Shown: positions 1-64,000 of the stretch, piece after piece
Position numbering within the stretch: the stretch's first letter is position 1
Layout: every line of letters starts with the position of its first letter
Assembly: GCF_943193155.1 (NCBI RefSeq)
Contig: NZ_CALPDB010000004.1
Location: 62,001-126,000, forward strand
Origin: Veillonella intestinalis
GTDB lineage: Bacteria; Bacillota; Negativicutes; Veillonellales; Veillonellaceae
DNA: 64,000 bases
Reading direction: 5' to 3'
Notes under the pieces: model-generated
Databases searched by the model: none
What the model was told of the DNA's origin: nothing
Seen by the model: only the letters and a program-made list of their open reading frames with translations
Program-made: the position numbers and the translations under genes

Positions 1-144
1 CTACGTGTTAGTAATAGTGTAAATTAGTTAAGTCTAAGAGTAATTATTGAGAAAGAAGAGAGAGCCATTAAGAAAGACGAAGGAGAGAGCGTCATTTCTT
101 AGCAAAATAAGGGGGCTATATTGAGTGAGAAGAGAGGTAATCTT

Positions 145-1716
145 ATGAGCCAAGTACAAGCAATAACTAACAAACAAGACGTGAATCGAGTGTATTTTTT
201 CGATACTACTTTACGTGATGGCGAACAGAGCCCTGGTGTATCTTTACAGACTCCGGAAAAAATTGAAATCGCTCAGAATCTAGTGCGACTTGGCATTGAT
301 GTTATTGAAGCGGGGTTTCCAGCGGCATCACCAGGTGATTTTGAAGCGGTAAAGACCATTGCTGAACAAGTGAAAGGAGCTACTATTTGTGGCTTAGCAA
401 GAGCGAATAAGGCGGATATTGAGCGGACTGCAGAAGCATTACAGCAGGCTGAACGCAGTCGCCTTCACGTATTTATTGCTACTAGCGATATTCACTTGGA
501 ATACAAATTGAAAAAGACTCGTGAAGAAGTGATTGCTATTGTGAAAGAGTGCTTGGCTTTTGCAGCGGGGAAATTTGATGAAATTGAATTTTCCGCAGAA
601 GATGCATCCCGTACAGATTTAGATTATTTATGTGAAGTCTTTGAAGTTGCCATTGTTGGTGGCGCTACTATACTTAATGTACCTGACACAGTGGGCTATA
701 TGACACCTGATGAATTTGCTTATAAAATTCGCTACATCAAGGAGCATGTGAAAGACATTGATAAGGCTATCATTAGTGTTCATTGCCACGATGACTTAGG
801 TATGGCTAATGCCAATACCTTAGCAGCTATTCAAGCTGGGGCACGCCAAGTAGAAGGGACTATTAATGGTCTTGGCGAACGGGCTGGTAATGTGGGGATT
901 GAAGAAGTGACAATGGCCCTTAAAACACGGCAAGATGTGTATGGTGTTACTACGGCTATTGATACGAAGCAGTTCACACGGGTTAGTAAATTAGTGAGTA
1001 AGCTAACTGGTATGGTCGTGCCGCCGAATAAAGCTATTGTGGGGCGCAACGCTTTTGCTCATGAGTCAGGCATTCATCAACATGGTATGTTAAATAATCC
1101 TACCACCTATGAAATTATGACTCCAGAGAGCGTAGGGGCTGAAAAAACGAGTATCGTCCTCGGCAAACATTCTGGTCGCCATGCTTTTGACAGTCATTTG
1201 GAAACAATGGGCTTCCATTTTACAGCTGAAAAAGTGAACGATTTATTTGCAAAATTCAAAGCCTTAGCGGATCGCAAGAAAGAGATCTTTGATGAAGATA
1301 TTTTAGCATTGGTTATAGATAATATTGACCATGTAAAAGCTATTGAATTAGTGCATCATCACTATAAATCCAATGAGCGTGGCTATGCATATGCTGATGT
1401 GCGCCTTAAGACCCCACAGGGCATTCGTGAAGATGCCGCCGTTGGGGATGGCTCTGTTGATGCATCCCTTAAAGCAGCACAGCGTGTCATTGGTTTACCA
1501 ATAGAACTTATCGACTATCAGGTGCGAGCGGTAACAGCTGGTCAAGATGCTCTTGGTGAAGTACAAGTGACTATTGCTTATAATGGGCGCCAATATAATG
1601 GGCGTGGTGTGAGTACTGACGTTATTTTATCTAGCGTGTTAGCTTATATTAATGCGGTTAACTATGTGTATTTAACAGAAGAAATTGAAAAAGAATTTGA
1701 AGAACAAGAAAATTAA
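145..1716 (+). CDS. leuA: 2-isopropylmalate synthase
   Basis: Condenses acetyl-CoA with 2-oxoisovalerate, the first committed step of leucine synthesis, in the cytosol. The N-terminal TIM barrel shows FFDTTLRDGEQSPG (about residues 18-31) and the metal-binding HCHDDLGMANAN motif near residue 214. The C-terminal third, with GDGSVDASLKA, matches the LeuA regulatory domain that binds leucine in this family. I chose the ATG at 145, giving 523 aa, because AGAGAGG lies just upstream; an in-frame TTG at 121 would add eight residues. It is the first gene of a leuA-leuC-leuD-leuB series. Only 144 bases upstream are visible, so any leader control lies outside the window. Confidence 0.96.
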   Translation: MSQVQAITNKQDVNRVYFFDTTLRDGEQSPGVSLQTPEKIEIAQNLVRLGIDVIEAGFPAASPGDFEAVKTIAEQVKGATICGLARANKADIERTAEALQQAERSRLHVFIATSDIHLEYKLKKTREEVIAIVKECLAFAAGKFDEIEFSAEDASRTDLDYLCEVFEVAIVGGATILNVPDTVGYMTPDEFAYKIRYIKEHVKDIDKAIISVHCHDDLGMANANTLAAIQAGARQVEGTINGLGERAGNVGIEEVTMALKTRQDVYGVTTAIDTKQFTRVSKLVSKLTGMVVPPNKAIVGRNAFAHESGIHQHGMLNNPTTYEIMTPESVGAEKTSIVLGKHSGRHAFDSHLETMGFHFTAEKVNDLFAKFKALADRKKEIFDEDILALVIDNIDHVKAIELVHHHYKSNERGYAYADVRLKTPQGIREDAAVGDGSVDASLKAAQRVIGLPIELIDYQVRAVTAGQDALGEVQVTIAYNGRQYNGRGVSTDVILSSVLAYINAVNYVYLTEEIEKEFEEQEN

Positions 1717-1842
1717 ATCAAAAGAATTATACCGTGAGAAGCAAATCAAGAGTATTACATTAAAAGCATTAAATTAAGAATAGCCAATTTAAGCAAAATA
1801 AATTAAGAGAATTAATGAGAGTAATATAAGGAGGCATTCGTT

Positions 1843-3102
1843 ATGGGGATGACGATGACAGAGAAGAATATGGCGCGCCATGCAGGCGTAGCAACGGTGA
1901 AGGCAGGGGAAATTATAGAGTGTAAAGTAGACGCCGTGTTGATGAATGATATTACCTTTCCGCCAGCGTTAAAAGAATTTAAAAAGATTGGTAAACCTGT
2001 TTTTGATAGAGAGAAAATTTATCTAGTGCCAGATCATTTTACACCGAATAAAGATATCAAATCAGCGGAACAAGCGAAAGTTATGCGTGATTTTGTACGG
2101 CAAGAGAAAATCACTCATTACTTTGAAGTAGGCCGTATGGGCATTGAACATGTACTATTACCAGAGCAAGGATTGGTGGCGCCAGGTGATATGATTATTG
2201 GTGCCGATTCTCACACCTGTACATATGGTGCGCTAGGCGCGTTTGCTACGGGTGTAGGTTCTACTGATGCAGGCGTGGCGATGGCTATGGGCCAGACCTG
2301 GTTTAAAGTACCAGAAGCCATTAAAGTGGAGCTGACGGGTAAGCCTAACCAGTGGGTAACAGGCAAGGATATTGTCCTCGAACTTATTGGTCGCATTGGC
2401 GTTGATGGGGCGCGTTATAAAGCGATTGAATTTTGTGGCGATGGCATTGCCCATTTGACTATGGCCGACCGCTTGACTATTTGCAATATGGCGATTGAAG
2501 CAGGTGGCAAATGTGGTGTTTTCCCTTATGATGAAGTGACGGAGGCCTATGTGTCAGGTCGTGTGAAACGGGCTTATACGCCTGTGGTAGCGGATGAAGA
2601 TGCCGTATATAGTGAAACGGTAGTTATTGACCTAGCTACTTTACAGCCAGTGGTAGCGTTCCCTCATTTGCCATCGAATACGCACTACATTACAGATATT
2701 GCTAACGATATTGCCATTGACCAAGTAGTAATTGGCTCTTGTACTAACGGGCGTTATGAAGATTTAGAAGCAGCGGCGTCCATTTTTAAAGATAGAAAAG
2801 TGGCGGACTTTGTACGTTGTATTGTAGTTCCAGGCAGTCAAGATGTGTATGATCAAGCCATAAAAACAGGTTTGGTAGATATCTTTATTGAAGCAGGCTG
2901 TGCCGTTAGTACGCCAACTTGTGGGCCTTGTTTAGGTGGTTATATGGGCATTATGGCAGCGGGGGAGCGAACTGTTTCCACAACGAATCGTAATTTTAGA
3001 GGGCGTATGGGCCATGTAGATAGTGAAGTATATTTGGCTAGCCCATATGTGGCAGCAGCTAGTGCTGTACTTGGGCGTATTGCAGGGCCAGAGGAGGTTT
3101 AA
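1843..3102 (+). CDS. leuC: 3-isopropylmalate dehydratase large subunit
   Basis: Large subunit of isopropylmalate isomerase, a [4Fe-4S] enzyme of the aconitase family that works with LeuD. Visible motifs are [21 protein letters not shown]-type core sequence near residue 125, GSCTNG (Cys about 300) and CGPCLGG (Cys about 360 and 363), which supply the three cluster cysteines. At 419 aa it fits the shorter bacterial/archaeal LeuC2 type rather than the 466-aa E. coli type. AAGGAGG sits 8 bases before the ATG. A 126-base AG-rich spacer separates it from leuA; leuD starts one base after its stop, so the two subunits are translationally coupled. Confidence 0.96.
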
Positions 3103-3103
3103 T

Positions 3104-3592
3104 ATGGATTTTCAAGGTAAAATTTGGCGCTACGGCGACAATGTAGATACAGATGTAATCATTCCCGCTCGATATTTGGCGATTGCTGATATGGCGGAGC
3201 TAGCTACCCATGCGATGGAAGATATTGATACGACCTTCGCTCCTAATGTAGAAGCTGGCGATTTGATGGTAGCTGGTAAGAATTTTGGCTGTGGTTCTTC
3301 GCGCGAGCATGCACCAGCGGTCATTAAAGCGAGTGGGGTACCTTGTATTATTGCCCATAGTTTTGCACGAATTTTTTTCCGTAATGCCATTAATATTGGC
3401 TTGCCGGTGATTGAAATTGGTGATGCGGTTGAACATATTAAGGCGAACCATGAAATTGGGATTGATATGAGTTCAGGTGAAGTGCATAATTTAACCACTG
3501 GTGAAACGTACCAAGGTACAGCGTTGCCTCCTTTCGTACAAGCCATTGCCAAAACGGGTGGCCTTGTAAACTTTGCTAAACAGCGGGGCTAA
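3104..3592 (+). CDS. leuD: 3-isopropylmalate dehydratase small subunit
   Basis: Small (swivel-domain) subunit that completes the isopropylmalate isomerase active site with LeuC. The 162-aa product begins MDFQGKIWRYGDNVDTDVI and carries GKNFGCGSSREHAP, the family signature. The frame is open further upstream (to 3023) but that extension lies inside leuC; the ATG at 3104 has GAGGAGG immediately before it and gives the usual LeuD length. The one-base gap to leuC supports coupled translation. Confidence 0.95.
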   Translation: MDFQGKIWRYGDNVDTDVIIPARYLAIADMAELATHAMEDIDTTFAPNVEAGDLMVAGKNFGCGSSREHAPAVIKASGVPCIIAHSFARIFFRNAINIGLPVIEIGDAVEHIKANHEIGIDMSSGEVHNLTTGETYQGTALPPFVQAIAKTGGLVNFAKQRG

Positions 3593-3650
3593 GTAAGGAA
3601 TCCGCTTAAAAGAAAGCATGAAATAGAAAAAAGAGAAATACAACGGTAAT

Positions 3651-3730
3651 AGATAGAATAAAACAGGAAAAATAGAATAAGATATAAAAAGATAGAATAA
3701 GCTATAAAAAGGATAGAGTGAAGTAGAAAA
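3651..3730. repeat. degenerate 19-21-bp tandem repeat in the leuD-leuB spacer
   Basis: The 178-base spacer is almost purely A/G on the plus strand. Within it the word GATAGAATA or a close variant recurs at about 3652, 3671, 3691 and 3712, spaced 19-21 bases, each copy separated by an A-run. No gene or hairpin is visible in it. Confidence 0.55.
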
Positions 3731-3770
3731 ATAAACAAAAGAGAATAGAAGAGAGAAAGAGAGCATTTAT

Positions 3771-4847
3771 ATGAGTATAGAGAAACGAGTAGTCGCCATT
3801 AATGGCGATGGTATAGGGCGTGAAATTGTTAATTCCGCTCGTCGTGTTGTGGACAAAGCGGTGGCTAAAGATAATATCGTAATTCGTTGGGCGGAGCATA
3901 AGGCTGGTGGAGAAGCGATTGATGCCTATGGTGAGCCTCTACCACAATCGACCATTGAGGCTTGTAAAGCGGCAGATGCTGTGCTATTGGGGGCTGTAGG
4001 TGGCCCTAAATGGGATGCGGTAGATCCAGCCATTCGACCAGAAAAGGCTATTCTTGGCCTTCGTAAAGCGTTGGGCTTATTCTGTAATTTACGCCCTGTT
4101 CGTATTTTCAAAGCCTTGCAGGACTATTCTCCACTAAAACCTGAATTGGTGCAGGATGTAGACTTTGTTATCGTTCGTGAACTGACTGGAGGCATTTATT
4201 TCGGTGAACGTTCGGAAGCTAGCGGTGAAGGGGCCAATGAAGTGGCGTGGGATAAAGAAACGTATCATCGCTATGAGATTGAACGAATTATGGATGTAGC
4301 TATTAATACAGCCAAACAGCGCAAAGGAAAGGTAACGAGCGTAGATAAGGCCAATGTATTGGCATCCTCTCGTTTATGGCGTAAAGTGGCACAAGAAAAA
4401 GCCACTGCTAATCCAACAGTAGCTTTTGATTATTTGTATGTAGATAACACAGCCATGCAATTAGTAGTTAATCCTGGTCAGTTTGACGTGATTGTGACGA
4501 CTAATCTATTCGGAGATATTCTAAGTGACGAAGGGGCGGTTGTTTCAGGATCCCTTGGTTTATTGCCATCAGCTTCGATTGGTACGGGCACAGCACTTTA
4601 TGAGCCTATCCATGGCTCAGCGCCAGATATTGCGGGTCAGGGCATTGCCAATCCATTAGGAACGATTTTATCAGCGGCTATGATGTGTCGCCATTCATTA
4701 GGCGCTCCTAAGGCGGCTGCTGCGATTGAAAAAGCAGTGGAAGACGTACTTGTAGCGGGGTATCGTACGGGTGATATTTACAAGGCTGGCATGAAAAAAG
4801 TAAATACCGAAGGCATGACGGAGGCGGTGTTAGCATATATTAAATAA
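3771..4847 (+). CDS. leuB: 3-isopropylmalate dehydrogenase
   Basis: Oxidises and decarboxylates 3-isopropylmalate to 4-methyl-2-oxopentanoate with NAD+, the third pathway-specific step to leucine. At 358 aa it has the normal family length. It shows AINGDGIGREIV at the N-terminus, GAVGGPKWD (about residues 74-82), the substrate-binding RELTGGIYFGER, YEIERIMDVA, and the metal/cofactor region DILSDEGAVVSGSLGLLPSAS. The ATG follows GAAAGAGAG, a weaker ribosome site than those of leuC and leuD. It is the last gene of the leu set; the next 250 bases lack an obvious gene. Confidence 0.96.
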   Translation: MSIEKRVVAINGDGIGREIVNSARRVVDKAVAKDNIVIRWAEHKAGGEAIDAYGEPLPQSTIEACKAADAVLLGAVGGPKWDAVDPAIRPEKAILGLRKALGLFCNLRPVRIFKALQDYSPLKPELVQDVDFVIVRELTGGIYFGERSEASGEGANEVAWDKETYHRYEIERIMDVAINTAKQRKGKVTSVDKANVLASSRLWRKVAQEKATANPTVAFDYLYVDNTAMQLVVNPGQFDVIVTTNLFGDILSDEGAVVSGSLGLLPSASIGTGTALYEPIHGSAPDIAGQGIANPLGTILSAAMMCRHSLGAPKAAAAIEKAVEDVLVAGYRTGDIYKAGMKKVNTEGMTEAVLAYIK

Positions 4848-5110
4848 GTTATGTAACTAGTTTTATATTTATAGATTTTTGTGAATTGATGTTTTAAGAT
4901 TTTATTAATTTAAATATTGTAAATATTATAAGTATAAAGAGATTATAGAGGACTTTTCTAAAGTAGAACGGTTAATGGTAAGATTGGTTTGCGGCAAGAA
5001 AGGTCCATTCTGTAATCTAGTTACTATCGGTTTTAATGTTTGAGATAGATTTAATGAGTCTAGCCTTTGAGATATAGGGAGTTATGTAAGGTTTTATAAA
5101 CTTTTAAACT
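4848..5110. other. non-coding spacer between leuB and the Trp T-box
   Basis: No convincing ORF. One imperfect 10-bp stem (4950-4959 with 5002-5011) encloses about 42 bases and could form in RNA. No clear terminator was found after leuB. Confidence 0.4.
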
Positions 5111-5115
5111 TTATA

Positions 5116-5144
5116 TTGACTTCTTTTCCCTACCTGTGTATAAT
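5116..5144 (+). promoter_or_regulatory. sigma-A-type promoter for the T-box/ECF operon
   Basis: TTGACT (5116-5121), a 17-base spacer and TATAAT (5139-5144) lie directly upstream of the T-box leader. Confidence 0.8.
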
Positions 5145-5154
5145 TGAAAAAAAC

Positions 5155-5435
5155 ATAAAGATATCGTCGACGAACAGGAAGAGTAATTATAAGAGTTCGG
5201 CTACAGCGAGTCGGGAATGGTGGGAGCCTGATGCAAGAGTTTATAATGAATGGACCTGGGAGACGTGGCCCGAACTTTGGTAGGCGCCACCGGTCATCTC
5301 CGACCGTTAACAAAGGAGCGCGTATCGCCTATGGGTAGGCCGTACGTAGTGAGCCGGGTCTTTATGACCAATTGGGGTGGCACCGCGGATAACCTTCGTC
5401 CCTAGATTTTCTGGGATTGAAAGGTTTTTTTTATA
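5155..5435 (+). promoter_or_regulatory. T-box leader with UGG (tryptophan) specifier
   Basis: A classical T-box transcription-attenuation leader. The 5' side of the specifier loop has AGTA (about 5181-5184). The opposite side reads GAATGGACC near 5248-5256, giving UGG followed by a purine, as expected for a Trp specifier. The T-box core TGGCACCGCGG is at 5378-5388. A terminator stem (AACCTT ... AAGGTT, about 5391-5426) is followed by a run of eight T. Uncharged tRNA-Trp should stabilise the antiterminator and switch on the downstream importer. The leader class is certain by motif; the amino acid assignment rests on my reading of the specifier. Confidence 0.88.
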
Positions 5436-5458
5436 CCCATTTTTAGGAGGAAAGAAGT

Positions 5459-6922
5459 ATGGAGCGAATTCAAGATGTTTCAAAATTAGTATATACACAT
5501 GTGCAAGGCGGTCAATTTCGCTGGGTTACAGTGAGCACGTTAATGTTGGCCTTGGGTACGATTTTGCACTTAGTTAGCCCTAGTGTAGCAGGGATTACAC
5601 CAAACTGGATGATTGCTACTTATTGTGTAGCTATTCATTTGACACGACCTAATTTTCGTCAGTCTTTGGGGATTGGCTTAGTAGCAGCGCTCATCAATTT
5701 GATGACCTCTAAATCGGCTTTTCCTTATGCTAACTTATTAAGTGAACCAGCTGGTGCTTTAACTTGTGCTTTCATTGTGCATATGTTTAGCAAAGTAAAA
5801 ATTGGTGGGAATATGATTCCTCCTGTTGTATCTGGGTTTTGTAGCACTTTAGTGTCAGGAGGTATTTTCGTAACCATTTTATTTTATGTACTAGCTTTAC
5901 CGCTTGATGTATATCTTAAAGGGATGTGGCCTTTAGTTTTAATTGTAGCGCTTTGTAATGCAGTAGTAACGCCATTACTCTATGTGCCAGCCCAACGTTT
6001 GTTTGCTCGTCGTGGCTATTTACCAAATGCAGATGAAGTCATTTCTAGTGATCATAGTCAGTATGAATTAGTACCAACCACTGATGCTAAAATTTCAATT
6101 GAACATTTTTCCTATTACTATGGTAAACAAACGAAGCCCGCTATTAAAGATATTAACTTAGTTGTTAATGATGGCGATTTTCTAGTAATTACGGGACCTG
6201 CAGGCTGTGGTAAATCCACTTTGTGTATGGCTATGATTGGGGCCGTGCCTAAATTCTATGGTGGTCGCATGGAAGGCATGGTATATGTTAATGGCAAGGC
6301 GACAACGCAAGCGGAAATTTCCGAATTGGCTACTGAAATCGGTGTTGTGTTAGCCGATTACGATACGCAGCTTGTGACGATGACCGTAGCGGAAGAAGTA
6401 GCGTTTGCTATGGAAAATCGTGGGTATACGCCAGAGCAGATTAAAGAACGCAGTGCTATCGTGTTTAAACAAGTCGGCCTTGAAGGCATGGAACAGCGTA
6501 AGATTACAAGCCTTTCTGGTGGCCAACGTCAACGCTTGGCGATTGCCTCGGTGTTAGCTACGAATCCTTCTATTTTAGTGTTGGATGAGCCAACCAGCTC
6601 ACTTGACCCAGAAGGTACCGATGAATTATATCGTTTAGTAGGTTCTTTGAATAAAGAATATGGCATTACCGTTGTGGTTATTGATCATGATTTACATGCT
6701 GTATTACCATATGCCAATCGTATGGCCCTTATGGTGGACGGGGAACTTCGCTGTGATGATGTGCCTGAAAACACATTGCGTTATATGTATAACCATACTA
6801 TTTATGTAGATGCCTTACCATCTATCTTTACAACCTATATGCGCTTAGAAGAAGCCGGTTATGAATTTGAACAGCCATGGCTCAGTGTAACCGCTGCTAA
6901 ATCTGGTTTACGCGTATCATAA
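5459..6922 (+). CDS. ECF importer: fused S component and ATPase, probable tryptophan uptake
   Basis: A 487-aa fusion. Residues about 20-195 are hydrophobic with five or six membrane segments, and resemble TrpP-type S components (LHLVSPSVAGITPNWM, then a loop rich in S, T, F and P). Residues about 210-465 form an ABC ATPase with Walker A GPAGCGKST, signature LSGGQRQR and Walker B ILVLDEPTSS. In most ECF systems the substrate-binding S protein and the ATPases are separate. The gene follows a T-box with a Trp specifier and precedes a second ATPase and the T protein, so the operon encodes a full S-A, A, T complex. Tryptophan as substrate is inferred from the specifier and the weak TrpP resemblance. 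Confidence 0.82.
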   Translation: MERIQDVSKLVYTHVQGGQFRWVTVSTLMLALGTILHLVSPSVAGITPNWMIATYCVAIHLTRPNFRQSLGIGLVAALINLMTSKSAFPYANLLSEPAGALTCAFIVHMFSKVKIGGNMIPPVVSGFCSTLVSGGIFVTILFYVLALPLDVYLKGMWPLVLIVALCNAVVTPLLYVPAQRLFARRGYLPNADEVISSDHSQYELVPTTDAKISIEHFSYYYGKQTKPAIKDINLVVNDGDFLVITGPAGCGKSTLCMAMIGAVPKFYGGRMEGMVYVNGKATTQAEISELATEIGVVLADYDTQLVTMTVAEEVAFAMENRGYTPEQIKERSAIVFKQVGLEGMEQRKITSLSGGQRQRLAIASVLATNPSILVLDEPTSSLDPEGTDELYRLVGSLNKEYGITVVVIDHDLHAVLPYANRMALMVDGELRCDDVPENTLRYMYNHTIYVDALPSIFTTYMRLEEAGYEFEQPWLSVTAAKSGLRVS

Positions 6923-6932
6923 GGAGGTTACT

Positions 6933-7742
6933 ATGCTAGAAGTTAAAGGCTTGCGCTTTGGCTATGTCCTAGGGCAAGATATTATAGATAATGTAGATTT
7001 TACTATCGGTGAAGGTGAATTTATTGCCGTTGGCGGTCGTAATGGCTGTGGTAAAACAACAGTTACTCGTTTGCTGATGGGTCTTGAAAAGCCACGAAGT
7101 GGCAAGATGTACTATGATGGGGAAGATATTACTAATTTATCCCCTGCTGATCGTGGTCGTTTTATCGGGTATGTGTTTCAACAACCAGACCGTCAGATGT
7201 TTCGTCCTACCGTAGCTGAAGAAGTAGGCTTTGGCCCTGAACAATTAGGTTATACGAAAGCAGAAGTAGCTGATATTACGTCGAAGGCATTGGCAGCCAC
7301 AGGGATTAGCCATTTGCGTGATGCTTATCCGCCAACGCTTCGCCGTGGGGAAAAACAGCGAGTAGCGATTGCATCGGCTTTAGCTATGAAGTCTAAAATT
7401 TTAATTTTAGATGAGCCAACGAGTGGCCAAGATGGCAAAGAAACACGGGAATTATTAGAGTTATTAGAAACCTTACGCTCTACAGGGCTTACCATTTTGT
7501 TGGTAACGCATGATATGGAGATTATGGCGGCCCATTGTACACGGGCTATCATTATTGGTTATGGAACCAAAGCGTTTGATGGTACACCAGAAGAATTATT
7601 TACTGCTCGTGAAGATTTATTTGATTTAGGTCTTACGAAACCACCTTGTGTGGAATTAGCCGAAGCGGTACCAGGCCTTGGTTATTGTAAGTCTATGAAA
7701 GATTTTGAAACAAAAATGCTAGCTCGTAAGGGTCGCAGTTAG
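6933..7742 (+). CDS. ecfA: ECF importer ATPase subunit (EcfA-like)
   Basis: Second ATP-binding subunit of the ECF complex, expected to pair with the ATPase half of the preceding fusion. The 269-aa product has Walker A GGRNGCGKTT (about residues 33-42), Q-loop FQQPDRQMF, Walker B ILILDEPTSGQDG and the switch histidine in VTHD. The ABC signature is atypical: LRRGEKQR replaces the usual LSGGxxQR. AAGGAGG precedes the ATG, and only 10 bases separate it from the upstream gene. Confidence 0.88.
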   Translation: MLEVKGLRFGYVLGQDIIDNVDFTIGEGEFIAVGGRNGCGKTTVTRLLMGLEKPRSGKMYYDGEDITNLSPADRGRFIGYVFQQPDRQMFRPTVAEEVGFGPEQLGYTKAEVADITSKALAATGISHLRDAYPPTLRRGEKQRVAIASALAMKSKILILDEPTSGQDGKETRELLELLETLRSTGLTILLVTHDMEIMAAHCTRAIIIGYGTKAFDGTPEELFTAREDLFDLGLTKPPCVELAEAVPGLGYCKSMKDFETKMLARKGRS

Positions 7743-7752
7743 GAGGAAACCC

Positions 7753-8433
7753 ATGCAACGATTAGTACCTTTTACCAAAATATTGATGACTATTGCGTTT
7801 TCCGTATGGGCTGTTCTATTCCAAACTCCTTACGAATTAACGTTATTACTAGCCTTAGAGCTTATTATTTTATTAGTAACGGGCCTTTTGGGCAAACAGT
7901 TTAAAGCTGTTTTAGTCTTAGCGGCCTTTGCCGTATTCTTAGCAGTTGTACAATATCTTGGCGGTGGCACCTTAGAATCTGCTTATGTGACAGGGTTGCG
8001 CATGCTTTGTATGACGATGGTATTTATTATGCTCTTGGCTACAACTAAGTTGCAGGATTTAACGGCAGCTTTGGTGACACAATGTAAAATTCCTTATGAA
8101 TATGCGTTTATGTTTACTGCGGCACTTCGCTTTGTGCCAGATTTTATTGCAGAAAGTAAAGCCGTACAAGAAGCACAGGCTTGTCGTGGTTTAGCGTTAG
8201 ACGGGAACATTTTCAAACGATTTGCTTCCTACGGTTCGGTTATTCAGCCATTATTATTGAAATCTTTAGGCCGTTCTGAAACGATGGCACTTTCCCTAGA
8301 GTTACGTGGTTTTGGTAATAAAAATCACAGCTTTGTTGCTACAGTAGGGATGCGCGGGCTTGATTATGTAGTTGTATCTGTGTTAGCTATTTTAACAGTA
8401 GCTATTATTATGTATGTGCGTGGCGCTTTCTAA
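7753..8433 (+). CDS. ecfT: ECF importer transmembrane subunit (EcfT-like)
   Basis: Membrane scaffold subunit that couples the two ATPases to the S domain. The 226-aa protein has N-terminal membrane segments (residues about 10-95), a cytoplasmic helical region with the two short Arg-containing coupling motifs (EAQACRGLAL near 140 and LSLELRGFGN near 182), and a C-terminal membrane helix. This matches the CbiQ/EcfT family. It lies 10 bases after ecfA with AGGAGG upstream and closes the operon. An imperfect hairpin (about 8475-8506) follows. Confidence 0.87.
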   Translation: MQRLVPFTKILMTIAFSVWAVLFQTPYELTLLLALELIILLVTGLLGKQFKAVLVLAAFAVFLAVVQYLGGGTLESAYVTGLRMLCMTMVFIMLLATTKLQDLTAALVTQCKIPYEYAFMFTAALRFVPDFIAESKAVQEAQACRGLALDGNIFKRFASYGSVIQPLLLKSLGRSETMALSLELRGFGNKNHSFVATVGMRGLDYVVVSVLAILTVAIIMYVRGAF

Positions 8434-8530
8434 GATATTGTTGTACACTATAGGTAAGTATGTATTATCTAAGTGGGCCTCTCATAAGTACAAGACGTTA
8501 GGCCTTGTTGTTAGCAAGTAGGAGCCATTT

Positions 8531-9388
8531 ATGAGTAAACAATATTCCATCGTAGGTCACAATCAATATGAGGGGCAATTGGTTGATGGTCATTTACACA
8601 CTGAATTATGCCCCCATGGGAGTGGTGAAAAGGTTGCTCTTTTAATTGAAAAGGCTATTGAACTGGGGTTTTATAAATTGTGTTTAACAGAACACGCCCC
8701 CCTACCTAATGGTTTTACTCGGCGGTATAAAGGGGATAAAGAAGCCTATGATACGGCGTCAATTCGTATGGATCAAGTAGAACCCTATTTAGCCTTAGGT
8801 ACTGAATTACAAAGAGAGTATGGTCAATATATTAATCTATCTATCGGCTTTGAAGTGGATTATTTGCCTGGCTTTGAGGAAGCGACTCGCGAATTTTTAG
8901 ATTTGGTAGGGCCCTATACGGGGGATAATTTGTTGTCTGTTCATTTTATGCCCGGTGTGGACGATGGCTTTTGGTGTGTAGATTACAGTGAAGCGGAGTT
9001 TGCGAAGGGCTTTGGACCGTGGCTTACTAAGCAAGATGTGCTGTATCGTCGGTATTTCCAACTGGTTTTAGAGGGCGTGCAGACTGACTTTGGGCCTCAC
9101 ACACCAGTGCGTATTGGTCATTTAGATTTGATTAAAAAGTATCAGCACCATTTTAATTTTAAAAACACTTATGATAGTGTTACGCAGCAAGTGATTCGGC
9201 AGATTCTTGAAACGTTACGCTTCCAGAATCGTACCCTTGATTATAATATTGCTGGCTTATTCAAGACAAATTGTCGTGAAATGTATCCTAGTTCCTTTAT
9301 CCAAGGGATGGCCTATGCGTTGGGCGTGCCGTATATGGTGGGATCTGACTCCCATGGGGTGAGTGCTTTTGAAACGGCTTGGGCTTAG
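8531..9388 (+). CDS. hisK: histidinol-phosphatase, PHP family
   Basis: Dephosphorylates L-histidinol phosphate, the penultimate stage of histidine synthesis. The 285-aa protein has the PHP metal motifs DGHLHTELCPHG (about residues 20-31), TEHAP, GFEVDYL, SVHFM, GHLDLIKK and GSDSHG near the C-terminus. This matches the HisJ/HisK type rather than the HAD-type domain fused to HisB in enterobacteria. The hisB gene in this window lacks a phosphatase domain, so this gene fills the pathway gap. It has its own AGGAG site and is separated from hisZ by a terminator and 520 bases, so it is probably a separate transcription unit. Confidence 0.9.
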   Translation: MSKQYSIVGHNQYEGQLVDGHLHTELCPHGSGEKVALLIEKAIELGFYKLCLTEHAPLPNGFTRRYKGDKEAYDTASIRMDQVEPYLALGTELQREYGQYINLSIGFEVDYLPGFEEATREFLDLVGPYTGDNLLSVHFMPGVDDGFWCVDYSEAEFAKGFGPWLTKQDVLYRRYFQLVLEGVQTDFGPHTPVRIGHLDLIKKYQHHFNFKNTYDSVTQQVIRQILETLRFQNRTLDYNIAGLFKTNCREMYPSSFIQGMAYALGVPYMVGSDSHGVSAFETAWA

Positions 9389-9454
9389 AGTTATATAGCG
9401 CCGGTTACCTGATATAAATTGAAATATAATTAATAGATAGCGATTCAGAAAAAT

Positions 9455-9525
9455 AAAAACATCCTTTAACTATTGTCATGAAGTTCACGTTGAATACGTG
9501 ACGACATATAGTAAAGGATGTTTTT
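9455..9525 (+). terminator. long terminator hairpin after hisK
   Basis: AAAAACATCCTTT pairs with AAAGGATGTTTTT, continues as ACTAT/ATAGT past one bulge, and encloses a small inner hairpin (CACGT/ACGTG). The 3' arm ends in T5. It could work in either direction. Confidence 0.8.
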
Positions 9526-9604
9526 GTATATATGGCTTTAGGAGGTTCTGGCTTACTCACCTATGTTTTCGTTTATAGAGATAGGAGATGTTAGGGGATA
9601 TGAC

Positions 9605-9691
9605 TATAAGAATATAAAGATGTAAGAATATAAGAGTATAAGGATAAAGAGTATAAAGGCATAAAGATATAATAATATAAAGGTATAAGAA
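9605..9691. repeat. 8-bp tandem repeat, consensus TATAARRA
   Basis: Eleven consecutive near-copies of TATAAGAA/TATAAAGG (one of them 7 bp) run from 9605 to 9691. The repeat merges into a perfect 16-bp inverted repeat (9675-9690 with 9698-9713, 7-base loop) that has no T-tract. It lies between the hisK terminator and the his promoter. No ORF is present. Confidence 0.7.
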
Positions 9692-9748
9692 CATAGGTCT
9701 TATACCTTTATATGACTGGAAGGCATAAAATCTATGCGTAATATTATA

Positions 9749-9777
9749 TTGACGAAGTGTGTCTTACAGTGTATTAT
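9749..9777 (+). promoter_or_regulatory. promoter of the his operon
   Basis: TTGACG (9749-9754), 17-base spacer, TATTAT (9772-9777). The leader to hisZ would be about 125 bases. I saw no T-box and no His-rich leader peptide in it. Confidence 0.65.
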
Positions 9778-9910
9778 ATCTTTAACACTTTAGTTAGATG
9801 AAGTGATAAAGAGTTAAATGCAAGATTAAAATTTAAGTAGTAGTCACATTATCATTTCTATTTGATGATGTATATAGATAGGCAGTACGAGTAAAGAGAG
9901 GGTTTGGGAT

Positions 9911-11068
9911 ATGAAACAAAAACGCTTGCCTCAAGGCTTTCGTGATGAGTTTGGTGAGGAAGCGCAGAAGAAGGCGCTCCTTAGCAATTTATTATCGAAA
10001 TGCTTTTACAAACGAGGATATACAAAAATTATAACACCTTTAATTGAATATAAAAATGTCTTTGATGATTATGATTTAGCCATTCAACAAAAGCTCTATG
10101 AATTGGTTGATAGTTCGCAAGAGCGTTTAGTTGTGAGACCAGACTTAACCTTACCAATTGCGCGGTTTTTATCCAACATACAAGTAAGCTTGCCCACTAA
10201 ATTTTACTATATTGGTGACGTGTTGGCTATGAATCAGGCTCACCGTGGCTGGGCAAATCAAGTGACACAGGCGGGCATTGAATTAGTTGGTTATGAGTCG
10301 AATCGAGCTGAACTGGAATGTTTGCTAGTTATCAATCAAGTAAATCGATTGTTATTAAATAATCGCCTGTATTTAGAATTAAGTGATGCTCGTTTTGCTC
10401 CTGCGATTGTGGAAGCCTTAGGCTTAACGGCTGATGAGGAAGAGACCTTGTTTGATGCTTTATTCAATAAGAATTTGCCACGGTATGAAACGATTATTGA
10501 AAGTTATGCTGAAAATGCTTTATATCCGCTTTTAGTGGTTTGGCCTCGTTTATTTGGCTCTGTAGAAGAAGTACAGCAAGAGTTAAATCAAGTGATTTTA
10601 CCCATGACAGCCCAACGAATTGTCAATCAATTGATGGATTTAGCGAAAACGGTACAACATATGTCAAATCAGCAGGTTCGCCTTGATTTAAGTAGTCGAC
10701 CACCGCAGCCGTATTATACGGGCTTGACCTTTAGAGGTTATGTTGATGAAGTGGCTAGCTATATTGTCAGTGGTGGCCGATATGATCGTTTGTTAGCTAA
10801 TTTTCAAAAAGAACCTACTTGTGCTGTAGGCATGGCTTTTGATTTAGATGTGCTAGCTCAAGTAGCTGAAATGGAAGTGCCGAAAGCTAAACCAGTGCTA
10901 GTTTATTATGAGCCAACTGCCTGGCCTAAAGCAGCTGCGTATTTAGTGAATCATCCGGCGTATAGCTTAGTGCTAGCTGATAGTTTGGAGGACGCACGAC
11001 GTCAGGCGGAGCGTGAAAATGCTGTATTATATGTAGTCACTGAAGAAGGAGTGAGTGAAGATGCTTAG
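9911..11068 (+). CDS. hisZ: ATP phosphoribosyltransferase regulatory subunit
   Basis: Histidyl-tRNA-synthetase-like protein without tRNA-charging function, required as partner of the short form of HisG. The 385-aa sequence has class II synthetase motif 2 (RPDLTLPIARF, about residues 77-87) and motif 3-like GGRYDRLL near residue 296, and lacks the HisRS anticodon-binding domain. It is the first gene of the main his operon and overlaps hisG by a few bases. The pairing with a 205-aa HisG in the next gene strongly supports HisZ over a genuine HisRS. Confidence 0.92.
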   Translation: MKQKRLPQGFRDEFGEEAQKKALLSNLLSKCFYKRGYTKIITPLIEYKNVFDDYDLAIQQKLYELVDSSQERLVVRPDLTLPIARFLSNIQVSLPTKFYYIGDVLAMNQAHRGWANQVTQAGIELVGYESNRAELECLLVINQVNRLLLNNRLYLELSDARFAPAIVEALGLTADEEETLFDALFNKNLPRYETIIESYAENALYPLLVVWPRLFGSVEEVQQELNQVILPMTAQRIVNQLMDLAKTVQHMSNQQVRLDLSSRPPQPYYTGLTFRGYVDEVASYIVSGGRYDRLLANFQKEPTCAVGMAFDLDVLAQVAEMEVPKAKPVLVYYEPTAWPKAAAYLVNHPAYSLVLADSLEDARRQAERENAVLYVVTEEGVSEDA

Positions 11069-11678
11069 TATAGCCCTAACAAAAGGCCGTGTGGAGGAGC
11101 AGGTCATTCCCCTTCTGGAGGCTTGTGACATTGATTGTGAACCTTTACGCAATAAGAAACGTAAACTCGTAATTCAGCTAGGGGATAGTTTAGAAGTGAT
11201 TTTAGTTAAAGGTGGCGACGTTTTGACTTACCTCAATAATGGTGTCGTAGACATCGGCATTGTAGGTAGTGATATTTTAGAGGAACAGCAAAATACGAGC
11301 TATGAATTATTAGACCTTCAGACAGGACGCTGCCAATTTATTTTAGCCTCTTTAGCAGGCTATGACATGAATGAGCCACGGCGACATACAATTGGGACTA
11401 AATATCCTAACATTACTAAGGCCTATTTTGCCAGTCGTGGTAAGGACGTAGAAATTATTAAAATTGAAGGCTCTGTAGAACTGGCCCCTTTAATTGGCTT
11501 AGCCGATGCTATTGTAGATATTACCGAAACGGGTACGACCTTGCGAGAAAATAACTTGCAAATTTTTGATTGGCTGATGCCTATTTCTACGCGTTTGGTG
11601 GCAAATCCATTGGCTTTGAAACAAAAGCGTAGTGAGATTTTTAAATTTGTGGATCAGTTAAAGGCTGCTCAAGTCTGA
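11061..11678 (+). CDS. hisG: ATP phosphoribosyltransferase catalytic subunit, short form
   Basis: First step of histidine synthesis: joins ATP and PRPP. It begins MLSIALTKGRVEEQ and has the PRPP-binding region DIVDITETGTTLRENNL near residue 150. At 205 aa it lacks the C-terminal regulatory domain of long HisG and so depends on HisZ. The ATG at 11061 is preferred because GAAGGA lies 10 bases before it; a GTG at 11055 is too close to that site. The start overlaps the hisZ stop, consistent with coupled, balanced production of the two subunits. Confidence 0.94.
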   Translation: MLSIALTKGRVEEQVIPLLEACDIDCEPLRNKKRKLVIQLGDSLEVILVKGGDVLTYLNNGVVDIGIVGSDILEEQQNTSYELLDLQTGRCQFILASLAGYDMNEPRRHTIGTKYPNITKAYFASRGKDVEIIKIEGSVELAPLIGLADAIVDITETGTTLRENNLQIFDWLMPISTRLVANPLALKQKRSEIFKFVDQLKAAQV

Positions 11679-11712
11679 CAGCCTATATAGAGAAAACTAA
11701 GAGGAGAGAACG

Positions 11713-13044
11713 ATGAAGATATATAGAGAGCCCTTAGCTAAGATGATTGACTTAGTTAATGAATATACAGCACAAACGACGGATATGGCGATTGAACAGC
11801 AGGTACGAACTATTATTGAAACGGTTATTGCTGGTGGCGATGAAGCCCTTCGTCAGTACAGCGAACAATTCGATGGTGTTACCCTTGAGGTGTTGCGTGT
11901 TCCACAGGAAGATATTGAAGCGGCGTATAATAGTTTACCTGCTGAATTAGTAGAAGCCCTCACAGTGGCTAAAGCGAATATTGAAGCCTTTCACAAACGA
12001 GAAATTGATCAAAGCTTTATTGATTTAGACACAACTGGTGTATTGCGTGGGCAAAAGGTGACGCCTTTGAAACGAGTTGGCATTTATGTGCCTGGTGGCA
12101 CCGCTGCGTACCCATCTACTATTTTAATGTGTGCGTTGCCGGCAAAAATTGCAGGCGTGAAAGAAGTTATCATGGTGACGCCACCGCAGAAAGACGGCAT
12201 TGCTCCTATCGTATTGGGGGCCGCCAAATTGGCTGGTGTTGATGCGGTGTATCAAGTGGGCGGGGCCCAAGCAGTAGCTGCCTTAGCCTATGGTACGGAA
12301 TCGGTGCCAAAAGTGGATAAAATTGTAGGGCCTGGTAATATTTATGTGGCCACCGCTAAACGCCAAGTATTTGGGCAAGTATCCATTGATATGATTGCGG
12401 GCCCATCTGAAATCGGTATTTTAGCTGATGAAACGGCGAATCCTATTCACATTGCGGCCGATTTATTATCGCAGGTAGAACATGATAAACGAGCGCGTTC
12501 TATTTTAATTACTAATAGTGAATTGTTAGCCAATGCGGTAGCTAAGGAAGTGGAACGGCAACTCAAGGAATTACCGCGTGAAGCGATTGCTCGAACGGCT
12601 ATTGAAGAGCGGAGTTTCATTGCTATTATTGACTCTATTGAAGATATGTTCACCTTGATGAATGAAGTGGCGCCAGAACATTTAGAAATTCAATTGGCGA
12701 ATGCTGTGGAATATATGAGCTTAGTTGAAAATGCAGGCTCTGTATTCTTAGGCCCTTATACGGCTGAGCCAGTAGGCGATTATATGGGAGGCCCTAATCA
12801 TGTATTACCTACCAGTGGTACGGCTCGTTTTTCTTCGCCCCTTGGTGTGTATGACTTTGTGAAACGTACTTCTTTTATGCAGTTCTCCAAAGCCCGTTTA
12901 CAAGAATTAGCGCCTCACATTGCAACCTTAGCTCGCACCGAAGGCTTAGAAGGGCATGCGCGTTCTATTGAAATTCGTTTTGACGAAACAGCCGATCAGT
13001 TTACATTTGATGATGAGGAAGCGAGAGGTTCCTATGGACACTAA
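11713..13044 (+). CDS. hisD: histidinol dehydrogenase
   Basis: Carries out the two last oxidations, histidinol to histidine, using NAD+ and zinc. The 443-aa protein has family length and motifs: [11 protein letters not shown] (about residues 122-132), [31 protein letters not shown] and the LLSQVEHD and APEHLEI segments that carry zinc and catalytic residues. GAGGAGAG precedes the ATG. The 3' end overlaps the chosen hisB start by 11 bases. Confidence 0.96.
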
Positions 13045-13750
13045 GAATAAAGAGATACCACTAGGTAATACTAAAGGGAACGCTATGGATATGAAAGGGT
13101 TGGTTGCGGCTGATACAAACAATTTGGTTACGGCTGATACGGTTAGCCAGCGTGCGGGGCGTTGTGGCGTTGTGAAACGAGTGACTGCAGAAACTAACAT
13201 AGAAGTTAGTCTCAATTTAGATGAGCAGACCGGGGTAGACATTGCGACGGGGATCGGCTTTTTAGATCATATGCTTACCTTATTGGCCAAACATGGTCGC
13301 TTTGGCTTGACTATTACGGCCAAAGGGGATACCTATATTGATGCGCATCACACGGTAGAGGATGTAGCCTTAGCTTTGGGGCAAGCTTTAACGCAAGCCC
13401 TAGGGTCTAAAGAGCAAATTGAACGATATGGCAATGCGTGGGTACCGATGGATGAAGCATTGACTCAGGTGGTTATTGATTTAAGTGGTCGCCCTTATTT
13501 AGTGTATCAAGCGGCGCTTAGCACCCCTGTATTAGGTGGTAATTTTGAAACAGAATTGGTGGAAGATTTTTTTCAAGCTTTAGCTATGAATGGCTTAATG
13601 AACCTTCATGTGCGCAATGAGTATGGTCGTAATACCCATCATATTATTGAAAGTATGTTTAAGGCTACAGGCCGTGCGTTGCGACAGGCGGTTACATTTA
13701 ATGCAGATATTGTAGGCATTAATTCCACCAAGGGTAGCTTAACTGTGTAG
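13034..13750 (+). CDS. hisB: imidazoleglycerol-phosphate dehydratase
   Basis: Dehydrates imidazoleglycerol phosphate. The conserved enzyme starts around residue 43 ([18 protein letters not shown]) and contains the metal-binding [37 protein letters not shown] and [18 protein letters not shown]. There is no phosphatase domain. The start at 13034 gives 238 aa, about 40 more than the usual 195; the extra N-terminus is polar and contains a near-repeat (LVAADT/LVTADT). An alternative ATG at 13085 with AAAGGG upstream would shorten the extension to about 25 residues. The tail is not needed for known HisB function. Confidence 0.9.
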
Positions 13751-13764
13751 AGTAAAGGATAGAT

Positions 13765-14376
13765 ATGATTGCAATAGTGGATTATGATGCAGGGAATACA
13801 TTTAATGTGCAAAAGGCGTTCACCCATTTAGGCATTCCTACTGTATTGACAGCGGATAAGGAGATAATTCTTAAGGCCGATGGGGTGGTTGTGCCGGGTG
13901 TAGGTGCTTTTAAACAGGCTATGGAAACGCTCACCCAAAGGGGGTTAGTGCCTGTATTACAAGACGTAGCCGCTAAGGAAACGCCCCTCTTAGGGATTTG
14001 TTTAGGTATGCAGATTCTCTTTGAATCGTCTACGGAATATGGCAAGACAGCGGGGTTAGGTTTAATTCCAGGTACAGTAGAAGCCATTCCTACTGATTTA
14101 GGTCTTATGGTGCCACATACAGGTTGGAATCAAAACCGAGTATATAAGCCCGCCAGTCCATTTAGCTTTGTGGATAATGAATATACTTATTTTGTTCATT
14201 CCTATTATGCTTGTTGTGATGATGAATATATAGTAGCTGCTGCTGATTATGGCGTTACGATACCAGCGATTGTGGGGCGAGGATCTATTTATGGTATGCA
14301 GTTTCACCCTGAAAAGAGTGCGGCCATTGGACTTCGTTTGTTAAAACAGTTTGGTAGTTTATGTGGCGCTGTGTAA
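13765..14376 (+). CDS. hisH: imidazole glycerol phosphate synthase, glutaminase subunit
   Basis: Class I glutamine amidotransferase that feeds ammonia to HisF. The 203-aa protein shows VPGVGAFKQAM, the nucleophile motif GICLGMQ (Cys near residue 79) and the catalytic His/Glu in MQFHPEKSA. AAAGGA precedes the ATG. It sits two genes before hisF, with hisA in between, the usual Firmicute order. Confidence 0.94.
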   Translation: MIAIVDYDAGNTFNVQKAFTHLGIPTVLTADKEIILKADGVVVPGVGAFKQAMETLTQRGLVPVLQDVAAKETPLLGICLGMQILFESSTEYGKTAGLGLIPGTVEAIPTDLGLMVPHTGWNQNRVYKPASPFSFVDNEYTYFVHSYYACCDDEYIVAAADYGVTIPAIVGRGSIYGMQFHPEKSAAIGLRLLKQFGSLCGAV

Positions 14377-14404
14377 AGTTGTAGGCGCTATTGAGGAGGT
14401 TTAC

Positions 14405-15130
14405 ATGATATTTCCTGGCATTGATATACAAAATAAACGAAGTGTGCGTTTATTTAAAGGCGACTTTAATCAAGAAGTCGTGATTAATCCCAATCCAGTC
14501 GATCAAGCCACTTCCTATGAGAAAGCGGGCATTAAGGCCCTTCATGTAGTTGATTTAGATGGGGCTAAAGCGGGCAAACCGGTTAATTATGATACCATTG
14601 TAGGCATTCGTCAAGCTTTCACAGGCATTATGGAAGTGGGGGGCGGTATCCGTGATGAAGCAACTATTCAGGCCTATTTGGAGGCAGGGGTTAATCGAAT
14701 TATTTTAGGGTCAGTGGCACTGAAACAGGCAGATTTTACGAAACGTATGCTTAAGACTTACGGGGCTGAACGTATTGTTATCGGTGTCGATGGCATTGAC
14801 GGTAAAGTGGCAACCGAAGGCTGGCTAGAACAGTCAGAAGTGACTATGGTTGATTTAATTCGTGAAATGATAACAGCAGGGGCCATTTACTTTATAGTCA
14901 CCGATATTAGCCGTGATGGCACTATGTCAGGGGCTAATGAAACACTACTCGCTGATTTACAAAGGTTGTTTCCTAAAGCGGTTATCATTGCCTCTGGTGG
15001 GATTCGACATAAGGAAGATATTATCAGTTTAAGAGCTAAAGGGCTTACTGATTGCATCGTAGGTAAAGCGCTTTATGAAGGGCCTTTAACCTTGGCGGAT
15101 GTAGTAGCGCTAGAGGAGGAATTATGTTAG
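14405..15130 (+). CDS. hisA: phosphoribosylformimino-AICAR-P isomerase
   Basis: Amadori isomerase (ProFAR to PRFAR), a TIM-barrel relative of HisF. It begins [20 protein letters not shown] and shows [27 protein letters not shown], the second catalytic Asp in [12 protein letters not shown], and IIASGGIR. The frame is open upstream to 14351, but GAGGAGG directly before the ATG at 14405 fixes a 241-aa product of normal size. The stop overlaps the hisF start. Confidence 0.95.
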
Positions 15131-15882
15131 CAAAACGAATTATTCCTTGCTTAGATGTGGATAATGGTCGTGTAAAAAAAGGCGTAAACTTTGTGAATCT
15201 TGTGGATGTAGGTGATCCAGTGGCCATAGCCGCATCCTATGAAACGCAGGGTGCTGACGAGCAAGTATTTTTAGATATTACGGCTACGACAGAAGGGCGA
15301 GGCACTTTTAAGGATGTAATTTCCGCTATATCTAAAGAAGTATTTATGCCGCTCACTGTTGGCGGTGGCATTCGTACTGTCGACGATATGCAACGTTTAT
15401 TGCAAGCAGGGGCGGATAAAATTTCTTTGAATTCTGCGGCGTTAGCGAATCCAGAACTTATCCGTGAAGGGGCTGAAAAATTTGGCAATCAATGCATTGT
15501 AGTTGCCATTGATGTTAAGACTGACCCTGAAACGGGTAAACGCTATGCTTATACGCATGGTGGCCGTAAAAAGACGGATAAACTGGCCTATGAATGGGCA
15601 CAGGAAGCGGTTCGGCTAGGGGCTGGTGAATTGCTTGTAACTAGCATGGATAAAGATGGTACTAAATCGGGCTTTGATATTGATTTATATAAAAACTTAG
15701 GTGATTTAGTGCAGGTGCCGATTATTGCCTCTGGTGGGGCAGGTACGGTGGCACACTTTGTGGAGGTATTTCAACAAACTAAAGTGACAGGAGCGTTAGC
15801 GGCATCTATTTTTCACTTCCAAGAATTAACAATTGAGGATGTGAAAGAGGCCTTGCGCGCTCATAATATACCAGTCCGTTAA
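15124..15882 (+). CDS. hisF: imidazole glycerol phosphate synthase, cyclase subunit
   Basis: Cyclase partner of HisH that makes imidazoleglycerol phosphate and AICAR. The 252-aa TIM barrel starts [20 protein letters not shown] (catalytic Asp 11 within CLDV), with [19 protein letters not shown], the catalytic Asp in [13 protein letters not shown] and [16 protein letters not shown] lies in the end of hisA and the genes overlap by 7 bases. A 14-bp tandem repeat follows before hisI. Confidence 0.95.
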
Positions 15883-15892
15883 GTTATATAGT

Positions 15893-16018
15893 ATGAATGG
15901 TATGATAGGAAAAGTACGAGATGAAGAGTGCGCTATGAAGAGTGCGCTATGAAGAATACGATAGGAAGCATACGATTTGAAAAATACAATTTGAAAGGTA
16001 TGATTTGATAGGAGTAAG
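15893..16018. repeat. nine tandem copies of a degenerate 14-bp unit between hisF and hisI
   Basis: From 15893 the sequence splits exactly into nine 14-base units, for example ATGAATGGTATGAT, two identical ATGAAGAGTGCGCT copies, ATGAAGAATACGAT, AGGAAGCATACGAT and TTGAAAGGTATGAT. The last unit (16005-16018) contains the AGGAG ribosome binding site of hisI. Only the phase is strict; bases vary in each copy. Confidence 0.85.
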
Positions 16019-16022
16019 ATGG

Positions 16023-16349
16023 ATGACACCTGATTTTGCAAAAGGACAAGGCCTATTGCCCACCGTCGTGGTTGATGCAAATACGAAAGAAGTGCTCATG
16101 GTGGCTTGGATGAATGAAGTAAGCTATGAGCGGACTTTACAGACTAAAGAAACCTGGTTTTGGTCTCGTTCCCGTCAAGAACTATGGCATAAAGGTGGCA
16201 TTAGTGGGCATACGCAACAAGTAGTTCGAGCCGCCTTAGATTGTGATGGCGATACTTTGTTGTTAGAAGTGATTCCTAAGGGGCCTGCCTGTCATACTGG
16301 GGCTAGGAGTTGTTTTTTTAACACAATCCCCTTGGAAGGAGAGAACTAA
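16023..16349 (+). CDS. hisI: phosphoribosyl-AMP cyclohydrolase
   Basis: Opens the purine ring of PR-AMP, third step of histidine synthesis. The 108-aa product has the zinc and active-site motifs [24 protein letters not shown] and [14 protein letters not shown] start at the ATG at 16023, with AGGAG at 16010-16014; the in-frame TTG at 16005 lies upstream of that site. It is a separate protein from HisE, unlike the enterobacterial fusion, and hisE follows after 2 bases. Confidence 0.93.
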
Positions 16350-16351
16350 GC

Positions 16352-16675
16352 ATGGCACAAGAATTAGTTGAATTATATGATATTATTCAAAACCGCAAAG
16401 AAACGCCAAAAGAAGGGTCTTATACGAACTATTTATTTTCTAAAGGTTTAGATAAGATTTTGAAGAAAGTCGGCGAAGAAGCGACGGAAGTGGTGATTGC
16501 TGCTAAGAATGAGGGTACTGATGAATTGGTGAGTGAAACGGCCGATTTGCTATATCATTTGCTCGTATTGTTAGTTGAAAAAGGCGTTCCTTATGAGGCG
16601 ATTACTGAGGAATTAGCACAGCGCGAAGGCTTGGTGAGTAAGACTACGGATCGCCCTAAAATTGAAAATCTATAA
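16352..16675 (+). CDS. hisE: phosphoribosyl-ATP pyrophosphatase
   Basis: Hydrolyses PR-ATP to PR-AMP, second step of the pathway. The 107-aa all-helical MazG-like protein shows SYTNYLFSKGLDKILKKVGEE, split here as the YTNYLF and KKVGEEATEVVIAAKN elements, and the metal-binding EXXE/D pattern around ETADLLYHLL. AAGGAG lies upstream and the gene is coupled to hisI. Confidence 0.93.
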   Translation: MAQELVELYDIIQNRKETPKEGSYTNYLFSKGLDKILKKVGEEATEVVIAAKNEGTDELVSETADLLYHLLVLLVEKGVPYEAITEELAQREGLVSKTTDRPKIENL

Positions 16676-16710
16676 GTAATAGGTAGTATACGTGTTAGAA
16701 AGGATTGGCT

Positions 16711-17808
16711 ATGAAAGAGAGTATTCAACAATTAAAACCATATATTCCGGAGGAACCAATTAGTCGTTTGAAAGAGCGGTTAGGATTAACGAAATTGGTT
16801 CGTTTATCAGCCAATGAAAATCCTTATGGCACATCGTCACAGGTAAAAGAGGCGGTACTCGCTTATGTAAATAGTTATGATTGTAGCCAATATCCTGACG
16901 GTTACGCTACCTCGCTTCGCACGGCTATTGCCGATTTTATTAAAGTTCCGGCAGAGTCTTTAGTTATTGGTGTCGGTTTAGATGAGGTGATTACCTTATT
17001 AAGTCGTACCTTTTTGACTGCTGGCGATTCTATCGTCATCAGTACGCCGACCTTTTCAGAATATGCCCTTAATGGTCAGTTGGAAGGGGCCATTATTAAA
17101 GGGGTACCTTGTAATGAAGTGACTGGGGCTACTGATTTAGAGGGAATGGTAGATGCTATTGATGAAACGACAAAATTAGTCTGGCTTTGCAATCCTAATA
17201 ATCCGACAGGTACCTATGTATCTGTGGAGGCCATTCGTAAATTTATGAAGCAAATCCCTAAGGATGTTTTGGTGCTTATTGATGAGGCCTATATTGAATT
17301 TGTTTCTTCTGTTGAAGCGCCGAGTGCGCTTCCATTATTGGCTGAGTTTGAAAATATAGGGATTATGCGTACCTTTTCCAAAGCGTATGGTTTAGCTAAT
17401 TACCGAGTGGGCTATTTAGTATTAGGAAAAGCTTTAGTGAATTATGTACAGACCATTCGTTTACCCTATAACTTAAATAGCGTTTCACAAGTGGCGGCGG
17501 AAGCTGCATTGGGAGACCAAGCGTTTATTCGTCGTGTAGTGGCGGCCAATGCAGTGGCTCGTGCAGGTTGGGAAGCGTATTTAGCAGAAAAAGGCCTCCA
17601 TTATTATGCCAGTGAAGCGAATTTTTTATTTGTAGAATTTAAATCCCCAGAAGAGGCAAAGGCTGTAGCTGATATGTGGCTACAAGCGGGTTATCAAGTT
17701 CGTGTAGGATTACGGCCTCAATGGCTGCGCATTACCATCGGTGAAGCAGAAGATTGTAAAATAATGCAACAATTATTGGGGCAGTTTTTAGAGACTTGCA
17801 CCATGTGA
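16711..17808 (+). CDS. hisC: histidinol-phosphate aminotransferase
   Basis: PLP enzyme that makes histidinol phosphate, possibly also acting in aromatic transamination. The 365-aa class I/II aminotransferase has SANENPYG (about residues 32-39), NPNNPTGTY, DEAYIEF and the PLP lysine in TFSKAYGLANYRVGY. The ATG at 16711 has AGAAAGGA upstream; an in-frame TTG lies two codons earlier. It closes the operon and is followed by a terminator-like hairpin. With hisK all ten reaction steps from PRPP to histidine are covered in this window. Confidence 0.94.
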   Translation: MKESIQQLKPYIPEEPISRLKERLGLTKLVRLSANENPYGTSSQVKEAVLAYVNSYDCSQYPDGYATSLRTAIADFIKVPAESLVIGVGLDEVITLLSRTFLTAGDSIVISTPTFSEYALNGQLEGAIIKGVPCNEVTGATDLEGMVDAIDETTKLVWLCNPNNPTGTYVSVEAIRKFMKQIPKDVLVLIDEAYIEFVSSVEAPSALPLLAEFENIGIMRTFSKAYGLANYRVGYLVLGKALVNYVQTIRLPYNLNSVSQVAAEAALGDQAFIRRVVAANAVARAGWEAYLAEKGLHYYASEANFLFVEFKSPEEAKAVADMWLQAGYQVRVGLRPQWLRITIGEAEDCKIMQQLLGQFLETCTM

Positions 17809-17830
17809 TATGATAATAATAGAGCTATAG

Positions 17831-17864
17831 ATAAGGGCAATCGGAGAAGATTCGCCCTTATTTT
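17831..17864 (+). terminator. terminator after hisC
   Basis: ATAAGGGC (17831-17838) pairs with GCCCTTAT (17854-17861), plus AAT/ATT inside, followed by a short T-run. Confidence 0.65.
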
Positions 17865-17944
17865 GGCTACTTTTATTAGATGTATTAGATGGTATAACAA
17901 ATAGTTAACCAATACTGTAAGCGATAGATGGGAAGGATGTTCTT

Positions 17945-18646
17945 ATGAAAGCAATTGTTTTATCTAGTGGTGGCGTTGATTCGACAACTTGTTTGGCCTT
18001 AGCCATTGACCAGTTGGGCAAAGACAATGTGGCGGCCGTTTCAATTTTTTATGGACAAAAACATGATAAAGAATTGCAATGTGCACGTAACATAGCAGCT
18101 CATTATGAAGTACCACATTATGAATTAGATGTGTCTCAAATTTTAAAATATTCTAATTGTTCATTGTTGCAAGGTTCCACCGAAGAGATTGCACATAAGA
18201 GTTATGCTGAGCAAATCGAAGAAGAGGGAGAAGGAATGGTGAGTACCTATGTGCCATTTCGCAATGGCTTGATGTTATCTGCTGTAGCTAGTTTGGGCAT
18301 GAGCCTGTTTCCTGATGATACAGTGCAGATTTACTTAGGCGCTCATGCCGATGATGCGGCTGGTAATGCTTATGCCGATTGCAGTGAAGAATTCGTTAGT
18401 ACTATGGCAAAAGCGATTTCTATTGGTACCTATGATAAGGTGCAGGTAGTAGCTCCTTTTGCGGCCAAAAATAAGGCTCAATTAGTGAAGGTTGGTCTGG
18501 ATCTTAAGGTGCCTTATGAATTGACTTGGAGTTGCTATGAAGGGAGCGATACTCCTTGTGGCACTTGTGGTACTTGTATTGATCGTATTAAGGCCTTTGA
18601 GCTTAATGGGACAGTAGACCCTCTCTTAAAAGGCACTAAGGCATAA
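17945..18646 (+). CDS. queC: 7-cyano-7-deazaguanine synthase
   Basis: Converts carboxy-deazaguanine to preQ0 with ATP and ammonia for queuosine tRNA modification. The 233-aa protein has the PP-loop SSGGVDSTTCLALA (residues 7-20) and a C-terminal zinc site with Cys residues in SCYEGSDTPCGTCGTC. AAGGA lies 8 bases before the ATG. No other queuosine gene is adjacent in this window, and I found no preQ1 riboswitch upstream. Confidence 0.93.
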   Translation: MKAIVLSSGGVDSTTCLALAIDQLGKDNVAAVSIFYGQKHDKELQCARNIAAHYEVPHYELDVSQILKYSNCSLLQGSTEEIAHKSYAEQIEEEGEGMVSTYVPFRNGLMLSAVASLGMSLFPDDTVQIYLGAHADDAAGNAYADCSEEFVSTMAKAISIGTYDKVQVVAPFAAKNKAQLVKVGLDLKVPYELTWSCYEGSDTPCGTCGTCIDRIKAFELNGTVDPLLKGTKA

Positions 18647-18683
18647 GGTTAGGCGAAACAGGTGGAACGAAGTAGGTGATACA

Positions 18684-19238
18684 ATGAAGAACATATTATG
18701 TATTGGTGATAGTTTGACTCGTGGCTATGATGTTCCTTATGGGCAAGGTTGGGTTGAATTGTTACAGCAGGAGCTAGGCAAGGCCGGGCAAATTGTGAAT
18801 GCTGGTGTAGATGGGGCTACTTTGCAAGCCATTTTTAACAATGTAGAACGGGTATTGAGTGAACAGACTTATGATATAGTATGTATCATGGGTGGCACCA
18901 ATGATATTTTGCATGGTCGCTCAGCTGAGGATTGTTATTTTAATATGTTGCGCTCGGTGAAACGAATACAAAAAGTGGGAGCGGACGTCATTATAGGTTT
19001 AGCGCCTCAGATTGACTGTGATCCTGATGGGGAAGACGCTGTTTTGGTGGCATATAATACACAATTAAAACAATATTGTCAGAATCATGGGATTACATAT
19101 ATTGATTTCTATGCTACGATTGCTGAAGCGGATCAGCGGGGTGAAATCTTATATGCTGGTGATGTGCATCCTAATGAATTAGGCTATCGTTATATGTTTG
19201 AAACAGCCCTAACTGTGTTGGCCCCAAAATTAAAATAG
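18684..19238 (+). CDS. SGNH/GDSL-family hydrolase
   Basis: A 184-aa serine esterase/lipase-fold protein. It shows block I GDSLTRGYD (catalytic Ser about 10), block III GGTNDI (Asn in the oxyanion hole) and block V DVHPNELGY (Asp-x-His dyad). No signal peptide is visible, so it is probably cytoplasmic. The substrate cannot be told from sequence; acyl-ester, thioester or carbohydrate-ester cleavage are all known in the family. It lies 37 bases after queC and may be co-transcribed. Confidence 0.85.
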   Translation: MKNILCIGDSLTRGYDVPYGQGWVELLQQELGKAGQIVNAGVDGATLQAIFNNVERVLSEQTYDIVCIMGGTNDILHGRSAEDCYFNMLRSVKRIQKVGADVIIGLAPQIDCDPDGEDAVLVAYNTQLKQYCQNHGITYIDFYATIAEADQRGEILYAGDVHPNELGYRYMFETALTVLAPKLK

Positions 19239-19332
19239 TATAGAATCTATAGGTAAAATCAGGGATTTAGCTTTGATTGATGTTGTTATATGGAAAATTT
19301 TAAATTAAATCGAAAAAAATAAATTTTATGTA

Positions 19333-19361
19333 TTGAACTTTTTAGATTTACATGTTATAAT
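19333..19361 (+). promoter_or_regulatory. strong promoter of a small RNA
   Basis: TTGAAC (19333-19338), 17-base spacer, TATAAT (19356-19361). The predicted start near 19368 coincides with the first base of a closing RNA stem. Confidence 0.75.
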
Positions 19362-19367
19362 GGGTTC

Positions 19368-19559
19368 ATAACAAGGGAACAGTAACTAACAGTTATTCAG
19401 AACTGGGCGTTACAGCTCGAAGTAATTCTTTATCCCGGAAGTACTTATGGGTGAGTCCACTTGTTAAACCTCTAAATACCTATACCTAATCGTGAGTACA
19501 GATATGTACGAACAACTTGCCGTTGCCTCCTCCCTAAGGGCAACGGCACTTTTCTTTTT
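19368..19559 (+). ncRNA. candidate stand-alone structured small RNA, about 190 nt
   Basis: TAACAAG (19369-19375) pairs with CTTGTTA (19460-19466), closing a domain with three inner hairpins (TAACT/AGTTA, CTGGG/CCCGG, ACTTA/TGAGT). A linker then leads to a terminator, GCCGTTGCC/GGCAACGGC (19519-19547), with T-rich sequence to 19559. Bases 19526-19534 read CCTCCTCCC across the loop edge. No ORF fits. I could not match it to 6S RNA, tmRNA, SRP RNA, RNase P or any riboswitch I know, so identity is open. Confidence 0.6.
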
Positions 19560-19661
19560 ATACATATTATGGCTTTCTTATAGTTTGTAGATAATCTTGT
19601 TAAGCCTATAGTAAGATAATAGGATAAAGGGCGTAATAATATAATGAACAGAATAAGTACA

Positions 19662-19754
19662 TTATATAGTGAGTAGAAGAAGCCTGTTATATAGTGAGCA
19701 GAATGAGCCCATTAATGATTAATTCTAATAGTGTAAAGCTATTAGAATTTTTTT
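19662..19754 (+). terminator. 25-bp direct repeat pair and a perfect terminator without an assigned gene
   Basis: TTATATAGTGAG occurs at 19662-19673 and 19687-19698, within a 25-base repeat. Downstream AATTCTAATAG (19721-19731) pairs with CTATTAGAATT (19739-19749), followed by T7. The upstream gene is not obvious, so it may end readthrough from the small RNA or an unrecognised transcript. Confidence 0.65.
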
Positions 19755-19976
19755 GTTGCAGTATAATTATTCATCTTAGCTTTAGAATTAGAATTATGAA
19801 GAAGTTCACAAAATGTTCATGAGAAAATTCATTTTTATCTCACTGAATGGCGATATTATGTACACATGCTAATCATTGCTTAGCAGATAACAACGGAATA
19901 TAGAGAGTAAATAGGGCAGTAATTAGCTCTATGAAAATGTAAAATTATGCATATTTTTGTACTAGGAGGTATAGTT

Positions 19977-20504
19977 ATGAAACGTAAGTTTGTATTGATG
20001 GTTCCTCTTGCTGCGGTCACGCTGTGGGCTAATTCCTTTGGGGTTTTAGTAAATGCACAAGATTTTAATGAAGTAAAAGGTCAGGCAAATAATGCGATTT
20101 GGCAACAAGCTGATCAAAATCAAGATAAAGCTGTAAAAAATCGTGAAGGTAACCAGCCAAAGGTAGCAGCACCGATTAACAATCAACAAAATCAGGTAAA
20201 ACCAGGTAATGAGCCAGGTGCAGAGCCTGTTAAGGTAACTAAAGATAAAGCACAGACAAAGGTAAATGCTGATGTTAAAGAAAAACGTAGAGTTGCCTTA
20301 GCCAATGACTATGAACAGCGTAAAGCAAAAGATGGTAACATGGTAAAACCAAGAGGTGAGCAAAAAGTACAGCCTGATGCGAAAAAAACAATGCCACCTA
20401 AAAAAGAAGCAAAAAAGCCAGCGACTGTAAAACCTGATCAGAATTCTGAAAAGAGACCGCAGAATCCGCCAGCTCCACAAGCAGGTCTATTTATGAATGC
20501 ATAG
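19977..20504 (+). CDS. small secreted Lys/Gln/Pro-rich protein of unknown function
   Basis: A 175-aa protein starting MKRKFVLMVPLAAVTLWANS with a signal peptide, probably cleaved after VNA near residue 27. The mature part is hydrophilic, highly basic and of low complexity: NQQNQ tracts, many Lys-Ala/Lys-Pro steps and a C-terminal segment with PPKKEAKKPA. No known domain, no cysteine and no sorting motif are visible. Disorder is likely. AGGAGG lies 7 bases before the ATG, so it is well translated if transcribed. It sits alone between non-coding stretches. I do not recognise the family. Confidence 0.75.
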   Translation: MKRKFVLMVPLAAVTLWANSFGVLVNAQDFNEVKGQANNAIWQQADQNQDKAVKNREGNQPKVAAPINNQQNQVKPGNEPGAEPVKVTKDKAQTKVNADVKEKRRVALANDYEQRKAKDGNMVKPRGEQKVQPDAKKTMPPKKEAKKPATVKPDQNSEKRPQNPPAPQAGLFMNA

Positions 20505-20580
20505 ACTATAATACATAATCCCCTTTTTACTTGAAACAACACTAATCAACATACACACAAATAAACACAAAATAAATACA

Positions 20581-20648
20581 ACACAAAAAACACACAAAAA
20601 CACACAAAAACACACAAAAACACACAAAAACACACAAAAACACAAAAC
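20581..20648. repeat. 10-bp tandem repeat CACACAAAAA
   Basis: Five perfect copies of CACACAAAAA occupy 20591-20640, with partial copies on both sides. The plus strand here is made only of C and A for more than 60 bases. It begins 76 bases after the secreted protein gene. Confidence 0.9.
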
Positions 20649-20747
20649 ATCTATAATATAAAATAGAGTAACCTATAATATACTCACAACACATATACGA
20701 ATGTAAAGTTTATAGAAAAGAGCTTTACAAACTACAATGCACCAAAG

Positions 20748-20795
20748 AGACTGTAATCAAGATAGTACAAACTTATCACAGATTACAGTCTTTTT
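20748..20795 (+). terminator. terminator-like hairpin
   Basis: AGACTGTAATC (20748-20758) pairs with GATTACAGTCT (20781-20791), followed by T5. The 22-base loop may form a short inner stem. It probably ends the transcript of the secreted protein. Confidence 0.65.
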
Positions 20796-21310
20796 GTATC
20801 TAAGTTGGTACTTATTAGAGTTTATACCTGAGTTAATATTTGTTATATAAGGAATAAAAGATATAAGGAATAAGAGTGTTTTTTGAGTGAATGCATTATA
20901 TCAGTAAGCGTCAGTAAGCAGTTTAGTCGTATTGTATCCAATAAAAGTCAAGCTAAATATGAGTTTAGGTAATAGATGGATATTGATACTCTTAGCTACT
21001 GTCAGTATCAATATAGAGACAACAGAGCGTGGGGCGTGTGTAAAATTTTAAATATGAGAAAATAAGAATAAAATTGGATTGCATCAATGTTTTTGACGTT
21101 TTTAGGACGTTTTTAAGGGTTTATAATTACACGAAACGATGAACTGTGGTAATTATTGGTAAACGGCACATATTTGCTTTAAAATGGGTAATTGAGAATA
21201 GATTGGTATTTTGGATTCAGAAAAACCATTTTTTGACGTTTATTATGCAGAATTGATACGACTATTTATGTGACAAATTCATTTTAGATATTCCTTATAC
21301 ACAAAAGGTT
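20796..21310. other. non-coding AT-rich stretch
   Basis: No plausible ORF. One 10-bp inverted repeat is present (20980-20989 with 21005-21014). Three T-rich copies of a GACGTTT word lie near 21090-21115 and 21235. Nothing else is recognised. Confidence 0.4.
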
Positions 21311-21620
21311 TGCTATAATTAATATAGATTTTAAAGCTATCAATTTTTGTATTAAACCAGCACGAATAGATGATAGGTATGACTATTTCGGAGAGTGTAA
21401 TACAGCATACGCAGTATGTTATGTGATAGCTCACAGTGAGGCTTTGGCCTGTGAAGAGCCAATAGATGAGGGACTCTATTGACCGGGAATTACAGGCCCT
21501 GTAGTCTTGCTTTATTTATGTCCTGCTAAGGATATGTTTTCTATTTACGATAGGTTATACCGAGCATAAATTTATATATGTATAACAGGAAAACAGTCTA
21601 TTCTTATAGACTGTTCTTTC
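21311..21620 (+). ncRNA. candidate structured RNA of about 300 nt with own promoter and terminator
   Basis: An extended -10 (TGCTATAAT, 21311-21319) is followed by sequence with several possible stems: GCATAC/GTATGT, CACAG..AGGC/GCCT..GTG near 21443-21465, and GTTATAC/GTATAAC near 21555-21586. It ends in a perfect terminator, AACAGTCTAT/ATAGACTGTT (21592-21615), followed by CTTTCCTT. It lies before, and separate from, the Cys T-box. No match to known RNA classes was recognised. An open frame with no start codon crosses it and is probably chance. Confidence 0.5.
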
Positions 21621-21699
21621 CTTACAGTATATAATTTATAAGGAACTATAAATATTGTTAGTTAATATAACAATAAAATCAAAAAGTTAAATTTTACAG

Positions 21700-21728
21700 T
21701 TGACACTTTTAATTCATAGTGTTATAGT
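21700..21728 (+). promoter_or_regulatory. promoter of the Cys T-box/cysK operon
   Basis: TTGACA (21700-21705), 17-base spacer, TATAGT (21723-21728). Confidence 0.8.
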
Positions 21729-21739
21729 AGGCATATGGT

Positions 21740-22058
21740 TTGAATAGGAATCATAGCGAGGAAGAGAAAAGTACACATATTGGTTTATGTGCAGCGAGCC
21801 CGGATGGTGAAAGCGGGTCATGAAAGATATGTGGAAGTGCATCTCGGAGCTATAAGGGCAAAGCTAATTATTAGGGGAGTCCTTTTCGGGTGTCGCCCGT
21901 TACAGCGAATCTGTATACAGTTAAGCAGTGAGAGTTTGATTTCTAAGTACATTGTTTGACCTGTACAGTAGAGGTTTGGTTGTGCGCACGATCAAATGAA
22001 ACAAGGTGGAACCGCGATATATCGCCCTTGGTCACAAAAGTGACCAAGGGCTTTTTTT
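21740..22058 (+). promoter_or_regulatory. T-box leader with UGC (cysteine) specifier
   Basis: T-box leader with AGTA on the 5' side of the specifier loop (about 21789-21792) and GAAGTGCATCTC on the opposite side near 21834-21845. Read as UGC followed by A, this is a Cys codon, which fits the downstream cysK-cysE genes. The core TGGAACCGCGA is at about 22007-22017. The terminator GCCCTTGGTCAC/GTGACCAAGGGC (22024-22051) is followed by T7. Confidence 0.9.
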
Positions 22059-22101
22059 ATTGAAATGAGAAATACTCTATTAGAGAAGAGAGATACTCTG
22101 T

Positions 22102-23043
22102 ATGAAAGGAACGATGATTAATATGAGTACAAAACCTGTAAATGATACATTACAATTAATTGGTAATACGCCAGTTTATCAAATTGGTGATTCTAATGTA
22201 TTTGTAAAATTAGAAAAATATAATGCTGGTGGTAGCGTTAAAGACCGTGCTGTATATGGCATGTTAAAAGATGCACAAGAAAAAGGTTTGATTAAACCAG
22301 ATACTATTTTAGTAGAAGCTACATCTGGTAATACTGGTATTGCTTTAGCTATGTTAGGTGCAGTATTGGGTATTAAAGTAGTTATCTTAATGCCTGAAAG
22401 CATGAGTAAAGAACGCCGTGAGTTAGTAAAAGCGTATGGTGCACAGCTTATTTTGACACCAAAAGCAACGGGTATGAAAGGGGCTTTGGCAAAAGCACAA
22501 GAAATTTTAGATGCTAATCCAAGTGCTGTTACATTAGGCCAGTTTGTGAACCCTGCTAACCCTGGTATTCACTATGAAACAACAGCTACAGAAATTATTG
22601 AACAAGTACCTAATGTAGGTATCATAGTTGCTGGTGTTGGTACTGGTGGTACTTTTACAGGGGTTGCTCGTAAATTAAAAGAACAGAAAGCGGATGTGAA
22701 AGCCGTTGCTGTTGAACCAGCTGGTTCACCTATGATTTCTGAAGGTAAAGGTGGCGCTCACAAAATTCAAGGTATCGGTGCTGGCTTTATTCCAGAAAAC
22801 TTTGATAAATCCCTTATGGATGAAGTGGTAACAGTTACTGATGATGATGCTATTGCACAAGTTCAGACTTTCATGCGTGAAAGCGGCATTAGTATTGGTA
22901 TTTCTGCTGGTGCAGCTATTAAAGTTGCCAAAGATTTAGGCGCTAAAAATCCTGGCGTACCAGTAGTAGCGATTGCTCCAGATGGAGTAGAAAAATATTT
23001 ATCTATGCTTGAATTTGATGACGTAGAATATGTAAAAGCTTAA
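22102..23043 (+). CDS. cysK: cysteine synthase (O-acetylserine sulfhydrylase)
   Basis: PLP enzyme making cysteine from O-acetylserine and sulfide. It shows LIGNTPVYQ, the PLP-lysine region GGSVKDRAVYGM, the substrate loop TSGNTGIALAM and the cofactor phosphate loop GVGTGGTFTGVARKLK. Length is about 310 aa, normal for CysK. The start is uncertain: ATG at 22102 is used here, but the in-frame ATG at 22123, with AAAGGA 12 bases upstream, agrees better with family N-termini. Controlled by the Cys T-box and followed by cysE. Confidence 0.94.
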   Translation: MKGTMINMSTKPVNDTLQLIGNTPVYQIGDSNVFVKLEKYNAGGSVKDRAVYGMLKDAQEKGLIKPDTILVEATSGNTGIALAMLGAVLGIKVVILMPESMSKERRELVKAYGAQLILTPKATGMKGALAKAQEILDANPSAVTLGQFVNPANPGIHYETTATEIIEQVPNVGIIVAGVGTGGTFTGVARKLKEQKADVKAVAVEPAGSPMISEGKGGAHKIQGIGAGFIPENFDKSLMDEVVTVTDDDAIAQVQTFMRESGISIGISAGAAIKVAKDLGAKNPGVPVVAIAPDGVEKYLSMLEFDDVEYVKA

Positions 23044-23126
23044 TTAGGGATTTGAGAAGAGAGAATAAATTGACCGCGTATTGGGTATAGTGTTAGAGGC
23101 TAGGGATTTACTGGCTAGGAGGGTAT

Positions 23127-23762
23127 ATGAAAGAAGTTTGGCAATCGATTCGCTATAATATTAAGCGAGTAATGGATTCAGATCCAGCGGCCACGTCCGT
23201 ATTGATGGTGTTGTGGACCTATCCACATATTACAGCTTTATTTTGGCATTTCTTTGCACATCGCTTATATAAACGTGGCTATAAATTATTAGCCCGTCGG
23301 ATTGCTTTACATTCTCGCCATGTGACTGGGATTGAAATACATCCGGGTGCACAGATTGGCAAAGGTTTATTCATCGATCATGGCATGGGAGTTGTGATTG
23401 GTGAAACGGCGATTATTGGTGATAATGTAACTTTATTTCATGGTGTAACCCTTGGTGGTATGAGTTCTAGGCGTGTGAAACGACATCCTACAGTGGGCAA
23501 TGATGTGCTCATTGGCGCTGGGACTAAGGTACTCGGTGATATTTTAGTTGGCAGTGGTAGTCGCATTGGTTGTAATCTTGTAATTAAACGCGATGTTCCT
23601 GAAAATGTTATAATTTATGAAACAGAACCAGAAAACATTGTAGTACGCAAGATTCGCTCTACAATTCACTTAGTAGATAGTCATACGCGTAAACATATGC
23701 CGCGTCATAAAGTAGCCTTCACTCCAAAAGATATGACAGACGATATGGCTTGGTTCATTTAA
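23127..23762 (+). CDS. cysE: serine O-acetyltransferase
   Basis: Makes O-acetylserine, the substrate of CysK, and usually forms a complex with it. The 211-aa protein has an N-terminal helical region and a left-handed beta-helix of hexapeptide repeats (about residues 65-160) with HPGAQIGKGLFIDHGMGVVIGE-type sequence and HGVTLGG. GGAGG precedes the ATG. Its C-terminus ends DDMAWFI, with a terminal Ile as in the CysK-binding tails of CysE proteins. It lies 83 bases after cysK in the same T-box-controlled unit. Confidence 0.92.
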   Translation: MKEVWQSIRYNIKRVMDSDPAATSVLMVLWTYPHITALFWHFFAHRLYKRGYKLLARRIALHSRHVTGIEIHPGAQIGKGLFIDHGMGVVIGETAIIGDNVTLFHGVTLGGMSSRRVKRHPTVGNDVLIGAGTKVLGDILVGSGSRIGCNLVIKRDVPENVIIYETEPENIVVRKIRSTIHLVDSHTRKHMPRHKVAFTPKDMTDDMAWFI

Positions 23763-23933
23763 AACATAGGCATAATTTATTGTAAATATAATATATGTGG
23801 ATGTGACAATCACGTTTTAAGTGAAGCAATATAGGTCTTACTAATTGGGTGAAATAATTCCTCAGGACTCAGCGGGGGCTAGACCTGAGGGATTGATAAA
23901 ATAGAGAAGAGAATAATTTGAATAGATATAGAG

Positions 23934-23976
23934 AACTGCAACGTTACATCAGATTGATGTAACGTTGCAGTTTTTT
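23934..23976 (+). terminator. terminator of the cysK-cysE operon
   Basis: A perfect 18-bp stem (23934-23951 with 23955-23972) with a 3-base loop and T6. A second 7-bp inverted repeat, CCTCAGG/CCTGAGG, lies upstream at 23860-23890 without a T-run. Confidence 0.92.
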
Positions 23977-24136
23977 AGCAGTTAATTTATGGATACACGA
24001 TTCGTGTAAATTTTGATTTGAGTACACGTAGAGTGGAATGTCTTGAAAATTAAAAACATATTATTTTAGAGGGATTATATTGGGATAAAGTAGAAAATTT
24101 GTGAATGTCTACCACAAAAAGACTTTTTAGGAGATT

Positions 24137-24305
24137 ATGAACTTTTTTTTGATTGACGATATCGAAATGTATAGATTATTATTAGAAGGCAGCCTTATAT
24201 GAATATCTGATTAATTTGATTGATGCTAATAAAAAATCAGATAAATTGATTTATAGTAAGGTTATTGTTAAGAATATGGACTATTTTATAAAAAAGATAA
24301 AATAG
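24137..24305 (+). pseudogene. possible remnant of a small gene, one frameshift
   Basis: An ATG at 24137 with AGGAG just upstream opens 20 codons (MNFFLIDDIEMYRLLLEG...), which slightly resembles the start of a response-regulator receiver domain. The frame stops at TGA, and a second frame continues as LYEYLINLIDANKKSDKLI to TAG at 24303-24305. A single frameshift would join them. It is short and the evidence is weak; it could be chance sequence in the autotransporter leader. Confidence 0.22.
24149..24177 (+). promoter_or_regulatory. candidate promoter of the first autotransporter
   Basis: TTGATT (24149-24154), 17-base spacer, TAGATT (24172-24177). The implied 5'UTR is about 200 bases. Weak match. 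Confidence 0.35.
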
Positions 24306-24384
24306 GATAAAAACAAAAAATAATAAGTAGTTAATAATGTGTTGTTTAGTGAAATTAGTGGTTTATTAAGAAAGGGAATCTTTA

Positions 24385-27300
24385 GTGTCTCAAGATTTAA
24401 AACAAATGAAAAAATTAGGTTTAGCATTGGTAGTAGCTGCCGTAACTGGCAGTGTCACAACGGCTGTATGGGCTGCAGATAATACAGTTGGTGAAGGTAG
24501 AGGGGTAGCTCTTGGTACAGGCTCAAGGGCGTCAGTTAATACTGAGGACTCTATCGCTATTGGTGAAGAAGCTAAGGCTTTATATAATCAGTCCATTGCC
24601 ATTGGTAAAAAATCAGAAGTAGCAGGCATTGCTGCTGTGGCTATTGGTAGTACGGCAAAGGCACATGCTATGAATGCTATTGCGATAGGTACCAATGCAT
24701 TTACTGATGAGAAAGATTCAATCGCCATTGGTACAGACTCTAAATCTGATGGTTCAGTAAGCGTGGCAATTGGGCAAAATGCATATGCTAATGGCTACGC
24801 AGTGGCCATTGGGGATAATACGTCAGCATCTCTCAATAAAGGCGTTGCCATTGGGTCTAAGGCAAAAGCTGAAAAGCCGCAAGCTATTGCTATTGGTAGT
24901 GATGTAAAGGCTGACGCTAGAAGCTCTGTTGCTTTAGGCGATCAAGCAGCAACTACAGGTGATGTGTCCATGGCATTAGGACCATTGGCGAATGCTTCGG
25001 CTACTAGCTCTGTGGCATTAGGTTGGGAATCCTTAGCCGATCGTGCTGCTGGCTCTGTTGGCTATGACCCATTGACCGGTCAAAACTCTAGCTTAACCTC
25101 CCCAGCGTGGAAATCTGTTGGCGGTGCAGTTTCTGTTGGTAAATCTGGTGCATTGACTCGTCAGATTATCAATGTGGCAGCTGGCACTGAAGATACAGAT
25201 GCAGTAAACGTAGCACAGTTAAAAAATGTAGCTACATTAGCTAAAAATGCTGGTAATGTTAACTTAAAATTCAGTGGTAATGTTGGCACAGGTACAGTGA
25301 ACTTAGCTACTCAAAACTTCAGCATTACTGGTGATGGCAATGTGACCACTACAGCAGCTGCTAATGGTATGATTGTGGGCTTATCCAATGATGTTAAAGC
25401 TAAAATTGACTCCATTACACCTGTAAAATACATGTCTGTTAACTCTAAATTAACTAATGAGACTATATCTAGCGCTGAGAAGAAAGCTGGAAAGGTGAGT
25501 AATTTGGCTAATGACGGGGCTACAGGAGATAATGCCGTCGCTATAGGTCCTGTTGCTGCAGCTGTTGACTCAGGAGCTGTTGCTGTTGGTAAATCTACTG
25601 AAGCAGGTAAATGGAGTGTGGCTATAGGCAATGGTGCTAGTGCGCTTGTGGGAAATTCGATTGCTATTGGTTATAAAGCTAAAGCTGAGAAAGGTCCTCG
25701 CTATAGAAATGGAGTACTTGATCCATCATTACCAGATGTTGACCCTCGGGCGATTGCTATTGGTGACCTTTCAAGTGCCATTGGTGTTGGAGCAACAGCA
25801 GTAGGTTATGATACTCGTGCCAAAGTTGAGGGTGCGGCTGCTTTTGGGCATTCGAGCTATGCTACTAAGGTTGATAGCTTATCTTTAGGTAAAAAGGCAA
25901 ATGCTAAACATGATAGCGGTGTAGCTCTTGGTGCTTACTCTGTAACGAATCGTGCAAAGGGTGAAAAACTTGGTTATGATCCGTTAACTGGTTTGGATTC
26001 TACAAATGAGTCTGTTGTTTGGAAATCGACATATGGTGCTGTTTCGATAGGTAATGATGAATATACGCTTAATAATCAGCTCATGCCAGCTGGGTCTCGT
26101 CAAATTACCAATGTAGCAGCTGGTTCATTAGACACTGATGCGGTGAACGTAGCTCAGTTAAAAGCGGCTAAAGTAGAAATGGTAAAAGGCACTAATATTA
26201 GCTCCATTGATACTGATGTGACAGCTGGTTATACCAAATATACGATTAATGCGATTGATACAGTAGTAAAAGATGGTACCGCTACTTATAATACTGATGG
26301 TACCGGAACGATTACATTAAATACAGAGTCTAATGGTGTAACTGGTACTGTAACTGTAGATGGTTTGCAAGATAAATACATTACAGGTGCTAAGCTTGAA
26401 GGTAATACATTGACAATTAGTCGCAATGACAATGAAAAATTTACTATTGAAAATATTGCTACTAAGGACGATGTAACTAATGCAGGTGATTCTCTTTCCA
26501 GTAAATTGGCACAAGGCTTTAAGATTAAAGGTGGCACTGCAGATAGTGAAGGCACAACCATTGCTCTTGATGGTGATACAGCACCAGAAATTACCTTTGA
26601 TGTAAAAGAAGCTGATAAAGGTTTGACTATTACACGTGAAGGCAATGTGATTTCCTACGGTATTGATGCTACTAAATTGGCTGAAACTTTAGGTGTAGAT
26701 CCTACAAGCTTAAGTCAGGCAGGTGCGTGGACTATCCAAGGTGGTGGTGTTGATAAGGCTACCATTAGTGGGGCGAAAAAAGTAAACTTCGTAGGTGGTT
26801 CCTTTACAAAAGTTGATGTAACTTCTACTGGAGAGGGTGCTCAAGTATCTATTGGCTTAGACGACAAAGCTACTAAAGCAATTGAAAATGTTAATAATTT
26901 CATTACCACTGATGAAAATGGCAATGCAAAACTTAATGTAGTGGGCGATGATAAAACTGGTGTAAAAGTAGAGGCGCAAGCTGATGGGTCTACCAAAGTA
27001 AGCCTTGAAGAGAAGGCTCAAGTTGGTCAAGTAGCGATTGACGGTAAAGATGGTAAAGGTGAAATCACTGGTTTAACAAATACAACTTGGACTCCTGATA
27101 AACCTGAAACTATTAAAGCTGACCGTGCGGCTACGGAAGGTCAACTTCAAGGTTTAGCTGAACATATTGCAGGTGACATTTCTAAAATCAACACAGCTAT
27201 CAATAATAATGGTAAAGAGCTTACCACTGAAAAAGCAACGATTGGTGGTAATACAATCATTGATAAAGATGGTATTACGGTAAAAAATCCGAACGGTGAA

Positions 27301-27888
27301 GGCTCTACAAAGATTACTGGTGATACGATTACTACGGGTACAGTAAATGCTGATAAAGTAGTAGTTGGTGGCAATACATATATCTCTGAAAACGGTTTAA
27401 ATGCTGGTGATAAAACGATTACTGGCGTAGCGCCTGGTGTTAAGGGCACAGATGCAGTTAACATGAATCAATTAAATGAAGTTGCACAAGGTGTTAACAA
27501 TGTAGGTTCTGCTGTCAATCGTTTGAGCAATCGCGTCGATAAGGTAGCAGCTGGCTCTGCCGCTTTAGCAGCACTTCACCCGTTAGATTTTGATTCTGAT
27601 GATAAATTGAGTTTTGCCGTAGGTTTTGGTGGCTACAAAGGCGAACATGCAGCGGCTCTTGGTGCGTTCTATCGTGCCAATGACGACTTGATGTTCAGTT
27701 TAGGTGCTACAGTTGGTAATTCCAATGATCAATACAATGCTGGCGTTTCCTTCCGCTTTGGTGATTCTTCGCCATACACTAATATGAGTAAGACAGAGAT
27801 GGCGACTAAATTAGAAAAGCAGAATCAAGAAATTGAAACATTGAAAGATCGCTTAGCTAAGCTAGAAGCGTTAGTAGTTCAAAAATAA
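24385..27888 (+). CDS. trimeric autotransporter adhesin (YadA-like), 1167 aa
   Basis: Surface adhesin expected to form a trimeric stalk anchored in the outer membrane. A signal peptide (KKLGLALVVAAVTGSVTTAVWA, cleaved near residue 30) is followed by YadA-type head repeats with the recurrent AIAIG/VAIG pattern (about 36-215 and again 385-520). Each head ends in a neck with DTDAVNVAQLK. A long stalk follows, then a third neck (GTDAVNMNQLN) and the YadA anchor (about 1060-1125, HPLDFDSDDKLSFAVGFGGY). Unusually, about 40 residues follow the last strand, starting DSSPYTNM and ending in a coiled coil (EKQNQEIETLKDRLAKLEAL). The start is GTG with AAAGGGA upstream. Confidence 0.93.
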   Translation: MSQDLKQMKKLGLALVVAAVTGSVTTAVWAADNTVGEGRGVALGTGSRASVNTEDSIAIGEEAKALYNQSIAIGKKSEVAGIAAVAIGSTAKAHAMNAIAIGTNAFTDEKDSIAIGTDSKSDGSVSVAIGQNAYANGYAVAIGDNTSASLNKGVAIGSKAKAEKPQAIAIGSDVKADARSSVALGDQAATTGDVSMALGPLANASATSSVALGWESLADRAAGSVGYDPLTGQNSSLTSPAWKSVGGAVSVGKSGALTRQIINVAAGTEDTDAVNVAQLKNVATLAKNAGNVNLKFSGNVGTGTVNLATQNFSITGDGNVTTTAAANGMIVGLSNDVKAKIDSITPVKYMSVNSKLTNETISSAEKKAGKVSNLANDGATGDNAVAIGPVAAAVDSGAVAVGKSTEAGKWSVAIGNGASALVGNSIAIGYKAKAEKGPRYRNGVLDPSLPDVDPRAIAIGDLSSAIGVGATAVGYDTRAKVEGAAAFGHSSYATKVDSLSLGKKANAKHDSGVALGAYSVTNRAKGEKLGYDPLTGLDSTNESVVWKSTYGAVSIGNDEYTLNNQLMPAGSRQITNVAAGSLDTDAVNVAQLKAAKVEMVKGTNISSIDTDVTAGYTKYTINAIDTVVKDGTATYNTDGTGTITLNTESNGVTGTVTVDGLQDKYITGAKLEGNTLTISRNDNEKFTIENIATKDDVTNAGDSLSSKLAQGFKIKGGTADSEGTTIALDGDTAPEITFDVKEADKGLTITREGNVISYGIDATKLAETLGVDPTSLSQAGAWTIQGGGVDKATISGAKKVNFVGGSFTKVDVTSTGEGAQVSIGLDDKATKAIENVNNFITTDENGNAKLNVVGDDKTGVKVEAQADGSTKVSLEEKAQVGQVAIDGKDGKGEITGLTNTTWTPDKPETIKADRAATEGQLQGLAEHIAGDISKINTAINNNGKELTTEKATIGGNTIIDKDGITVKNPNGEGSTKITGDTITTGTVNADKVVVGGNTYISENGLNAGDKTITGVAPGVKGTDAVNMNQLNEVAQGVNNVGSAVNRLSNRVDKVAAGSAALAALHPLDFDSDDKLSFAVGFGGYKGEHAAALGAFYRANDDLMFSLGATVGNSNDQYNAGVSFRFGDSSPYTNMSKTEMATKLEKQNQEIETLKDRLAKLEALVVQK

Positions 27889-27961
27889 AATTAAATATAC
27901 GTTAGTTTCAAAATATTAACTTAGATATTGATTGAATATGTGATAGTTTGAAATGAAAAAA

Positions 27962-27991
27962 GAAATCCCTAGGACTTGTCCTAGGGATTTC
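27962..27991. terminator. bidirectional terminator between the convergent autotransporters
   Basis: A perfect 14-bp stem GAAATCCCTAGGAC/GTCCTAGGGATTTC with a 2-base loop. A-run before it, T-rich after it, so it can end transcription from both sides. Confidence 0.85.
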
Positions 27992-28065
27992 TCTTTGGAA
28001 TGAGTATAGGAAGAAAAAATTTCTCATATATTCATTATTTTCTTTTAAATTTTATTGTTTATATA

Positions 28066-28098
28066 AAAAGGCTCCACCTCTATGAAGTGGAACCTTTT
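28066..28098 (-). terminator. terminator of the minus-strand autotransporter
   Basis: AAAAGGCTCCAC pairs with GTGGAACCTTTT with one mismatch. On the minus strand it is followed by TTTTTATAT. Confidence 0.7.
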
Positions 28099-28161
28099 CT
28101 AGTTTCACACTCTTAATTAAATTTGTTTTAATTAAATTAGAAAGTATTAATTTAGACTATA

Positions 28162-29751
28162 TTAGTTACCAGCTACCAATGCTTCTAATTTAGCCAAACG
28201 AGCTTTTAATTCAGCATTATCAGCTTGTAATGTAGCCATGTTCTTTTCTTGTGTTTCTAATTTGTTAACCATATCAGCTTTGCTCATGTTAGTGTATGGA
28301 GAAGAATCGCCGAATTTGAAGGAAAGACCAGCATTGTATTGGTTATCGGAGTTACCTAAAGCAGTACCAATGCTGAACATTAAGTTATCATTTGGACGGT
28401 AGAAGGCACCGATAGCAGCAGCCTGCTCACCTTTGTATGCCCCGAAACCTACAGCGAATGTTAATTTGTCATCAGAATCAAAATCTAATGGATGTAAAGC
28501 AGCTAATGCAGCGGAGCCAGCAGCTACTTTTTTAACATTAGTTTCTAAATGACTGATAGAGGAGTTCAAAGTGCTAGTTGCTTGGTTTAATTGATCAAGA
28601 TTAACTGCATCTGTACCATTTACACCAGGTGCTACATTTTTAATAGTTTGGTTATTAGCATCTATACCATCTTTAGTGATATATGTATTACCACCAACTA
28701 CAACTTTGTCAGCATTAACTGTTGTTGTTGTAACGGAGTCACCATTAATTACTGTAGTGTTACCAGTTTCAGGAGATGTAACCGTAATACCACCTTCGTT
28801 GATAGTTGTGTTACCGCCAATAGTTGCGCTAGTAGAATCTAGGTTTTCAATTTTATCATTAAGATTGGATTCTAAAGATTTTAATTGTAATACATTTACT
28901 GCATCGTGGTCAGCAGCACCTCCAGCTACATTAGTAATACGGCGATATAAATTAGAGTCCGCATTACCTACGGACACAACGCCTGCTTCTTCAGAAGTAT
29001 AAGCTTCTTTGCTCAAATAAGATTCTTCAGCTTTAGTATCTGCTACGTTAGCGGAAGTAGCATTACCCAAAGCAATAGAGTTGTCAGATACAGCATTAGC
29101 ACCATGACCGAAGGCTAAGGATTTAGTGCCTTCAGCTTTTGCATTAGTGCCAATTGCTGCAGAATAGTTTCCTGAGGAGATGGCTTCATCGCCCATTGCT
29201 AAGCCATATTTACCACTAACATTAGCTTTATGGCCAACGGCAACACCAGCAGTGGCTTTACGTTCAACAACGGATTCATTACCTAAGGCAACAGATTGTT
29301 TAACCTGAGCAGAGCTCTTTACACCGATGGAAACGGCCTCACCGCCATCTGCAAAAGACTCATGACCAATGGCAATAGTTTCTCTACCTTGGGATATGGA
29401 ATCTGTACCCATAGCAATGTTATTGGTCCAAGATGTTGCAGCATTTTTACCAATGGAGATAGCATTAGGCGATGCTGTTGTGTGGGCGTCTGTGCCAATG
29501 GCGATGGCATCATTACCACTTGGAGCGGCATTATTACCGATAGCGACGCTTCCTTTATAGGCGCCATCTGCATTAGTACCAAGAGCAACAGAACCTTCTG
29601 GTTTTTTAGTTGCTACAGCACCTTCGCCAAAGGCTACGCCATTGCCTGTACCAACTACATTAGTAGCTGCAAAGGCTGTTGTCATAGTACCAGTCAAAGC
29701 TGCTACAGCTAAGGCTAAAGAAAGTGTTTTTAAAGATTTTGTTTTTGTCAT
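28162..29751 (-). CDS. trimeric autotransporter adhesin (YadA-like), 529 aa
   Basis: A shorter relative of the autotransporter at 24385, encoded convergently. The signal peptide (MTKTKSLKTLSLALAVAALT..., cleaved after AFA near residue 27) precedes a head of VAIG/IAIG/SVALG repeats (about 34-240), a neck with DHDAVNVLQLK, a short stalk and the YadA anchor (about 425-490). The last 35-40 residues again start DSSPYTNMSK and form a coiled coil ending KARLAKLEALVAGN, almost the same tail as in the neighbour. The frame extends upstream to 29919, but AGGGGG and the signal peptide place the start at 29751. Confidence 0.92.
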   Translation of the reverse strand: MTKTKSLKTLSLALAVAALTGTMTTAFAATNVVGTGNGVAFGEGAVATKKPEGSVALGTNADGAYKGSVAIGNNAAPSGNDAIAIGTDAHTTASPNAISIGKNAATSWTNNIAMGTDSISQGRETIAIGHESFADGGEAVSIGVKSSAQVKQSVALGNESVVERKATAGVAVGHKANVSGKYGLAMGDEAISSGNYSAAIGTNAKAEGTKSLAFGHGANAVSDNSIALGNATSANVADTKAEESYLSKEAYTSEEAGVVSVGNADSNLYRRITNVAGGAADHDAVNVLQLKSLESNLNDKIENLDSTSATIGGNTTINEGGITVTSPETGNTTVINGDSVTTTTVNADKVVVGGNTYITKDGIDANNQTIKNVAPGVNGTDAVNLDQLNQATSTLNSSISHLETNVKKVAAGSAALAALHPLDFDSDDKLTFAVGFGAYKGEQAAAIGAFYRPNDNLMFSIGTALGNSDNQYNAGLSFKFGDSSPYTNMSKADMVNKLETQEKNMATLQADNAELKARLAKLEALVAGN

Positions 29752-29761
29752 GATAATTAAT

Positions 29762-29851
29762 CCCCCTAAATATAAATATATATCTATTGATATGTCCCCC
29801 TCCGGTAATTTATATGTGTCTTTTGGAGACGTATAAATTACCGGAGGGGGG
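29762..29851 (-). promoter_or_regulatory. 5'UTR hairpin with G/C-rich arms before the autotransporter
   Basis: A perfect 19-bp inverted repeat (29796-29814 with 29832-29850, 17-base loop) lies in the leader. In the mRNA the 5' arm starts CCCCCCUCCGG and the 3' arm ends CCGGAGGGGG. The Shine-Dalgarno AGGGGG (29767-29762) could pair with the 5' arm instead, so the two pairings exclude each other. No U-tract follows, so it is not a terminator. A TATAAT (29968-29963, minus strand) further upstream is a possible -10. Confidence 0.7.
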
Positions 29852-29968
29852 TACACCTGTAGAGGATACCTAAGAGATATTATACCGAATGAGTTATGAA
29901 TTTTCAATAGAAAATTCACTAAATAATTAAAAAAGAGTTAAATACTAATGATTTGCATGGGGATTATA

Positions 29969-30135
29969 TTGCTTTTGATGATTAGGTGTATCGGTATTCA
30001 TTTTATCTTTATGAAATTAGAATTTAACAATCAAATAGGTAAAATATAAAGATACAAAAAAGTAAAAAAATCAATAAATAAAAAATAGAACTAAATCAGC
30101 AAAAATAATATAGTAAAACAACAAAAACAATAAAA
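29969..30135. other. AT-rich non-coding spacer
   Basis: Between the autotransporter promoter region and the aro-cluster terminator. Poly-A-rich on the plus strand. No ORF or strong hairpin seen. Confidence 0.4.
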
Positions 30136-30215
30136 AACAACAGCGCTACTTAGAGACCTTCATAGGCCACAAACAAAGTTTGTAACCTTAGGATTCTCTA
30201 GAAAGAGCTGTTGTT
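30136..30215 (-). terminator. 80-nt elongated terminator hairpin after aroQ
   Basis: On the minus strand AACAACAGC pairs with GCTGTTGTT, followed by a T-run. The inside continues as a second imperfect stem (CTAGAGA/TCTCTAAG) and a tip ACAAAC/GTTTGT, giving a long rod-like hairpin rather than a compact terminator. It probably ends the aro transcript. Confidence 0.7.
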
Positions 30216-30313
30216 ATACATAGGTATATTAATTGTAAGATGAGTAATTGGCGCTTATTTAGTTATAGATGATTGATGATCAATGTTTAATGATTAATGT
30301 TTAATGTTGAAGT

Positions 30314-30751
30314 TTACGCTCTTTTATAGGTGTTCACTAAGTAATCAATAGCTTGATTATAGCCAGCTACACCTTGACCCATAATAATTTTTTCAGCATA
30401 TTCACTTACATAGGAATGGTGGCGAAAGGTTTCACGTTCTTTAGGATTGGAGATATGAACTTCTACCGTAGGTAGGTGAACGGCTTTTAAGGCATCTAAG
30501 ATAGCAATAGAAGTATGGCTATAGGCGGCGGGATTGATTATGATAGCATCTACATCAAAACGAGCCGCTTGAATGCGATCGACTAAGCTACCTTCATGAT
30601 TGCTTTGATATAAACTTACTGAAATGCCAAGGGACTCTGCGTATTCCCGCAGTTGATGGACTAAATCCTCGTAGGTGGTTGAGCCATAGATTTCAGGTTC
30701 TCGTAGACCAAGTAGATTAATATTAGGACCATTAAGAATTAAAATGTGCAT
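30314..30751 (-). CDS. aroQ: 3-dehydroquinate dehydratase, type II
   Basis: Third step of the shikimate pathway. The 145-aa protein begins MHILILNGPNINLLGLREPE and has the catalytic Tyr in EIYGSTTYEDL, QSNHEGSLVDRIQ, IIINPAAYSHTSIAI and VEVHISN, all typical of the dodecameric type II enzyme. GAGGAGG lies before the ATG at 30751; five extra in-frame codons upstream are ignored. It overlaps the end of the AroE-AroK gene by 20 bases and is the last gene of the cluster. Confidence 0.95.
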   Translation of the reverse strand: MHILILNGPNINLLGLREPEIYGSTTYEDLVHQLREYAESLGISVSLYQSNHEGSLVDRIQAARFDVDAIIINPAAYSHTSIAILDALKAVHLPTVEVHISNPKERETFRHHSYVSEYAEKIIMGQGVAGYNQAIDYLVNTYKRA

Positions 30752-31991
30752 GATATTCCTCCTCAATGTGCTGAGCCCCTTCTTCTGGGTTTGTGAAATC
30801 TACTGCGTATTGTGAAAAAGCAGTATATAAAGGTTCGCGTTTGTTATAGAGTGCTTCTAAAGCCTGAAGGCCTCCTTGGGAGAGGGGACGATTATCAGTG
30901 GCTAGACTCGTTAATGGACGACGGAGCCAATAGATACGACCATTTTGGCGTAGGGCTAGATAATTTTCAGGACGAGTTACAACGCCTCCGCCAGTAGCGA
31001 TAATAGCGCCGGTTGTTTTGCATAGCTCTTGTAATAAGGTGGTTTCTTTTTTACGGAATTCAGCTTCACCATGGGTAGCAATATATTCGCCAGGATGGCT
31101 ATAGCGCTTTTCAAATTCAACATCACAATCAATTAGTGGTCGTTTAAATTGGTTAGCTAAGCTTTGCCCCACTGTGGTCTTACCAACCCCAGGCATACCA
31201 ATAAGAATGATATTTTCTTGTTTTTTTCGCAGATTAGTAATAATTTTTTCTGTTTCTTCAGGACCAAAGGTTGTGTTTTGGAATAAAGTGGCGGCTGCCA
31301 CAGCTTGTCCCACGAGCATAGGTAGACCATCGCTATAAGGAATTCCTTTTTGCTCGGCTTCCATGAGTAAAGCGGTACGATACGGATTATATACTACATC
31401 TACAACGCCACTAAGATTGGTGAAATCAGCTAAGGAAATTAACTGGTCAGGGCAGTTAGGATACATCCCTACGGGTGTTGTATTAATGATTATATCTGTA
31501 TCTTGGCCGTGCTGTGGTGCGTCTTCATAGAAAGGAGACGCTTTGCGGGATAAATGTACGATTTCACGAGCACCTAAATCTTCAAGGGCAATGTGAACGG
31601 TATGAGAGGTAGCTCCATCACCAAGGATAAGTATTTTCTTATGTTTTACAGTAATGTGAGCCCGTTGTAACATGAAAATAAAACCATCGTAATCTGTATT
31701 ATGACCGTACCAACTGTTATCGGCTTGACGTACCATGGTATTGACACAGCCAATGCGCTTAGCAGTGTCAGATAGACTTTGACAGGCACTCATTACATCT
31801 TGTTTGTATGGAATTGTTACATTAAGGCCCTTTAATTCAGGCTGTGCTAGAAATTGTGCTAACTCATGTGGTGAGCGTTCAAAGAGCGTATAGGCCGTAT
31901 TGCCAAGGGCTTTATGAATTTCAGGGGAGTAGCTGTGCCCCAAGGTTTTGCCAAGTAGGCCATAGGGACTGAGCAATGGTGTTTGACTCAT
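30732..31991 (-). CDS. aroEK: shikimate dehydrogenase - shikimate kinase fusion
   Basis: One 419-aa protein covering two pathway steps. Residues 1 to about 255 are AroE: GLLGKTLGHSYSPEIHKAL, LNVTIPYKQ, NTDYDGF, then the NADP-binding ILGDGATSHT, which is less Gly-rich than the usual GxGGxx. Residues about 258-419 are AroK: P-loop IGMPGVGKTTVG, shikimate-binding DCDVEFEKRY, FRKKE, ATGGGVV and the lid Arg in ATDNRPLSQ. The order follows the reaction sequence. The start is 2 bases after aroC with AAAGGAAG upstream. I infer both activities are present since no separate aroE or aroK is seen here. Confidence 0.93.
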   Translation of the reverse strand: MSQTPLLSPYGLLGKTLGHSYSPEIHKALGNTAYTLFERSPHELAQFLAQPELKGLNVTIPYKQDVMSACQSLSDTAKRIGCVNTMVRQADNSWYGHNTDYDGFIFMLQRAHITVKHKKILILGDGATSHTVHIALEDLGAREIVHLSRKASPFYEDAPQHGQDTDIIINTTPVGMYPNCPDQLISLADFTNLSGVVDVVYNPYRTALLMEAEQKGIPYSDGLPMLVGQAVAAATLFQNTTFGPEETEKIITNLRKKQENIILIGMPGVGKTTVGQSLANQFKRPLIDCDVEFEKRYSHPGEYIATHGEAEFRKKETTLLQELCKTTGAIIATGGGVVTRPENYLALRQNGRIYWLRRPLTSLATDNRPLSQGGLQALEALYNKREPLYTAFSQYAVDFTNPEEGAQHIEEEYHAHFNS

Positions 31992-31993
31992 GG

Positions 31994-33109
31994 TTACTTC
32001 CTTTCGCTAGTAGTAGCATCAAATTGTATATTGTTATCTAATAAAAAATCTAATAGAACTAAGGCGGTAACAGCTTCGACAACAGGTACGGCACGGACTG
32101 CAATACAAGGGTCATGGCGACCTTTAATTTGAAGGTCTACATTTTCTTGCTTGTCATAACTGAAACTTGGTTGTACTTTAGCAATAGAAGCTGTTGGTTT
32201 CATGCCAACTTGAAGAATTAAAGGCATGCCATTAGTAATGCCACCTTGGATACCACCACTATTATTATTCAACGTACGAACGATTCCGTCCTCTAACATA
32301 AAGGGGTCATTTTGCTCGCCACCAGTGCTAAGACAACCTTCAAAACCACTGCCAAAGGCAACGCCTTTTACACCAGGAATGCCAAAAATTGCTTGGGATA
32401 AGCGATTTTCAATGCCATCAAAGTTTGGATTGCCAAGTCCTGCTGGTAAGCCCGTAGCAAATACTTCAATAATGCCACCAGTAGAATTACCAGCTTGACG
32501 TAGTTCGTCAATATAAGTAATAGCTCGTAGCCGTTCTTGCGGAGAAATCATCGCTACTGTTTCTAAACCAGCTTTTTGTAAATCTGCCATAGCGGGTTTG
32601 GTGAAGCTGATTGGTTTATCTTTAATAGGACCAATTTGTCGTAAATGAGCGCCTATTTCAATGCCCTTTGCTTTTAAAATTTGTAAGGCCACACCGCCAG
32701 CACAGCAGAGTGGCGCTGTTAAGCGCCCTGAAAAGTGACCGCCACCACGCATATCTACTGCTTCGCCATAGCGCATACGAGCGGTATAGTCTGCATGGGA
32801 AGGGCGTGGCACATCGCGTAGATTATTATAATCTTTGGAGTGTTGATTGGTATTTTCAATATAAAAGGCAAGAGGGGAACCACTTAATTGGCTGTTTACA
32901 AGGCCCGCTAAAAAGTGAGGTTTATCAGCTTCTTTGCGTTGCGTGGTTACTAAACTTTGCCCAGGGGCACGACGTTTCATAAAGCGTAAGAGTGCGCTTT
33001 CATCAATGGTAAAACCACAAGGGAGGCCATCTACGACGGCTCCAATAGCGGTGCCATGAGAGGCGCCAAATACGGAAATTTTAAGATTTTTACCAAAACT
33101 AGAGCTCAT
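31994..33109 (-). CDS. aroC: chorismate synthase
   Basis: FMN-dependent last step to chorismate. The 371-aa protein has FGASHGTAIGAVVDGLPCG at the N-terminus, RRAPGQSLVTTQRKE, RPSHADYTARMRYG, the family motif GGGHFSGRLTA, and SGGIQGGITNG with the C-terminal RHDPCIAVRAVPVVEA. AGGAGG precedes the ATG. The preceding 162 bases to aroA are AT-rich and may hold a separate promoter, but I could not identify one. Confidence 0.95.
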   Translation of the reverse strand: MSSSFGKNLKISVFGASHGTAIGAVVDGLPCGFTIDESALLRFMKRRAPGQSLVTTQRKEADKPHFLAGLVNSQLSGSPLAFYIENTNQHSKDYNNLRDVPRPSHADYTARMRYGEAVDMRGGGHFSGRLTAPLCCAGGVALQILKAKGIEIGAHLRQIGPIKDKPISFTKPAMADLQKAGLETVAMISPQERLRAITYIDELRQAGNSTGGIIEVFATGLPAGLGNPNFDGIENRLSQAIFGIPGVKGVAFGSGFEGCLSTGGEQNDPFMLEDGIVRTLNNNSGGIQGGITNGMPLILQVGMKPTASIAKVQPSFSYDKQENVDLQIKGRHDPCIAVRAVPVVEAVTALVLLDFLLDNNIQFDATTSERK

Positions 33110-33271
33110 AGAAGGGCCTCCTAGGGATTAAATTAAAGTGATAAAAACATATAATATAAGTAAATTATATAAAAGGCTATAAACACACATAAAAAATATA
33201 TAAAAATATATAAAAGCAAATATAGAGTTCGCAAAATTATATTTAGAAATATATAATTTTTAAAATGAGTG

Positions 33272-34561
33272 CTATTTCGTTTTTATAGCGTCGCCACCAA
33301 GTTGATTCCAGTGTTCAAAAAATAGGGGATAGGATTTGTTAATAGCATCACTATCGGTGATGGTAACGGGCTCTTCACTGATAAGCGCCATTAATGTAGC
33401 GGCCATTACTAGGCGATGATCGTTATGGGAATGCACCGTACCTCCCAAAAGACGCCCTGTACCAGTAATATATAAATTATCCCCTTCCACTCGTGCTTCG
33501 CCACCTAAGGTAGCGACCAATTCTTCGACGGCAGCAAGGCGATCAGACTCTTTCAAACGAAGTCGCTCACCATTCATAAACCAGCTTTCCCCTTCAATAC
33601 TGCAAGCAAGGGCTGCTAGTACAGGGAGTAAATCAGGGCATTGTTCTAAATCTACTGTAATAGGGCTAAGAGCATGACCTGAACAATGTAAATTTGAGGA
33701 CATGTTGTCATTCTGCCATGTTACGGTGGCACCAGTGGAGGTAATAATATCTATAATGCGTTTATCAGCTTGGGTAGAGTCTGCTTGCAGATTAGTAATT
33801 GTTAGGGTGTTACCTGTCATAGCTGCTGCTACGAGCCAAATGGCACTATTAGACCAATCTCCTTCAATAGGATAGTCTTGACGACCTTCGTAGTGTTGTT
33901 TGGATGGTACTGTAAATGTATTGCCATCATCACTTACTGTGGTTAAGACGCCAAAATCAGCCATAACTTTACGGGTTAATTCTACATAGTCTCGAGATTG
34001 TAGGGCTGTAGTGCTATGAATGGTTACAGGTGCTATTTTAGGGGCTGCTAACAGTAAGCCAGAGAAAAACTGGCTGCTAACATTGCCTACCATTTCAAAG
34101 GTACCACCTTTAAGCTTACCAGTCATAGTAAAGGGTGGTTTAGGCGCTGAAAAGCGAACACCATGGTCTTCTAGTTGACTTTTTAACGGCTCTAGCGGGC
34201 GCTCAGGTAAACGACCTGCGGCTGTGACGTTAGTTGATTCACTAAGGGCTGAACCGACTGGTAAAAGTAATCGCAAAGTTGTACCCGATTCATGAGCATT
34301 AATTGTTGTGTTTTGAATTGTTTCTGATTGCGCAATAGGGGTTACAGTTACACCTGTCGCTATTTTTTCTATGTGAGCGCCTAAACCTTGCAAGGAGGCA
34401 ATGGTTGCATCAATGTCTTCGGAATAATGCGCAATAATAAGTGAAGATGGACTATCGGCTAAGGCGGCGGCAATTAAAGCTCTATGTGCATGGGCTTTAG
34501 CTGGAATAGCCGCGATAGTACCATGTGGAACGGCTTGTTTGATTGTGGTGGATATAGGCAT
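33272..34561 (-). CDS. aroA: EPSP synthase (3-phosphoshikimate 1-carboxyvinyltransferase)
   Basis: Joins PEP to shikimate 3-phosphate. The 429-aa protein carries ESGTTLRLLLP, GRLPERPLEPL, GNVSSQFFSGLLLAAP, LKESDRLAAVEE and HNDHRLVMAAT. The N-terminal substrate motif is unusual: AKAHAHRAL at about residues 21-29 where most homologues have K-S-x-S/A-H-R, so the Ser after the conserved Lys is Ala. The AAGGAGG site lies in the end of aroB and only one base separates the two genes. Confidence 0.93.
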   Translation of the reverse strand: MPISTTIKQAVPHGTIAAIPAKAHAHRALIAAALADSPSSLIIAHYSEDIDATIASLQGLGAHIEKIATGVTVTPIAQSETIQNTTINAHESGTTLRLLLPVGSALSESTNVTAAGRLPERPLEPLKSQLEDHGVRFSAPKPPFTMTGKLKGGTFEMVGNVSSQFFSGLLLAAPKIAPVTIHSTTALQSRDYVELTRKVMADFGVLTTVSDDGNTFTVPSKQHYEGRQDYPIEGDWSNSAIWLVAAAMTGNTLTITNLQADSTQADKRIIDIITSTGATVTWQNDNMSSNLHCSGHALSPITVDLEQCPDLLPVLAALACSIEGESWFMNGERLRLKESDRLAAVEELVATLGGEARVEGDNLYITGTGRLLGGTVHSHNDHRLVMAATLMALISEEPVTITDSDAINKSYPLFFEHWNQLGGDAIKTK

Positions 34562-34562
34562 A

Positions 34563-35627
34563 TTACACCTCCTTAACTACATGGTTTGGTAATTCGTTAT
34601 GGGGAATGGTGACTAAATCACAATGGCCCCATTGGATAGGGCGAACGATAGTAATCGTTTCTCCTTGACTTTTTTTATCGTGCAAAGCTGCTTGGCATAA
34701 GTCAGATGCTGAATAGTCTGTGTGAATTGGTAAATTATGTTTAATCAGTAAGTCTAAAAATGCAGTAAGTTCTGCTTGGTTTAAATAACCAGCTTTATAA
34801 GCGGAACGCATCATGAGGGCCATACCAATACTGACAGCCATGCCATGTTTTATTTTGAAATGACTTAACTGTTCGATACCGTGACCAAAGGTGTGACCGA
34901 AATTGAGGAGCGCTCGAATGCCACTTTCTCGCTCATCTTGACTTACAATAGCTGCTTTAGCTTTCACACAAAGGGCAATAATTGATTCTATATGGGGTAA
35001 GTCACCTTGTTCTAATGGTTTGGTTTGTAAATCTTGTAATAATTCTGGATAGCCTAGCATACCGTACTTGATGATTTCCCCACAGCCATTAGCAAATTCT
35101 TCGGCTGGTAAGGTTTGTAATGTCGTAGGATCACAGAGTACGAGAATAGGTTGTTTAAAAGCACCCCATAAATTTTTACCGGCCGATAAATTGACTGCTG
35201 TTTTACCGCCGACAGAAGAATCTACCGCTGCGAGTAGGGAGGTAGGAATTTGCACATAATCAATGCCCCGTAAATAGGTGGCGGCAGCAAAGCCTGCCAT
35301 ATCACCCACTACACCGCCACCGAGAGCAATGAGTAAGTCCTTGCGAGTTAAGGCCTTTTCTGCCATATATTCCACTAAATGAAGGAGTCGTTGTGCATTT
35401 TTTTCAGTTTCTCCATGGGGAAATACATAGGTATAGACCGTATAGCCTGCTGATTCAAGTTGTGCTTTAACGCAGTCTAAATAGTGGGTTGCTACTAGAT
35501 CATCGCTGACAATAATGGTAGGTCGTGGACTTTTGAGAGGCTTAATATATTGGGCAATATGCTGGAGTGCTTCTTCTTCGATAATAACATCATAGGACGT
35601 AGAGGCATCGATGTGAATTCGTTCCAT
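34563..35627 (-). CDS. aroB: 3-dehydroquinate synthase
   Basis: NAD+- and metal-dependent second step of the shikimate pathway. The 354-aa protein has GGGVVGDMAGFAAATYLRGI (about residues 102-121), PTSLLAAVDSSVGGKTAVN, KNLWGAFKQP, the metal His in LNFGHTFGHGIEQ and HGMAVSIGM. AAAGGA precedes the ATG. It begins after a terminator that follows the DAHP synthase gene, so it is transcribed either by readthrough or from a separate promoter near 35660-35690. Confidence 0.95.
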   Translation of the reverse strand: MERIHIDASTSYDVIIEEEALQHIAQYIKPLKSPRPTIIVSDDLVATHYLDCVKAQLESAGYTVYTYVFPHGETEKNAQRLLHLVEYMAEKALTRKDLLIALGGGVVGDMAGFAAATYLRGIDYVQIPTSLLAAVDSSVGGKTAVNLSAGKNLWGAFKQPILVLCDPTTLQTLPAEEFANGCGEIIKYGMLGYPELLQDLQTKPLEQGDLPHIESIIALCVKAKAAIVSQDERESGIRALLNFGHTFGHGIEQLSHFKIKHGMAVSIGMALMMRSAYKAGYLNQAELTAFLDLLIKHNLPIHTDYSASDLCQAALHDKKSQGETITIVRPIQWGHCDLVTIPHNELPNHVVKEV

Positions 35628-35690
35628 AGACTATCCTTTCTCATGCAATTGAATACGTATCTATTCTGAGTATACAATGATTAGTATAAA

Positions 35691-35728
35691 AAAGCCACGA
35701 GTTGCCAGCGTTAGGCTATCGTGGCTTT
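35691..35728 (-). terminator. terminator between the DAHP synthase gene and aroB
   Basis: AAAGCCACGA pairs with TCGTGGCTTT, loop 18 bases, followed on the minus strand by TTTTTT. It should at least partly uncouple aroF from the other aro genes. Confidence 0.8.
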
Positions 35729-35753
35729 GGTGAAGTTTACATACAATGGCCCA

Positions 35754-36758
35754 TTACTTACTCAATACGTCGCGTAAAGCGAATACTTCTTTAGTAAGGG
35801 CGGCGAATTGGTCTGGACGTAGTGCTTGTGGTCCATCGCAAAGGGCTTTAGCAGGATCGATGTGAACTTCAATCATAAGGCCGTCAGCACCGCCACCAGT
35901 GGAAGCGAGCGATAAAGGTCGAACCATACGGCTCATACCAGCTGCATGGCTAGGGTCCATGATTATTGGTAAATGGCTAAGTTCATGAATCATAGGAATA
36001 GCGGTTACATCTAAGGTATTACGAGTTTTAGTTTCAAAGGTACGAATACCGCGTTCACAAAGGACGATTTGCGTATTGCCTTCACTCATGATGTATTCTG
36101 CAGCCATTAACCATTCTTCGTAAGTTGCGCTAAGACCACGTTTTAAGAGAACGGGTTTATTGAGCTTACCTACTTCTTTCAATAAGGTGAAGTTTTGCAT
36201 ATTTCGTGCGCCGATTTGAAGCATATCTACATCATCGAAGTATTGTAGTTGTGATGGGTCCATGACTTCTGAAACGATAGGTAGACCAGTTTCTTTTTTT
36301 GCTAAAATTAAGAGTTCGAGTCCTTCAGGGCCCATACCTTGGAAGGAGTATGGAGAGGTACGAGGTTTGAACGCACCGCCACGAAGAATAGTAGCACCCG
36401 CTTCTTTTACCGCTTTAGCTGTTGCAATTACTTGTTCTGGTGTTTCTACGGAACAAGGACCAGCCATGATGGCGAAGTGGCCACCACCGATTTTTACGCC
36501 ACTTACATCAACGACTGTATCTTCTGGATGGAATTTACGATTTGCTTTTTTGAAAGGCTCTTGAATGCGTGTTACTTTCTCAACAATATCAAGGGACTCG
36601 ATTTGTCGTTTGTCGAGTAGTGAAGTATCGCCAATTAGTCCGATGAGGGAGTAGTTGCTCCCTTGCACTGGGTGTAAGATAACACCTTGGGCTTCTAATT
36701 TAGCTGATAATTCTTGAATTTTCTCTGGGGTTGCATTTTCTCTTAGTGTGATAATCAT
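35754..36758 (-). CDS. aroF: DAHP synthase, type I-beta with N-terminal regulatory domain
   Basis: First step of the shikimate pathway: PEP plus erythrose 4-phosphate. The 335-aa protein has a ferredoxin-like/ACT-type domain (residues 1 to about 70), as in Thermotoga-type enzymes inhibited by Phe or Tyr, then the barrel: MAGPCSVET, LRGGAFKPRTSPYSFQG, QIGARNMQNF, LLKRG, CERGIRTFE, IMDPSHAAG and VHIDPAKALCDG. GAGGAGAG upstream of 36758 sets the start; an upstream in-frame ATG at 36812 lacks a ribosome site. The gene follows an aromatic leader-peptide attenuator. Confidence 0.95.
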   Translation of the reverse strand: MIITLRENATPEKIQELSAKLEAQGVILHPVQGSNYSLIGLIGDTSLLDKRQIESLDIVEKVTRIQEPFKKANRKFHPEDTVVDVSGVKIGGGHFAIMAGPCSVETPEQVIATAKAVKEAGATILRGGAFKPRTSPYSFQGMGPEGLELLILAKKETGLPIVSEVMDPSQLQYFDDVDMLQIGARNMQNFTLLKEVGKLNKPVLLKRGLSATYEEWLMAAEYIMSEGNTQIVLCERGIRTFETKTRNTLDVTAIPMIHELSHLPIIMDPSHAAGMSRMVRPLSLASTGGGADGLMIEVHIDPAKALCDGPQALRPDQFAALTKEVFALRDVLSK

Positions 36759-36859
36759 AGTAATCTCTCCTCTTTTTTCCGTAATGAATATTTGAAAATG
36801 TGTTTCTTCCATAATACTATCCTTCTATCTATCAAACATCATATCGTTATCAAGTATAC

Positions 36860-36898
36860 AAAAAGGGAGCCACCCGCGTGCACTACGGGTAGCTCCCT
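36860..36898 (-). terminator. attenuator terminator upstream of aroF
   Basis: AGGGAGC and CGGGT-side bases (36892-36898, 36886-36890) pair with 36864-36870 and 36872-36876 around one mismatch, giving a GC-rich 12-bp stem. On the minus strand it is followed by T5. It lies in the 5'UTR, about 100 bases before the aroF start, so it must be conditional. Confidence 0.9.
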
Positions 36899-36975
36899 AA
36901 CTATACTAAGCCATCAATGATACCTAAATCAGCGTAGCCCAAATAGTCCTTTACCCGTAGACTGGATAAAGAACC
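36883..36975 (-). promoter_or_regulatory. protector and antiterminator segments of the aromatic attenuator
   Basis: In the minus-strand RNA, segment 1 (36975-36964, GGUUCUUUAUCC) can form a 12-bp stem, three pairs being G-U, with segment 2 (36956-36945, GGGUAAAGGACU). Part of segment 2 (36960-36952, CUACGGGUA) is also exactly complementary over 9 bases to segment 3 (36891-36883, UACCCGUAG), the 5' arm of the terminator. Segment 1 covers the Trp-Phe-Phe codons of the leader peptide. Ribosome stalling there would free segment 2 to block the terminator. Confidence 0.87.
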
Positions 36976-37021
36976 AAAAATAGAAGTATTGGCTGTTTAA
37001 TGTGCTGATTTGCATACTCAT
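36929..37021 (-). CDS. aromatic leader peptide, 30 aa
   Basis: A 30-codon ORF with AAAGGAG about 9 bases before its ATG. The peptide reads MSMQISTLNSQ, then YFYFWFF, then IQSTGKGLFGLR and TGA. Seven successive aromatic codons (Tyr, Phe, Tyr, Phe, Trp, Phe, Phe) in a 30-residue peptide are very unlikely by chance, and their position exactly over segment 1 of the attenuator explains them. It senses charging of aromatic tRNAs. The peptide itself probably has no other function. Confidence 0.9.
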   Translation of the reverse strand: MSMQISTLNSQYFYFWFFIQSTGKGLFGLR

Positions 37022-37054
37022 TGTATTGGCTCCTTTCTAAAAGTGATTGCCAAC

Positions 37055-37083
37055 ATTATAAACCTATGTTTTTCATTTGGCAA
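37055..37083 (-). promoter_or_regulatory. promoter of the aromatic attenuator/aroF transcript
   Basis: On the minus strand TTGCCA (37083-37078), 17-base spacer, TATAAT (37060-37055). Start near 37048, about 27 bases before the leader ATG. Confidence 0.85.
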
Positions 37084-37124
37084 GTCTTTTTTACAAAACA
37101 TTTTCAAAATGAGTGTAAAGTCTT

Positions 37125-38153
37125 TTATTCCAAGTCATCAAAATCGAAGGCAGCTGCCTTAGTATAGTTTGTTACTTTTGCTTCAAAGAAGTCTGTTTTA
37201 GTGCTATTAAGATTGGAGAAACTTTCAATCCAAGCCATTGGATTTTCTTTAATTTCTGGATATAGCGGTTTAAGACCAATCGCATCAAGACGAAGGTTAG
37301 CTAAGTATTTAATGTAGCGTTCAATGAGAACATTATTAATACCGAGAATTTTGTCATCAGTAATATATTGGCCCCAAGCGATTTCATTTTCAGTACCTTG
37401 GCGAAGCATGTCTGTCAATTCTTCTTCTAATTCTGGGGTAAATAACTCAGGTCGTTCTTGACGAAGTTCACGAATAATGTTCTGGAATAATACAAGATGG
37501 GTTACTTCGTCACGATTGATATATTTGAAAATCGTACTAGTAGCGGTCATTTTACCTTGGCGCGCTAAGGTATAGAAGAAGCTGAAACCAGAGTAGAAGT
37601 AAATCCCTTCAAGGATGTAGTTCGCCATGATTGTGCGAATTAAGTTGTGTTCCGATGGATCATCGCTGAAGCGTTGGTAGATGTCAGCAATGAAGCGGTT
37701 ACGAGCCAAGAGGTGTTCATCGGTACGCCATTCGTCATAAATGCGGTCACGAGTAATCGGATTGGTTACGGTGTCCAAAATATAGGAATAACTTTGGGCG
37801 TGAATTTCTTCTTGGAATGCTTGAATATTAAGTAGTGACGCTACTTCAGCGGCCGTTACATAACGACTTAAGTTGGGTAAATTTTCACTTTGAATGGAGT
37901 CAAGGAAGTTGAGGAAAGAAATAATTTTATCGAAAGCGCGACGTTCGCTGTCAGTAAGGAATGGGAACTGTTTAATATCTTCGTTAAGTGAGATCTCTTC
38001 TGGAATCCAGAAGTTGTTAAGCATTGTGCGATAGAGGGTGGTAGCCCAATCGTATTTAATGCGGTTCCATTCGCGTAAGTTGGTGGTGTTACCGCCAATC
38101 ATACTTTCTGTGCCACGTTCGCCGTGTTCGTTAAAAATTAATTTTTTTTCCAT
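37125..38153 (-). CDS. nrdB: ribonucleotide reductase class I, beta subunit
   Basis: Houses the dinuclear metal site and tyrosyl radical of class I ribonucleotide reductase. The 342-aa protein keeps all expected ligands: Asp in FLDSIQ, Glu and His in QEEIHAQSY (with the radical Tyr four residues after the His), Glu in LEGIYFY, and Glu and His in RDEVTHL. The ATG at 38153 with GAAAGGG upstream is preferred to an in-frame GTG four codons earlier. It follows nrdA after 102 bases that contain a hairpin. Oxygen-requiring activation is known for this class. Confidence 0.94.
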   Translation of the reverse strand: MEKKLIFNEHGERGTESMIGGNTTNLREWNRIKYDWATTLYRTMLNNFWIPEEISLNEDIKQFPFLTDSERRAFDKIISFLNFLDSIQSENLPNLSRYVTAAEVASLLNIQAFQEEIHAQSYSYILDTVTNPITRDRIYDEWRTDEHLLARNRFIADIYQRFSDDPSEHNLIRTIMANYILEGIYFYSGFSFFYTLARQGKMTATSTIFKYINRDEVTHLVLFQNIIRELRQERPELFTPELEEELTDMLRQGTENEIAWGQYITDDKILGINNVLIERYIKYLANLRLDAIGLKPLYPEIKENPMAWIESFSNLNSTKTDFFEAKVTNYTKAAAFDFDDLE

Positions 38154-38184
38154 AATGGTATTCACCCTTTCTAGATTCAGTGAT

Positions 38185-38205
38185 AGGCCCTCCGTAAGAG
38201 GGCCT
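38185..38205 (-). other. intercistronic hairpin between nrdA and nrdB
   Basis: AGGCCCTC/GAGGGCCT, 8-bp perfect stem, 5-base loop. No T-tract follows on the minus strand, so it more likely affects mRNA stability or subunit ratio than termination. Confidence 0.65.
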
Positions 38206-38255
38206 TTCCTTTAGTATAGCATGACTGTTTGTAAAACGTCTGAAATATTTTGGTA

Positions 38256-40538
38256 TTAAGAGGAACAGCTAGTGCATTCATCCATTTCAAGAGATTGGTT
38301 ACGAATGTAGTAAATTGTTTTAACCCCTTGTTTGTACGCTTCTACATATAAGTTAAGAATTTCTTTGGCCTTCATCTGTGGTGTAATGTACAAGTTAAAA
38401 GATTGTGCCTGGTCAATGTGACGTTGACGGGCAGCGCACGCACGAATGCTCCATTGTTGGTCGATGGTATGCGCTTCTTTGTAGAGCCAGAAGGTAGAAT
38501 TATCAAGATCTGGCGCTGTTTTAGGGGTGAAGCTACCTTTCTTTTCTTCGATGAAGAATTTTTTGAAGATTGGGTCAATACCAGCGGTTGTGTTGGCTAT
38601 ATTGGAGGTACTGCCAGTAGGGGCAATCGCCATAAGATAACCGTTACGAAGACCGTATTTAGCTACATCTTTGCGAAGTTGTTGCCAACGTTCAGACGTA
38701 TAGCCACGGCGCTCAAAGTAAGCACCAGTTTCCCATTCGGAGCCTTTGAAGGCAGGGTAAGCCCCTTTTTCTTTGGCTAGTTCCATGGATGCTTTTATAG
38801 CGTAGTAAGCAATGTTTTCAAACAATTTGTCGGCTGCTTCAATATGTTCTTCTGTTTCCCATTGAATTTGATGACGCACCAAGTAGTGGTGGTAGCCACT
38901 TGTACCAAGGCCGATGGCGCGGTATTTTTCGCTTGTCATCTTAGCTTCTGGCACAGGGAATTGGTTAATGGAAATAACATTGTCTAACATACGAATTTGA
39001 AGGGCTACATTTTCTTCTAATTCTTCGTCAGTGATTTTACCAAGATTAATGGAGTTTAAGTTACAAGTTACCATGTCACCAGTGATAGTTTTGGTAGAAA
39101 TAGAGCCATCTGGGTGGATGGTTTCATCAGAAAGATTAGTAAAACCAACGTTCTGTGCAATTTCGTGACATAAGTTAGATGCGTAAATCATGCCCGCATG
39201 TTTGTTAGGGTTTGTGCGATTAGCTGTATCACGGAAGAAAATGAATGGTGTACCGGTTTCAACAGCACTGCGCATGATTTTCTTCATCATATCGAGGGCG
39301 CTAACTTGAATTGAGTGAAGCTCTGGATTGTTTTCACAGAGTAAGTAATGTTCTGTAAATGCTTTTTTATCATCGTCGTCATAGAAATCTTCTAAGTTAA
39401 AGCCCATTACTTGTTGTACTTCATGAGGGTCGAATAGACTGAAGTTTTCACGAGCTAAAAGGCGTTCCATGAAAATATCTGGAATAGCAACCGCTGGGAA
39501 AATATCATGTGCTTTACGACGATCATCCCCATTATTTGTACGAAGTTCTACAAATTCATAGAAGTCTTTGTGCCAAATATCAAGGGTTACAGTAGCACCG
39601 CCTTTACGTTTACCTAATTGGTCAACGGCAACGGCTGTATCATTATATAAACGAATCCAAGGAATAACGCCACCAGAGGAGTTTTTATAACCGCGGATGT
39701 CACTGTTTAAGGCACGAACACGGCCCATGTAAATCCCAAGAGCACCACCGTGTTTAGATACGCGGGAGAACTTGCTGTTTACATCATAAATAGACCATAA
39801 ATTATCGTCTACACCAGAGATAAAGCAACTGCTGAGCTGATGAAATGGCGTACCTGCATTAGCCAAGGTTGGTGTAGCCGTAGTCATTTTTAAGGTACTC
39901 ATTAAGTCATAGAATTTTTTAGCAAATTCTACTTTGCGGTCTCCTTCAATGAGGGCTAAATGCATAGCGATAGCCATAAAACGTTCTTGTGGTAATTCGT
40001 ATACTTCTTTATTGTAACCTTTTACTAGGTAACGATCAGCTAATAATTTAATGCCTTCGTAGTTAAATAAATAGTCCCGTTTAGGTTTAATATAGTCGCC
40101 CAATTCTTCTAATTCTTCTGGTGTATATTTAGTGAGGAAAAAATCGGCGTAGCGATTAGCTTCAACCAAGGTTTTAACTAGGGCTGGGAAATTGCCGTAG
40201 CCAAAAGCTTTATATTTACGCTGGATAGCTGCTTCTTTATATAGGTCGAAAAGGAAAAGTCGAGCCGCTACATATTGCCAGTCTTGGTTCATGCGATTTA
40301 CCATGTTGCCGAAACCGTCGTCTGCTTTTTGGATTACTTTTTCAATCGCTGTTTGTACGAGAATTTTTTGAATTTCTTTGGTGCTCATACCATCAACGAA
40401 TTGGAGTTTGGAGTCCATTTCTAGTTCGATAGGATCGCAACTATCGAGCCCCAAGCAAGCAAAAGCAATCATTTTTTTCGTTTTTTCTACTGAGAGCGGT
40501 TCATAATGGCCGTCTCGTTTTTTAATCATAATAGCCAT
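38256..40538 (-). CDS. nrdA: ribonucleotide reductase class I, alpha subunit
   Basis: Catalytic subunit that reduces ribonucleoside diphosphates. The 760-aa protein has an N-terminal ATP-cone (residues about 3-95) for overall activity control, the first active-site Cys in LSSCFISGVDD (about 232), the radical-site motif NLCHEI (near 440), PTGSTSNIANTTAG (near 620) and the C-terminal redox Cys pair CTSCSS. GGGAAGGAAA lies before the ATG. It is transcribed before nrdB. A palindrome at 40650-40686 lies at the predicted 5' end of the transcript. Confidence 0.95.
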   Translation of the reverse strand: MAIMIKKRDGHYEPLSVEKTKKMIAFACLGLDSCDPIELEMDSKLQFVDGMSTKEIQKILVQTAIEKVIQKADDGFGNMVNRMNQDWQYVAARLFLFDLYKEAAIQRKYKAFGYGNFPALVKTLVEANRYADFFLTKYTPEELEELGDYIKPKRDYLFNYEGIKLLADRYLVKGYNKEVYELPQERFMAIAMHLALIEGDRKVEFAKKFYDLMSTLKMTTATPTLANAGTPFHQLSSCFISGVDDNLWSIYDVNSKFSRVSKHGGALGIYMGRVRALNSDIRGYKNSSGGVIPWIRLYNDTAVAVDQLGKRKGGATVTLDIWHKDFYEFVELRTNNGDDRRKAHDIFPAVAIPDIFMERLLARENFSLFDPHEVQQVMGFNLEDFYDDDDKKAFTEHYLLCENNPELHSIQVSALDMMKKIMRSAVETGTPFIFFRDTANRTNPNKHAGMIYASNLCHEIAQNVGFTNLSDETIHPDGSISTKTITGDMVTCNLNSINLGKITDEELEENVALQIRMLDNVISINQFPVPEAKMTSEKYRAIGLGTSGYHHYLVRHQIQWETEEHIEAADKLFENIAYYAIKASMELAKEKGAYPAFKGSEWETGAYFERRGYTSERWQQLRKDVAKYGLRNGYLMAIAPTGSTSNIANTTAGIDPIFKKFFIEEKKGSFTPKTAPDLDNSTFWLYKEAHTIDQQWSIRACAARQRHIDQAQSFNLYITPQMKAKEILNLYVEAYKQGVKTIYYIRNQSLEMDECTSCSS

Positions 40539-40649
40539 GAAATACGTTTCCTTCCCTTTACAAAGTGTTAATTAATTGGCTTAAAAAAACTCAGTCCCTC
40601 TAAATACATGGATTATCGTTGAGTTATTTTGAAAAGTTTTATAAATCAA

Positions 40650-40698
40650 TATCTTGTATATGATATTACTTATCATATACAAGATACACCTCATTATA
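40650..40698 (-). promoter_or_regulatory. 16-bp perfect inverted repeat at the nrdA transcription start
   Basis: TATCTTGTATATGATA (40650-40665) is exactly repeated in inverse at 40671-40686, 5-base spacer. A minus-strand TATAAT (40698-40693) places the start site at its edge. It does not match the NrdR box that I know. It may be an operator or a 5'-end RNA hairpin. Confidence 0.65.
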
Positions 40699-40795
40699 CT
40701 ATTTTTCAGATTAGAAAAGAAAGGGGCAAATTTGAATATAGATTGAAAATTTTGCATATGGACATTGCGCGGACATTTATTTTAGATTTTTCGAC

Positions 40796-40980
40796 TTGAC
40801 AGGACCCTTAAGGTGGAATGTATAGGGGTGTAAGCGGGCTTACGAAGTAAGTAAAACCGCTTATGGCGTTTGCAAATGGTCAATGAGAATGTTGAGAAAG
40901 TCAGAGTACATGTACTTTTCATTTAAGATAGATTTTATTTTAATTCGTGAGATGTATGCTTTTTAGTCATAGATGACTAA
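40796..40980 (+). promoter_or_regulatory. promoter and hairpins upstream of the DUF2922-type gene
   Basis: TTGACA (40796-40801) with a poor -10 about 17-19 bases later. A nested hairpin TAAGCGG/CCGCTTA (40831-40863) and a palindrome TTAGTCAT/ATGACTAA (40963-40980) lie between it and the gene. No ORF in this stretch. Confidence 0.45.
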
Positions 40981-41006
40981 GAGCAGTACCGATTTAGGAG
41001 GCAATT

Positions 41007-41249
41007 ATGGCAACAGGCAATGTAAATATTTTAAAACATGAATTACAACTCGTATTTTTAGATGAAGATAATAAGGAAACTACGGTACGTATTTCTGTAC
41101 CAAAAGCAGATGTTACTTTGGGAGCTGTTAAAACTGTAGCTGATATGGTGTTAGCTAAGCATTTAATGGCAAGTGCTAAAGGTAAAGTATTAACTGCTTT
41201 TAAAGGGGCGTATATGGTAGACAATACTAGTGCTCCGATTGTGGCATAG
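41007..41249 (+). CDS. small DUF2922-like protein
   Basis: An 80-aa protein. The pattern ELQLVFLDEDNKETTVRISV followed by PKADVTLGAVKTVADMVLAK and a final GAYMVDNTSAPIV fits the DUF2922 family of short Firmicute proteins, whose function is unknown. AGGAGG stands before the ATG. It is followed by a tiny ORF and then a DUF1659-like gene, a pairing often seen in Firmicutes. No signal peptide or membrane segment is seen. Confidence 0.75.
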   Translation: MATGNVNILKHELQLVFLDEDNKETTVRISVPKADVTLGAVKTVADMVLAKHLMASAKGKVLTAFKGAYMVDNTSAPIVA

Positions 41250-41260
41250 GAGGATTAGAC

Positions 41261-41320
41261 GTGCCGACTACTGCTAGAAGTACCGATATTCTAGGAGAAT
41301 TAGAAGGGACGATTGATTAA
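41261..41320 (+). CDS. possible 19-aa small protein
   Basis: GTG at 41261 preceded by AGGAGG (41248-41253) opens MPTTARSTDILGELEGTID then TAA. The ribosome site is as good as those of its neighbours. It may be a real microprotein or a decayed gene start. Function unknown. Confidence 0.35.
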   Translation: MPTTARSTDILGELEGTID

Positions 41321-41409
41321 GGATGTTTTGTGTATAAAGTAAGTTTGCTTAGTATACAAGTATTGTGAATATTGTAAGCAGTGTGATTGAAGTATTTAGG
41401 AGGTTAATT

Positions 41410-41622
41410 ATGGCAGACGTAGCAGTAAAAGAAGTAGTAAAAATTCAGATTCGTTTAGATTTAGGCGATAAAAAGGTAAAAAATATTAGTATTGGCAATA
41501 TTAATCCCGAATTGACAAATGATGATTTTGAAGAAGTAGGCCAAGCTATGGCTACCCTTTGTGCATATCCTTATAAAGATGTAGTTCGTGTAGAAACTAC
41601 AACTGTAGCACCTCAAGCTTAA
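41410..41622 (+). CDS. small DUF1659-like protein
   Basis: A 70-aa protein. VVKIQIRLDLGDKKVKNISIGN followed by TNDDFEEVGQAMATLCAYPYKDVVRVETT resembles the DUF1659 family (beta strands, then a helix, then a strand), function unknown. AGGAGG lies before the ATG at 41410; the frame is open to 41365 without a ribosome site. A strong terminator follows at once, so this gene ends the small operon begun at 41007. Confidence 0.72.
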   Translation: MADVAVKEVVKIQIRLDLGDKKVKNISIGNINPELTNDDFEEVGQAMATLCAYPYKDVVRVETTTVAPQA

Positions 41623-41636
41623 AGGATAAATATATT

Positions 41637-41681
41637 AACGCTACATACTCGTTGGAATTGACGAGTATGTAGCGTTTTTTT
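41637..41681 (+). terminator. terminator of the DUF2922/DUF1659 operon
   Basis: Perfect 16-bp stem AACGCTACATACTCGT/ACGAGTATGTAGCGTT, 8-base loop, T-run. Confidence 0.93.
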
Positions 41682-41722
41682 ATGCCTTTTACTTTACAAA
41701 AATAAGGTTCCTCGGTAAGATG

Positions 41723-41736
41723 TATCTAATTAGATA
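41723..41736. promoter_or_regulatory. palindromic site upstream of the MarR gene
   Basis: TATCTAATTAGATA is a perfect 14-bp palindrome 25 bases before the marR start, in the position and style of MarR-family operators. Self-regulation is inferred. Confidence 0.6.
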
Positions 41737-41760
41737 TGTAAAGAATAGAGAGGTGATAGT

Positions 41761-42183
41761 TTGACGCCGACGGAGATGAAAATATTAATTGGTTTACATC
41801 GCAATGTAAATACCTTAGATAAAAAAACTGCTGATTTAGCGGCTGAATATGGCTTAACTTTTAGTCAGTTTATGGTTTTGGAAGCCTTATATAGTAAAGG
41901 TGATATGACGGTAGGCGAAGTGCGTGAACGTATTTTAAGTACAGTTGGTACCATCTCGTTAATCGTTAATAATTTGGTGAAGTTGAATTATATTGAACGT
42001 TTAGATGATCCTAAGGACCGAAGAGTCTGTATTTTACATTTAACAAAAGCAGGCTATGATATTATTAGTGAATTAGCACCTCGTAATGTGCAAGCCATTC
42101 AAGCTAGTATGGCTCATTTAGACACTACAGAACAAGAGACTTTGTTATCGATGTTAAAAAAATTAAGTGAAGATGTTAAGTAA
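41761..42183 (+). CDS. MarR-family transcriptional regulator
   Basis: A 140-aa winged-helix repressor or activator, expected to dimerise and bind palindromic DNA. The recognition region is ALYSKGDMTVGEVRERILSTVGTISLIVNNLVKL, here noted as helix-turn-helix about residues 45-75, and the wing carries the classic DPKDRRVCILHLTKAG. The start is TTG at 41761 with GAGAGGTG upstream; ATG at 41776 is the alternative. Target genes and ligand are unknown; the exported protein downstream is a candidate target. Confidence 0.88.
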   Translation: MTPTEMKILIGLHRNVNTLDKKTADLAAEYGLTFSQFMVLEALYSKGDMTVGEVRERILSTVGTISLIVNNLVKLNYIERLDDPKDRRVCILHLTKAGYDIISELAPRNVQAIQASMAHLDTTEQETLLSMLKKLSEDVK

Positions 42184-42348
42184 ATAAAAGGTCTAGCTAT
42201 ATTTTAAATTGCGTTACGATTTTATAAAGAATAGGCACACAGATATTATAAAAACTGGTAAAATAGTATATATAGGAAATGCGTGTAAATTTCGATATAC
42301 TAAAATTAAAGGAATGTATTAGCTGAAGGATAAAGGAGGTTATGTACA

Positions 42349-43233
42349 GTGTTTGTGAATGTAATTCGTAAAAAATGGCTCTTAGCTTTGTTGGGGGTCA
42401 CTTTTGTTTCAGGCAGTGCTATGGCGGCGACAGTGCCGACTGGCGGCTTACAAGATGTAGTTAATTATACGACCGCAGATTCTGTTGTGACTGGAGCGCC
42501 GTTAGCCGAACGAGGCGTACCAAAGAAATTATTAGAGGCCTATTTACCAGCATCAACGGCCAAAACAGAATTGACAAATAGTAGTAATTCTTTATATCGC
42601 CAACAAGCCTTGAAGGTAGCGTTACCGATGACAGATGTAACACAATATAAACAGATTCCTGCCTTTGATGGATTCCCAAAAGAAATTCCTAGTTTTGCTA
42701 AGGATGTGCAAGTATTTTATGTACCTCAATTTGGTAAAGCGGGCGGTGAAGCACAAGTTGCGTTCAAAGGAACAGTTAATGAGTTGGCACCATATCGTGC
42801 AGAGGCGATGAAATTAGCCATTATGCAAACGAATTTAGAGGATAGTCGCTCTGTGTATATTAAAATGGAATCTACTACTGATATGCGCTATGCTCATAGC
42901 TTACGTGAACTATTACCAGATTATCGCTTTAATGTATCTAAGGAATTGAGTAATTTAGGTCCATGGCGTGATTTCTGGAGCGATAGCATTGACGCTAAGA
43001 CACAGACTTTGCACTTACAAGCTACCTCACAATTGTTTGATGAAGCGACTAATAAAGAATTGCAACAAAATCTATTAGGCTATTATTCGTATACCTATAC
43101 ATCGCAGCCTTTAGGAGATGCGTATGAATATTATGTTTTCAATGTAGGCACAACCTTTGATCACCCTTATGTAACAGGGGCGGCCTTTGCTAAAACTGGT
43201 ACAGAAGTTATTTATTTCTATCGTCAGGTGTAG
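42349..43233 (+). CDS. exported protein of unknown function
   Basis: A 294-aa protein beginning with GTG at 42349 after AAAGGAGG. It has a signal peptide (RKKWLLALLGVTFVSGSAMA, cleaved near residue 26). No transmembrane segment or cysteine follows, so a soluble periplasmic protein is likely. I recognise no domain. It lies 165 bases after marR and ends with an imperfect terminator hairpin (CCGAATGTTA/TAATGTTCGG, about 43242-43274). Confidence 0.75.
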   Translation: MFVNVIRKKWLLALLGVTFVSGSAMAATVPTGGLQDVVNYTTADSVVTGAPLAERGVPKKLLEAYLPASTAKTELTNSSNSLYRQQALKVALPMTDVTQYKQIPAFDGFPKEIPSFAKDVQVFYVPQFGKAGGEAQVAFKGTVNELAPYRAEAMKLAIMQTNLEDSRSVYIKMESTTDMRYAHSLRELLPDYRFNVSKELSNLGPWRDFWSDSIDAKTQTLHLQATSQLFDEATNKELQQNLLGYYSYTYTSQPLGDAYEYYVFNVGTTFDHPYVTGAAFAKTGTEVIYFYRQV

Positions 43234-43285
43234 TTAAAAACCGAATGTTATTTAATTTTAACTTTATAATGTTCGGCTATTTATA

Positions 43286-43314
43286 TTGACCCCTTATAGG
43301 TCCTATGATAGAAT
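43286..43314 (+). promoter_or_regulatory. promoter of purB
   Basis: TTGACC (43286-43291), 17-base spacer, TAGAAT (43309-43314). The 5'UTR would be about 35 bases. Confidence 0.7.
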
Positions 43315-43356
43315 GAAATGAGATTATTCAGTCATTTTCATGGAGGTTTAACACAC

Positions 43357-44649
43357 ATGATTCAACGGTATACAAGAGAAAAAATGGGCCACATTTGGAG
43401 CGAACGTAATGAATTTGAACAAATGTTGGAAGTTGAAATTTTAGCTTGTGAAGCACAAGCGGAATTGGGAACCATTCCTAAAGAAGCAGCTAAAGTGATT
43501 CGTGAAAAAGCTAATTTTGACGTAGAACGTATTCACGAAATCGAAAAAGAAACAAATCATGATATTATTTCCTTCGTAACTGCAGTAGGTGAATATGTAG
43601 GGGAAGAAGCGAAATATATTCATCTTGGCTTAACATCTACGGACGTAAAAGATACAGCGCTTGGAGCTATGATGAAACAAGCTTGTGATATTATTTTGGA
43701 AGATTTACATACTTTGCGTGATGTACTTCGTCGTCGAGCTGCTGAATTTAAATATACACCGATGGTGGGGCGTACTCATGGGATTCATGGCGAACCGACT
43801 ACATTTGGTTTAAAACTTTGCCTTTGGATGGCTGAAATTGAACGAGATATTGAACGTTTGGAACATGCTAAGAAAAATGTAGCTGTTGGCAAGATGTCTG
43901 GTGCTGTAGGTACTTACTCAGTAAATGATCCATTTATTGAAAAATATGTATGTGAAAAACTTGGTTTGGAACCAGTTAAAATTGCTACTCAGGTTGTTCA
44001 ACGTGACCGTCATGCTGAACTTTGTAGTACCTTAGCTATTATTGCTAGTACCTTGGATAAAATTGCATTAGAAATTCGTCATTTACAACGTACAGAAGTG
44101 CGCGAAGCTGAAGAATATTTCAGCCCTAAACAAAAAGGATCTTCCGCTATGCCTCATAAACGCAATCCAATTACTTGTGAACGTATTTGTGGCTTAGCTC
44201 GCGTGGTGCGCGGTAATGCACAAGCAGCTATGGAAGATGTAGCTTTGTGGCACGAACGTGATATTTCTCATAGTTCGGTAGAACGCGTTATTTTACCAGA
44301 TAGCACTATTACAGTGGATTACATGTTATCCTTAACAATTAAAGTAATTGATAAATTACTAGTATATCCAGAAAACATGATGAAAAATTTGGAATTAACG
44401 GGTGGTTTAATTTTCAGTCAACAAATTTTGACAGCCTTGGTTGATAAAGGAGCTGTTCGTGACCAAGCATATCGTTGGGTACAGCGTCATGCTATGGCTC
44501 GTTGGTTAGAAGGTAAAGACTTTAAAGCCGGTCTAAAAGGTGATGAAGATATTAAAAAATATTTGAATGATGAAGAAATAGATCATTTATTTGATCCACA
44601 TCGTATGCTTCGTCATGTAGATACTATTATGGCTCGCTTTGGGTTATAA
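43357..44649 (+). CDS. purB: adenylosuccinate lyase
   Basis: Acts twice in purine synthesis, cleaving SAICAR and adenylosuccinate to release fumarate. The 430-aa protein shows GLTSTDVKDTA, GRTHGIHGEPTTFG and the superfamily signature GSSAMPHKRNPI (catalytic Ser loop, near residue 264). The ATG at 43357 with TGGAGG upstream is chosen over an open frame that starts at 43318. A terminator follows and purA comes next on the same strand, so both steps to AMP are adjacent. Confidence 0.96.
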   Translation: MIQRYTREKMGHIWSERNEFEQMLEVEILACEAQAELGTIPKEAAKVIREKANFDVERIHEIEKETNHDIISFVTAVGEYVGEEAKYIHLGLTSTDVKDTALGAMMKQACDIILEDLHTLRDVLRRRAAEFKYTPMVGRTHGIHGEPTTFGLKLCLWMAEIERDIERLEHAKKNVAVGKMSGAVGTYSVNDPFIEKYVCEKLGLEPVKIATQVVQRDRHAELCSTLAIIASTLDKIALEIRHLQRTEVREAEEYFSPKQKGSSAMPHKRNPITCERICGLARVVRGNAQAAMEDVALWHERDISHSSVERVILPDSTITVDYMLSLTIKVIDKLLVYPENMMKNLELTGGLIFSQQILTALVDKGAVRDQAYRWVQRHAMARWLEGKDFKAGLKGDEDIKKYLNDEEIDHLFDPHRMLRHVDTIMARFGL

Positions 44650-44680
44650 TATAGACATACAATAGAATATAAATACATTA

Positions 44681-44729
44681 AAGGTGTATCTTGGAACTAG
44701 ATGTTTTACTTTCTAAGATGCACCTTTTT
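44681..44729 (+). terminator. terminator after purB
   Basis: AAGGTGTATCTT pairs with AAGATGCACCTT (one G-U), followed by T-rich sequence. Confidence 0.75.
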
Positions 44730-44878
44730 CTTGTGTTTATTGAAGAAATAGATTATGGTTAAAGTAATCTCTCTTTTATCCTCAACTACCTAATGCACGC
44801 TTTTCAAAGGTATGCTATAATGAGGTGTATGAATACTCTGATTTAGAGTAGGCCATACCAACAACTGACACTATGTGA

Positions 44879-46189
<1,311 letters not shown>

Positions 46190-46199
46190 GAATTAATTT

Positions 46200-46236
46200 A
46201 GAGTCGTGGAGTAAGCTTGCTCTACGACTCTTTTTA
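46200..46236 (+). terminator. terminator after purA
   Basis: AGAGTCGTGGAG pairs with CTCTACGACTCT (one G-U), followed by T5. Confidence 0.88.
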
Positions 46237-46370
46237 CGTTTATCCTCTCTTAAGAGACATTTTATAAGGATTTTCCTTAAAAAAGGGGATTTTATATTAA
46301 TTTTTAGCAAAATATGGTAAAATAAAATTTAGTGTAGTACATAATATTTTAAATTTGAATATTTATTTTT

Positions 46371-46514
46371 ATGAGCGTACAGTATCTAGTGGTGGTTCGA
46401 CGAGGTAGTCCATTCGTAGTGGAAACTATGTTGACACTGCAGGCTCATAGAAATGAATATACTGAGGTAATGGATTGTATTCGTAAAGGAGATTACAAAA
46501 CGTGGAGTATTTAA
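46371..46514 (+). other. 47-codon ORF or structured leader overlapping dedA
   Basis: An ATG at 46371 opens 47 codons (MSVQYLVVVRRGSPFVVETM...) ending inside dedA in another frame. There is no Shine-Dalgarno. The same DNA has complementary ends, ATGAGC (46371-46376) and GCTCAT near 46445, and an inner hairpin (TAGTCCA/TGGAAACTA), so it could instead be a folded leader. Evidence does not decide. Confidence 0.35.
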
Positions 46515-47137
46515 TTTCATTTTTAGAAACTTATGGGTATGCGGCTATGTTTATCGCCATGGTATTAGAAAATGCCAATGTGCCGATTCCTAGTGAAATT
46601 GTATTGGGCTTTTCTGGTTATCTGATCGCACAAGGTGTGTTTGAAATGAATATGACTATGATTGTAGCTACCGCTGCTGGCGTAGTTGGCTCAGTACTAT
46701 CGTATTGGATGGGTGAACATGGTGGTCGTCCATTATTAAAAAAATATGGCTCCTATATTTTCTTTAATGAGCATAAATTTGAAATGGCAGAAAAAATGTT
46801 CAATAAATATGGTGGCGCTGCTGTATTTTTTGGTCGTTTATTGCCAGGGATTCGTACATTCATATCGTTTCCGGCAGGGATTGCCCGTTACCCTATGGGG
46901 CGCTTTGTGATTTGGACTTTATTAGGCACTATTCCTTGGACGATTCTTCTCGTATGGTTAGGTGTTAAATTAGGTGAGCATTGGCAAGATTTGATTGAAT
47001 ATAATCACGAATTTTTAGTGATTATGCTTGCTGTTTTTGCTGTGATTGCCCTTTTCTTTGGTATTCATTATTATCGCAATAAAAAGAAAAAAGCGGCCGC
47101 TACGTCGTCTGATACACAGGATACCCAGCAAGACTAA
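46502..47137 (+). CDS. DedA-family membrane protein
   Basis: A 211-aa inner-membrane protein of the DedA/SNARE-associated family, members of which are thought to move phospholipids such as undecaprenyl phosphate across the membrane. It shows NANVPIPSEIVLGFSGYL (about residues 24-41), the re-entrant-loop motif FFGRLLPGIRTFISFPAG with the conserved Arg, GxxPW in LGTIPWTILL, and a C-terminal membrane helix followed by a Lys-rich tail. The GTG start follows AAAGGAG. It is 11 bases upstream of an ArnT-like glycosyltransferase, which suits a lipid-carrier role. Confidence 0.88.
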   Translation: MEYLISFLETYGYAAMFIAMVLENANVPIPSEIVLGFSGYLIAQGVFEMNMTMIVATAAGVVGSVLSYWMGEHGGRPLLKKYGSYIFFNEHKFEMAEKMFNKYGGAAVFFGRLLPGIRTFISFPAGIARYPMGRFVIWTLLGTIPWTILLVWLGVKLGEHWQDLIEYNHEFLVIMLAVFAVIALFFGIHYYRNKKKKAAATSSDTQDTQQD

Positions 47138-47148
47138 GGAGGGATTTG

Positions 47149-48864
47149 ATGCGGCTTCATCGTTTGACCGTTATTTGTTTCCTCATTGCTTTGGCTATGT
47201 ATGCTATTGGTAATGGAGGACTGCCGGTGACTGATCCGGTAGAGTCTAATTATGCACTGACGGCAAAGGAAATGGTAGTAACTGGTGATTGGTTATCGCC
47301 ACAAATTTATCATAATTATTGGTATGATAAGCCGATTATGATTTATTGGCTTATCGGCTTAAGTTATAAATTATTTGGTTTTACTGATTTTGCAGCTCGT
47401 TTCCCGGCCGCTCTCTTTGGAGCGCTAAGCGTTGGTTTATTTTATCAGGTGGTACGCAGTATTTCAGGCCGTCGCTTGTTATCCTTGTGGAGCGCCATGA
47501 TCTTAGGTTCATCTTTAGAATTCTGGCTCTTAGCTAGGGGTATTGTAACAGATATGGTACTCCTATGGGCTACGATTGGTACTTTTGCGTATGCGTATCG
47601 TGGTTTGACCGAAGGTAAGACACGCTTTATGGTATGGGCTTATATTTTTGCCGGCCTAGGGGTTCTTACTAAAGGGCCAGTCGCCCTTGTATTACCAGGT
47701 ATTTTATTGTTAGTGTATGCCTTGGTTATGCGTTCGTGGCGCATGTTCCGTTATATTTTTGTTTGGCAAGGTATATTGGCATTTATTATTGTTGTTTTAC
47801 CTTGGTACGGATACATGTATTTGACGCATGGTCAAGAGTTTATTGATGGTTTCTTAGGTCTTCATAATGTAGTGCGAGCTACGCAATCAGAACATCCTGA
47901 TGTGAATCATTGGTGGTATTATTTAGCCATGTTCCCGATTGCTTCATTGCCTTGGACTGGAGCGATTATATATGGTATGTATTATGGTTGGCGTTTGAAA
48001 CAACCATTTTATGTGTTCTCTATGGTCATGGGGTGGGGTACGTTGTTATTTTACTCCCTCATGGCGACTAAATATCCAACCTATACCTTTATTAGTTTAA
48101 TTCCTTTTAGCTTCTTAGGCGCTTTTGGGGTAGTTAAACTATTGCGACCAGGTACACCATGTAAACGTTGGTGGATTCTTATGGGACCAGCCTTTTTCTT
48201 GTGGATTTTGTTTGGCGTGGCCAGCTTCTTTGTACCTTGGGGCTTTTGGTATTTACTCTATGTATTTATTGTAGTAGGGATTATATTAACAGTCCTTATG
48301 TACATGAATAGAAAGCGTTATATGTTGCCTGTTGTGATTGCTTTTGCCACTATGGCTATTGCCGGGTTAGTCATTCATGAAGGGGTACAGCCTCTTATTG
48401 AGCAACGATCCTCAGAAGTTTACGCGCCGATTGTAGCTAAGTATGATGGTAATATTTATTTTTACGGTAATTATAGCGCTTCTTTAGTGTATTATGCAGA
48501 CAAAGAGGTTACAAAGATTGAAGATGACGCCATTCCGTCAATCCGTGAGAAGCGAAGTGCTGCCTGGGAAGGTAAAAATACTATGCCTACCAAGACAGTC
48601 GCTGAAGTGGTGCAACAGTTTGAAGTAACACAGTATAATGAAGAGCGTATTTTACGGTCCATGACTAATAATCAAGGGCGTCCTACGCGCTTACCAATGG
48701 GTGAAAAGGCGACGGCCCCAATGCCGATTGATAATCCAGTGCCGTTACAAGCCATGATTATTGTGCCTGAAAAATTACAACCGTATTTTGCTAATACGCC
48801 ACTTTATAAGATGGTGGAATTGAAGCAACATATCAATAAAGTGTTGATTTATGAAACTCCATAA
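47149..48864 (+). CDS. ArnT/PMT-like membrane glycosyltransferase
   Basis: A 571-aa polytopic membrane protein of the GT-C type that uses lipid-linked sugars. The first extracytoplasmic loop has DPVESNYALTAKEMV and WLSPQIYHNYWYDKPIMIYWL, matching the acidic/aromatic pattern of ArnT and related PMT-family enzymes. About ten membrane segments fill residues 1-400, and a soluble periplasmic domain follows. ArnT adds aminoarabinose to lipid A; which sugar and acceptor are used here cannot be told. AAGGAGGG precedes the ATG and dedA is immediately upstream. Confidence 0.82.
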   Translation: MRLHRLTVICFLIALAMYAIGNGGLPVTDPVESNYALTAKEMVVTGDWLSPQIYHNYWYDKPIMIYWLIGLSYKLFGFTDFAARFPAALFGALSVGLFYQVVRSISGRRLLSLWSAMILGSSLEFWLLARGIVTDMVLLWATIGTFAYAYRGLTEGKTRFMVWAYIFAGLGVLTKGPVALVLPGILLLVYALVMRSWRMFRYIFVWQGILAFIIVVLPWYGYMYLTHGQEFIDGFLGLHNVVRATQSEHPDVNHWWYYLAMFPIASLPWTGAIIYGMYYGWRLKQPFYVFSMVMGWGTLLFYSLMATKYPTYTFISLIPFSFLGAFGVVKLLRPGTPCKRWWILMGPAFFLWILFGVASFFVPWGFWYLLYVFIVVGIILTVLMYMNRKRYMLPVVIAFATMAIAGLVIHEGVQPLIEQRSSEVYAPIVAKYDGNIYFYGNYSASLVYYADKEVTKIEDDAIPSIREKRSAAWEGKNTMPTKTVAEVVQQFEVTQYNEERILRSMTNNQGRPTRLPMGEKATAPMPIDNPVPLQAMIIVPEKLQPYFANTPLYKMVELKQHINKVLIYETP

Positions 48865-48873
48865 GTTTATTTT

Positions 48874-48912
48874 TATGAAATGTCATAAGGTATATCTTTA
48901 TGACATTTCATA
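48874..48912 (+). terminator. perfect inverted repeat after the glycosyltransferase
   Basis: TATGAAATGTCATAA/TTATGACATTTCATA, 15-bp perfect stem, 9-base loop, short T-run after GG. Probably a terminator, although the next gene starts only 28 bases later. Confidence 0.65.
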
Positions 48913-48939
48913 GGTTTTGGCCATAGGAGGTTTATTGCT

Positions 48940-49749
48940 GTGAAAATGACTGATAAGTACGTAGAATTAGAAGCTAAGGTCAATCAATTTATTGAACGGT
49001 TGACCTCCTATGAAGGTTCGCCTACAGTATTTAACCCTTGGCGAGATTATGAGGACGGTCTAGATAGTACTCTTGAAGCACCAGCTATTCGCCGAGAACA
49101 ATTACGTCAGTATTTACTAGCGCGCCTTGGTGGCTGTCCGTATGTGATTATTGCCGAGGCTATGGGGTATCAAGGAGGACGCTTTTCAGGGATTGCTATT
49201 ACTTGTGAACGCATGTTGTTAGGTTTTCATAATCAAATAAAGCCTACCATGATTTTGCCACAAGGAAAGGGAGAGCGTACGAGTTTAGCTACGAGTCCTT
49301 TGCTTACGAAAGCTAAGGTGCAAGTCGAAGGTTTTAATGAACCTACTGATACGGTGGTATGGTCCACCTTACTCGATAATGGCATTGATACATATAAAGC
49401 CTTGTTATGGAATATTTTCCCCTTCCACCCTCATGAAGAGGGTAAGCTATTATCTAATCGCACGCCTACAGAGGCGGAGTTAAAAATTGGTGGAACGTTT
49501 GCTAAAGAATTGTTAGTGTTAAATAATTTGGCTCTTCATGGCGATGAAACAATGGCTCGTGAACTAGCTTCTGCGATGACGGGTGAGGGTCTTAATGCGA
49601 GTGTTTTTGCTGTAGGACGTAAATCATCAGGCGTTTTACAAGAACAAGCTATTTTCGCCTATCCATTGCGACATCCAGCTAATGGGGGCGCACAACAATA
49701 TCGCGATCAGTTTGCTGAAATTTATGCTACTTTATCCGCTCGTAACTAA
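48940..49749 (+). CDS. uracil-DNA-glycosylase-superfamily protein
   Basis: A 269-aa protein with motifs of the UDG fold: FNPWRDYEDG (about residues 26-35), the loop YVIIAEAMGYQGGRFSG in the place of the water-activating motif, SLATSP-like middle region, ALLWNIFPFHPHEEG, and VFAVGRKSSG late in the protein. This points to base-excision DNA repair, but lesion specificity is not clear. The GTG start follows AGGAGG by 9 bases. It is followed by a terminator. Confidence 0.7.
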   Translation: MKMTDKYVELEAKVNQFIERLTSYEGSPTVFNPWRDYEDGLDSTLEAPAIRREQLRQYLLARLGGCPYVIIAEAMGYQGGRFSGIAITCERMLLGFHNQIKPTMILPQGKGERTSLATSPLLTKAKVQVEGFNEPTDTVVWSTLLDNGIDTYKALLWNIFPFHPHEEGKLLSNRTPTEAELKIGGTFAKELLVLNNLALHGDETMARELASAMTGEGLNASVFAVGRKSSGVLQEQAIFAYPLRHPANGGAQQYRDQFAEIYATLSARN

Positions 49750-49794
49750 TGATTTGCTGTTTGTGGTTACATAAGGTGTTTGTGTTTATACTGA

Positions 49795-49821
49795 GAACCT
49801 CCGAGCTTAGCTCGGGGGTTC
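49795..49821 (+). terminator. terminator after the UDG-like gene
   Basis: GAACCTCCGAGC/GCTCGGGGGTTC with TTA loop, short T-run. Confidence 0.75.
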
Positions 49822-49822
49822 T

Positions 49823-49850
49823 TTGAGTTTTGCTATAAATATGATATACT
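49823..49850 (+). promoter_or_regulatory. promoter of the rnj transcript
   Basis: TTGAGT (49823-49828), 16-base spacer, TATACT (49845-49850). Confidence 0.55.
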
Positions 49851-49856
49851 AGATTT

Positions 49857-50260
49857 AAGATATTCGTTCGGCTTTGGGCAATGGATTTCATCGCCATGTT
49901 TATATAGAAGCTTGTGAAGCGCTATATACATGGCCTCGTTGATGAACAGCCCTTTAACTTTACAAGTAGTACTATGCATAGGGAAAGGTGTGTCTAGAAG
50001 TAGATTATCCTTTCATTTGTGGTGCATAGATTGGCTCATATACTGACAAGTTAATAATGAACGAGTTCCCTTGATAGAGTTATCGGGACAAGACAGAATG
50101 AGGACTGGCTTGACGGTAACTGTTACTATAAGGGAATTTTGTTTATATGCTGACAATACGTTTGATAAGTCGTTATTGGTAGCGCTAGGCGCTTGCGATT
50201 TATGTAGGTACATATAGGTTAATCAGATGTTAAGTAAAATTTAGGAGGAGTATTGAACTC
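49857..50260 (+). promoter_or_regulatory. 400-nt structured 5'UTR of the RNase J gene
   Basis: No ORF or terminator. A nested stem occupies about 49872-49955 (outer GGGC/GCCC, CATC/GATG, then CCATGT..TATATAG/CTATATACATGG). TTCCCTT near 50067 can pair with AAGGGAA near 50130 around GTAAC/GTTAC, and AGCGC/GCGCT forms near 50182-50194. It could be a leader or a separate RNA processed from it. I could not match it to RNase P RNA, tmRNA or a known riboswitch. Confidence 0.5.
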
Positions 50261-52372
50261 ATGTTGAAAGAATTATTTAATAAAGTAACAGGCCAGAGTA
50301 GCGAAGCGACTACTAATGGGCCTAAGAATACAGCAAATACAGCAATTCCTACAGAAACAGGTGCTGTAATTGCTGGGGAAACTGCTAATGAAGGAGCACC
50401 TCGCCGTAACACCCGTCGTACTTCCAATCGTAGTGAAGAAACTCGTGGTGAAACTAAGCGTACAACAACTCGTCGTACTGCCAATGGTGAGGGGACGAAA
50501 ACGAGTGCACCGCGTCGTAAAAATACGAATGTAGCAGCGACTAGTGAAGGGGCACCTAAAGCGCAACGTACAAATAATCGCACGAATAATAGTAAGAGTA
50601 ATGGCCGCTATAATTCACGTAATAATAATGAAGGCACTAAAAATACACGCTATACTAACAATGCGAACAGTAATAGTGAAGCGGCTAAAGCCAATGCTCG
50701 TCATACGGCCAATAAAAAAGATAAGCTCATGATTATCCCATTAGGTGGTCTTGGTGAAATTGGTAAAAATATGACAGTATTCCAATATGGCGATGATATT
50801 ATTGTCTTGGATGCAGGGTTGGCGTTCCCAGAAAATGACATGCCAGGGGTAGATATTGTTATTCCTGACATGAGCTACTTGATTGAAAATAAAGATAAAG
50901 TGCGTGCTGTTGTTATCACTCATGGTCATGAAGACCATATTGGTTCTTTGGCGTACTTACTTAAAGAAATTAATGTGCCTGTATATGCGACTAATTTAGT
51001 ATGTGGCTTAATTGAAGGCAAGTTAAAAGAAAATAAAGTAGGCGGCGTGAAACTTAATGTAGTCAAAGCGGGCGATGAAATCCGCATTGGTACTTTTAAA
51101 GTGGGCTTTATTCAAACAAACCATTCTATTCCTGATGCGTGTGCCGTATATTTTGAAACGCCAGTGGGCACGGTAGTTCATACTGGTGACTTCAAAGTAG
51201 ATCAGACTCCAGTAGATGGTAAATTAATGGATGTACATAAATTTGCTGAACTTGGGAATAAAGGGGTATTGGCTTTAATGTCCGACTCCACTAATGTGGA
51301 AAAACCTGGCTTTACACCTTCTGAAAGTACAGTAGGTCCTGCTTTGTTACGAGCAGTGGGAGAAGCGCGAGGTCGTGTTGTGTTAGCTACATTCGCATCT
51401 AATGTATCTCGCTTACAACAAGCTGTAGATGCAGCGGTAGCGTTCAAACGTAAAGTCATTGTTCTTGGTCGCAGTATGGTTAACGTTTCAGAAATTGCAC
51501 AAGAACGAGGTTACTTAAATGTGCCCGAAGGTACAATGATTGACGTGGATGAAATGAATCGCTATCGTGATGATGAAATCATGATTTTGACGACTGGTAG
51601 TCAGGGTGAACCGATGGCCGGCTTATCTCGTATGGCAACGAATAATCACCGCACTATCGAGATTACACCAAATGATACAATTATTATTTCGGCGACACCA
51701 ATTCCTGGTAATGAAGCGGCCGTAGGTCGTACGATTGATAATTTATTGCGTTTAGGTGCTGATGTTATTTATGGTCGTGACCGTGGCATTCACGTATCAG
51801 GTCATGGTAGTCAAGAAGATTTGAAAACAATGCTTAATTTGGTACGCCCTAAATTCTTTATTCCAGTACATGGTGAATATCGCATGCTTAAAAAACATGG
51901 TGAGTTAGCTGTATCTATGGGGATTGTAAAACCAAATCATGTATTAGTAGGCGATAATGGTCAGATTTTTGAATTTACTAGTCGTACAGCTCGCAAAGGC
52001 GGTCATGTAACAGCTGGTAAAGTCTTTGTAGATGGTCTTGGCGTAGGTGATGTAGGAAACATCGTAATTCGTGATCGTCAGCAGTTGGCACAAGAAGGTA
52101 TGGTTATTGTAGTGATGGCTATGGATTGGGCTAGTGGTCAAATCGTGGCAGGCCCAGATATTGTATCTCGTGGTTTTGTGTATGTTCGTGATGCGGAAGA
52201 CCTTATGAATGAAGCACAAAAACGCATTGAGCAAGTGATTGAGAAATGTGAAGCGAATCAGATGAAAGATTGGGCTACTATTAAATCACAAGTTCGTGAT
52301 ACGCTTGGTAAATTCTTGTATGAAAAGACACGTCGTCGTCCGATGATCTTACCAATTATTCAAGACGTGTAA
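50261..52372 (+). CDS. rnj: ribonuclease J with long disordered N-terminal extension
   Basis: Endo- and 5'-exoribonuclease for mRNA decay and rRNA processing. The 703-aa protein is about 150 residues longer than the usual 555. Residues 1 to about 150 are of low complexity, rich in Asn, Thr, Arg and Ser (for example RRNTRRTSNRSEETRGE). The enzyme starts at KDKLMIIPLGGLGEIGKNM and has the metallo-beta-lactamase site THGHEDHIGSL, PDACAVYF, HTGDFKVD, beta-CASP sequence TTGSQGEPMAGL and HVSGHGSQEDL. AGGAGG lies upstream of the ATG. No second RNase J gene is seen here. Confidence 0.93.
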   Translation: MLKELFNKVTGQSSEATTNGPKNTANTAIPTETGAVIAGETANEGAPRRNTRRTSNRSEETRGETKRTTTRRTANGEGTKTSAPRRKNTNVAATSEGAPKAQRTNNRTNNSKSNGRYNSRNNNEGTKNTRYTNNANSNSEAAKANARHTANKKDKLMIIPLGGLGEIGKNMTVFQYGDDIIVLDAGLAFPENDMPGVDIVIPDMSYLIENKDKVRAVVITHGHEDHIGSLAYLLKEINVPVYATNLVCGLIEGKLKENKVGGVKLNVVKAGDEIRIGTFKVGFIQTNHSIPDACAVYFETPVGTVVHTGDFKVDQTPVDGKLMDVHKFAELGNKGVLALMSDSTNVEKPGFTPSESTVGPALLRAVGEARGRVVLATFASNVSRLQQAVDAAVAFKRKVIVLGRSMVNVSEIAQERGYLNVPEGTMIDVDEMNRYRDDEIMILTTGSQGEPMAGLSRMATNNHRTIEITPNDTIIISATPIPGNEAAVGRTIDNLLRLGADVIYGRDRGIHVSGHGSQEDLKTMLNLVRPKFFIPVHGEYRMLKKHGELAVSMGIVKPNHVLVGDNGQIFEFTSRTARKGGHVTAGKVFVDGLGVGDVGNIVIRDRQQLAQEGMVIVVMAMDWASGQIVAGPDIVSRGFVYVRDAEDLMNEAQKRIEQVIEKCEANQMKDWATIKSQVRDTLGKFLYEKTRRRPMILPIIQDV

Positions 52373-52483
52373 TTTGTTAGGGTCTCTATAAGCTGTGTTA
52401 TTCTAGATTTTATAAGGTGTTTTGCATAATTGCTACCCTTGATTTACTGGTTAATGATATTCAAAAGCAATACAAAATGATAT

Positions 52484-52519
52484 AATAGTCGTGTGGCCTT
52501 GGTCACACGACTATTTTCT
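52484..52519 (+). terminator. terminator after rnj
   Basis: AATAGTCGTGTG (52484-52495) pairs with CACACGACTATT (52504-52515), then TTCTT. A TATAAT overlaps its 5' edge, so the site may also hold the yybS promoter. Confidence 0.7.
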
Positions 52520-52535
52520 TAGGAGTTATTTATAC

Positions 52536-53495
52536 ATGAAATATACAGATACACGGGCCGTTGTGGAAACAGGATTTTTGACGGCTCTTATTATGGTATT
52601 TACCTTTATTGGCTTAACCGTACCGGCTATGGGTATTTTTGCTTCTATTTTAATGCCTGCCGTATTGGTCGTGCTAGGGGCACGACATGGCGTACGTTGG
52701 AGTATGTTAGCGACTATTACCTCTGGTGTGGTGATGAGTGTTGTCATTACTCCGTTAATGGCTTTTATGCAAGTGCTTACTTCAGGTGTTCCTGGTATTG
52801 TACTCGCTTATGGGTATGAACGGCGTTGGCCAACAGCACGGTTATTGACGTTACCAGCCCTTACGATGATGGCAATGATTGCCGTTCAACTAGGGATTGC
52901 ACAATATGTTATGCAGGTAGATTTAGTGCAGATGTGGCAACAGTTTCAGCAAGAAACTCTTACTAGTATGGAAACCGCGTATCGTGAACAAGGTCTATTA
53001 GAAGAACAGATACAGCCTATGGTAGCTAGTATGGAGACTATGTTAAAACAGATGATATATGTAGCTTTTGCAGCTTTGTTCATATCGTCTGTGATTATGA
53101 GTTATGCTATATGTAAGGTGGCAAATGTGGTTGTGCGCCGAGCTGGTGGGCAAGGTGTTACCTTACCGCCGATTGATCAATGGCACGTACCGCAATGGGC
53201 TGTTTATATCTTCGCTTTAGGCATTTTACTCACCTATTGGGGTGACCAATATCAATCGGAATTGATTAATTTAGTAGCCTATAATTTATATGCCTTAGGG
53301 ACGTATATGTTAGTGCTACAAGGGATAGGCTGTTTGTGGAATATCTTCAAAAGCTATCAGATGTCTGTAGTTTTCCGTTTAGTTTTGATATTTTTGACCT
53401 TATTAATGAATTTTGCCACCCTATGGATTGGCATACTTGATTTAATTTTTGATCTACGTCGTCGTTTGGCTAAAAAGACAGTAGATGATGAATAA
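52536..53495 (+). CDS. yybS: YybS/DUF2232-family membrane protein
   Basis: A 319-aa integral membrane protein with about seven or eight hydrophobic segments and no catalytic motif that I recognise. It belongs by position and pattern (TRAVVETGFLTALIMVFTFI at the start) to the DUF2232/YybS family, which is usually next to gdpP in Firmicutes. Function is unknown. The ATG at 52536 follows AGGAG by 10 bases. It is 19 bases upstream of gdpP and likely co-transcribed with gdpP, rplI and dnaB. Confidence 0.85.
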   Translation: MKYTDTRAVVETGFLTALIMVFTFIGLTVPAMGIFASILMPAVLVVLGARHGVRWSMLATITSGVVMSVVITPLMAFMQVLTSGVPGIVLAYGYERRWPTARLLTLPALTMMAMIAVQLGIAQYVMQVDLVQMWQQFQQETLTSMETAYREQGLLEEQIQPMVASMETMLKQMIYVAFAALFISSVIMSYAICKVANVVVRRAGGQGVTLPPIDQWHVPQWAVYIFALGILLTYWGDQYQSELINLVAYNLYALGTYMLVLQGIGCLWNIFKSYQMSVVFRLVLIFLTLLMNFATLWIGILDLIFDLRRRLAKKTVDDE

Positions 53496-53514
53496 AGGGA
53501 TAGGGAGCGAGACT

Positions 53515-55530
53515 ATGAAAGGGAATCAAGGCTTTTTAGGGGCCTTTGAAAAGACCGCGATTGTTGTTATTATCGCATTACTATTAGTGATTGCTTGGCT
53601 TAACTGGCAATTAGCTTTATTTGGCTTGTTGTTTGTTGTTGTAGCCTATTTATATAGCAGTAGAGCCATTCATAAACAGCGTCGTCAGATTTATGAACAA
53701 TTTGATACGATTGCTAAAGGGATTACGCAGGCTTCAAACTTTGCTTTGCAAAATCTGCCAACTGCTATTGTTATTATTGACAGTAAAGCTCGTGTTTGTT
53801 GGTGCAATAGTGTATTCCGTGATTGGATGCCACAAGATCCAGACAAAACACAACGCTTGAATGTTTTTATTCCTAGTTTGCGTTTAGATAAGATTTGGGG
53901 CAAATCGGGATATTTTAATGAAAAAATTGAAAATAAATATTATCGTGTTATTTATAAATTTATTGATGGCACAGACCGTAAAGATTCAGAGTCCAGCGAA
54001 GTGGAATCCTATATGGCGTTTTACTTTGATGATGTGACAGAATCAGAACAGTTGCGTCATGAAGCGGAAGCTATGGCACCAGCCTTTGGTTTTCTTATGA
54101 TGGATAACATTGAAGATGTAACTAAAGGGCTAAGTGATGTGGAATATACGAATCTGTGGGCTGAGATTAACAATGCCATTGTAGAAGAAATTGACCGTTA
54201 TGATGGTTTTGTTCGTAACTATGCAGAGGATTCTTATATTTTCTGTATTTCTAAAAATGCACTAATGGATATGATTGAACAGAACTTCCCATTGTTGGCA
54301 AGAGTTCATAATATTCCAACTAGTCGCCGTATTCCAGCCACTATTAGTATTGGGATTGCTGCTGGCGAAGAAAACATTAAAGAACAGTCAGAACGGGCTC
54401 GTTCTGGTTTAGAATTAGCCTTAGGTCGTGGTGGTGACCAAGCGACCGTATATATTGGCGAAGAACTAAAGTTTTATGGTGGTAAAACACAGGGTGCTGA
54501 GAAGAATACACGTGTGCGTGCTCGTGTAGTGGCACAAGCTATCAAAGAGTTAATGGATGATGCGGATAATGTTATTGTTATGGGCCATGAACGGGAAGAT
54601 TATGATAGCATTGGTGGCGCTATTGGTGTAGCTGCTATGGCTCGTGGGGCGGGTAAACCGGTCCATGTCGCTGTGAGCGATCAAACCGTAGCTATTAAGA
54701 AATTGTCTGATTTATTCCCTACTGAACCAGGGTTTGAAAGTTTATTGATTACGCCACAAGCAGCGGAAGAGCTTGTGACTGATTCTACTTTGGTATTTGT
54801 AGTGGATGTACATCGACCTGATATGGTTGCCGCACCAAAAGCGTTACAGAAAGCAAAACGTCGTGTGGTTATTGATCATCATCGTCGTGCTTCTGATTTT
54901 GTAGAAAAACCATTGTTGACCTATTTAGAGCCAGCTTCGTCTTCAACTAGTGAGTTGGTTACTGAATTGATTCAATATTTTGTAGCCCCTATTTCGTTAA
55001 ATGTTGTAGAGGCGAGCGCTCTTTATGCCGGGATTGTAGTCGATACTAAGAATTTTGTTGTGCAAACAGGTTCGCGTACGTTTGATGCAGCTTCATTCTT
55101 GCGTCGTTCGGGCGCTGATTTGTCGATTGTACGCCATTTATTTATGGAAAGCTTTGATGGAGTTCAATTGCGGGCTAAAATGTTGGCCGACGCCGAACGA
55201 TTTGATGGTTTAGCTTTAACTATATGCCCTGATGGTATTCAAAATGCCTCTATTATATCGGCACAAACGGCGGATACTTTGATTACAATTGAAGGGATTG
55301 AGGCAAGCTTTGTACTTTATCCAATGGCCGATGGCGGCATTGGCGTAAGTGCCCGTTCCCAAGGAGCGATTAATGTTCAGCTTATTATGGAGGCCTTAGG
55401 TGGTGGCGGTCATCGAACCGTTGCTGGAGGCCAATTATATGATATGACCATGGAAGAGGCTGTTGCGGCTGTTAAAAAAGCGGCAAAAGAACGGACTAAT
55501 TCCATGAAGAAGGAGGAAGAAACAGAATGA
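53515..55530 (+). CDS. gdpP: cyclic-di-AMP phosphodiesterase GdpP
   Basis: Degrades c-di-AMP and so affects cell-wall and potassium homeostasis. The 671-aa protein has two N-terminal membrane helices (about residues 12-50), a PAS-like domain (about 70-180), a degenerate GGDEF domain (about 185-320) and a C-terminal DHH/DHHA1 module with [35 protein letters not shown] and [12 protein letters not shown]. The first DHH motif reads GHEREDYDS where the usual form is GHxNPDxDA. The start at 53515 is preferred (GGGAG upstream); an in-frame ATG pair at 53485 overlaps yybS. Confidence 0.93.
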
Positions 55531-55973
55531 AAGTAATTTTGTTAGAAGATGTAAAAAAAGTAGGTAAAAAAGGTGAAATTATTGAAGTAAGTGAAGGCTA
55601 TGGCCGTAATGTACTGATCAAAAAAGGTCAGGCTTTAGAAGGTACACCAGCTAACTTGAATAATGCCAAACAGCAACAGGCCTCAGCAGCTCATAAAAAA
55701 CAGGTAAATGCTGATGAAGCTAAAATCTTAGCCAGTCAACTTGCCAAAGTAGAAGTAACAATCCCTGTAAAAATGGGGGACGCTGGTCGCGTTTTTGGAT
55801 CGGTTACGGGCAAAGATATTTCTGATGCATTGGCTAAACAGTTTGATGTTGATGTAGACAAAAAGAAAATTGAATTAAAAGAGCCATTAAAAACTTTGGG
55901 TGCCCATGATGTTTTAATTCGTGTACATCCTGAAATTACAACAACCATTAAAGTTGAATTAGTGGAAGGTTAA
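55527..55973 (+). CDS. rplI: 50S ribosomal protein bL9
   Basis: Ribosomal protein near the L1 stalk. The 148-aa protein has the N-terminal domain [21 protein letters not shown] with the signature [11 protein letters not shown]-type segment, a long Lys/Ala-rich connecting helix and a C-terminal domain ([16 protein letters not shown]). AAGGAGG lies in the end of gdpP, and the two genes overlap by 4 bases. Confidence 0.97.
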
Positions 55974-55975
55974 TT

Positions 55976-57325
55976 ATGGCAGAACCACGGATCCCTCCTC
56001 ATAGTATAGAGGCTGAACGAGCTGTACTGGGAGCCTTGCTTACAGGGGAGAATGTATACGACTCAATTAGTAGCATTGTTACTCGTAGCGATTTTTACCG
56101 TGATGCCCATCGAATTATGTATGAAGCGATTGAGAATATTCAGCACTCTCATCAGCGGCCGGATATGATTCTATTAGTAGAAGAATTAAATCGTCTTAAA
56201 AAGCTAGAAGAAGTAGGTGGCATTAATTATATTACCGATATTACGAATGCTGCCTCGGCTGTATATAATGTGGAAGAGCATGCTCGTATTATAGCTGGTA
56301 AGGCGCAGTTACGCCGGTTAATAGATGTAGGTAATAGAATTGTTGGTGAAAGCTATGCGACGACTAAATCAGTGCCTGAAATTCTCAATGATGCGGAAGT
56401 AGGAATCCTTGGCGTAACAGGGCAATTAAAAGCAGAAACGTCCTTTGTAAGTTTAGGTAATGTGTTGCCTAATTTAATTTCGCGCTTAGGGGAACTACAG
56501 AATCATGGCGATACGTTGACTGGTATATCCACTGGTTTTAAGGATTTGGATAATATTACCAATGGTTTACAACGGTCAGACCTTATTTTAGTTGCCGCAC
56601 GACCATCTATGGGTAAAACCGCATTTACGCTTAATTTAGCGTATAATGTGGCCGTTAAAGGTAAAGGTTCCGTTGCTTTTTTCTCCCTTGAAATGTCGGC
56701 GGAGCAGTTAGTAGGTCGTATTTTATCCTCGGCTACGGAAGTACCTTCCCATAAACTACGGACTGGTCAGTTACAGCCAGCTGATTGGGATGAAGTGGCA
56801 AAACAGATGGATAGTTTGATGTCCTCTAAATTATATATTGATGATACACCAGGGCTTACTGTACAGATGATGCGTTCTAAACTGCGTCGTTTAAAAGTAG
56901 AAAAAGGCCTAGATTTAATTATTGTGGACTATGTGCAGTTGATGACAGGCCGTAATGGTGGCAATAGTGATAATCGTCAGCAGGAGATTTCAGAGATTTC
57001 TCGAAATCTTAAATTAATAGCCCGTGAGATGAATGTTCCATTGATTGCCTTATCACAGTTAAGTCGTGGCGTTGAATCTCGTACTGATAAGCGCCCTGTA
57101 TTAAGTGACTTACGTGAATCTGGCTCTTTGGAACAGGATGCGGATATTGTAGTCTTTTTGTATCGTGATAAGTATTATAGTAAAGACGATACACAAGAAG
57201 ATATAACTGAAGTTATTATTCGTAAACATCGTAATGGTGCGCTGGGTACAATTAATCTCTTGTTCCAAGGGGAATTAACGAGATTTAGAGATACAACTTT
57301 GCGTACGGAAGAAGATGGCATGTAG
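55976..57325 (+). CDS. dnaB: replicative DNA helicase
   Basis: Hexameric 5'-3' helicase of the replisome. The 449-aa protein has the N-terminal domain (PPHSIEAERAVLGALL at residues 6-21), Walker A ARPSMGKTAF near residue 215, the DnaB Walker B in LIIVDYVQLM, SQLSRGVESR and the Arg-finger region DLRESGSLEQDADIV. It begins 2 bases after rplI, the standard Firmicute pair. Confidence 0.97.
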   Translation: MAEPRIPPHSIEAERAVLGALLTGENVYDSISSIVTRSDFYRDAHRIMYEAIENIQHSHQRPDMILLVEELNRLKKLEEVGGINYITDITNAASAVYNVEEHARIIAGKAQLRRLIDVGNRIVGESYATTKSVPEILNDAEVGILGVTGQLKAETSFVSLGNVLPNLISRLGELQNHGDTLTGISTGFKDLDNITNGLQRSDLILVAARPSMGKTAFTLNLAYNVAVKGKGSVAFFSLEMSAEQLVGRILSSATEVPSHKLRTGQLQPADWDEVAKQMDSLMSSKLYIDDTPGLTVQMMRSKLRRLKVEKGLDLIIVDYVQLMTGRNGGNSDNRQQEISEISRNLKLIAREMNVPLIALSQLSRGVESRTDKRPVLSDLRESGSLEQDADIVVFLYRDKYYSKDDTQEDITEVIIRKHRNGALGTINLLFQGELTRFRDTTLRTEEDGM

Positions 57326-57337
57326 GGAGGTAAAACT

Positions 57338-58459
57338 ATGAAACGTTGGCGTCGAACATTAGGAGCAACAACCTTAGGTGTATTATTAGCTAGTGGCGTA
57401 GGGTTTTCGGGACCTACCGTAGAAGCAAGTTTATTTGATGTTTTACTCGGTGGCGCAGTAAATATGGTAGAAGTTAATACAGGAATTTCTAACTTAGATG
57501 ATACTGAGCAAGGTCAGCAATACATGCTTGAACAGCGTAAGAGTCAAGTAGGGTATTATAATAATTATGCCTATCAAGATAGAGCTAAACGAATCTTTGA
57601 GGCCTTGACTAGCTCTCCTGATGTGAAACGGACGTATGTAGTTTTTGTAAATCCTCAAACAGATGCTAATGCTAGCATGGGGGTAGGTCGTGTTATGACA
57701 ATTAACAAAGGCCTTATGGATATGTTAGATGATGATGCATTGGCTTCGGTAGTAGGTCATGAAATAGGTCATGGAGAAAATAAAGATATCGTTCGTGGTC
57801 TTCGTAAAAGTGTGGCATTGCAGACCGCTGTAGGCGCTGCAACAAATAATGCAGGCGGTCTTAGTGTAATATTGGGCAATGCAGCTGGCAATTACTTGAA
57901 TGAACAAGTATTTAGTATGAGCCAAGAGAAGAAAGCTGATGAATGGGGCTTTAAGTTATTAGCTGATAGTCACTTTAATGTAGGCGCTGCGGCTGTTTCC
58001 ATGGCGGTAATTCGCGATAAATATGGCGAGTTATACACGGATGGTCTAGGCCAGATTATTAATCCTAATGATCATCCTAAGATGAGTCAACGTATTTCAG
58101 ATCATTTGAAACGTTTGCATGTGTATTCTAATAAGCATGTAGAGGTTAAAGAGGATGTCGTGTATGTTAATAATCAACCTGTCTATACAGGTGAGGCAGC
58201 CGGCAATTACACGGGTGCTATGCGTGCGTATTTAGTAGCTGGCAAATTAGCGCGCTATTATCATGATAATCAAGTAGGTGAGCCTGTAGTACAAGGTAAT
58301 CAAGTATTGATGAATGGAGCTTCTTTGGTGACTTTAAGTTCTGCTGAAAAAGCGAATGCTATGGGACAGGCTTTAAGTGCAGCTATTGCTAAGCAGGATC
58401 ATAAAGTAGATAAAAAAGCGGACAAAAAAGCGGACAAAAAAGCAAAAGATAAGAAATAA
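57338..58459 (+). CDS. exported M48-family zinc metalloprotease
   Basis: A 373-aa protein with an N-terminal signal sequence (RRTLGATTLGVLLASGVGFS, probable cleavage near VEA, residue 29) and a BepA/Loi-type peptidase M48 domain. The zinc site HEIGHGE is near residue 143 and the third ligand Glu lies in EKKADEWG near residue 202. Related proteases tend envelope proteins in the periplasm. The C-terminus ends in a Lys-rich run built from DKKADKKADKKAKDKK, encoded by direct repeats of a GACAAAAAAGCG word. The gene starts 12 bases after dnaB with GGGAGG upstream. Confidence 0.86.
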   Translation: MKRWRRTLGATTLGVLLASGVGFSGPTVEASLFDVLLGGAVNMVEVNTGISNLDDTEQGQQYMLEQRKSQVGYYNNYAYQDRAKRIFEALTSSPDVKRTYVVFVNPQTDANASMGVGRVMTINKGLMDMLDDDALASVVGHEIGHGENKDIVRGLRKSVALQTAVGAATNNAGGLSVILGNAAGNYLNEQVFSMSQEKKADEWGFKLLADSHFNVGAAAVSMAVIRDKYGELYTDGLGQIINPNDHPKMSQRISDHLKRLHVYSNKHVEVKEDVVYVNNQPVYTGEAAGNYTGAMRAYLVAGKLARYYHDNQVGEPVVQGNQVLMNGASLVTLSSAEKANAMGQALSAAIAKQDHKVDKKADKKADKKAKDKK

Positions 58460-58551
58460 AATATAAATTTTGCTAAGCTGTAACGGTTTATGGCAATTCA
58501 GCTTATAGTAATTCAGTTTGTAGTAATTTAGCTGATACTTGAATAGAAAAG

Positions 58552-58651
58552 AAAACACCTTTGCCGGAAGTTGGCAGGGGTGTTTTTTCTAATTTGACAT
58601 CTATTTTTGTTAAAAATACATTGTATTATTCTGAAAAATAGATGTCTTTTT
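58552..58651 (+). terminator. two successive terminators after the M48 gene
   Basis: First: AAAACACC/GGTGTTTT with inner TGCC/GGCA (58552-58586), T-run. Second: GACATCTATTTTT/AAAAATAGATGTC (58596-58646), loop 25 bases, T5. Confidence 0.85.
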
Positions 58652-58998
58652 ACAATAATCAACTCTAAAAAGACGTAATTTTTTAAAAAATGGATTGCAA
58701 CTATTAGTAAAATGCATTAATGGAAAAAACAAGTGATAACTAGTGGTTCGGGCATCCCATACCGTCAGTTATTCGTCAAAGATGCTTTGGCTATGCAGAT
58801 TTAGTAATGGATTTTAGACGTTTTTCGGGCTTTGGAGTATTTAATAATCAAAGGGCCTGTGCTATAATGAACTTGTCTTTAAAAGGAAATAAGCAATTTG
58901 AGAAGGGGACCAAAAAACGTCAGAAATTAGGATTTAGATTAGGAATTTCTTGAAGAGCTTGTTTCAGGTATATGTTTTCGGAAAAGAGGATTAGACAC
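58652..58998 (+). promoter_or_regulatory. non-coding region with the promoter of the Ldh2 gene
   Basis: An extended -10 (TGCTATAAT, 58860-58868) gives a 5'UTR of about 125 bases. Upstream, 58740-58800 can form GCATC/GATGC and other short stems. No ORF of note. Confidence 0.55.
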
Positions 58999-60129
58999 AT
59001 GGGAAACGTAGTAAAATTTAAGTATGAACAACTTGACCAACTTTGCGTAGATGCTTTCGTGAAATTTGGTTTCTCTGAAAAAGACGCTAAAATTATTCGT
59101 GATGTATTATTGATGTCTGATATGTATGGTATCCAAAGCCATGGTATGCAACGTCTTGTTCGTTACCATAAAGGTATTGAAAAAGGTACTATCAAAGTTG
59201 ATGCACAACCAGAAGTTGTTTTCGAAACTCCAGTATCTGCTGTAATCGATGGTCATGATGGCATGGGTCAATTAAATGGTCATTATGCAATGGAATTAGC
59301 AATTAAAAAAGCTAAAGAATCTGGTGTAGGTATCGTTTCTGTACGTAACTCCAACCACTATGGTATTGCTGGTTACTATGCTAACATGGCTGTAGAAGAA
59401 GGTTTGATTGGCTTCTCTTGCACAAACTCCGAAGCTATCATGGTTCCTACATATGCTCGTAAAGCAATGTTAGGTTCTAACCCTCAAGCTTGGGCAGCAC
59501 CTGCTGAACCTTACAACTTCTTCTTCGATGCTTCTACTACTGTAGTAACTCGTGGTAAATTAGAAATGTACAATAAATTAGGTAAAGAATTACCTGATGG
59601 CTGGGCTTTGAATAAAGATGGTAACCCTTCCACTGATGCAGCTGACGTATTGAAAAACATCTCTGCTCACGTAGGTGGCGGTATCATGCCACTTGGTGGT
59701 AACACTGAACAATTAGGTTCCCATAAAGGGTATGGTAATGGTATGGTTGTTGAATTATTCGCAGCTATCCTTTCCATGGGTGGTACTTCTAACCACTGCA
59801 TGAAAGATGGTAAATCCAATATTTGCCACGGCTTCATGGCTATTAACCCAGCATTCTTCGGTGATGCTGATGCTATCAAAAAACATTTCTCCACATTCTT
59901 AACTGAACTTCGTGAAGCTCCTAAAGCTGAAGGCGAAGCTCGCATCTACACTCATGGTGAAAAAGAAATCGAAGCAGTTAAAGACCGTGAAGAAAATGGT
60001 ATCCCTGTAATTGATAAAACAATGACAGAAGTATATGAACTTTGCGAATACTTAGGTCTTGATTTCTCCAAATACTTTGGCGATTACAAACCACCAGTAG
60101 CTGGTGATATGTTCACTGGTAACTATTAA
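58999..60129 (+). CDS. Ldh2-family NAD(P)-dependent 2-hydroxyacid dehydrogenase
   Basis: A 376-aa member of the malate/L-lactate/ureidoglycolate dehydrogenase family. It has MYGIQSHGMQRL (about residues 42-53), the catalytic-site RNSNHYGIAGYYA (near 118), SNPQAWAAP and GSHKGYGNGMVVELF. AGAGGA before the ATG at 58999 fixes the start; the frame is open to 58972. Codon choice is strongly biased (CGT for Arg, many AAC and TTC, almost no CGA, CGG or AGA), unlike the genes around it, which suggests high expression. In a lactate- and malate-fermenting Veillonella-like cell it could be malate dehydrogenase or malate-lactate transhydrogenase; that is inference. Confidence 0.87.
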   Translation: MGNVVKFKYEQLDQLCVDAFVKFGFSEKDAKIIRDVLLMSDMYGIQSHGMQRLVRYHKGIEKGTIKVDAQPEVVFETPVSAVIDGHDGMGQLNGHYAMELAIKKAKESGVGIVSVRNSNHYGIAGYYANMAVEEGLIGFSCTNSEAIMVPTYARKAMLGSNPQAWAAPAEPYNFFFDASTTVVTRGKLEMYNKLGKELPDGWALNKDGNPSTDAADVLKNISAHVGGGIMPLGGNTEQLGSHKGYGNGMVVELFAAILSMGGTSNHCMKDGKSNICHGFMAINPAFFGDADAIKKHFSTFLTELREAPKAEGEARIYTHGEKEIEAVKDREENGIPVIDKTMTEVYELCEYLGLDFSKYFGDYKPPVAGDMFTGNY

Positions 60130-60229
60130 TACTAGTACATTTTATTGATAATGCACCTAGCACATATGACGCAATCCTTAATTGCGCAGTTTAATAGGAA
60201 TGGCATAGCCTGTTAAGCAGAATGAATGG

Positions 60230-60262
60230 CAGCCCATACTCGCTTGAGTGTGGGCTGTTTTG
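60230..60262 (+). terminator. terminator after the Ldh2 gene
   Basis: CAGCCCATACTC/GAGTGTGGGCTG (one wobble pair), 4-base loop, then TTTTGTTT. The following 200 bases to the next gene are AT-rich and show no feature. Confidence 0.88.
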
Positions 60263-60463
60263 TTTCTTCTTGAAATAACTCCTCAACAGGGATAGCTTAA
60301 CATGATACAATAAAGAAAATAATTGTATTTGAATTATTGGTTGTATTTATAGAATATTTAAAAGTAATTAAAAGTATTTAAAATCTTTACAGTGTGATAA
60401 TAAAATGCATAGTGTGAGGATGAATACATAATAGCAAGTTTTTGAGATAAAGGAGTCAGCAGT

Positions 60464-62476
60464 ATGACGAAAAGAGAGATTAATGCCGTATGTCCTTACG
60501 ATTGTCCTGATGCCTGTGGGCTAATAGTAACAACTGAAAATGGTCGTGTAACTAAAGTGGTAGGGAATCCTAACCATGCTTTTACGCGGGGAATGCTCTG
60601 TCCTAAAATGGCGCATTATGAGGAAACCATTCATTCCCCAGAACGCTTATTGACACCTTTAAAGCGGACGGGACCTAAGGGCTCTGGTGAATTTACGCCA
60701 ATTAGTTGGGACGAAGCCATTCAAAGCATTGCTCAGAAATTTAAAGAGAGTTTGGCTTTGTATGGTGGTCAAAGTATTATGCCCTATTCGTATGCTGGTA
60801 CTATGGGACTAATTCATAAAGCGGCGGGGTTTCCTCTGTTTGCTCGTTTAGGTGCGGTGCGACATAATCGAGGTATTTGTTCTCCTGCTAAAACTTATGG
60901 CTGGCAGATGATAATGGGAAATACTTTTGGAACACGGCCACAAGAGTTAGGTCATAGCGATTGTGTCATCTTGTGGAGTCTTAATGCACTTGCTACAGAT
61001 ATCCATATTATGCATGATGTGAAGGCAGCAAAAGCTCGTGGCGCTAAAGTTTGGGTTATTGATATTTATCATACGATTACTTGTGATCAAGCCGATGAAG
61101 TAGTGGTAGTGAAACCTGGCACCGATGGAGCTTTAGCTATGGGGATTCTTCATATACTAGAGCGAGATGACCTTGTAAACCGTGATTTTATTGAAAAGCA
61201 TGTTATTGGGTATGATAAGCTTGTTCGAGCTGAGCTAGGTACTTATACACCAACTAAGGTAGCGGCGATTACAGGTGTTTCAGTAGAACAAATTGAAGCT
61301 TTAGCACAGGCTTATGGGAAGGCAAAAGCGCCTTTTATCCGTTTAGGTAGTGGTTTATCCCGTTATGGTAATGGCGCCATGACAGTGCGAGCTATTGCAT
61401 GTCTGCCTGCTGTAGTTGGGGCTTATGAAACCTTAGGTGGTGGCATGTTAAGTGATGCTAAAGGTAGTTATTACATTAATGATGGTGTTATGTCTTGGGA
61501 CCTTCATGCTGGTAAAGTAGTACCTACCGTGCCTATGGTAAAATTGGGAGATATATTAAATAAAAAAGAAGATCCTATTCGCTGTCTCTATATTTACTCC
61601 TCTAATCCTGCGATTACAGCGCCAGATCAGAATCAAGTGCGTCGCGGTTTACAGCGGGAGGATTTGTTTACAGTAGTACATGAAAGATTTTTAACTGATA
61701 CGGCTAAATATGCGGACATTGTTTTACCGGCTACCTCTTCGGTAGAAGCAGATGATATTTATAATTCCTATGGCCATTATACAAGTGCTATTGGTTACAA
61801 GGCGATTGAGCCTATTGGGGAAAGTAAGTCTAATTGGGATACAATTTGCTTATTGGCTAAGGCTATGGGCATTACAGATCCCTTCTTTGATAAGACGGCG
61901 CTCGATTTAATTCAAGATACATTAGATAGGGCGACTCATGTTAGTGAAGCGGATAAAGCTAAATTATTAGCAGGCGAACCTGTTGAGATGGCCGTACCAG
62001 CTAATTATAAGATGAACTTTAAGACGTCATCAGGTAAGATTGAGATTTATAATCCAAGGGAACAGGCTATGTTACCTACTTATGTAGCACCTTATAGTGA
62101 AACGGTGGCTAGTGGTGAATACCATTTAATTAATGCCCCTGATATTCGTATTTTAGACTCTTCGTTCTGTGAACGTGTATTTGATAGGACTAAACCACTT
62201 ATGGCAGCTTGGATACATCCTGACGAGGGGATTAACTTGGGGGTACAAGAAGGTGATTTAGTAGAACTCGCTAATGAGCAAGGAACTTTGCAAATGCCGG
62301 TATTTTTTGATAAAGGGGTACAACCTAAGACGGTTGTATCGTATGGTGTGTGGTGGCAACGTTATTCATCAGATGCTCAGGCAGGTATTAATGCATTAAC
62401 CTCATCAAGGTTAACTGATTTTGCTGAAGGAAGCACTTTTTATGATGTAAAAGTAGATATTCGGCCTGTATCTTGA
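60464..62476 (+). CDS. molybdopterin-dependent oxidoreductase
   Basis: A 670-aa DMSO-reductase-superfamily enzyme. It starts with a [4Fe-4S] site (Cys in AVCPYDCPDACGL, fourth Cys in GMLCPKMAHYE near residue 47) and continues with the three molybdopterin domains (IWSLNALATDIHIM, VVKPGTDGALAMGI, and the C-terminal MGD-binding domain). RGICSPAKTYG near residue 138 may hold the molybdenum ligand. There is no Tat signal, so it is cytoplasmic. No partner subunit gene is adjacent. The substrate is not identifiable; it resembles soluble BisC/YyaE-type proteins more than FdhA. Confidence 0.85.
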   Translation: MTKREINAVCPYDCPDACGLIVTTENGRVTKVVGNPNHAFTRGMLCPKMAHYEETIHSPERLLTPLKRTGPKGSGEFTPISWDEAIQSIAQKFKESLALYGGQSIMPYSYAGTMGLIHKAAGFPLFARLGAVRHNRGICSPAKTYGWQMIMGNTFGTRPQELGHSDCVILWSLNALATDIHIMHDVKAAKARGAKVWVIDIYHTITCDQADEVVVVKPGTDGALAMGILHILERDDLVNRDFIEKHVIGYDKLVRAELGTYTPTKVAAITGVSVEQIEALAQAYGKAKAPFIRLGSGLSRYGNGAMTVRAIACLPAVVGAYETLGGGMLSDAKGSYYINDGVMSWDLHAGKVVPTVPMVKLGDILNKKEDPIRCLYIYSSNPAITAPDQNQVRRGLQREDLFTVVHERFLTDTAKYADIVLPATSSVEADDIYNSYGHYTSAIGYKAIEPIGESKSNWDTICLLAKAMGITDPFFDKTALDLIQDTLDRATHVSEADKAKLLAGEPVEMAVPANYKMNFKTSSGKIEIYNPREQAMLPTYVAPYSETVASGEYHLINAPDIRILDSSFCERVFDRTKPLMAAWIHPDEGINLGVQEGDLVELANEQGTLQMPVFFDKGVQPKTVVSYGVWWQRYSSDAQAGINALTSSRLTDFAEGSTFYDVKVDIRPVS

Positions 62477-62571
62477 TTTTTAATGCAATCTCATAAAAAT
62501 TTTCTATAAATAGAGTGGTTCTATTAAAGGTGAAAAATAGTTTATTTAAATGCCTTGAATATAGGGAAAAT

Positions 62572-62605
62572 GCGCATTTCGCTGTAATGGTGAAATGTGT
62601 TTTTT
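62572..62605 (+). terminator. terminator after the molybdoenzyme gene
   Basis: GCGCATTTC pairs with GAAATGTGT (wobbles included), followed by T6. Confidence 0.7.
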
Positions 62606-62681
62606 CTATATGGTTTTCTCTTTTTAAAGAAAGATATGCAAAAATGTAATAAATAAAACTAGGAAATATTTCAAAATACAT

Positions 62682-62710
62682 TTGTCCAATTCTTAAAAAC
62701 GTTGTATAAT
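62682..62710 (+). promoter_or_regulatory. promoter of brnQ
   Basis: TTGTCC (62682-62687), 17-base spacer, TATAAT (62705-62710). No T-box is visible between it and the gene. Confidence 0.75.
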
Positions 62711-62751
62711 CTAATGCAAACCTTAATTTAATAAGAGAGAGGATGGGGATT

Positions 62752-64000
62752 ATGAATACGGAAAATGTTAAATTAAGTAACCGAGCCTATATCGCTATTG
62801 GCTTGATGTTGTTCGCTCTATTTTTTGGAGCTGGTAATCTAATTTTCCCTGCGTCCTTAGGACAACAAGCAGGCGAAAATGTTTGGTGGGCTATTTTAGG
62901 CTTTATCATTACTGGTGTGGGTCTGCCATTACTTGGTGTTATGGCTATGGGTTACTCTGGTTCTAAGGACGTACAGGCTTTAGCTAGTCGCGTACATCCA
63001 GTGTATGGTTTCATTTACACGGTATTATTATATTTGACAATTGGACCTGCTTTTGCGATTCCACGTACGGGTACAGTATCTTATGAAATTGCAGTAAAAC
63101 CATTTTTAGGTGGGGCGGCTAATGATACAGCGCAAACTATGTTCTTAGTTGTGTTCTTTGCCCTTACGCTTTGGTTATCTATTAACCCAGCTAAGTTAGT
63201 TGATCGCATTGGTAAAGTGTTGACGCCATTATTATTAATTAGTATTTGTGCTTTAATTATTAAATCATTGGTTACACCAATGGGTGGGTATCAAGAGCCG
63301 ACAGATGCCTATGCTACTACTGGTGTAGCTATTGTGCAAGGTGTTTTAGATGGTTATAATACGATGGATGCGTTGGCATCATTAGTATTTGCTATTCTTG
63401 TTATTGATTTTGTTAAGTTGTCTGGTGCTCAGACAAAAGAAGAAATTACTTCGGCTACTTTTAAAGCAGGTTTAATTGCTGTGGCTTGGTTAGGCTTTGT
63501 ATATATTTTCGTAGCTAATCTTGGGGCTACTAGCGTTAGTCAACTTGGTATTTTAGATACCGGTGCTCCTGTATTGGCAGAAAGTGCTAAATTGTTATTT
63601 GGTAACATTGGTGCTTTAATTTTGGCCGTAATTGTATTATTGGCATGCTTGACTACAAGTATTGGTCTTGTAACATCTTGTGCTAAATATTTCTACCGTG
63701 TATACTCTGGCATTAATTATAAAATTTATGCTGTTATTTTCTCGGTAGTGTCCTTCTTTATTGGTATGTATGGCTTGAAAACTATCATCGTAGCCGCTAT
63801 TCCAGTATTAATGTTCTTGTATCCATTGACAATTGCTATTATCACTTTGGCTTTCTTGAATAACACATTCCAAGGCCGTCAATGTGTATATGTTTGGACT
63901 ATGGGTTTAACTTTAATCAGTGCTTTTGTAAGTGGTTGTGAAACAGCGGAAGTAAATCTTGGTGCTTTTGGTCAATGGTTTGCTACGTATGTGCCATTCC
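62752..64000 (+). CDS. brnQ: branched-chain amino acid carrier (partial)
   Basis: The first 416 codons of an LIVCS-family cation-coupled Leu/Ile/Val importer; the gene runs off the window. The protein starts MNTENVKLSNRAYIAIGLML, followed by the family signature FFGAGNLIFPASLG, then repeated membrane segments such as YTVLLYLTIGPAFAIPRTGT. BrnQ proteins are about 430-450 aa, so only a short end is missing. GAGAGG lies upstream of the ATG. Confidence 0.93.
   Translation, partial: MNTENVKLSNRAYIAIGLMLFALFFGAGNLIFPASLGQQAGENVWWAILGFIITGVGLPLLGVMAMGYSGSKDVQALASRVHPVYGFIYTVLLYLTIGPAFAIPRTGTVSYEIAVKPFLGGAANDTAQTMFLVVFFALTLWLSINPAKLVDRIGKVLTPLLLISICALIIKSLVTPMGGYQEPTDAYATTGVAIVQGVLDGYNTMDALASLVFAILVIDFVKLSGAQTKEEITSATFKAGLIAVAWLGFVYIFVANLGATSVSQLGILDTGAPVLAESAKLLFGNIGALILAVIVLLACLTTSIGLVTSCAKYFYRVYSGINYKIYAVIFSVVSFFIGMYGLKTIIVAAIPVLMFLYPLTIAIITLAFLNNTFQGRQCVYVWTMGLTLISAFVSGCETAEVNLGAFGQWFATYVPF

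Follow-up and report, generated by a model that had tools for sequence, protein, structure and literature searches.

A predicted ribosome-mediated attenuator with a YFYFWFF leader peptide upstream of the shikimate operon in a Veillonella-type bacterium

Described aromatic leaders and the aroF locus

In the E. coli pheA (pheL) and trp (trpL) attenuators, the position of the ribosome drives the choice among protector, antiterminator and terminator. The same logic is predicted at the locus described here, but the E. coli systems each respond mainly to their own end product and serve a branch pathway, whereas here a mixed aromatic cluster stands in front of the common pathway. According to the relevant passages of PMC11802643 (citing Neshat et al. 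2014) and PMC4046766, C. glutamicum aroF has the leader peptide aroR with Phe-Tyr-Phe upstream, and the experiments on aroR-aroF in those passages of PMC11802643 indicated that readthrough went up under Phe limitation and that Tyr availability had no effect. Our locus is similar in that an aromatic-codon leader lies 5′ of a DAHP synthase gene and stalling is proposed to raise transcription, but aroR is actinobacterial, has a single FYF triplet and no Trp. Leaders of this kind are too short to argue homology, so the two are likened by function and no sequence kinship is claimed. The uORFC-13-1 motif, as described in the sections of PMC8632094 devoted to it, is a Phe-coding uORF predicted 5′ of Acholeplasma aroF, for which attenuation was proposed, and its 24 representatives come from Acholeplasma and environmental sequences only. 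It shares with our locus a Phe-codon uORF, a promoter and an RBS 5′ of aroF with an adjoining intrinsic terminator, but those sections give no alternative-pairing test, and the comparison is made by description. Some Firmicutes have His leader-peptide attenuators (PMC2965389, PMC9413887), and there too leader-peptide attenuation replaces T-boxes, but they carry His codons and belong to hisS/hisZ or his operons of Bacilli, Peptostreptococcaceae and Erysipelotrichales. In the open-licence literature, which leaves subscription journals mostly outside, we found no description of aromatic attenuators 5′ of aroF in Negativicutes or Clostridia. The mechanism class is a textbook one, and what appears to be new is its breadth in these two groups, apparently undescribed.

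The window (the whole stretch of 64,000 nt analysed here) comes from a genome of 2.03 Mb. Among named relatives, Veillonella sp. R32 is the nearest (AroF 98%), ahead of V. ratti (93%) and V. parvula (84%), a species whose isolates are naturally competent (PMC5397411); the genome is assigned to the V. ratti side of Veillonellaceae. An earlier note on this DNA had listed a promoter, AAAGGAG, a 30-codon ORF with YFYFWFF, a 12-bp protector, a 9-bp antiterminator and a terminator, and we found all of them in the places given, nearly base for base (Table 1). The short translatable ORF with its RBS sits between promoter and terminator, its cluster of codons for pathway end products is kept in relatives, and the protector hairpin begins in or just after these control codons. 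The antiterminator is exclusive with both protector and terminator, with marginal single-sequence significance, and the intrinsic terminator is located 5′ of the first structural gene. All 12 protector pairs are standard (3 of them G-U) and all nine antiterminator pairs are Watson-Crick. A ribosome-mediated transcription attenuator of the classical type thus controls the shikimate operon with high probability.

Table 1 Predicted leader elements and shikimate operon genes (window coordinates)
Feature	Position	Strand	Remarks
Promoter, sigma-70-type, TTGCCA-17-TATAAT	37055..37083	-	11/12 consensus positions; -35 at 37083-37078, -10 at 37060-37055
RBS AAAGGAG	37030..37036	-	8 nt 5′ of leader ATG; kept in all aligned genera
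Leader peptide ORF MSMQISTLNSQYFYFWFFIQSTGKGLFGLR	36929..37021	-	30 codons + TGA; ATG 37021, stop 36931-36929
Control codons TAC TTC TAT TTT TGG TTC TTT (YFYFWFF)	36968..36988	-	cluster in 27/27, exact composition variable
Segment 1, 5′ strand of protector stem	36964..36975	-	within Trp-Phe-Phe-Ile codons
Segment 2, 3′ strand of protector stem	36945..36956	-	overlaps antiterminator strand
Antiterminator 5′ strand CTACGGGTA	36952..36960	-	partner 36883..36891
Antiterminator 3′ strand TACCCGTAG	36883..36891	-	within terminator 5′ arm and loop
Intrinsic terminator	36860..36898	-	stem 14 bp (36898-36864), loop 7 nt, then U run
aroF, DAHP synthase	35754..36761	-	NF006421 486.6 bits (cutoff 335); TIGR01361 393.7 bits (cutoff 267.75)
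aroB, 3-dehydroquinate synthase	34563..35627	-	operon member
aroA, 3-phosphoshikimate 1-carboxyvinyltransferase	33272..34561	-	operon member
aroC, chorismate synthase	31994..33109	-	operon member
aroE-aroK, fused shikimate dehydrogenase / shikimate kinase	30732..31991	-	both domains under curated cutoffs
aroQ, type II 3-dehydroquinate dehydratase	30314..30766	-	operon member

There are two in-frame ATGs for aroF on the minus strand, at 36812 and 36761, and the latter is the likely start; it has the better RBS (GAGGAG) and agrees with the V. parvula start. On the same strand, an inverted repeat, TTGCCAA (37083-37077) and TTGGCAA (37053-37047), flanks the -10 region, and V. parvula-type leaders have TGGGT...ACCCA around the -10 in its place. 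The TTGCCAA/TTGGCAA repeat is a possible operator for some repressor.

Conservation within Veillonellaceae

The family set consisted of 28 Veillonellaceae genomes, 27 of which had DAHP synthase, and G014 had only a KdsA-like match. Second DAHP synthase matches with low identity were interpreted as KdsA and disregarded, with a kdsB-like gene just 5′ and NCBIfam tying the family to KDO8P synthase. All 27 genomes with aroF had an ORF orthologous to MSMQISTLNSQYFYFWFFIQSTGKGLFGLR, with an aromatic cluster and followed by a terminator, and in the aligned leaders of the relatives TTGC and a TATAMT-like -10 held their position. The clusters included YFYFWFF, YFYFGFF, YFYWFF, FFWFF, FYWFF, FFGFF, YAYFWYF, YFFWYYFF and YAYFNF; Phe was present in 27/27, Tyr in 22/27 and Trp in 24/27.

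The pairs were then counted on an alignment of 24 distinct rows, with slid positions as controls. Paired cells made up 98.2% for the protector (controls 35-62%), 93.9% for the antiterminator (22-40%) and 97.9% for the terminator (35-61%). Compensatory changes were clearest in the terminator, where 5 pairs had changed on both sides and the covariation score was matched by 0/500 shuffles; the antiterminator is nearly invariant in the family, so its covariation is thin. RNAalifold on the family alignment recovered protector and terminator unprompted. This conservation check showed that the cluster and the three pairings were kept across four genera, with the divergent G007 less clear.

The C-terminal FIQxTGKELFxLR of the peptide is also well conserved in the family, as could be expected if the ORF encoded a functional small hydrophobic protein and lay 5′ of a terminator by chance. 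But this stretch is at the same time both protector strands, so RNA pairing of the protector explains its conservation, and outside the family the peptides share little but aromatic content; we consider a functional protein very improbable.

Divergent members are instructive about the attenuator itself. G002 has a different antiterminator, GTAAGGAT, which pairs exactly, and at an unchanged distance, with ATCCTTAC located in the loop and 3′ arm of the terminator. In G007 the protector around the aromatic cluster is quite another one, AACUUUAU with AUAAAGUU, and the antiterminator candidate is just 6 bp and does not overlap it. Divergent members such as G002 would thus retain the switch logic with other letters, with G007 less certain. 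A leader covariance model was searched against 61 genomes of the order, and it gave one sense-strand match 5′ of aroF in 26/28 family genomes (E 1e-17 to 1e-29) and nothing in the order's other three families. Weaker extra matches were antisense to the same leader, except one in G021 (E = 6e-4), and the two family genomes missed were G007, with its divergent leader, and G014. The latter, a Veillonella-group genome, is without DAHP synthase and also without the leader; aroF and leader appear to have been lost jointly, and the organism is probably an aromatic auxotroph.

At our locus, nrdB lies on the same strand and ends at 37125, about 230 nt 5′ of the terminator hairpin with no strong terminator between, as would be the case if the hairpin were the nrdB terminator and the aromatic ORF incidental. 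However, a promoter and an RBS separate nrdB from the ORF, and aromatic ORFs recur 5′ of aroF in other classes. Opposite-strand genes intervene between nrdB and leader in V. parvula and V. tobetsuensis, nrdB is missing from the 2 kb upstream in V. caviae and an uncultured Veillonellaceae genome (L108, L109), and in all of these the leader and terminator stay with aroF. Since the leader stays with aroF when nrdB is not its neighbour, the terminator is more than an nrdB terminator, and this explanation is most unlikely. The cluster and the three pairings persist in relatives and the leader travels with aroF, and at the level of sequence this supports the ribosome-mediated attenuation proposed in the earlier note.

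Chance expectation, folding and the proposed switch

Runs of 7 aromatic codons did not occur in any of 40 first-order Markov simulations of the window. The real window has one out-of-frame aromatic run, WYWWYFY at 22638 within cysK, which was rejected as a leader peptide for being an out-of-frame reading of that gene, and the five-codon motif TWYTWYTWYTWYTGG occurred 12 times genome-wide compared with 8 for the reversed control. Because of the cysK run and these counts, an aromatic run alone is weak evidence, and the case for the predicted attenuator is carried by the place of the run, the RBS, the pairings and the conservation combined. The genome-wide hunt for further leader peptides was done by patterns and families. 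The 9-bp antiterminator of this sequence, taken alone against shuffled leaders, gave p = 0.044, and single-sequence p values across the family members ranged from 0.016 to 0.65.

RNAfold of 36980-36860 gave the protector and the terminator at -52.8 kcal/mol (z = -6.07), and 0/200 shuffles were as good. Between these two hairpins (window 36955-36900, minus strand), UAUUUGxGCUAC and GGCUUAGxAUAG are both well conserved and could form a hairpin containing the stop codon. This middle hairpin folds in most members, but it was left out of the claimed attenuator because its z-scores are modest and RNAalifold gives no support.

To model the ribosome, we folded partial transcripts ending at 36880 after deleting the RNA that it would cover, on the assumption that its leading edge reaches 11-13 nt beyond the first A-site base. 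The antiterminator probability was 0.40 without ribosome and 0 when the ribosome stood at the stop codon, and it was 0.58-0.83 for stalling at Tyr1-Phe2, 0.89-0.98 at Tyr3-Phe6 and 0.64-0.86 at Phe7, which means that the codons in the middle of YFYFWFF would be best placed to free the antiterminator in this model. With the 3′ arm present, the terminator had a probability of 0.96-0.98 in every ribosome case. The terminator is stabler once segment 4 is transcribed, so, as with attenuators of the classical type, the choice would be kinetic. Measured more crudely over the family, mean sequestration of that terminator's arm by the leader was not above that of shuffled leaders in most members, and this we regard as a limit of the modelled folding evidence. 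Duplexfold of leader versus terminator was an uninformative comparison, because gapped duplexes form with any sequence.

We therefore describe the switch as follows, on the basis of predicted pairings. When charged Phe tRNA (and Tyr or Trp tRNA) runs short, the ribosome would stall in YFYFWFF and cover segment 1, so that the protector is blocked. The freed segment 2 (CTACGGGTA) would pair with TACCCGTAG once this is transcribed, the terminator would not form in time, and the polymerase would continue into aroF-aroB-aroA-aroC-aroE/K-aroQ. With ample aromatic amino acids, the ribosome would reach the stop at 36931 and mask segment 2, or the protector would re-form after release; the terminator could then fold and most transcripts would stop at about 36860, as terminated leaders some 200 nt long. 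Phe would be the most constant signal, with Tyr and Trp probably modulating. A Veillonella-type bacterium thus very likely tunes its whole aromatic pathway by test-translating a leader peptide rich in Phe, Tyr and Trp.

Leaders outside the family and an apparent division with T-boxes

Beyond Veillonellaceae, 19/20 aroF upstreams of two sister families had an aromatic leader ORF. The sister-family peptides are longer (typical of one family is IEYVFTYFSWGYFYFSAGYF), and their terminators differ, with complementarity of the ACATGAG/CTCATGT type or the TGATGAGTC/GACTCATCA type. In other Negativicutes the count was 21/40, and in Selenomonadaceae-like genomes no leader was seen and aroF seems to follow pheA. 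We also took 80 named-genome loci by AroF similarity, and 64 of these best 80 AroF loci had an aromatic leader ORF, including Clostridium, Peptostreptococcus and many uncultured Clostridia. At least 6 aromatics in 8 residues were found in the 300 nt upstream for 61% of Clostridia-type loci, compared with 0.7% when dinucleotides were shuffled, 0.4% in other windows and 0% in reverse complements. Leader-terminator complementarity reached p <= 0.05 in 14/69 non-family loci with leader and terminator (3.5 expected), but the loci outside the family are related to one another, so these counts are not independent. Several non-family loci have leader-terminator helices of 12-14 bp with unrelated sequences.

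The leader ORFs of the sister families and Clostridium often end in Met-Ser or Met-Arg (ATGAG..., loci L044-L063, L135, L158, L160, L177 and L182), complementary to CTCAT of the terminator loop. This ending looks like an RNA constraint that resembles peptide conservation.

T-boxes were searched in the genome containing the window and gave 14 matches, 10 of them above the cutoff, and the two T-boxes in the window were confirmed. So wide a use of T-boxes, together with a well-structured leader RNA, would suit a ligand- or tRNA-binding riboswitch (T-box or novel aptamer) with an untranslated ORF. But the T-box model RF00230 had no match at 36860-37083 and no Rfam family matches the leader, the best being STnc150 with 20.2 bits, where the gathering score is 60. 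The conserved parts are moreover the RBS, the start codon and the aromatic codons, and the cluster stays aromatic while changing (YFYFWFF, YFYWFF, FFWFF, YAYFWYF, YFFWYYFF), which makes a riboswitch highly unlikely in comparison with leader-peptide attenuation. The STnc150 match and a Thr_leader match on the opposite strand of L021, both sub-threshold, were taken as chance.

A T-box in the window (5161-5406, plus strand) lies 5′ of genes resembling an ECF-type transporter operon (CDS from 5459), a possible sign that an amino acid or some related compound is imported. Upstream of the his operon, 9389-9911 (plus strand) is about 500 nt of AT-rich DNA with short ATAAGAATATAAGA-like repeats, and we saw neither a T-box nor a His-rich ORF there. 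The literature offers HisR as a candidate for control of this operon.

Outside the window, a T-box with the canonical AAGGTGGTACCGCG core stands directly 5′ of trpE (G000:C4:192433-192774, locus L200; 64 bits, sub-cutoff). The gene pheA (G000 C1:217299) was checked for a leader as well; its upstream gap is only about 100 nt, and we noticed no aromatic ORF in it. With a leader at aroF, a T-box at trpE and no leader seen at pheA, the common pathway therefore appears to be controlled by leader peptide and the Trp branch by T-box. TRAP (mtrB, PF02081) was found in 0/100 Negativicutes genomes including this one, and the B. subtilis positive control was matched. The earlier note's expectation that Firmicutes prefer T-boxes or TRAP does not hold for aroF; our comparison suggests that aromatic leader attenuation is common in Negativicutes and Clostridia and not exceptional in Firmicutes.

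Which amino acids are read is less clear. The same note took the leader to read Phe, Tyr and Trp together, and this stands for Phe, but Tyr and Trp are missing from some family clusters and Trp was present in just 13/59 Clostridia-type clusters. Trp is not fixed in the sensor, and Trp sensing is the weakest part of that account. Within the attenuator, it could be that Phe (or Phe and Tyr) codons alone matter and the Trp codon is incidental: the family and Clostridia-type counts, the separate trpE T-box in the same genome, and the response of C. glutamicum AroR to Phe and not Tyr in the passages of PMC11802643 cited above all favour this. But TGG is retained in 24/27 at a site where a stall would best free the antiterminator, and since proteins contain little Trp, finding it in so short a cluster is suggestive. 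We regard an incidental Trp codon as well possible, if not quite probable. The comparison otherwise suggests that DAHP synthase leaders of Negativicutes and Clostridia as a rule carry mixed aromatic clusters, and the mixed Phe/Tyr/Trp cluster raises the question whether three signals are integrated or in effect Phe alone is read.

We lean towards the view that Negativicutes and much of Clostridia by default control the common pathway through aromatic leader-peptide attenuation of DAHP synthase. It would be kept over long evolutionary times by codon content and exclusive pairing despite complete sequence turnover, and the Trp branch would be left to T-boxes. If this is true, Rfam-type searches would miss such leaders because of that turnover, and the comparison suggests that lack of sequence conservation is why the device has mostly escaped notice. 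For the Veillonella group, a Firmicute with a Gram-negative wall would have a complete trp-operon-style switch governing the enzyme at the entry to aromatic synthesis, and the aroF leader beside the trpE T-box would mean that sensing is split in one cell, with a leader peptide for the common pathway and T-boxes for the branch.
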